From positions 5,770,884 through 5,834,883 of the forward strand of contig NC_049979.1 in the NCBI RefSeq assembly GCF_000003815.2: 64,000 nt of DNA. The letters run 5' to 3'. Numbering within the stretch: the first letter of the stretch is position 1; every line of letters starts with the position of its first letter. A model generated the notes under the pieces. That model was not told the origin of the DNA. It made no database searches and worked only from the letters and a program-made list of their open reading frames with translations. A program made the position numbers and the translations under genes. The DNA comes from Branchiostoma floridae (lineage: Eukaryota > Chordata > Leptocardii > Amphioxiformes > Branchiostomatidae). Below, in pieces: positions 1-64,000 of the stretch.

Positions 1-1006
1 TGCATGTTTATTGTCTACATATAAAAGGGTTTTGTTTAAGATGTGATTGTAAGATTTGGTGTGTGTTCTCAGTTCTCAGTAGAGCAAGGAGGTTGTTCAA
101 CCTCCTTGAGTAGAGTGACAGGGAGGGATTGGGAAGATGGTGTCACCTCAAATGTCTGACTGGGGGCTGTGACAGGAATTACAGTTCAGAGGTGGCAAAA
201 TTAGTTGTTAATCAGACATGACAGGCCTTCCAGGTCATGGGGTCAAAGGAAGAGGCTACTAATTTCGTTCGTTCGTCCCATAGCCTTTTAATCAGCCGTA
301 GGCTGATTAATCAGCCGTAGGGGCAGCACAACGTGTTATGCTGACTCAACAGGCTTTTAGTCCCCTGGCGGCGCCTATCTCCTCTCCGGGGCTACTAATT
401 TACGGGGAGGTAAATGTTTTCTGTGTCTCTGATGTTTGTAAGGAATGCGGTTTGTTTTCCAGGGCCAGGGAGGACCGTCCTCACCTGCTGGCAGGTGTTA
501 TGAGCACAGGTGTAACAGCACAGGTGTGCTGGAGGTCAGAGTTCAGGGGTCACCCTGGGTCAGATGTCAATTTGGCTCGTCTATAGCGGTGGGTTCTGCA
601 GCGTGAAGCTGTTACTGAATGATCAGATTTTGCCATAACCTTCTCCATGTATGACAGCCTTTTGGTCCCAATCTGCACCATTTACAGCTAAACATGGAGG
701 CCCATTCGGCAGAAACTGTAACATTTTCTAAATTTTTAGAGCACCAAGTTATATGTTTATAGAAGCACTATATTTGAACTTCGATGTTTATAGAAGCACT
801 ATATTTGAACTTAAAGCTAAAAGTTTCAGTGTTTGGAACATGCTTGACAGTATATTACGATAACATATCTGGTCGTCAGGGCACAGCAACTTACTTCCAG
901 ACTTGTGCAAGATCGAAGATTCCCACTTTAAGGGACCATTCTTAGGTAAATGAAGTTTGCTGTTAACCGATTCCTCCATGTACTAAATGCCTCCCTGCCC
1001 CTGCAG
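1..1006. other. Left edge, probably intron of the membrane-protein gene
   Basis: I see no exon that I can support here. The sequence ends at a good 3' splice site (acceptor AG at 1005-1006) for the exon at 1007. A short motif with tcatggggtcaa and aggctactaatttacggggag recurs at 190-270, 385-420 and 2700-2775, so part of the region is dispersed repeat. Earlier exons of the plus-strand gene may lie further left. Confidence 0.4.
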
Positions 1007-3642
1007 ATCCCCGGCTACAGCGGACTGTTGGAGTGCCCTCCTGCAGGGGTGCTGTGCAGAGATGTGTACCCCCCTCCCCACACCACTGCTACAGCTACAA
1101 CACAGGCTGACAACTGCCCTACAGGTAATACACAACACAACCCTCCCACATCACCCCCCTCATGTGTACCCCCTCCCCACACCACCCCTTCACACGTAAC
1201 CCCCTCCCCTCACCACTGCTACAGCTACAACACAGGCTGACAACTTCCCCACAGGTAATACACAACCCCCTCCTCCACACACCACCCCCTCATGTGTACC
1301 CCCTCTCCCCACACCACCCCCTCACATGTACCCCCCTCCCCTCACCACTGCTACAGCTACAACACAGGCTGACAACTGCCCTACAGGTAATACACAACAC
1401 AACCCTCCCAATCACCCCCCTCATGTGTACACCCTCCCCACACCAACCCCCTCACGTGTACCCCNNNNNNNNNNNNNNNNNNNNNNNNNNNNNNNNNNNN
1501 NNNNNNNNNNNNNNNNNNNNNNNNNNNNNNNNNNNNNNNNNNNNNNNNNNNNNNNNNNNNNNNNGGCCTGGCTGTAGTAACTGTTACTGTACCCTTACTG
1601 TCAAGGCCTGGCTGTAGTAACTGTTACTGTACCCTTACTGTCAGGGCCTGGCTGTAGTAACTGTTACTGTACCCTTACTGTCAGGGCTTGGCTGTAGTAA
1701 CTTACTGTACCCTTACTGTCAAGGCCTGGCTGTTGGAACTGTTAACTGTTTCCTTACTGTCAGGGCCTGGCTGTAGTAACTGTTACTGTACCCTTACTGT
1801 CAAGGCCTGTCTGTAGTAACTGTTACTGTACCCTTACTGTCAGGGCCTGGCTGTAGTAACTGTTACTGTACCCTTACTGTCAGGGCCTGGCTGTAGTAAC
1901 TGTTACTGTACCCTTACTGTCAGGGCTTGGCTGTAGTAACAGTTACTGTACCCTTACTGTCAGGACATAGCTGTAGTAACTTACTGTACCGTTACTGTCA
2001 AGGCCTGGCAGTAGGAACTGTTAACTGTTTCCTTACTGTCAGGACATAGCTGTAGGAACTGTTACTGTATGCTTACTGTCAGGACATAGCTGTAGTAACT
2101 GTTACTGTACCCTTACTGTCAGGGCCTGGCTGTAGTAACTGTTACTGTACCCTTACTGTCAGGGTCTGGCTGTAGTAACTGTTACTGTACCCTTACTGTC
2201 AGGGCTTGGCTGTAGTAACTTACTGTACCCTTACTGTCAAGGCCTGGCTGTAGGAACTGTTAACTGTTTCCTTACTGTCAGGTCGTAGCTGTAGTAAGTG
2301 TAACTGTACCCTTACTGTCAGGACATAGCTGTAGTAACTGTAACTGTACCCTTACTGTCAGGACATAGCTGTAGTAACTGTTACTGTATGCTTACTGTCA
2401 GGACATAGCTGTAGTAACTGTTACTGTACCCTTACTGTCAAGGCCTGGCTGTAGTAACTGATACTGTTTCCTTACTGTCAGGGCCTAGCTGTAGTAACTG
2501 TTACTGTACCCTTACTGTTAGGGCCTGGCTGTAGTAACTGTTACTGTATGCTTACTGCCAGGTCCTGGCTGTGCAGGAGTTTTTGCCCACCTTGAGGCTG
2601 TTGTGCGGGCCGGCGGGTTTGTCGTGACGTTCCAGGGAACAGTGTACCGGGCCTCCGCAATCAGGTCAGGTCACCTCAAATCTGCTTCCTGCAGTACTAG
2701 TTGTTAATCAGACATGACAGACAGTCCAGGTCATGGGGTCAATGGCAGAGGCTACTATAATTCACGGGGAGGTAAATGTTTTCTGTGGATCAGGTCAGTT
2801 TCACCTTGCATCTGCTTCCTGCAGTACCAGGGTAGTCTTCAATTTTTGTTTTGTTTTTTGGTCACACATTGTTTTGGTGCCCATGTTGTAAGTTTTCTAT
2901 GCTAAATCTTTAGTCTTACAAAAACACGTTTTTGTTAGTCTCATGTTATGAAGTCTTAGGATGTAGGGACGGTTCCTGAAGACAGCACTGAGCAGTACCA
3001 ATCTGCCCTTCTTCACTTTGTTGCACCAAAACCACATCCATATAATTCAAATTGCATGGTATAAGATAGATCCAATAATTACTGAAAATGAACTTGAAAA
3101 TTAAATGATAACTATGTTGTACTGGACAATTTTTTAATCGCTAAGAAAGTTATGTAGCATTTTTGTGCTTGTGGATGAATGCACAACTAGAGAAGGCCTG
3201 GATGGGTCATCTTCATATTTGGTATGTGGACAGGTCTTGATGAGACCTTGAAATGATTAGATTTTGGGGCCCTTGGTGGCTTCCTGAGTAAATGCAGCAG
3301 AAAATCCTGTTTTGATATCTTGTGATCTGGACATGCTATGGTTGTGATTTTTTCTTGGTATTTAGCTCTTGGAGGGAGAGTAGGTGCTGTAGGTTTTGCG
3401 TTTTCGGCCAGTTTTGTTTCTTTGTTTCAGACTTTTTTCTTCATTTACTGTACAGGATGGTGGATGGCAAGCCTGTGCAGAGACCCCCTGCGGCCGTTGC
3501 CGTGGTGATGGGCGTGGTCGGCGGATTGTTGCTGTTGGTTCTGGCAGTCGTCCTGATCTTCTTCTGCAAGGCCAAGACTCCCCGCACGGTCGCCCCGGAA
3601 ACGGCTAGCAGGGCCAGCAGTATCACGTTACAACGCTTCTAG
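1007..3642 (+). CDS. C-terminal exons of a type I membrane protein, possibly leishmanolysin-like (partial)
   Basis: Three exons join in a consistent phase: 1007-1124 (ends phase 1), 2577-2664 (ends phase 2) and 3456-3642, with stop TAG at 3640-3642. All introns are GT-AG. The visible protein starts with a Cys-containing ectodomain end, including GYSGLLECPPAGVLC, followed by a Thr-rich stretch. It then has a hydrophobic membrane segment of about 23 residues (AVVMGVVGGLLLLVLAVVLI), the stop-transfer sequence FFCKAK and a short cytoplasmic tail ending SITLQRF. This is a type I topology. The G-x-x-x-CPP-x-x-x-x-C pattern recalls the C-terminal part of M8 leishmanolysin-like peptidases, some of which are membrane anchored, but the catalytic HExxH region is not in this window. 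The family call is tentative; the gene structure itself is well supported by phase agreement. Upstream exons are missing. Confidence 0.6.
1070..1464 (+). repeat. Minisatellite of about 130 bp spanning a splice donor
   Basis: Three full units with periods of about 130 and 132 bp (cores at 1081, 1211 and 1343) run into the assembly gap. Each unit contains the 3' end of the upstream coding exon plus its donor (CTACAG|gtaatac at 1119-1131, and the equivalents near 1250 and 1385). Only the first donor keeps the reading frame open; reading on through the repeat reaches a stop near 1240. Confidence 0.85.
1465..1564. other. Assembly gap (100 N)
   Basis: A run of exactly 100 N lies between two different minisatellites, so the true length of the intron is unknown. 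Confidence 0.99.
1565..2572 (+). repeat. Intronic minisatellite, unit about 39 bp, about 26 copies
   Basis: The unit is close to ggcctggctgtagtaactg followed by ttactgtacccttactgtca. It fills the intron from the gap to the acceptor at 2576. The acceptor itself (GGTCCTGGCTGTGCAG) looks like a diverged copy of the unit start GGCCTGGCTGTAG, so the array is anchored on the 3' splice site. Confidence 0.9.
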
Positions 3643-4035
3643 CACTGGAGACATGTAGCAGGGCCAGCAGTATCACGTTACAACGCTTGTAGCACTGGAG
3701 ACATCTAGCAGAGCCTGCAGTATTGCATTACAACACTTCCAGCACTGGAGACACCTAACAGAGCCTGCAGTATCACGTGACAACGTTTCTAGGGCCTGCA
3801 GTATCACGTTACAATATTTCCAGCACTGGAGATACCTAGCCGGGCCAGCATTATCATGTTACAATGCTTCTAGCACAAGAGACACCTAGCAGGGCCAGCA
3901 GTATCACATTACAACGCTTCTAGCACTGGAGACACCTAGTAGGGCCTGCAGTATCACGTTACAATACTTCAAGCACTGGGGATGCCTAGCAGGGTCAGCA
4001 GTATCACATTACAACACTTCCAGCACTTGAGATGC
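3604..4035 (+). repeat. Minisatellite starting in the last codons, about 58-60 bp unit
   Basis: About seven units of the type ctagcagggccagcagtatc / acgttacaacgcttctag / cactggagacac. The first unit is coding: it specifies the C-terminal residues and the TAG stop codon of the membrane protein. The remaining units form the start of the 3' UTR. Confidence 0.85.
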
Positions 4036-4919
4036 CTAGCATGCAAATGCAGGCTTAAGGAACCTGTAAGTCCTCAGCAGAGAATTCTCAGGAAAAGGGT
4101 GATGTTTTACCCTGTGAGTGTGAGGAAGGACCATGACACAGGAATTCTCTGTTATGAATTCTGATGCAGTAAATGTTTGTAATTTGTGTGTAGTTTCTAG
4201 CCATGTAAATGTATGCAATATGTGTGTAGGTTCTAGCCATATTATAATTATTATTCAGTAATATTTAAATTGAATCTGCAGTCCACTGTTTTGCAATTAA
4301 GTAGTGTCAATTCTATATATCTATATACAGATATAAAGTTATGATAAGTATGTGTGCTAAGATGGGGCATGGTGACCCTTAGATACGTGCTATAGAGTTT
4401 TAGAACCTCTTTACTAAACTAAGTTACTGGCAGGCATCAGTGCAGTAGTTTTTCTTTAAATTGATCACTGATATGTTGACATCTACATGTACCTTTTATA
4501 TGATGAACAATATACAGTTTAAGGTATATAATTACAAACATATATATATTTATGTATTGGAAGGATCTTTTGAAGAAATCTATATTTTCATGTTTATACA
4601 TGTATGAGCAATGAGATTACTTAATACTAATATGTGATATTTTATGTACACAAGTGTTATGAGATCATGACAGAAATGAGTCAATACAATATGTTTCAGT
4701 ATTTCTGTGTCCAGGCAGTAACTGTTGCGTGAATGAATGTCCTGCCAGTTGAGTGTGTTGAGACAGCTTAAGTGGGAGCATGTTGTAGCACAGGGCACAC
4801 TCGGCCTGCTATGATCTCTACACGAGTGCTGTCCCTAAATGGGGGCTATCCCTGCATGGCTGCTGTTCCTAGATGGGTGCTGTCCCTAGACGGGTGCTGT
4901 CCCTAGATAGGTGCTATCC
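4036..4919. other. A+T-rich intergenic/3' UTR region with a short 18-bp repeat
   Basis: The region between the convergent ends of the membrane-protein gene and the TPR-CHAT gene. It is A+T-rich with no supportable exon. An 18-bp tandem repeat (gctgtccctagatgggt type, about six units) lies at 4825-4935 and touches the stop codon of the minus-strand gene. Confidence 0.5.
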
Positions 4920-7900
4920 CTAAATGGCTGCTGTACCACCAATGACAGAGAAAGCTGCCCAATAGGGAGGTGCTGATGTCTCTTCCTTGCGCAGCATGTG
5001 TAACATGGCACCTCTCATGGCCCGGGCTGCATCGCCGCTCCTCTGTGAGAGGTAAGGAATGGTTTTGTTATTTTCTTCATAATGTCCTGTTTCTGCCCAG
5101 ACTTAACAGGCTGAGGCTTTAACTAGCTGGTGAAGATCATCAAGACCGCAGAGAATCTAATTATGCTAAGTCGGGGGTTTAAGTTGGGTACGCCATAACN
5201 NNNNNNNNNNNNNNNNNNNNNNNNNNNNNNNNNNNNNNNNNNNNNNNNNNNNNNNNNNNNNNNNNNNNNNNNNNNNNNNNNNNNNNNNNNNNNNNNNNNN
5301 NNNNNNNNNNNNNNNNNNNNNNNNNNNNNNNNNNNNNNNNNNNNNNNNNNNNNNNNNNNNNNNNNNNNNNNNNNNNNNNNNNNNNNNNNNNNNNNNNNNN
5401 NNNNNNNNNNNNNNNNNNNNNNNNNNNNNNNNNNNNNNNNNNNNNNNNNNNNNNNNNNNNNNNNNNNNNNNNNNNNNNNNNNNNNNNNNNNNNNNNNNNN
5501 NNNNNNNNNNNNNNNNNNNNNNNNNNNNNNNNNNNNNNNNNNNNNNNNNNNNNNNNNNNNNNNNNNNNNNNNNNNNNNNNNNNNNNNNNNNNNNNNNNNN
5601 NNNNNNNNNNNNNNNNNNNNNNNNNNNNNNNNNNNNNNNNNNNNNNNNNNNNNNNNNNNNNNNNNNNNNNNNNNNNNNNNNNNNNNNNNNNNNNNNNNNN
5701 NNNNNNNNNNNNNNNNNNNNNNNNNNNNNNNNNNNNNNNNNNNNNNNNNNNNNNNNNNNNNNNNATAATCTATTGGACAATTTTCTTCATAATGTCCTGT
5801 TTCTGCCCAGACTTAACAGGCTGAGGCTTAACTAGCTGGTGAAGATCATCAAGACCGCAGAGAATCTACTGTGAATTAATGCATTTAAGTTCGCGGTGGT
5901 TTTAAGTTTGCGGTAGCGCCATAGACTAGTCAAAATTTGTAATGGAAAAAATGTTCGCAGTAAAGTAGCTACCAGGAAAACTGCAGACATAAAACCACCG
6001 CGAACATTTCTGCATTGACAGTACATGTATGTTGCCCCATATATGCTAATATGTGAACTGTTCCTTTATCATGTATATTTCCCATAGGTATGGAGTAGAT
6101 CAGTCCAGTAGGTTCTGTGGAGTGCCTTGTAATTACCTTGTAGCTGCTGTAGAAGTGCCTCATGAGTTTCCGAGTCTTCTTGTCAGGAATCCTCCATAAG
6201 GTCGCCACCACGTTTGCAGCCCCGGCCGCCAGAAAGGACCGGTACATCCCCAACACTCCGTCTCCTGCGAACAGTCATCCTCACCGTAAAGATACACCAG
6301 CAGTCCGAAACATAGCCCTAACACTAAGCCCCTAACCCCACACTAGCCCTAACACTAACCCCACCCTAGCCCTAACACTAACCCCTAACCCCACACTAGC
6401 CCTAACACTAACCGCACCCTAGCCCTAACACTAACCCTCTAACCCCACACTAGCCCTAACACTAACCCCACCCTAGCCCTAACACTAACCCCTAACCCCA
6501 CACTAGCCCTAACACTAACCCCACCCTAGCCCTAACACTAACCTCCTAACCCCACCCTAGCCCTGGGGTCTGCAATGAGATTGCTGTCAATCATCCTCAC
6601 CACAAGCCTCTGCAGGTACAATGTGTAAGGCTTTCCCACAGGAGAAGGAACAACTTTCAGACAATGGAAACTCATGCCATAGACAAGCAAGACATTTTCA
6701 TATTCCTTTGCACTTTGTGAAAGTGTACAGCTGACCTGTAACAGTGCCCAGTCCTGTGTTGCAGCAGCTCAGCACCACCAGCTCTGCAGACAGGTCCAGG
6801 CTGCGGATCTCCTCAGCAGTCAGTATGCCCTTGGACAGCACAATGTGGCCAGGCATGCTGTAGTTACCATCATGATGGTTATCACTGGCTCTGATGGCAT
6901 CTGCAGGCTGAGGAGGATGAGGATAAAAACCAGTTCAACAACCTCAGAAGTTTCACAACACATACATGATGTAGTGTGTACACTCGGTTACACTGGACAA
7001 ATGAAGACTCTTGGATATAGAACCAGCCTTTTTGGCAGGAGGACATCCCCAGCCATCTACATCAGGGCTCTACAACCATCCCTCAACATCGACTTTCTGC
7101 AACTTATNNNNNNNNNNNNNNNNNNNNNNNNNNNNNNNNNNNNNNNNNNNNNNNNNNNNNNNNNNNNNNNNNNNNNNNNNNNNNNNNNNNNNNNNNNNNN
7201 NNNNNNNGGGTTCCCGACCGCCAGCACGCTGGCAGTCGAACCGCAGGTCACCGTAGAACGCGTTATTCTCTGAAATACGGCTTACGCCGGGTCACTGACT
7301 GACCCCGCTGCATGGGTGTAAACTACAGCTTATTTTGCAACAAAGACACCTTAGATATACGTAATGTCTATACTTTTTCGTATCTACAGGATTTGCCCAG
7401 CACAGCCATGTGGATATTCATTGCATTGTAAAAGATCAGCCAACGTTGTGGCCCCTCGAAAAAAAGCAATTTTCGGTCTGTGTATTTGTGATTATCTTTT
7501 CTCCAGTTGGCCGGGGCACAATCAGTTTTGTCCACAGTCGGACAGTCCAGTTCCTCACCTTTACATTGATACCAAACTTGAAGGGTAGATTTTAGGAGAA
7601 ACGGTTTTGCCCCCAAATTAACTGCGAACATGCGCAAATCACAGTGGGGAAGTTTCAGTCTGGTTGTAGCTACCCAAGCACACTACCCTGCGGACGGACC
7701 CAATTTTTGTACATTTCGCATTGTGTCACAGACCCCATTTCTTGGTACAAGAATCTGAATGGGTGCGGCTGTCACATGCAATATAATAAGTGGCATGATG
7801 ATAATCAAACACACATAGACACAGAGTTTTAGTACAAAGTAAGAGTTTTTAAGATTCATCATATTTTTAGTCAATCTGTTTCGAACTCCTGGTCCGAACC

Positions 7901-10900
7901 TGGGTTCGAACGGTGGAACCCAGCCGGTACGTTCCATGTTCGTGCCGCGGGGGTCAGGCCTAATGTTGCAAGTTCAACCAGCATTTGGAAAAGTTGATAT
8001 AACTAACGGCTCAAGTCTTGCCGTCGCAAATAGATTTCGGGAAGCCCACCAAAATAAAACTAACATTATCCAGAAGCCAGAATAAGTAGGATTCATGTGC
8101 AAGCGTAATGATGTCAAAACATCATGGCTGAGTTTTGTAAAGCATAGTGAAAGATCAGTGTGTGCGGTTTCTCATTCGAAAAAAGACGCCGGGGAATTTG
8201 ACATGGCTGTAGTTTTTTTGGGGGCAAAACCGTTTCTCCTAAAATTTACCCTTCAAGTTTGGTATCAATGTAAAGGTGAGGAACTGGACTGTCCGACTGT
8301 GGACAAAACTGATTGTGTCCCGGCCAACTGGAGAAAAGATAATCACAAATACACAGACCGAAAATTGCTTTTTTTCGAGGGGCCACAACGTTGGCTGAAC
8401 TTTTGCAATGCAATAAATATCCACATGGCTGTGCTGGGCAAATCCTGTAGATGTGAAAAAGTATAAACATTATGTAGGTCTGAGGTCTTTTTGTTGCACA
8501 ACAGGCAGTTGTTTATACGCATGCAGCAGGGTCAAACCAGGACAAACTGCGTTCTGGCTTATGACCTGTCCAGAGAAGGCTGCGCAGAACGGATGCGCAT
8601 AGAGCTCTGCGGTTCGACTGCTGGTGTTCAGCTGGGAGCTCCGGTGGTTCTGCAGCTGCTGGTGGGACAGCTGCAGCACCTGCATGGACGGGGCGAGGGA
8701 GACGGCGTATTTCTCCACCAGGTGCGCTCCATCTGCATCCATCAGGGCACAGAATGGGACACTGAACAGGAAACCTGTGAAGGAAGAACAGCAGGTTTGA
8801 CGGCAGGTTTAACGGCAGCTATAGATCGATCCTACTGTCTTAAACCACCCCACCTCCTCTGCACTTATATTTCGTGCTACAAAAAAACCTTTTCACTTAC
8901 TGTCAATAAATGTTGGTGACATCAATTATATTACATGCACATAGCAAAAAAAAGAAGTGTTGATATCACGATAATCTGAGGCCTGAGCCTGACAGTATTC
9001 ACCATGAGGAATGAAGGTAATCTTGGGTGCTGCTTCCTGTCCAGCCTGAGTTGGGAGAAACTGGTCGACAGGTTTGATGAGGATGTCGTAGTCTGCACGC
9101 AGCTGTGTCTCCCACCGGTGTTCCCGAGTCTGCTGTGTGGACCTCACTTTCAGGGCAAGCACACGTTCCAGATCATCATCCTCAGAGTCGTCTGACGTGT
9201 CCTCACTGTCATCACCTTGGATTCCTTCTAACAAGTGAACAGCCAGATGAATTTTATGTCTTAAAACATGTGAATTGTTCATGTTCCTGAGACCAGATCA
9301 TCAGGCCAGGGCCCTTTGTTCTTCTGTTTGTGATGACGATCATAATACGCATGAAATTCAGAAGATACAGAAGATAACATTGAATCTATTACCTTAAATA
9401 TAATTAATGCTTATGATCAGGAGGCAGCATTTTAGGCAAGGATCTGTAGTAGTTGTAGTGTAGTAGTCACTACAGTAATTGTAGTAGCTTACTGTTTGTG
9501 TAGTTCCTGTAGTCCTGATGTAAGAGATACATCCATATGACTGCCCTGCCCCGTCAGAGTACAAAATTGTCATCATGTGCTTGTAACCTGTAAAGCACAC
9601 TGTCAGGTAATCACTCTCTTTCTTACCTGCATCCCCTACCGACAAGTCCCCCATGGACCGGAGCAGGGTGTCGTAGTACCCCTGGTCCAGCTCTGTCCTG
9701 TCCACCTGGACCGTGTCTCCCTCTAGTGGAGTCCTGGTGAAGTGCACCTCCTGCTCTCCTGGGTTCACCACCCAGGAGTACACCCACCTCTCACCCACGC
9801 TGTACGGACGCTGTTCGGTCACCACAGAGTAGAACACGATGGTGGTGTGCAGTTCTGCTGCCAGGGTTCTGATGTCTGCGATGCCCTTGATAACTGTGAC
9901 AGGCTCCTGTTCCGTTTGTTCGACCTTGGCGCTCATGAGATCTGCAAGGGCACGACCCCTGCCCTTCTCTGCCATGACCAGTGCATCCTGGGATTTCCCC
10001 TGGAGGACCAGGATGTGCAGGAGGATGTTGTAGGCGTCGACTTGGTCCTTCTCATTGTGTGCGATTCGTGAGGAATCCTCCGGACCGAGCTTTCCTCTGA
10101 TCCTCTCCAGGGTAACAACAGCATCCCGAATGGATCTTTCTGCCATCTCATAGTCCTGTCAGAAAAGCAAGGAAGATTAAACCAGCCACAATGTAGGTGA
10201 GTCTGATAAACAACAACACAGGTGGGTCTAATTAACAACAACACATGTGGACCTGACAAACAACAGCACAGGTGGGCCTAATTAACAGCAACACAGAGAT
10301 TATGACAGCCTTCTCTGTAGTTTTGGCAGCATGTTTGTAAGGTTTGGTTATGTGAATCACATCACAGTCAAAACACTTAAATGCCCCAAACCTTGTTGAA
10401 TAGATAGTCCAGAGCGAGCTCCCTCTGCATGATGGCCACCCCACCCACATCGTCCCTGCTGTCGGCATTACTCAGGTACATCTGGTGGTTCTCAATGGCT
10501 TCTTCATACCGGCCTGGAAGGTGGAAAGCCAAGACTTAACTCTGAAAACTACACATTTGAAATCAGCCACAATACTTAGTGTTAGGCGGTAATTTTATCA
10601 CAATCGTCTACTTTGGTTCTCTCCCTATACGTTACGTTCCTACCCTGATCCTTGTATGGCAGTATGCTGTGCCCATGTGCCTACCCAGATCCCTGTATGC
10701 TGTTCTCATGTGCCTACCCAGATCCCTGTATGCTGTGCCCAATTCTCTGTATGCTGTGCCCCTGTGCCTACCCAGATCCCTGTATGCTGTACCCACGTGC
10801 CTACCCAGATCCCTGTATGCTGTACCTATGTGCCTACCCAGATCCCTGTACGCTGTGCCCAGGTTCCTACCCAGATCCCTGTATGCTGTGCCCACTGCCT

Positions 10901-13900
10901 ACCCAGATCCCTATACACTGTGCCCAGGTTCCCATTTGCCTATCCAGATCCCTGTATGCTGTGCCCATGTGCCTACCCAGATCCCTGTATGCTGTGCCCA
11001 TGTGCCTACCAAGATCCCTGCATGTATGCTGTGCCTATATGCCTTCCCAGATCCCTGTATGCTGTGCCCATGTGCCTACCCAGATCCCTGTATGCTGTGC
11101 CCAGGTTTCCATGTGCCATGCCCTCCCCTGCAACATTGCCTGTGCTGTGGATCAGCTCGATGGTTTGTTTCAGCAGGACGACAGCCTGATCTGGCTGCTG
11201 CATCCCTACAAGCAAAAATACATGTATCAGATACATCTGTTATATGCACAAGCTGGACAAAAGTAGTTTTGAAAAATTACTTAATCATCAGGCATATTTA
11301 TTGTCACCTAAGTAGTTATTTTATCATCATGCAAGCACACTGATTGGAACCTACTAGTAGCTTGTATCCCACCACTGCCACCATGTTGTGGTTGGGTGTA
11401 ACTACGACCTAAACTATAACTGGATATTTATGGATGATGTACTGACCTGTGTAGACTTTCCCCAAACAGTTGAATGCCTTGGTACTGACCTGTGTAGACT
11501 TTCCCCAGACAGTTGCATGCCTTGCCATAGTACTGACCTGTGTAGACTTTCCCCAGACAGTTCAGTGCCTTGCCCTATATATGTGCATATACGTAATGTG
11601 TATCCCACCACTGCCACCATGTTGTAGTTGGGTGTAACAAGGGCTAGACTCTGAACTATGACTGGATGATTATATGATGTACTGACCTGTGTAGACTTTC
11701 CCCAGACAGTTGAGTGCCTTGCCCTGCATGCCTGGGTCACCCAGCCGCCTGGCCAGCAGCAGCTGCAGTGTAAGGTATACCAGAGCCTGCTGGTAGTCTG
11801 GAACAGGCTTCATGGAGTAGAAGGTGAACCCTTTGTTGAAGCAGGCTGTGCACAGACCACTCAGGTCACCTGGGAACAGGAACATTGAATGTGATGAAAT
11901 TAGGTGAGTTCATCACAATCATCATTTCTAGATGAAATCATGGACAATCAACATGTATAGGAATGAGATATTCTTGCGAGAGGACTTACAATTATTACAT
12001 TACATCAGTGGAAAAAGCGTTGTTTCTGTGATAATGTTTAACATATCTACATGTATGTGATATTCTTTCCCAAGATTCATAGACCAAGAGCCTTAGTAAT
12101 CAAAGAAACCACTAGTGTTCCCTCAGGCTGTCTCCCAGAATGTAGAATTTTTGTTTCTCCAAATCCTGGGAAGAGCATCTTCAGTTGGAGCAGCACTACC
12201 TTTCAGGAGGGGCATAAAATGGGGGTCATTATTATATAGAGATTAGGTGCCTCAAACATGTTTCAAAAGCCTGTACAAAAATGATTTTTTTTTAAATATT
12301 GCCCTGCTGCTGAAGCAAGGAAACACGCTGTCCTACAATGTTTGTGCCACTAGGCACTATACACAAGGAAAACAACAACAACAACAACCTCTCCGTAAAG
12401 CGAAGCTGTACTGTTTCTCCTGCTCCTGTAGTGCCTCTGCGGTGCGGCCCTCCGACCGGTACACGTTCCCCAGGTCTCCATAGCGACCAGCTGCCTGGAT
12501 CTCGTCTCCCAGGGCTGTTGCTATGGAAACAGCCTCCCTCAGGTGGTCCTTCGCAGGGCCCCAGTCCGCAGCGGACCTGAGGAGAAGGAAAAACAGCAAA
12601 CAGGAATCAGCTACACATTTTCAAATCTTGACCATGAACTCTTAAAATGGAAGTCTACAAATGTGTGATGAACACGACACTGACATGAACAGACGGATAT
12701 AACATATACGCTATTTTACTGCCCTCCTTATACCTGTAAGTGGTCCATAGGTATTACAGCAGCAGCCCCCTGTACTGCCTTCCCTGTTGTGATGCCTCAC
12801 CTGCAGTACCTCACCTGTAGTGACTCACCTGTAAGCATTCATCAGGTATTACAGCAGCAGTCCCCTGTACTGCAGTACTGCCTTACCTGTTGTACTCCCT
12901 CACCTATAGTACCTCATCTGTAGTGCCTCACCTGTACCATCTCACCTGTACTGCCTCACCTGTAGCACCTCGCCTGTAGCACCTCACCTGTAGTGCCTCA
13001 CCTGTACCATCTCACCTGTACTGCCTCACCTGTGGCACCCCACCTGTAGTGACTCACCTGTAAGCGTTCCCCAATTGTGTTGCAGGAGCAGCCCCTTTCT
13101 GTTCTGCCTCACCTGTACCTCATATATAGTGCCTTACCTGTGCTGCCTCACCTGTAGCACCTCACCTGTAGCACCTCACCTGTAAGCATTCCCCAGGTGT
13201 TGCAGGAGCAACCCCCTGCTGTACTGCCCCAAGTCCCTCTGCAGCAGGGGGAGGAAGGTGTCCTGTATAGCCATGTTCAGGTGCCCGCTGGCCAGTAGCA
13301 GGATACCCAGGTGGATATCAGCCAGGACTGCCGCATCCGCAGGGTCCATGGCAGGGTTTGTGTGGGTCGCTACATCCCATGTGAGGTCCGTGTGGGTCGC
13401 TACATCCCGTGTGAGGTCCGTGTGGGTTGCTACATCCAGTGTGAAGTCTGCGTGGGTCGCCACTTCCCGTGCCTGGCTGTAGAAATGCCGGGCCTCGTCC
13501 AGGAGTCCACAAACTCGATGAGCATCGCCAGCATCCAGGCAGGCCTGGGCAGAAAGGGTCCTGATTAGTGCTGTTTGCCAGATAAAGAAATGAAGACATT
13601 CATCAAGAAATGTCTCCACCTGAGGTGTGCTATTGTTGACGTGCAGTCTGTAACCCCTGAATAAACCACCAAGTGATACGAGATTTCTAACCATTTTGTA
13701 TTGTTACGGCAACAAATAAGATTAGGACTCGGGCGATGCTGAAGCTTTAATATACGAACTGATCTGCAGTCCATCTATGTTGGACACAATGAATTGAAAC
13801 CAACAAACGGGAAGGATGCCTCTCATATTTGCCATAAAATCCTCTTGGGTAAGGTCACCATACATCTTAAAAGTATAACGCTACTTCACCTTTATCTATA

Positions 13901-16156
13901 AACGGGGTAACCTATATCTGTTGTTTTTGAAAACATGTTCTTTAGGGATATCAAGTCAATGGTCTATGACAACAAATTGCAATACACAATATGTATTTTC
14001 AAAATATTGCAGTTTAAAACCACCGTCATTGATTCGATATCCCTAAATACCGTTTTTTAAAACAACGGATATAAGTTACCACATGGATAAAGGTGATCTA
14101 GCGTTACGCTCACAGATGAGAATTGTTGTACAATGAATTTGCTCTATTAGATGCTGCTTTCTTTGTCCAGAAATAAGTTTTCCCCCTGTCGGGATTGAAA
14201 TACTCCAGCCTCACCCTGAACAGCGCCCTTGGTGGAATGTTGGGCTGAGTTGTTCCTAGGAGATATGCTTGATTGGCAGCTTCCAGTCCATCCTCCAGTG
14301 GACCTGTTGCCATGGCGATCTCGAGCTTCAGATGGAGATATACCAGTTTCTATTGCATCAAGGGGAGGGCAGAAAAGGTGGAACAAAGTTGTATTATCTA
14401 TGATACTGCTACTAATAATAATAATATCTGGTGTATTTTGCCAGCCAGTAGGTACCCAATGTGTTGAGTAATGACCTCCTTGAGCACGGGACCCCCGTTT
14501 TACGTCCCTCCCAGAGGACAATCTATCTTCATCTGTTCATGTCTGTGTAACAGGTAGTTGTCACCTGTCGTGCCTGTGCTCAGAGTGCACTACTATGATA
14601 GTGGTTGATGTGAGAAAATCTGTAGGTCACTCATGAGGATGGTACCCAGGTTAGGTTTTCCCTAAAGCATACAATCATGTACTTGTGATATGATGGTGTT
14701 AGCATAACAATTATGGTGCCAGAACCCAGAGGTCATATCCTCTATCTGACATGCCACTCTTGCTATGCCAAATTTACATAACTTCACTCAAGTGTAAATG
14801 GTTGCCTGGCTTCTGTTGGGGAGGTGTAAAACGGCAATGGAAGGAGAGGGTTGGGCTCTGTCTCACAATTTCTTCGCCTTGACACAGTGGATAACAAACT
14901 CAGCCACTGCCTTCAGCTATTGGACTTAAACCAACTTATCTTTTTAAACTGTAATATCATGTGGCAAGGTTATCATCTCCTGTCCATAGGAAACTCACCT
15001 GTGTCGTTTCCATGGCTTCATCCTTCGCTAACGTGTCGAGGATACGGGACGCCAACGGAAGATTCCTTCCCATCAGTCCTTGTATTTCGTGCAGGATTTC
15101 AGCTGTTGAAGAAGAGTTGCAAAATTGTGCAGAAAATAAAGAGGTTACCATGGTGATAGGGCAGTGCAAAGTTTGTAGAACCATTGTTCTATCGTGTGTC
15201 ATTGTTGATAAAAATAAGGCTGTTATTAGCATATTCAATTTTGAATGATGGTCTTCCCTACCAAAATTTTACCTGAAAAGTACCTTACTTTGGCAGAATG
15301 GTATGTTTACATTTCATATCATAAATTATGCAAATTATATGCACATTTACATAATCTAAATGTCCCGAATTCCCACCATTTATCACAAATAAACAATGCG
15401 TTGATTATGCAAATTATGCCCTCATTTGCATAATTAGTATCTGTAGATGTGTCACCTGTCATAAATCATGTTTGCCACGTATGATAAAGTCCTTTTGTGG
15501 AAAACACAATACAAACGCAGTCTCCATAAATTGCATCTCATTGTGTTCAAGCTAACTGCACCACTTGAAGAAAAGCATCCTAACACCAAAAGAACAACAC
15601 CATAGCATGTCTAGGCAAGAGATACCAAAACTAGAGATTCTGCTGCAGTACCAAAGGTACACACCAAGGGGCCGAAATGTTATGTTGATCACAAAATGCA
15701 GACATTGTGACACACACATATACAGACAGGCCATAAACTATGCATTTTTCACGGAAGTATTGCACAAGGCAACATCCTTGCAGAAAGTGAAAGAAGGAAG
15801 AATCATATACAGTGTAGTATAAAACCGTGGAGTCTTTACACCCACCCCTGCATTTTCTCTGACCGCTGAATCTCCCCAAACATTACCACAACCAAGGCTT
15901 GCCACAACAATATGTCATGTTTCTCGGACATTGTTTGGGAAAAGTCAATGACAGATCAAAACAAAAACATAAGAACATGAAACTTGACACCGACTATAGT
16001 CCTGAGGAGTCGGGTCAACTTCCCACCTGTTCCGTGAGTTCGGCCCAAGGTTCCGTCTAGAAGGGCGTTCCTGAGTTTCTGCAGGTGTAACTCGATCTCT
16101 TCCATCTTCCCCCAGACCAGCTCACGCGTAGCGCTGTCCACGGGCAGGTCCTCCAT
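4920..16156 (-). CDS. TPR-CHAT (caspase-like) protein, TTC28-like, 15 visible exons
   Basis: Minus-strand exons in order: 16027-16156 (ATG at 16156), 14999-15102, 14215-14349, 13180-13544, 12389-12576, 11687-11869, 11080-11205, 10392-10513, 9627-10155, 9003-9227, 8566-8774, 7269 into the gap, 6736-6900, 6137-6264, 4920-5042 (stop TAG). Every junction agrees in phase with GT-AG ends, except across the gap at 7108-7207. The N-terminal two thirds is a TPR-type helical array (GDLGNVYRSEGR, LNCLGKVYTG, GNLGTAYRDLGRYEEA). The C-terminus is a CHAT domain: ITFIPHG, SLAPSMQVLQL, SVLAVGNP, GILTAEEIRSLDL, VVLSCCNTGLG (nucleophile Cys position), SFLAAGAANVVATLWRIPD and PPYWAAFSVIG. CHAT proteins are caspase-clan peptidases or relatives; animal members are poorly characterised and probably intracellular. 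The catalytic His region should fall in the gap, so activity cannot be judged. Start chosen at MEDLPVDSAT, the last in-frame Met before the conserved reading; an in-frame Met also exists at 16246. Confidence 0.85.
5043..5866. other. Intron with gap flanked by duplicated sequence
   Basis: The 565-N gap (5200-5764) has nearly the same sequence on both sides: the stretch with cataatgtcctgtttctgcc and gatcatcaagaccgcagaga occurs at 5080-5157 and again at 5790-5865. Either a real local duplication or two haplotypes assembled in tandem. Confidence 0.7.
5867..6023. mobile_element. MITE family A (TACTGTRAAT termini), copy 1
   Basis: A short element with inverted ends tactgtgaat...attgacagta, bounded by TA. 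Internal strings such as ttcgcggtggttttaa and gcggtagcgcca occur in both orientations. Related copies are at 41939-42098 and 51809-51990. It lies in the intron between the last two CHAT exons. The TA boundary suggests a Tc1/mariner-like family. Confidence 0.7.
6290..6562 (+). repeat. Telomere-like CCCTAA-variant minisatellite
   Basis: Imperfect array of ccctaacactaacccc and ccacactag blocks, about 12 copies, in an intron of the TPR-CHAT gene. It resembles degenerate telomeric CCCTAA repeat but contains interspersed CACTAA and CCACCCTAG, so it is an intronic minisatellite and not a chromosome end. Confidence 0.8.
6930..7107 (+). pseudogene. Decayed retroelement C-terminus (Penelope-like or LINE type)
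   Basis: The plus strand contains SPAIYIRALQPSLNID, preceded in the neighbouring frame by LLDIEPAFLAGG. Together these match the pattern xxILDxEP...GxxEAIYIRxxxPSLNxD seen at the end of many animal retroelement polyproteins. The change of frame between the halves shows it is broken. It lies in the intron next to the assembly gap and may have helped cause it. The exact family cannot be decided from so short a piece. Confidence 0.5.
7108..7207. other. Assembly gap (100 N) inside the CHAT domain
   Basis: The gap interrupts the exon that starts at 7269 on the minus strand just after VLAVGNP. It should contain the rest of that exon and probably the exon with the CHAT catalytic His motif. Confidence 0.95.
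7233..8620. mobile_element. Foldback transposon inserted in a CHAT exon (intron-forming)
   Basis: Element of 1,388 bp with ends CAGTCGAACCGCAG and its exact reverse complement, flanked by a 4-bp direct repeat CTGG at 7229-7232 and 8621-8624. The arms are inverted copies of about 400 bp (roughly 7233-7640 and 8215-8620, best conserved from 7310 and up to 8527). Both arms keep an outward-reading frame of 75-90 codons sharing GEELDCPTVDKTDC and NHKYTDRKLLFFEGPQRW. No transposase is recognised in the 570 bp core. Relative to the gene, the element splits one exon. Its own sequence supplies a donor (GGACAG|GTCATA at 8566/8565) and an acceptor (TTTCAG|AGAATA at 7270/7269). Confidence 0.75.
10170..10305 (+). 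repeat. Short intronic tandem repeat (acaacacaggtgggtctaat)
   Basis: About four imperfect units of 28-29 bp in the intron between TPR-CHAT exons at 9627-10155 and 10392-10513. Confidence 0.65.
10660..11100 (-). repeat. 33-bp minisatellite grown from a TPR exon end and its 5' splice site
   Basis: About 13 units. On the minus strand each reads GGCACAGCATACAGG plus GATCTGGGTAGGCACAT, so every unit carries the codons GTAYRDLG and the donor CTGG|GTAGG. The first copy (11080-11110) is the real end of the TPR exon at 11080-11205. The unit is 11 codons long and stays open, so retention would add GTAYRDLGRHM repeats. Confidence 0.9.
11365..11727 (-). repeat. Tandem copies of TPR exon end plus donor (about 45 bp, within a 240-bp duplication)
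   Basis: Four copies of the sequence that on the minus strand encodes LNCLGKVYTG and continues as GTCAGTACAT. The copies are at about 11440, 11484 and 11532, plus the true exon end at 11687-11727. The left part (11365-11440) also repeats at 11600-11680, giving a longer duplication. Confidence 0.85.
12095..12260 (+). mobile_element. SINE-like fragment
   Basis: The stretch with aatcctgggaagagcatctt and aaaatgggggtcat matches, with substitutions, the reverse complement of 48180-48310. It ends near gtgcctcaaacatg, a string also present at 47925-47940. Intronic in the TPR-CHAT gene. Confidence 0.45.
12720..13180 (-). repeat. Minisatellite made of repeated donor sites (TACAG|GTGAGG)
   Basis: Irregular 14-28 bp units. 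On the minus strand they repeat CTACAGGTGAGGTGC and CTTACAGGTGAGTCAC. The first copy is the true exon end and donor of the TPR exon 13180-13544 (GCTTACAG|GTGAGG). About 20 strong 5' splice-site consensus sequences follow. Confidence 0.85.
13360..13475 (-). repeat. Coding 30-bp minisatellite in a TPR-CHAT exon
   Basis: Four in-frame decapeptide units of the type VATHTDLTxD (VATHADFTLD, VATHTDLTRD, VATHTDLTWD, VATHTNPAMD) inside exon 13180-13544. The frame is kept because the unit is 30 bp. Confidence 0.9.
13873..14107. mobile_element. MITE family with GTAACGCTA ends
   Basis: Inverted ends of about 55 bp: agtataacgctacttcacct...ggggtaacctatatctgtt at the left, and its imperfect reverse complement at 14045-14107. 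A related end occurs alone at 32220-32275. It lies in the intron just upstream of exon 13180-13544. Confidence 0.7.
14720..14915 (+). mobile_element. SINE-like remnant
   Basis: Contains ggggaggtgtaaaacggc and ttgacacagtggataacaaa, matching a copy at 44810-44870 (ggggaggcaaaaggcg, tttgacacagtgaataaca). Degenerate; intronic. Confidence 0.45.
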
Positions 16157-16384
16157 GGTACTAGCACTTCCGAATGGCTGGCAAGTTTCCCAAACAAAGC
16201 GTGATTTAGATCGATGATAGTAAAACCCCACACACTGCCAGAACAAATGATACTAAGACAGCGACAAAATACATGTAGAGAGTCGCTGCTATCTATATAT
16301 CTATTAAAAAGCGTTGGATCTGCGCTTTCTCTAAACGGCCGTGTTTGTGTCCCTAGCCTGGGTACTGAGTTGTAATGCCGTTCC

Positions 16385-16394
16385 GGGGATTTCC
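16385..16394 (+). promoter_or_regulatory. kappaB-type site GGGGATTTCC
   Basis: Matches the NF-kB consensus GGGRNWYYCC at every position. It is 229 bp upstream of the TPR-CHAT start codon and sits inside the near-palindrome ccggggatttcccgg. Confidence 0.5.
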
Positions 16395-16421
16395 CGGGTT
16401 AAGGTCAACGTTGTGTCATGC

Positions 16422-16431
16422 GGGAATCCCC
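16422..16431 (+). promoter_or_regulatory. kappaB-type site GGGAATCCCC
   Basis: A second full match to GGGRNWYYCC, 27 bp after the first. A close pair is less likely by chance than a single site. Confidence 0.5.
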
Positions 16432-16598
16432 ACCTCTACTTGAAGTAAAATATCATTTTTTATAGCAAGTATTTAATACTTACACAGCTTTTGATTGCGG
16501 TGTTTTTGCCCCACATTCATTTATATACCCGGGATAGTGTTGCGGCGTTTACGTTTATTAATATTTATTGAACTCGTTGAAATCCTCGAGTTTCTTTA

Positions 16599-16608
16599 GA
16601 AAATGAAA
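16599..16608 (+). promoter_or_regulatory. IRF/ISRE-type motif GAAAATGAAA
   Basis: Matches GAAANNGAAA, the core recognised by interferon regulatory factors. Such motifs are common in A-rich DNA, so it only supports the kappaB pair. Confidence 0.3.
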
Positions 16609-17205
16609 TGAGGGAGTGGCTTAAAGCAGGCGATTACGTCATGCGGCTGTGTACAAGTGCACTGCAACCTGCTCGCCCGGAAAGGCGCAAGAATATTAGT
16701 TGACAATATATCAGTTAACAATCGAAATGTAAGCGCATAGAAAAATAGAAAATAAACTTTTCTATACAGTTTAAGCAGCTTCTTCGTTGATCATGTAACG
16801 TTAACAATGCTGTTGAAAACTTTTTGAAGGATTTGTTTGTCGCGCTACTTTAGGACGTAAACGCGTAACCGGAAGTTTCGAGGGTCGCGGATTGTTACAC
16901 TGTGTGTTGTATGGTCATAAGCGTGTTTCACTTTCTGTGACAAACACGTCAGTCTGTACTTGGCCTTAACAAGTTCGAGAGTTCTCCACAGAACAGCCGC
17001 GCTACGCAGTTCAGCACTTTTTTGTTGTTGTCCTTGCTAACGTCTATTATTTCGCTAGACTTAGTCTCTTGGTGCCTGGTGTCACTTGGTCCAGTTTCGA
17101 GACAATAATCATTGTCTCTCTAGGTGAGAGTTACTGCAGGTGTTTCCAGGAGAGCCCGTTGAGTCTGTGCCGAGAGCCCGTAACGCGTTCAGTCTGTGCG
17201 GCACT

Positions 17206-18200
17206 ATGAGCGTCTCGGCCCGAGCGAGCATCAGCCCCTTCCGCGCGCTGCTGCAGCGGCTGTCGGGGCAGGTCTCGGGGCAGGAGCTGGCGGACATGAA
17301 GCACCTGCTGAGGGACCACGTCAGCGAGAGGAGGCGGGAGGAGGCGCGGTCGTGTCTGGACCTCTGGGAACATCTGGAGAAAGCGGGGCTACTGACAGAC
17401 GGACGGACGGACTTACTCACGGACCTGCTGGACAAACTGGACCGGCAGGACCTGGTCAGGCTGGTGGAGGAATACCAAACCAAACGGGAAGGTAAAAAAG
17501 TTAACGTTAAGTTTGTTACTTTCACATTTGCTAGGGGTTCCAGCAATTCTATAATTAGGATTTCTAGGAGAAAAATCCAGGGACCCACGGGAAACTAAAC
17601 ATCTGTATTGTCAGATAGAAAGTTAGAGAGCGACAATCGGACCTTCCATTTCTCAGATATGGCCTTTCAAAGTAGCCCCGTGGGGATTTGGATTTGGTGT
17701 TGGTTTCATACAAGGACCTGGCTGCTTAGCAATAAAAAAGTCACAAGGCCTGTTCCTGGCAGTCCTCTGGATTTATTGCCGTCCCTTCATGTGACTAATA
17801 ACATTACGCCAAGTTGCTGTACAGGGTGGGTAGGTAAGTGCCAGGTCTGAAAAGTGCATTTCTAACTGTGTGAGTTTCACGACCACGTATCTTTGCCAAA
17901 TTGTTCTAACCTTAAAGTTTTATGACTTATATGTAATGTGCGAAATTCTGTGTCATAAATTATGCAAATAAGCTCCTTATTTACATAAAATGTATTAATA
18001 TTTTATGTAAATAAGGAGCTTATTTGCATAATTTCCTCCATCATCTCCACCAAAATAACAAGTTGACAACCTTATCACACTCATATGCACACACAAACAC
18101 ACACAAACACATACACACACACACATATACACAAACACACACACACACAGTCACACACAAATAAACACACACACACACACATACACAGTCACACACAAAT

Positions 18201-18235
<35 letters not shown>

Positions 18236-21200
18236 AACACACTCTCACACACATACAAACACATACATACAAACACGCACACACAAACACACACATACAC
18301 ATACAAACATACACACACACAAACACACATACAGGCACACACATACTCTTACACACACATACACACACACACATACACTTACACACACACACATGGCCTA
18401 GGCAAACACACATGTGACAAGAAGACCAGAGTGCAAGTTAGAATCTGGCGATTTACTTCTGACTTTCATATAAAGTCTAACATCTATAAAACACCTGAGC
18501 TTCACGGTCTTAAATCATATTTGAACAAAACTATAAATCATCACAGAACGCAGGACAGAAGTAATTTTTAAAGTTTGTGACTCACATCCTCTACAGATTG
18601 AAACTATCGAAAAATTTTCCTTCAGCTGCATTGGGATGCGGTAAGATCACTCCGCCCCCCACCCAGTGTGAGTCCACCCTATCCCCCATCTGGACCCAGT
18701 CTACTGGTACCTCAGCCCCCATTCAGTGCCAGTCCAGCCTACCCCCAGTCCAGTGCCAGTCCAGCCTACCCCCAGTCCAGTGCCAGTCCAGCCTACACCC
18801 AGTCCAGTGTCAGTCCAGCCCACCCCCAGTCCAGTCCACCCAGCAGACTTGCGCACATGAAGGTCATGTCTACACACAGCCTCCTGTGCAGGAGGAAGGT
18901 AAGGCTTCCTGTTGTCATATCCCTTAGGAATGAAGGAAGGAAGGAAGGAGGAATGGATGGATGGATGGATGGATGGATGGATGGATGGATGGATGGATGG
19001 ATGGATGGATGGATGGATGGATGGATGGATGGATGGATGGATGGATGGATGGATGGATGGATGGATGGATGGATGGATGGATGGATTCATGGATGGATTC
19101 ATGGATGAATGAATGAATGGATGGATGGATGGATGAATGAATATATGAATGGATGAATGAAGGAAGGAATGAAGGGATGAATGAAGGGAGGAATGTAGGA
19201 ATGAATGAATGGAAGGATGGATGGAATTCTGTAAATTTAAGATTTACATCCTGTTTTTGATGTTACATAAGCCATTAAGTTTGGTATTATAGAAATCAAT
19301 CATGTAGATACAACCAAAAATATCAAGGTTTGAGTGCATCTTTATCATTTCTGTGCTGCAGGGAAGTCCTTCCACCAGCCCTTCAGTGTCCAGTCAGAAT
19401 CACAGACGCTCTCCTGTCAGACGCTCTTCAATGGGTTACCCACCACAGGTACGGTACCACATGGCAAAGTGGGATCAACAACATTATTCACACCAAACCA
19501 TTATTCATTCTTTTTTCTTTTAATTCAAGTTTAGAAAAGCAGTCACTGTAATACCTGTCAGGGAAATGAAAGTTTGGCATCATCCTCAAAAGAACCTTGA
19601 GTGGTTGTGTTTAATGTTTTCACATGTAGCTGTGAGATAATTGCTCACTATAGCTAGTACAGTCAAACCTGTCCTGAGCAACCTCTCAAGGGACTGAGCA
19701 AAAATGGTTGCTGAGGACAGGTGGTTGCTTCCGACAAGTTGGTTGATGGTCGGATGGGCGTTGGTCTGATGATCAATGCATGAAATGGTAATCCTGGCTC
19801 ATGTATATACATGTGATACTAACTAACATTACCGAGACGTAACAAATAACAAACCTAAGGAAAATAAGCCTCAAAGTCCAAAGAAATTGTGCCCACATAA
19901 TTCCGCATATAAAATGGCTGCTAGCTGCTGTCAATCAATTTTGGTTGGTGAGGGCAGGTTCAGTGCCCCTTTGGGACTGTAAAAAGTGATTGCTGTTTGG
20001 GGAAGACAGGTGGTTGCTTGGGAGGGGGTCTTAACAAATAGTATGTAAAAATGGACGGGACTGGTTCAATGTGGCCTTTGACAGCAGGTGGTTGCCTGCG
20101 CCAGGTGGTTGCTCGGACAGGTTTCACCATACCACTTTCTTATTCAAACCAAACCAGCTGCTGCAGACGGACCAGCAGACGGACGGACAGACCAGCGCGA
20201 GTCCGTCCCAAACGTGGCTAACCATCCCGTCGGAGACCACAGGCAGAGAGCTGTGAGAATAAAGGAGCAGAGAGTCTCGCCTAAAGCACAGAACTACATG
20301 GAGACGGGCGGGTACAGGGTGGGGATTGTGGGAGGGAGGCACTATGAGATAGATGGAGAGGAGTTTGTGGAGATGGACCACGGTTCCTCCTACCGCATCC
20401 GGCTGACCAACTCCCATCTCAGCTCATGCGAGGCGCAGCTCGACATCGATGGCAAGGTTTAGAATTTCAGCTTATTTTATTTTATTTGCTGAATAAAGGG
20501 ATAATCCTTTCCTCAGAACCCTTTTTTCATTTCCATCAATGTCTCTTTACTCAGTGACGTACCAACCTATTCGGGGGCATGCTACCCCGGAAAATTTTGC
20601 AATCTAGACCATCTAAAACGTGCTGGTAGACTTGAAACTGTTTGTCCATCACAGAGGATGGAATGGGCAAAATATTATCGTATTAATTTGTTTTTTTAAC
20701 TTGCATGTAACTTAACATTATGCAAGACTAAATAAAAAACCGCCTGCAGGACGTGGGCACGTGGCGTCTGGAGCCGGGTCAGCAGGTGGAGCTGGAGCGG
20801 CCGGAGGAGGAGCAGATGTGCTTCACCTTCTTCAGCACGCGGCTGGCCCCGCCCGACTCCGGCATCCGCAGGGGGGAGGAGGAGAACGGACTGGTCCAGG
20901 TCACCTTCACTCCGGAGAAGATGAGAGAAGAGAGGACCAAGGTGAAAGGTAAGGGTTTTTGTTCCTTTTCTCATGTTGCAATGTACACTGAAGTCACTCT
21001 ATGGCTGATAGATAATAATGATGGAGGGGGGAGGAGGAGAACGGACTGGTCCAGGTTACCCTTACTCTGGAGAAGATGAGAGAAGAGATAACCAAGGTAA
21101 AAGGTACAGGTTTTTGTTCCTTTTCTCCAGAGAAGATGAGAGAAGAGAGGACCAAAGTGAAAGGTAAAGGTTTTTGTTCCTTTTCTCCGGAGAAGATGAC

Positions 21201-22718
21201 ATAATTGATGACCAAGGTGAAAGGTAAAGGTTTTTGTTCCTTTTCTCCAGAGAAGATGAGAGAAGAGAAGACTTGAAGGTGAAAGGTAAAGGTTTTTGTT
21301 CCTTTTCTCCAGAGAAGATGACAGAAGAGATGACCAAGGTGAAAGGTAAGGGTTTTTTCTTATAATGTTGCAATGTACACAGAAGCACTCTGTATGGCTG
21401 GTAAATAATAATGAATTTTGGGAACTTCAGATCAACAAGAATCCCTTTATGGTGATGGGCTGCCAGAGGTAATGGCCAGAAAGTAGATTATTCACATTTT
21501 TAAAGCTTTTGACATGAAGATATAAGCTGATAATTTAAGGAAAAGAAAAAAATAAGGATGTATACCTGAGAAAATTATATTTTTATTTTTTAAAGATTTT
21601 TAAAAGAGTCTCATGACATGAAAAACAAAATAATCTTTAAGAGGTCTAAAAGCTACAGATTTCCCTCCTCAGATCCGTACCGTGGAGGGGACCAGGTTGC
21701 CGGGGACGACACATCCAGCAGCGACTCCTCCAGTGATGATGAGGACGAGCCGTTCCGCAGTGACACGCCCCTAAACTGGTCGTCGGGGGCAACCGCTCTG
21801 CAGGGGGTCAGCCGGCAGGAGTTTGAGCAGGTGGAGGCAGAGATGGAGAAGGATGAGGAGAAACGAGTCATCATGATCTTACGTCTCGTAGCGAGGTAAC
21901 TAAATCCAGTCAGTTTCACAGCAACGCGGTCTGCCTAAACAACGCAAACGACTCTAATATGCAGAGTATATATTATTATTATTCTTCTTTATTTCAGGCA
22001 CTACAGGCCCATAACAATACATTCAATTAAAAACCGGGAGACATATATAATACAGAATGGGTACGACTGGATGGTGTTAATGGTATGTACAAAATGAAAG
22101 CATTAGTGCTTGTAGACCAGATCAACATAGTGTTGCCAGTATTTACAGAGAGAGGGCGATATGGGGCGACAAAGTTGTGTGACGCTCTGGAGACATTGTT
22201 TAATATAAACATTATGAATTTAAAAAACGCAGCAAGTTTTACGTATTCGCCAGTTATTTCGAGTTAGTCGCTGGTTTCAAGATCAAAGCAATTCTTGGCC
22301 GCCATGTTGGTTCACCCGTGCTAGGAGTCTGCAAGGGGAAGTTCTTGATGCCTTCCTTGTCTCCATAGAGGACAGGGCGATAAAACTATGGAAGCTGTTG
22401 GTTCCTAGATTACAGCATAGCGCAATTCTATCATTGTCAACTTATAAAACCTGTATACTAAGACTTAGTGTTTTTCAGTCTCAAATGCAAGCATAGGCGA
22501 TCCAACATGGCGGCCAAGAATTGCTTCAATCTTAAACCGGCGGACTGACACAAAATAACTAGTGAATACGTAAGACTTGCTGCAATTTTTAAATTCATAG
22601 ATATTTTGCCACTACTGACCTGATGTCTGGTTTCAGAACTGATGCCCCGACGGTACAAGTCTCCAGCGCTCCAGTCAAACCACTGATGTCCAAGCGGCCG
22701 AGGGCGATCCCAGACTAG
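17206..22718 (+). CDS. Death effector domain protein with C-terminal beta-rich domain (7 exons)
   Basis: Exons 17206-17491, 18626-18898, 19362-19448, 20158-20456, 20750-20948, 21673-21895 and 22637-22718 (TAG) agree in phase at all six junctions and give about 482 residues. Residues 10-90 look like a [61 protein letters not shown]. Exon 2 is a Pro/Gln/Ser-rich linker with PPVQCQSSL repeats. Residues of about 260-380 form a predicted beta-rich domain ([57 protein letters not shown]). Its IDGK...RL.P...LERP...F.F...GI..G..NGLV.V.F.PEK pattern resembles an uncharacterised domain found in bacteria, protists and some invertebrates. The C-terminus is acidic ([12 protein letters not shown]) with a basic end. 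DEDs mediate homotypic assembly in caspase-8 and innate signalling, so an adaptor role is inferred. No protease domain. The start is the first in-frame ATG. The donor after exon 4 (AAG|gtttag) is weak. Confidence 0.85.
17957..18034. repeat. Perfect 35-bp inverted repeat with 8-nt loop
   Basis: Arms 17957-17991 and 18000-18034 are exact reverse complements; the loop is gtattaat. The sequence is A+T-rich with ggagcttatttgcataattt in the arm. It lies in intron 1 of the DED gene. Possibly a very young palindromic element. Confidence 0.9.
18085..18412 (+). repeat. (CA)n-rich microsatellite
   Basis: CA repeats interrupted by ATA, AAA and TCA, in intron 1 of the DED gene. Long open frames on both strands are artefacts of the repeat. 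Confidence 0.95.
18725..18840 (+). repeat. Coding 27-bp minisatellite (PPVQCQSSL) in DED gene exon 2
   Basis: About four in-frame units of 27 bp encoding PPVQCQSSL or close variants, in the linker after the DED. Likely length-polymorphic. Confidence 0.85.
18940..19230 (+). repeat. (GGAT)n microsatellite
   Basis: Pure GGAT for about 130 bp, then degenerate GGAT/GAAT/GAAG, in intron 2 of the DED gene. Confidence 0.97.
19660..20137. mobile_element. Tc1/mariner-like MITE with CAGTCAAACCTGTC end (diverged)
   Basis: Begins tacagtcaaacctgtcctga and contains repeated aggacaggtggttgct blocks. The other end, ggacaggtttcacc, is degenerate. It is a longer relative of the copy at 26399-26580 and ends about 20 bp before the acceptor of DED-gene exon 4. 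Confidence 0.6.
20870..21360 (+). repeat. Minisatellite of exon end plus donor, DED gene exon 5
   Basis: Five to six units of about 61 bp: agaagatgagagaagagagg, accaaggtgaaag|gtaaagg, tttttgttccttttctcc. The first copy is the real end of exon 5 (20948) and its donor. The later copies lie in the intron and repeat both the exon-end codons ([11 protein letters not shown]) and the splice donor. Confidence 0.9.
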
Positions 22719-24414
22719 CGGCAACTGGCAACATGGCCCAGCAACATGGGATTAGACAGAAGAGCTTGTTTGTCTGAACCTTTGTTTATTCATGTGGACA
22801 GTGTGACTGAACTGAAAGGGGTCATATAAACGTAAGGATGGGAGGGTGTGTGTGTGTGGGAATGGATCCAGGAAATGCTTCTGGGTAAAACTGAAGCAAG
22901 AGTTTTGCCAGGGTAACTTTTGAAGGGCGTGGATCACCTTGTATACATCTTTCTCACGCGGCGGCCATGATAGATCAAAGACGAGGTCAATGAGGAAAAC
23001 ATACAAAACTTATTTCTAAAACCAGGTCCCATTTAGTTTTCCCCCCAACCACACAAATTTTCACAATATAACAAATAATAAATATCATAACTAGTGTTAT
23101 GCGTCGAAAGATGTTACAGCAATTCAGACCAGCGTAGACTGATTTCTTAAGAGATGCAAAATAAAAACATAATAATGCATTTATTTGACGGACATTCTCC
23201 TATTGGTTGATTTTCTGATTGTATTGCTGTCATTGGTTGAACTGCTAATTATGATGGACAATCTTTTGTTTGCCTCATTGAACTCATATTAGATCTATCA
23301 TGGCTGCCCCATGAAAAAGTTGTATAGGCATGACATGAATATGGTGGGATCAAGTGGGATCAAGGCTTGTAGAGCTGAGGGGGAAAAGCCAGTCACCAAT
23401 ATTAAGTGTTTAAGTAAGTCATAATTATATTTGGTTGTCTCCTAAGTGCATAACTTCCAGGGACAAGTTGAACAGCTGTATATACATATAATATTATGTG
23501 CTGCTGAATCTTTTCTTTCAGTAGTTTGATAGTTTTGTTCATTGGAAATCTCTTCTTTCCACTCGTTGCAGGAAAGATTGAGTGAGATGTTTTTAAGACC
23601 AACTTGGACCAAGGTTTATGGATTTACCTGTATTTAAGAAAACCCAACTCTGCTCGTCATTATGTATCATTATCTTACTGAGGTAGTTTAACACTTACTG
23701 CATTCTACACATTATATTCATATCATATTATGTCACTATACAAATGTCACAACATACTAAAATTTAGGAATACTAGGAATGTACTGGGATCATTGGGCAG
23801 AAAAAAATGGTGGTGGGGTGGGGGGTTGGTGGTACTTAAATAAGCACGGTTGCGTCGTTTTTGCTATCTTGATTTGTGCCAAAGTTTGTGAGATCCTTTT
23901 TTCCTTGGACTCATGTTTGAATTTGCCCTCTGGAACTTTTATTAGAAACTTGTACATGTTTTATCAGTATTATTTTTCACGTGCTGATTGCTGGTCCATC
24001 TTACATCTATGTGGTAGTAATCACAGTACATGCATGGACTTTAGTTTTATCCAATTATGAATTATGCAATTATGAATAAATACAGAATGATATGTATTCT
24101 CATAATTATATATGAAATGGATTATGTTGGCCTGCACCCAACTCCCTTCTATATTATTTGTTTGTTTGAACCTTTGTTTATTCATGAAAGCGTTAAACTA
24201 GTAATGGGGGTGGTAAAATTCTGTGGAGTAGGAAACACGTGTTTGAACATGTTCATATCCCTGGTTAGGCTGACGTCATATTTCCAAACCGGGGCCCCGT
24301 CTGGGCTGTTTTTGGAAACTTGTTTTAAGATACTCAGTGCTAACTCTCTACTTCAGGTGAACTCATTCTTACAGAAGGCAGAATTGTGGGTCATGAACCT
24401 GAACTTGGGCTGTA
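22719..24414. other. Intergenic, low complexity, no gene seen
   Basis: The 3' flank of the DED gene. AATAAA strings occur near 23078 and 23162 and could serve as polyadenylation signals. No exon or clear repeat is recognised up to the MITE at 24415. Confidence 0.4.
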
Positions 24415-24571
24415 CTAATCTCCAAGCAGATCCTATGATGGCACACGATTGTACTAAACTGGCCAAGGAGTGTAGTCAGCCAAGAGCTGTACACTCCTAG
24501 GCCGGCTTCACTCCTATGGCAGATTTTTTTATACTATCTGGTGCTTACCGTAGGATCTGCTTGGAGATTAG
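24415..24571. mobile_element. hAT-like MITE, CTAATCTCCAAGCAGATCC ends, copy 1
   Basis: Inverted ends ctaatctccaagcagatcct and its exact reverse complement. Internal string ctggccaaggagtgtagtca is shared with the copy at 63319-63633. Flanks are only an imperfect 8-bp duplication (ggctgtac/gctgcatc). Confidence 0.8.
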
Positions 24572-26169
24572 GCTGCATCTGACCAGTAAAGAGCCACACG
24601 ACATTCTCGTTTACTCAACATTTATTAGATTTGCAAAACGAACGACTGTCACATTAATTTACAGCGGCATCTAGTTTATTTTGCTGATAAAGCATTTTCT
24701 TTCTCTCACGGACACAGCACGACAGCACAATTGCGCTTCTGAGGTACAATAACTTTTTCTCTGGAAAATAATATCATCACATCAGGGTAAACTCTACACA
24801 AAGCACATCTAAATCTCCAGCGTATCATCTGTCTGTACAGCGGCCAAATCAACTACTTTGGCTGACAACAAGACGGGCACGACTTGCCCCTGAGAAGCTC
24901 TAGGTCAGGTTTTCCTGTGATTACGTGTCTAACTGCAGCAGCTATGTACAGCTCTATTTAACATTATGGAGTACATTAATAATAAGGGGACCTAGAATAC
25001 CAGTCACATGACTCGGGACCGAGTCTTGCACAAGGCACCGCACATGCGGGCTGTGAGGAAGTTGTAAGTTGATTTCTTTTTCTAAAGACTGTCTGCCATA
25101 ATGACTGGATGATCTTGGAACAGTCAGACTTAAACATTTCTGTTTGTTCTTACAATTACGTGACAGTAATTATAGACCAAAGTAAGAAATGCCCAGGCAA
25201 CTTCCTGGTCTAACCAACCAACATGGCAGATTGTACTCAAGTTACATGGGCGCAAACACCAGCCTTGGGCGGAGTCCTCCATCTTGGACTCCTGCACCCA
25301 ACTTGGAGTGAAGGTTTGTTACGTTTTGACCTATACAGAGGTACCATCCTCCGTAGTTACAGCATTTTGCTCGCTTACCACCAAGCTAGTGAAAAGGTAA
25401 CCATGGTAAGTAACCATGGAGGATGGTACCAGACTTGTCATTAGCGTACCCAGGTCTCCATGTACATGTACAGGAGCTGTAAGCCAGGTACAGGCCTCTG
25501 CTGTGTAACCAGAAATGTCCCCGTCCGACATCCATACATTGCACTGAACTACTTAGCAGAGACCGGAAGCCTGGGCAGTATTTGCTATTATTTACAAAGG
25601 CACAGGGTCTGTTTTATCTAATATGCTTCATCTGACATCACAACTAAAATAAGACATATCTCTGTACGATCTTAAAAAAACACTCAAATCATTACATCTA
25701 TCAAGTAAGCACTGCTAATATACACTACAGGATAATCGGAATCATCATTATAGTCCTTATATTTGTGTATTATTTGTTAAGTTTAGAGATCTACATCAGA
25801 ACATGTACAACATCTATACACAAATCTAAACGTTATTGCTAAACAGCCGTCACATATCAAAACGTGATTGGTCAAGTAAGCTATGGAGTTAGGGAATCTA
25901 TCGACCTGCCAATGAAAATGGAATGTTGATTAATTTTTTAGTTTGCTAGCTTCACGATGTGGAGCCGACCCGCGAACACCTCGGGCCACTGCACAAGTCA
26001 AAAATAGGGCATCTCATTTTTTACACGCTTTTTAGTAACACGAACAAAACTTTTACCATTTTCATTAGCACGTGACTCTGGTTCCAACCAGGGAAGCTTC
26101 TCAAGAGGGCAGTTATTTAAGCAACTGGATGGGTTCGTAAACATTTCAGGTAGCATTCACCGCTGGCTT
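24572..26169. other. Intergenic, no gene seen; small inverted repeat
   Basis: No exon supported. A short hairpin with arms gtaccatcctcc and ggaggatggtac lies at 25341-25432. Confidence 0.4.
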
Positions 26170-26850
26170 TCCTCAGTGACACTGGACATTACTGATTACA
26201 GGAGTCCAACATTACCTGAAACATCTGACCAATTACTGGACATTACCTCAAACATTTGACCGATTACTGGACATTATCTGAAACATCTGACCAATTACTG
26301 GACATTACCTCAAACATTTGACCGATTACTGGACATTATCTGAAACATCTGACCAATTACTGGACATTACCTCAAACATTTGACCGATTACTGGACTTTA
26401 CAGTCAAACCTGTCTATAGCGGCCACTCAAGGGACCGGACAAATTTGGCCACTATAGACAGGTGGCCTCTGTATAGAGGTGGCAACTTGTAGATAAAATA
26501 CCCAAGGGACCGACAAAAAGTGGCCACTATGGACAGGTGGCCCCTCTGTAGAGGTGGCCCCTAATACAGGTTTGACTGTATCTGAAACATCTGGACATTA
26601 CCTGAAACGTCTGACCGATTATTGGACATTAACTGAAACATACATCTGACATTACTGGACATTACCTGAAACATCTGACCGATTACTGGACATTACCTGA
26701 AACATCTGACCGATTACTGGACATTACCTGAAACATCTGACATTTTATTGGACATTACCTGCAACATCTGACCTTTTATTGGACATTACCTGCAACATCT
26801 GACCGATTATTGGACATTATCTGAAGGCTGAAACATCTGACCAATTCCAA
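26170..26850 (+). repeat. Minisatellite, 30-31 bp (ctggacattacctgaaacat)
   Basis: About 17 units of the type gacattacctgaaacatc plus tgaccgattactg. Interrupted at 26399-26580 by a MITE. Confidence 0.9.
26399..26580. mobile_element. Tc1/mariner-like MITE inserted in a minisatellite
   Basis: Perfect ends CAGTCAAACCTGT...ACAGGTTTGACTG flanked by TA. Neighbouring minisatellite units have cattatctg at the same place, so the empty site is visible and confirms TA duplication. It carries repeated ggccactat and caggtggcc blocks. Confidence 0.85.
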
Positions 26851-27189
26851 ACTCTACCCAGTTGCTTGAGTAACTGTTACCTTGAGTATAGTTTTACCTG
26901 GATGTGTAACCTTCATCGACATGTCAGGGAAGCTTCTGTTCAACTTCTTTGGATACAGAAGACAGAAGACTTCTGCGGACACAGAAGCTTTGACTTCAGT
27001 GGATACAGAAGACAGAAACTATGGCTTCTGCAGATACAGAAGCTTTGATGCCAGGAAGACAGGAAAGTCTGCCACTACCGCACACAGAACACACCGACAC
27101 ACAAGCCTTAACTCTCTACTGTCCCTGATAAACTTTGCACGTTTCCATCGGGAGGGAATACTGCAACATTTCCAGCCTGGGGGCTGCTA

Positions 27190-27312
27190 AGTAATACCGT
27201 GGGCAGTCCTGCTAGCAGTGCCACGGGCAGTACTGCAGTCCTGCTAGCAGTGCCACGGGCAGACCCATGGGCAGTACCGCGGGCAGTGCCACAGGTAGAG
27301 CCACAGGTGGAC
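27190..27312 (+). repeat. Short GC-rich repeat (cgggcagtaccgcgggcagt)
   Basis: About eight irregular units of 12-18 bp with gggcagt and gccac. Confidence 0.7.
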
Positions 27313-27464
27313 TACAAAAAATGGAAGCTACCTGAAGGTGAGAGTCGGCATGCAGCATCACACAACACATTATACATGCACGATGCTCAAACTCTACCGA
27401 GCCTTCTCTACAACTGTACATCACCTAAATAGGGAAGCTTGTATTGCCTTTGATGACAAGTAAC

Positions 27465-28000
27465 ATAAATTGCTACTCTGTAATGTAGTTGCTATGTAAC
27501 ACAGCTCTACTCTGGAATGTTGTAGTTGCTATCTTACACAGCTCTACTGTGGAATGTTGTAGTTGCTATGTTACACAGCTCTACTGTGGAATAGTTGCTT
27601 TTTTACATAGCCCTACTCTGGAACGTTGTAGTTGCTGTGTTACACAGCTCTACTCTGGAGTGGTGTAGTTGCTATGTTACACAGCTCTACTATGTAATGT
27701 TGTAGTTGCTGTGTTACACAGCTCTACTCTGGAGTGGTGTAGTTGCTATGTTACACAGCTCTACTGTGGAATGTTGTAGTTGCTATGTTACACAGCTCTA
27801 CTGTGGAATGTTGTAGTTGCTATGTTACATAGCTCTACTCTGGAACGTAGTAGTTGCCATGTTACACAGCTCTACTCTGGAATGATTTAGTTGCTACATG
27901 TATGTTACACAGCTCTGCTCTGTAATGGTTTTGATTGCTGTGTTACACGGCTCTACGAGATTGTAATCATGTGGTTGCTATGTAGCAGTTTTACTCTGTA
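27465..28000 (+). repeat. Minisatellite, about 39 bp (gttgtagttgctatgttaca)
   Basis: About 13 units of gttgtagttgctatgttaca plus cagctctactctggaat, directly downstream of the CDKL1 stop codon on the minus strand; it may be transcribed as its 3' UTR. Confidence 0.9.
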
Positions 28001-28105
28001 AAGGTGTAGTTGCTTGTTTTCATGCTAACTTAGAAGACTTTTCTCTCTCCTGTGTTCTCAGTGCAGATAGCGGAAGTTGTCTTGTCTCCATGGCGACTGT
28101 AATTG

Positions 28106-55000
<26,895 letters not shown>

Positions 55001-56480
55001 ATTCCCATAGGAACCGCTTGCATTGGCTCACGTGACCCACCGCCAAGGTGTGCTCAAGAACCGCTACATCGCTCAAGTGCCTCACCTGCGGCTACAGGCT
55101 TTTGTAGCTGCCAAATCAGCAGAACAAGGAACACCACCGCACAACGATGATCTACAGATATGCTGACGTTTCTACCACCTCGCAACTTAACATTTCTGGT
55201 CGGAAAAAAACACCTGTTTGGATAGAGTGATAAAATTACATAACACATAGCAAGCCAGGAAAGGGCACGATTTCCCATCTCAGGGTCTACTTGGAGTTAA
55301 TAAGAATGCTTGAATAAATCTCTGCGCTGTCTGACTAAGAAGATATGTCCCAAAATGTACAAAGAATAAAATGTTCTATTTAAACCTTCTTCAGGGGCCA
55401 AGTTACCTAAATCACAACCGAAAAGTGATAAAAATACACTTATTACGCATTAAAAATAGGATTTAAATCCGCATATGAATACAGAAATCAAATGAAACAA
55501 TAACCTCCTTTCAATACGGTTAATAGTTTTGCTGATATTGAGTGTTCCGCCGTGCGAATGCGGACTGATTTGCCCACCCGCACATTTGCGTCAGTGTTTC
55601 TATTGTTGCAGAGATAGATGTGGACTCAGGAGAGGTTCAGGCCGGGGTCACTGACCTCTGTCGTCATCCGTCTTCTGGGCGCGAAAGCAGCAAATGAGGT
55701 GTGAGGATTGATGGTGACGTGTTCCCTCCCGTCTCCAAGCAGAGGTTAGGCTCCGGCTGGTTTTTGACACAGTTGAGCTCTTAAGTTGATAACTGGAAGA
55801 CCCTAAGTTAGACGTTTTGGGACCGCCGGCCAAGTTTCCCAGACAACCAACCACCTGTTATAGGGAACACGTCACTATCTTTCAACAAAACATCTGCTTG
55901 GAGACTATGGTGAGGAAGCAAAGAAGTTTTATCAATATAATAAAACCTCCTTGCCGGAACAGACTAGAGTATAGACAGTTCTGGAGTCGTGACGTCAGCA
56001 TGTGCGTCATCACTGCGCCTGACCGTGACCCTGAGAACAGACGGGAAGGTCGGGCTGTCCACACAAAGCCCGACATGTGATTCAGTTGCCATGGAAACAA
56101 AGACAAGGTTACGCCTTCGACACTATTGCACAGGCATAACTTATGATTTGTTTCCTGAATTTGATCGATTATTTTCGTTATTTTAGTATTGGGTGGGCCG
56201 AGTATTCACTCTTTGCAGCCAGGGGCTGTATTGCGAGGAGCTTGGTGTTAAAGATGTCTTTGTAATCACTGTTGTCATGTTTAACATATTAAGCTGAGCA
56301 TAAGCCGGGGCTCCATAGAGACTGCTCACAACCATCAAAGTACATTTCTATTCATGAACAGAAGCTCCGGAGCTTTTCATAAAGAAAAGCCTACTGAGGG
56401 GTGTCGACATGTTTGAAGTAAGACTCTAGTGTATTTCCGTCATAAAGTCTCACTCTACATTTATTTAATCCGTTTCAGAG
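55001..56480. other. Intergenic, one MITE end, no gene
   Basis: A single terminal part of the element at 57385 (tctccaagcagaggttaggc at 55733-55752) lies here. No exon supported. Confidence 0.4.
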
Positions 56481-56489
56481 TTACTAGTA

Positions 56490-56790
56490 GTCTCTACCAG
56501 ACTCCATAGGTCGCTGGTAAAACGTAGAAATGGAACAAATAGAGGAGTGAGCCGGCCAGGCGACCTACGTAGGTCGCGTGTTGTTCCCTGGCCGGCTACA
56601 CTCCTCTGGCCGGCTTACTCCTCTATTTGTTCCATTTCTACGGTTTTCCAGCGACCCGGAGTCTGGTACAGACTAGAGTAAGCCGGTCAGGGAATAGCGC
56701 GCGACCCACGGATCTCTGGCCGGCTTACTCCTCTATTTGTTCCATTTCTACGTTTTTTTTCCCCAGCGACCTATGGAGTCTGGTAGAAAC
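56490..56790. mobile_element. MITE family C (gtctctaccagactcc ends), copy 1
   Basis: Ends tctctaccagactccatagg and cctatggagtctggtagaaa are inverted repeats. It contains several inverted atggaacaaatagaggagtg and ggccggctta blocks. Relatives at 56930-57095, 58093-58262 and 59490-59748. Confidence 0.75.
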
Positions 56791-56929
56791 TTTTTCATAT
56801 GAGATAAACCTCTACTAGTACCTCCCCTCCCCCCAGACCCAGCAGGCGGATGTTTTGGTGCAGGCGCCAGGATGCGCCGTGTCCCGTACACAGGCAGGTA
56901 AACACCACACGCTGCTGCGGGTTGGACAG

Positions 56930-57095
56930 TTATCTCTACAAGACTCCGTGGGTCGCTGGAAAAAGTAGAAATGGAACAAATGGAGGAGTGAGACGGCCAG
57001 AGAAGTACAGTCGGCTAGGGAACAGCGCGCAACACACTGGTGTAGTTCTCTACCCGGCTTACTTCTTTATTCAGTTCCATTTCTACGAGCTAGTT
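56930..57095. mobile_element. MITE family C, copy 2
   Basis: gactccgtgggtcgctgg and atggaacaaatggaggag at the left; the right end is decayed. Confidence 0.55.
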
Positions 57096-57384
57096 GGACA
57101 CGGTAGCAGAGGCCCGATAGGCTAACCGGGAACTTGAGTATGGCACAGGTGCTGCTAGTTCGGCCAGAGAAAAACAGTCTCCAGATGACGCAAGGTGTGA
57201 CGCAGGCGTGACGCGTCATCCCCTTTATCCTCCCGCCCACTCGGGCCGGGATCGGGCCGGGATCTAATCTCCGGATCCAAACTCCGGATCAAACCTCGGA
57301 GTTCTGTCGAATCCGGCCATTATCTAGTCTCACCCGGACTATCCTCGCTGGTTAGAGGCAAGAAAATTTGCCAGGGGATTATAG

Positions 57385-57561
57385 CTACTCTCCAAGCAGA
57401 GGTTAGGCTCCGGCTGTTTTTTAGTCGTTTTTATCAGGCTATTTTGTATTGTATCTTGTACTGGCAAAACCTAGGTTATACAAAATAGAAAGCCCGATGA
57501 AAACGACTAAAAAACGTTAAAACAAACAAACAGTCGGAGCCTAACCTCTGATTGGAGAGTA
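57385..57561. mobile_element. hAT-like MITE with perfect 8-bp target duplication gattatag
   Basis: Ends CTACTCTCCAAGCAGAGG and complement. Arms of about 80 bp include ggttaggctccggctg and tttttagtcgttttt. Flanked by gattatag at 57377-57384 and 57562-57569. The terminal CTAMTCTCCAAGCAGA is shared with the family at 24415 and 63319. Confidence 0.88.
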
Positions 57562-58092
57562 GATTATAGCCTCTAAATGGTTATTATTTGCCCACACAGG
57601 GGTGCATTATTCTAGATCTATACTATTACTTTGCTGGACTCCATGGCAGGTAAAGTAGTTGTAATGTTCACAAATGGAGGTATGAGGAAAAAAAACATTG
57701 CTGGAAATATTACCCTCTGCGCGTAATGACTCTCTTGGCCAAATTTTCACCCTTCCTTTGCCAAATTCCACCCCCACCCCCCCTCTTCCCCACCCCAAGA
57801 AAAGCCAGGTGGAGGCTGGCCTAATCTGTCCATTATCGGAGAGGCGCCTGGATAAAGCCGCTAAGGCCAAGGACAGGCCAAGATCTGTCATCACATGATT
57901 TGCGGCTTTACCTGACGCACTTTCCCTTTTATCTGCCTCTAAGCAGGTAAAGGTGAATCGGAGAGGCGACGTGGCAACCTGACGTCATCAGAGCCACAAA
58001 CACGTTTGGAGGACAGGAGCGGACACTTTCCTCTCCAAGCAGATGTTCCGATGGCAAAATCGGCATGTAGGCCAAGTCCCAAGGACATTCAA

Positions 58093-58262
58093 TGGTAGCC
58101 ACTACCAGGCAGGCTCCGTGGATCGGTGGTCTAATTGTAGAAATTGGACAAATAGATTCAATAGTACGCTGGGGTTCGCCTCTACCAGGCTCCGTGGATC
58201 GGTGGTAATATTGGATCTATTTGTCCAAGACCACCGATCCACAGAGCCTGGTAGAGGCTAAT
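58093..58262. mobile_element. MITE family C, copy 3
   Basis: Inverted blocks tagcc...ctaccaggctccgtggatcg and accgatccacagagcctggt, ending gtagaggcta. Confidence 0.65.
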
Positions 58263-58644
58263 TCAATGGGACCTACGCAAAGATTTTAATAATAGTAATA
58301 GTTTGCCAAAGAAGTTTGCAACTCTATGAGTGGAGGATACACAACTGAAGATGTCGGGAACGGAAGATAGAATATTCACAGCAACAGCGAGCTGCTGGGA
58401 GAACATCGAGTTTTCGTCTTCTTCTCAATCTCCATACAAACCTTCAACTTCAGACAAACGTTAACACTGGTTACAAGGAAATGGCAGGTTTAAGGTTAAA
58501 GGGTGTCTGGGACAGTATCATTGAGTTTCAGACGTAGGTTGACGGTGTGGGAACTTACGCGTAAAGGTTTTGTCATGCACATGCCAAGTATATATATCAT
58601 AGAAAAAAAGCATGGTTTTGACTTATTTATGACTACTACGTTCT

Positions 58645-58682
<38 letters not shown>

Positions 58683-59489
58683 CGTCTGACCGTTTTCAAA
58701 ATCATATCCTGTTACTGGAGTGACTATTTGGCGTATACATAAGAATGTATATGATTTGTAAACTTAATGTTATCCTCTTCTGTATCCTGATTTCTTATGG
58801 TTTTCTTCTAAAGGCCCTCTTGGAAAGCAGTCAATATAACTGAAGGAACCACTCTAAAGACTCCTACATAATTACAATTAGAAGCAACACTGTAACATAG
58901 GGAGTAAACTTCAAGAGAATATTATCTTCCCTGGACTCTTACTCCGTTTCATTTTATGATGTATTTGGATTGTCAGTGAAGATAGGCAAATGTAATGTAT
59001 CATTTTTAAACATCAGAATGTATGCCAGTAATGTACATAATGTATATGATGCTAATGATTTCCTCATTGTAAACTACGGTACAATTCAAGTAGCCCTGGC
59101 TACTTGCAAGACTGTTGTTATTATAAACTGAAACAATCAAAGATCCAGTGACGACAGCGCTCCCGTTCAGTATGTTCACATGGACTTTAATTCTTCTTTC
59201 CCCGCCCTCCCGACTTGTTGTGAAACATGCCCAGGCTCTACATAAGGCAGACAAAGTTTCCTCATAGCGCGGCACCATATACACAACAGTACATGGACAC
59301 GGTTGTAACAATAATTATATTATAATAATAATGATACAACAAAGTGGAAGGCATAATTTTCTTTCGTTACCCCATTATTAACCTAAATTAAGATACTATG
59401 CATAATAATATGTACAGAGGCAACAATACGGATTGAACATAACTTCTACACTAGACTAACAGCAAAGCGAGCCGGCAGTGCTGCTCTTG
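58263..59489. other. Intergenic, (TA)n tract, no gene
   Basis: An (AT)n microsatellite lies at 58648-58678. The rest is A+T-rich with no exon supported. Confidence 0.45.
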
Positions 59490-59748
59490 TAGCCTCTACC
59501 AGGCTACACAGGCCGTTGGAAAAGTAGTACAAATTGGCCAAATAGATAACTTTCTAGAGGAGTTGGCAGGCTGAGTACAGTTTGCGACTTTGGGAAAACA
59601 GTAGAACTTGGCCGAACACAAGAGCACAAAATAATATCCGTTGGTTGCAAACTGTACTCCTCCACCAGCTAACTCCTCTGGCATGTAATAGTATTTGGCC
59701 AATTTCGACTATGTTTTCAGTGCTCCGTGGATCCTGTTAGAGGCTACT
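59490..59748. mobile_element. MITE family C, copy 4
   Basis: Left end tagcctctaccaggctacac, right end tggatcctgttagaggcta. Internal aactcctctggc and gtactcctccacc blocks inverted. Confidence 0.7.
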
Positions 59749-59999
59749 GCTCACTGAAGGGCAGCAGTTCTGCCAAACATGCCCGGTTTTTCCCGGGCGC
59801 GGGTGCTACATTTCCAGTCTCCGACTCAAGAAAGTGGCACTTTATTCTTAAAGAGTCTGCTACAGTTCAACTTGGAGACAAAAAATAAGATCATCATATT
59901 CTTCTGGAAAAGCCCTCATGTAACGCTATAGACACTTGCATCAATTCATTTATACAGTTGTAGTACAAGGCTCTGTACAGAATTCATTGAAAGACAGCA

Positions 60000-60120
60000 T
60001 GCCTAGGTGTGCAACTCAGGTGAGACCCAGGTGAACTATGCAGGTACAAGGTGTAAGTTACCCAGGTGAACTACGCAGGTACAAGGTGCAACCCAGGTGA
60101 AACTCAGGTGAACTACAACA
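60000..60120 (+). repeat. Short repeat caggtgaactacgcaggtac
   Basis: About three to four irregular units. Confidence 0.7.
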
Positions 60121-60954
60121 CATTGTCCAGTTCACAAGCCCCCACAGTTCCGGGCACTTGGCAGTGAAACTGTCACATAGAATTCATCCCCCCTTAAATT
60201 TATACAGGCACACCACTTAGTCTTCACCTGTACCCCATATTTAGACCCCCTAAACCATATACAGCCCCCATGCCCCATACAGACCCTTCTATTTGGGTTG
60301 TTGATCTTGTTGTTGTTGCTATCATTTCCACAATCATTTGACATAAATGTTGTTACGATGACCTTTGCAGACGTCAGGTTTCCAAGTTCATGTTTAAGTA
60401 CAATCATTGGCTGTTGCATGTTGGGTGTGAGCTCTACAAACCAGTGCAACAAACTGAGCGCTCTCCGAAGTTCAATCCTTGATGTGGCAGACAAATGGCC
60501 TAAAGTTGTTCCTTCTTTGCTTTGAGAGAAATGTCATGCTGTGTGTTTGACAGAAGGACCAGACAACTGAAGGTGGACGTCCCTCAGCCACCCAGCACTG
60601 CTGATGGATGCGGCACATGGACCAGATAGACTGGATGCAGATCTCCCCTCCCTATGCCCACCTTCTCCCCAGGTAACCCTCTCTATGCCCACCTTCTCCC
60701 CAAGTGACCAGAAGGTCTAGCTGGGGACTAGGTTGGTAGGTCCTTACTAGGAAGTGGTGTTGGTGAGTTTATACAGCGTCTGTACTGAGAGTTGATTTCT
60801 AGGGGAAGGAGGACTAGCAACTCCACCCTGTAAAAACACATCCGGCTACCAAAACAGCAAGGAAACCTGCTGACTTATGTACCACTAGGCACTAGTACAA
60901 GGGTCTGAATGAATGGGGATGTGAGGTTTGACTGTCAGTACTGGGATGTTTGCC

Positions 60955-61230
60955 CTTCTTTAACTGGGATGTGATGTTAGTGAGGCTAGCCCAACTTCAG
61001 ACCCAGGGATGTGGTGTTAGTGAGGTTGCCCCACTGCAGACCCTGGGATGTGATGTTAGTGAGGTTGCCCCACTGCAGACCCTGGGATGTGATGTTAGTG
61101 AGGTTGCCCCACTGCAGACCCTGGGATGTGATGTTAGTGAGGCTAGCCCAACTTCAGACCCTGGGATGTGATGTTAGTGAGGCTAGCCCAACTCCAGACC
61201 CTGGGATGTGATGTTAGTGACGTTGGCCCA
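60955..61230 (+). repeat. Minisatellite, 39 bp (tgggatgtgatgttagtgag)
   Basis: Seven units of gggatgtgatgttagtgagg plus ttgccccactgcagaccct. Confidence 0.93.
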
Positions 61231-62087
61231 CTCCAGACCGTGACGTGAAAGCACCCTCTCACGGTGGCTTGTGCCAGCTACAAGAGCCTGTTGCTGTTAG
61301 TACAGCTGCGTCCTCGGCCAATCGGAGCCTGCAGCTCGATGACATCACCCACTTGGTCACAGGTGAGTGGCTCTGACCATTGTTGCTGTGTTGACTCCCC
61401 TCCTGGCAGCAGCACTGTTCTTGCTGTGTTGGCTTGTGCACTTCTGTCCTTTGCTGAGATGTAGAGAGGCACAAGGAGCTGCCTCAGTTTGCACAGGTGA
61501 GCAGAGCAGGTGACACTGTTAGGTAAGATTCTGGAGGCACCCAGAGTGCAGGTAGGTCCAGACAGATGTGATGTAACATCAGGTAACAGCCTTCAGGGGT
61601 TGTCGAATGTGGAAGAACTACGGCACAGACTGACTCGGCGTGTCCAACGTGGGACCAGATTTTGTTCCTGCGTTTGGTGTGTGCAGAGAGTCTAGTTGTC
61701 TACTGGTTTACTTGAAGCTTAGGAGTTTTAGGGTGAGGAAAGTCGATTATCTGTCTTGGCTGTCAAACGAGCCTCTTAATTCTTCTGCATAGCACAAGGC
61801 AGGACAGTCCACAAGTCTTACTTTATTGTTTAAAAACGGAGCAGCTGCAGAGAGCGAAGCAGTGTCCATGGCACGGTTCGACAGGCAGCATTTGTAACAT
61901 TTGTAAGGCGTCACGATCCCTGATTATAGTCCACAGGAGGGGGCAGGGGCAGACGGCAGAGTTGTCAATCATGTACATAAAGGGATATCATATATATATA
62001 GTGTCATTTTCATTGGTTTCAGGTCCGGTACTGGGCAGGGTCGTCAGCAGGTCACGTCATGACCTGCCCGCATGTAGAGGTCAGAGG
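61231..62087 (-). other. Probable 3' UTR of the MAP4K gene
   Basis: Downstream (minus strand) of the stop codon at 62088. An AATAAA signal on the minus strand (tttatt at 61822-61827) lies about 260 nt after the stop. Short open frames here have no recognisable content. Confidence 0.4.
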
Positions 62088-62175
62088 TCAGTAGGTTGCC
62101 TCATGACCTGCCAGGATGTAGAGGTTAGAGGGCGCCGTGGGGTCATCGGACGGACGGCTTTCCAAGACGATCATT
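62088..62175 (-). CDS. MAP4K3/5: C-terminal exon of a MAP4K3/5-type kinase (partial)
   Basis: After a good acceptor (CATTCCAG|A at 62176/62175), the minus strand encodes, in phase 2, MIVLESRPSDDPT, then APSNLYILAGHEATY and a TGA stop. This matches the conserved last residues of the citron-homology (CNH) domain of germinal-centre kinases MAP4K3 and MAP4K5 (VVLESRPTDNPTA..SNLYILAGHENSY-type ending, from memory). The kinase and most of the CNH domain must lie beyond 64000; I could not support any further exon between 62176 and 64000. The order and strand relative to CDKL1 favour MAP4K5 or its pre-duplication orthologue. Confidence 0.65.
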
Positions 62176-62483
62176 CTGGAATGAAAGAGAAAAGATGAAA
62201 TTTGTTTCTTTTTTTTCCATTTCATTTCATACGACATAAAGGGGCATTACATTTACAGTCAACTTTCTCTGTCAGGGGGTTGTTTATCAGCTGGGTGGGA
62301 ACACTTGCAGAGAGTTCTGATTTTACAGTTTTAGGTCACCCGGCAGGCAATGTTTAACATCTGTTATCAGGCTTACATGTACAAAACTGCACACAAGGAC
62401 TCCAGGAAGCCACCGTTACGGATACCTGCCACCATGATTTACATGTGCAAAAGTACATCTGTCCAATGCAGGGCTGTCTCCAG

Positions 62484-62798
62484 CAGGGTTGTAGCCAGCC
62501 TGAAGTCATTTTCCGTCCCCTCAATTTTCAATCCTATGAAGCTCCCAAAGCGTGACATTCCTAGGGGGGGCCAGGGTTATACTCCCCTCTGAAACACTAA
62601 CCTTGCATTTTGAGGTGTAAATTTTGCTGGAAGACTAATAGCATCTGTTTTGGTGAAACATTACAAAGGGGAGACAGTTTCATCATATTTTTACATATCA
62701 ATTTTCGTCCGACACAGCTGCCGGAATGGGCAAATTGTTTTTCCGTCCCCAGCTGCAAAATTCAAAGGATGGAAGGACGGGTGCTGGCTACAACCCTG
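62484..62798. mobile_element. hAT-like MITE family B, copy 2, perfect 8-bp target duplication
   Basis: Ends CAGGGTTGTAGCCAGC and GCTGGCTACAACCCTG are perfect inverted repeats, flanked by gtctccag at 62476-62483 and 62799-62806. It is 315 bp. Shares ccgtcccc and gcaaattc strings with copy 1 at 28887-29037. Confidence 0.92.
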
Positions 62799-62806
62799 GT
62801 CTCCAG

Positions 62807-63318
62807 ACTTCAGTTCTTGCCCATCCCACTTCTCTATGTAAACATTAACCAAGATTAATGTTGACACAGACAAAACTGGATTGGATTGGAATTTGCAAGC
62901 ACAAAGTCGTTAATTTCTATCATTATGTCTGTCAACTTAAGCTTATGAAAATACATTTTTAAATCCTGTGCAGACATTTTGGACGGAATGAAATTTTTAT
63001 TCCTCCCAAAAAGCAAATTTCCTTCCAAGAGTCCAGGAGACAGCCCAAGTTTGATGAACACACAGGACTCACCACGCCACCACTACTGACATTAGGATTC
63101 CCAAAGCTCCCCTAATACCTACAAATGTACAGTTCACATGCATGTAACCTTCTCACGGGACACAGAACTCTGGCAATCACTCCATTGCCATGGCAACCCA
63201 CATTCTGACAGGGTTAGACAAGTTTGCTGACACGATTGCCCGGGTAATTAGGCTGATCGAGTAAGTGCATATCATGTCCTTACTCAGGGGCTGGTCAGAT
63301 TTACCCATGGGATTTGCC
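62807..63318. other. Intron of the MAP4K gene, no exon seen
   Basis: No exon or repeat that I can support. Confidence 0.35.
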
Positions 63319-63633
63319 TAATCTCCAAGCAGATCCTACAATGGCATAAGATACCAAGGTACCAAACTGGCCAAGGAGTGTAGTCAGTCAAAAGGTGTCC
63401 ATTTGCCTTGGGACATGTGCTGGTCACAGACTTTGTCCCAGCGTAAGTCGCTCGTAAAATCATTAGCACATGGCGACAGGGAGGGGCAGCAACACCATTG
63501 TTGAATAGAAATGCTCATCCCTGTTTCAGTGGCAGCAGATTTCCAGTAGCAAAACACACTCCTAAGCCGGCTTCACTCCTCTGCCAGCTATTGATACTAT
63601 CTTATGCTACCGTAGGATCTGCTTGGAGATTAG
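63319..63633. mobile_element. hAT-like MITE, CTAATCTCCAAGCAGATCC ends, copy 2
   Basis: Ends taatctccaagcagatcct and its complement. Flanked by gatttgcc at 63311-63318 and 63634-63641. Twice as long as copy 1 (24415-24571), with the same internal ctggccaaggagtgtagtca. Confidence 0.9.
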
Positions 63634-64000
63634 GATTTGCCATTGTTAAAACGAGAGGACTTCTTTGCTGCAAGTAAAATTGCAGAGAAATATGTAGTTA
63701 AAATTTCGGGCCAGTGAAAAGTTGGTTCGATTTTTATATGGACTTGCCCAACATATGGCCAGTGAATTTTGCAAAACTTGTCTAACCCTGACTGGTCTAT
63801 TTGCAAACGTGTCGGCTGTTTCATAGCGACAGGCTTGAGTTAAGCACCCTGAGAGCTGGAGCCGGGGTCTGTGGGGGTCTGCGGCCCACCCGAGGGAGAT
63901 CGGCAGCCTTGGGGGGGAGGAGAACACCAGCGTTAGCGACGGCCTCCAGCCATCACGTCATGGGGGGTGGGGGGTATCCATTCTCTTTACATCGTCTTTA
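63634..64000. other. Right edge, possible exon of the MAP4K gene not resolved
   Basis: A CpG-rich stretch at 63840-63920 follows a strong acceptor-like tract on the minus strand (CTCCTCCCCCCCAAG). It is open in more than one frame with no recognisable protein, so no CDS is called. Confidence 0.3.

What the first reader, a model, noticed from the sequence alone, without database searches (positions are those of the whole stretch)
7208..8774. A foldback transposon appears to have created an intron inside the CHAT domain
Seen directly: a 1,388 bp element (7233-8620) with ends CAGTCGAACCGCAG and its complement is flanked by CTGG/CTGG. On the gene strand the sequence reads ...CTGAACACCAG, element, CCAGCGTGCTGGCG.... 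Removing the element and one CCAG gives AAC ACC AGC GTG CTG GCG GTC GGG AAC, that is NTSVLAVGN, a seamless CHAT sequence with the usual spacing from SLAPS to VGNP. In the present allele the element offers a donor (8566/8565) and an acceptor (7270/7269). The mRNA would keep 55 + 37 nt of transposon plus the 4-nt duplication = 96 nt, exactly 32 codons with no stop. A 1,296 bp intron made wholly of transposon DNA results. Either this is a freshly made intron, or an insertion allele whose frame survives by chance.
Basis: partly seen in the sequence, partly recalled or inferred. Interest (0 to 1): 0.87.

Follow-up and report, generated by a model that had tools for sequence, protein, structure and literature searches.

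The report
Hairpin transposon inside a CHAT-gene exon
A jumping gene with long mirror-image arms has landed in the middle of a protein-coding exon, apparently in an amphioxus gene; the landing is clear, but the idea that the cell now removes it as a brand-new intron has little support beyond chance.

Summary
The element is real. A 1,388-bp insert (7233-8620) has perfect 14-nt terminal inverted repeats, a 4-bp CTGG duplication and 333-nt arms that are 92% complementary. It splits a coding exon of a CHAT gene on the minus strand; joining the flanks reads ...SSQLNTSVLAVGN. A 100-N gap (7108-7207) lies 25 nt beyond the element, so the rest of that exon is not assembled.
The "new intron" is arithmetically right (96 nt, in frame, no stop) but weakly supported. 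Both proposed splice sites score below the 6 donors and 4 acceptors placed in the same gene. An equally good element-internal, in-frame pair arises in 202 of 2000 shuffled elements and 299 of 2000 window chunks. Two in-frame pairs using exonic donors score higher. The predicted RNA hairpin (355 pairs) buries the proposed donor.
Most likely this is a recent, possibly polymorphic, disruptive insertion of a non-autonomous foldback DNA transposon. Transposon-made introns are a known kind (PMC9860276), and an amphioxus intron gain with a MITE has been reported (sentence in PMC5802833). The window's own genome could not be searched, so the empty site and further copies remain untested.

The parts
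7233..8620 (.). non-autonomous foldback-type DNA transposon, 1,388 bp
   Evidence: TIRs, duplication and arms; no ORF over 126 aa lies wholly inside it, four of its ORFs have no Pfam match above curated cut-off
7233..7246 (+). terminal inverted repeat CAGTCGAACCGCAG
8607..8620 (-). terminal inverted repeat, other end
7229..7232 (.). target-site duplication CTGG
8621..8624 (.). target-site duplication CTGG
7300..7632 (+). long inverted arm, 92% complementary to 8202-8534
   Evidence: gapped alignment out to the TIRs
8202..8534 (-). long inverted arm, partner of 7300-7632
7633..8201 (.). spacer between the arms, 569 bp
8621..8774 (-). 5' part of the interrupted CHAT exon (acceptor before 8774)
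   Evidence: CHAT match; acceptor score 8.86
7208..7232 (-). 3' part of the interrupted exon as far as assembled (second CCAG, then the rest of SVLAVGN-P)
7108..7207 (.). 100-N assembly gap; end of the exon and more CHAT coding missing
   Evidence: CHAT profile matched to position 86 before it and from 164 after it
9001..9147 (-). preceding CHAT exon (part shown), donor at 9002
6736..6907 (-). following CHAT exon with LVVLSCCNTG
6137..6264 (-). next CHAT exon GDGVLGMYRSFLAAGAANVVATLW
8470..8472 (-). in-frame stop if the element is transcribed and not spliced
   Evidence: ORF 8470-8808

Best explanation
A non-autonomous DNA transposon with long inverted arms was inserted recently, by a transposase supplied in trans, into the middle of a CHAT-coding exon and duplicated 4 bp of target. 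Shown: insertion anatomy and in-frame coding flanks. Inferred: that it is recent, and that the allele is disruptive. Unspliced, the reading frame runs 49 codons past NTS into the element and stops at 8472-8470, before the exon with LSCCNTG, and the transcript carries a predicted hairpin of about 355 pairs. Such an allele can persist as a polymorphic or hemizygous variant, or in a spare paralogue. Removal of the element from pre-mRNA at the proposed sites is possible but not the expected outcome.
For: Perfect TIRs, perfect duplication, 92% arms; flanks read through in frame, and the join raises the CHAT score slightly, from 45.7 to 48.0 bits. ORF 8470-8808 shows the early stop. The placed CHAT exons are otherwise open. 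The proposed splice sites score below 6 of 6 placed donors and 4 of 4 placed acceptors of the gene. Predicted hairpin -763 kcal/mol with 355 arm pairs; donor bases 8566-8561 nearly always paired (P unpaired 0.14 or less), acceptor AG mostly paired (0.27). In a lancelet genome paper 65-77% of large polymorphic indels were ascribed to recent TE insertions (PMC4284660, passage), and over a thousand genes show presence/absence variation in two lancelet species (PMC12373286, abstract).
Against: No transcript, no second haplotype, no orthologue and no second copy of the element were seen. The gene seems to use some weak sites: acceptor 6264 scores -0.03, the unplaced acceptor of the preceding exon has 0.64 as its best candidate, and the best donor candidate after the exon at 12576 is -0.82, close to the proposed -1.11.
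Confidence: 0.72

Rival explanations
1. One reading: splicing from 8566 to 7269 removes 1,296 nt of transposon and leaves a 32-codon insertion in the CHAT domain.
For: In frame without a stop, best of the 9 element-internal in-frame pairs; the hairpin puts both sites in one stem; introners with TSDs/TIRs, and one that carries both splice sites and adds codons, exist (PMC9860276, passages).
Against: Both sites weaker than every placed site of the gene; expected in 202/2000 shuffles and 299/2000 window chunks; donor buried in the predicted hairpin; 32 extra residues directly before VLAVGN; implied intron (1,296 nt) longer than any introner family median quoted (30-654 nt).
Confidence: 0.1
2. Partial rescue by other splicing: an exonic donor (8679 or 8718) to the element's acceptor 7269, or skipping of the whole exon.
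Against: They use the same weak acceptor and delete CHAT residues; skipping cannot be evaluated because the exon's end lies in the gap.
Confidence: 0.1
3. The locus is a spare or decaying paralogue, or the scaffold joins pieces of different haplotypes at the 100-N gap, so the insertion has no consequence for an expressed gene.
For: Gap 25 nt from the element; some 57-77 CHAT profile positions missing between the exon and the next one; inverted repeats and nearby tandem repeats are prone to misassembly.
Against: Matching CTGG on both sides and in-frame coding across the join point to one contiguous insertion; the placed CHAT exons are open.
Confidence: 0.08

Closest known systems
Non-autonomous TIR/foldback DNA transposons (MITE-like elements)
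   Same: Perfect short TIRs, short target duplication, long inverted arms, no recognisable transposase
   Different: Superfamily not assigned; no second copy seen (window only)
Introners (PMC9860276; abstract and passages)
   Same: Some families have TSDs and TIRs, and one carries both splice sites and adds codons to the mRNA
   Different: They are families of at least four similar introns per genome with family median lengths of 30-654 nt; here one copy, 1,296-nt implied intron, weak sites, no transcript. The words amphioxus, Branchiostoma and chordate do not occur in its main text
Amphioxus PRHOXNB intron with the MITE 'LanceletTn-2' (one sentence in PMC5802833; primary source not read)
   Same: An intron gain in amphioxus associated with a MITE
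   Different: Reported there as a gained intron; here splicing is only conjectured
Splicing of Tc1 in C. elegans and Ds in maize from pre-mRNA (recalled, from no call)
   Same: DNA transposons in exons partly removed by cryptic splice sites near their ends
   Different: Those were seen in transcripts

Membership tests
Non-autonomous foldback/TIR DNA transposon | terminal inverted repeats and long inverted arms | tested here: met
   14/14 TIR; 333-nt arms 92%
Non-autonomous foldback/TIR DNA transposon | target-site duplication and restorable empty site | tested here: met
   CTGG/CTGG; join reads in frame as CHAT. A real empty allele was not seen
Non-autonomous foldback/TIR DNA transposon | no own transposase | tested here: met
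   no ORF over 126 aa wholly inside (ORFs of at least 100 aa); 4 element ORFs, none above a Pfam cut-off; other frames not searched
Non-autonomous foldback/TIR DNA transposon | repeated in the genome | tested here: inconclusive
Non-autonomous foldback/TIR DNA transposon | superfamily by terminal 11 nt and TSD length (rule quoted in PMC4455052, passage) | not testable with these tools
   no library of eukaryotic transposons at hand
Introner | transposon-like ends (TSD and/or TIR) | tested here: met
   not all introner families have them
Introner | splice sites carried by the element or made by the duplication, of usable quality | tested here: inconclusive
   sites exist but score below the placed sites of the gene; 10-15% of controls do as well
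Introner | at least four similar introns in the genome | not testable with these tools
   The genome search unanswered
Introner | spliced from transcripts | not testable with these tools
   no RNA data
CHAT-domain gene | profile match across exons | tested here: met
   PF12770: 48.0 bits on the joined exons, 43.2 bits on 5969-6274
CHAT-domain gene | His/Cys catalytic pair (recalled) | tested here: inconclusive
   LSCCNTG present; the His part would fall in the unassembled stretch

The most novel reading that the evidence does not exclude
A foldback transposon becomes an intron at once, because its long RNA hairpin brings two weak cryptic splice sites near its ends together; the CHAT protein gains a 32-residue insertion, nearly all of it coded by the transposon.
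Probability: 0.08. Interest if true: 0.6.

Novelty: new member of a known kind. Interest (0 to 1): 0.3.

Why it matters
If transcripts showed clean removal, it would be a rare chordate intron caught at birth, with the donor element, duplication and deduced empty site all readable. As it stands it is a well-preserved transposon insertion in a coding exon, and a caution: an in-frame GT...AG inside a transposon is expected fairly often by chance.

Tried and rejected
Rejected: that the in-frame 96 nt is strong evidence. A first control allowed exonic donors and gave 415/1000 and 492/1000; two fair donors of the real exon inflate it, so I repeated it with element-internal sites only (202/2000 and 299/2000 with both scores reached; 442/2000 and 630/2000 by summed score). 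Rejected: a splice site made by the duplication. The acceptor at 7228 (CCAG|CGTG) scores better (-1.36), but with donor 8565 it would leave 55 nt, out of frame (arithmetic).

Led nowhere: Pfam on four of the element's ORFs (DUF702 and DUF1270 below their cut-offs); an arm motif in viral contigs, 0 matches; CHAT paralogues elsewhere in the window, best E-value 0.029; polyadenylation signals AATAAA/ATTAAA on the gene strand at 7000-8800, none; superfamily from the literature.

Limits: the splice matrices are recalled vertebrate-like frequencies, not trained on amphioxus. Of the yardstick sites, donors 13179, 11686 and 11079 and acceptor 11205 were placed by eye at exon ends, the others at the ends of CHAT matches; a seventh donor was looked for at 9582 and dropped because no GT lay within 2 nt. 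A later look at eight further exon edges gives as best candidates donors 7.02 (9626), 0.22 (10391) and -0.82 (12456) and acceptors 10.52, 7.32, 7.05, 5.71 and 0.64; taking the best candidate biases these upward. All lie above the proposed sites, the donor -0.82 only just.

Full report
The observation. Reading the window and its repeats confirms an insert at 7233-8620: perfect 14-nt inverted ends, CTGG on both sides, and arms of 333 nt at 92% complementarity. A gapped alignment of the two halves (360 identical of 447 columns) shows, by eye, nearly identical inner arms and divergent outer parts. The terminal 14-mer occurs exactly only at these two places; with up to 3 mismatches the window has 5 matches against 2.89 expected. 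The element has no second copy in the window. No ORF over 126 aa lies wholly inside it, and four of its ORFs show no Pfam family above cut-off.

The host gene. On the minus strand the flanks belong to a CHAT domain (PF12770), with a weak TPR match further upstream (TPR_2, 16.1 bits, below its cut-off of 27). Placed edges of CHAT exons: donor 9002, acceptor 8774, acceptor 6907, donor 6735, acceptor 6264, donor 6136. Joining the flanks minus one CCAG reads ...SLAPSMQVLQLSHQQLQNHRSSQLNTSVLAVGN. The CHAT score is 45.7 bits up to the insertion point, 48.0 with the join, 46.1 with the proposed 32 codons, and 45.8 with the unspliced reading; only six residues follow the join, so these small differences mean little by themselves. 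The duplication plus the in-frame join is the real evidence of an insertion into one exon.

7108-7207 is a run of 100 N, so the contig ends 25 nt beyond the element. The CHAT profile is matched to position 86 before the gap and from position 164 after it. As 20 residues at the start of the next exon lie outside that match, some 57-77 positions are missing. Whether the frame continues in the rest of the exon cannot be seen.

The intron claim. The arithmetic holds: 55 + 37 + 4 = 96 nt, no stop. But the donor CAG|GTCATA scores -1.11 and the acceptor -2.15 on recalled consensus matrices, at the 80.7th percentile of 4,698 GT and the 72.9th of 4,209 AG on the gene strand of the window. Six donors placed in the gene score 1.29 to 7.87 and four acceptors -0.03 to 8.86. 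Eight further exon edges, taking the best candidate at each, give donors from -0.82 to 7.02 and acceptors from 0.64 to 10.52, so the gene may use some weak sites. With exonic donors allowed, the element turned round would have 47 in-frame pairs, several of them better. The frame is thus a mild coincidence, not evidence of splicing.

RNA structure. The transcript 8640-7209 folds at -763 kcal/mol with 355 pairs between the two ends of the element. The donor bases 8566-8561 are paired with 7290-7295 (probability unpaired 0.14 or less), and the acceptor AG pairs with 8572-8573 (unpaired 0.27). This could bring the two sites together or hide them; for the donor, hiding is the plainer reading.

Most likely consequence. 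Unspliced, the reading frame stops at 8472-8470, 49 residues past NTS, before the exon with LSCCNTG. An insertion allele that disrupts a gene is ordinary in lancelets: 65-77% of large polymorphic indels were ascribed to recent TE insertions (PMC4284660, passage), and over a thousand genes vary by presence/absence in B. belcheri and B. floridae (PMC12373286, abstract).

What is known. Gozashti et al. 2022 (PMC9860276; abstract and passages) describe introners in 175 of 3,325 genomes, many families with TSDs or TIRs, including one in Aureococcus that carries both splice sites and adds 12 bp to the transcript. Among 835 animal and land-plant genomes they found introners in only two groups, both animals. 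A sentence in PMC5802833 reports an amphioxus intron gain (PRHOXNB) with a MITE inside. PMC3087553 (passages) proposes that mirage repeats can make new introns in amphioxus, another route than the one claimed here. I recall, without a call, Tc1 and Ds as exon insertions that are partly spliced out. So even the bold reading would be a further case of a known kind. The listings of my 10 literature searches show no title on this locus; that is not proof that nothing is in print.

Host identity. Three introns of this gene carry tandem arrays whose units repeat the exon end with its 5' splice site. Such 'mirage' minisatellites are described for amphioxus genes (PMC3087553, passages).

Verdict. Insertion confirmed; intron not supported beyond chance; most likely a recent disruptive insertion of a non-autonomous foldback transposon. 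RNA across the site would settle it.

Noticed in passing
12796-13184, 11439-11572 (further copy near 11690), 10662-11103, minus strand: Three introns of the same gene start with tandem arrays whose unit copies the exon end plus 5' splice site (14-, about 44- and 33-bp units); they look like amphioxus 'mirage' minisatellites (PMC3087553, passages). So many exon-end decoys in one gene are striking.
   Followed up: partly
7108-7207: 100-N gap next to the element hides the end of the exon and some 57-77 CHAT profile positions.
   Followed up: partly
6990-7107, plus strand: Frame reading ...RRTSPAIYIRALQPSLNIDFLQL right at the gap; by recall it resembles the GIY-YIG end of Penelope-like retroelements; Pfam gave no match to the short, partly mistyped piece.
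   Followed up: partly
6313-6564: Tandem array of CTAACCC/CTAACACTAACCCC units, telomere-like in look, between two exons of the CHAT gene.
   Followed up: no
22213-22322 and 22490-22599: A second, shorter foldback-like pair of inverted repeats (110 nt, 82%) elsewhere in the window (which lists 25 of 46 pairs).
   Followed up: no
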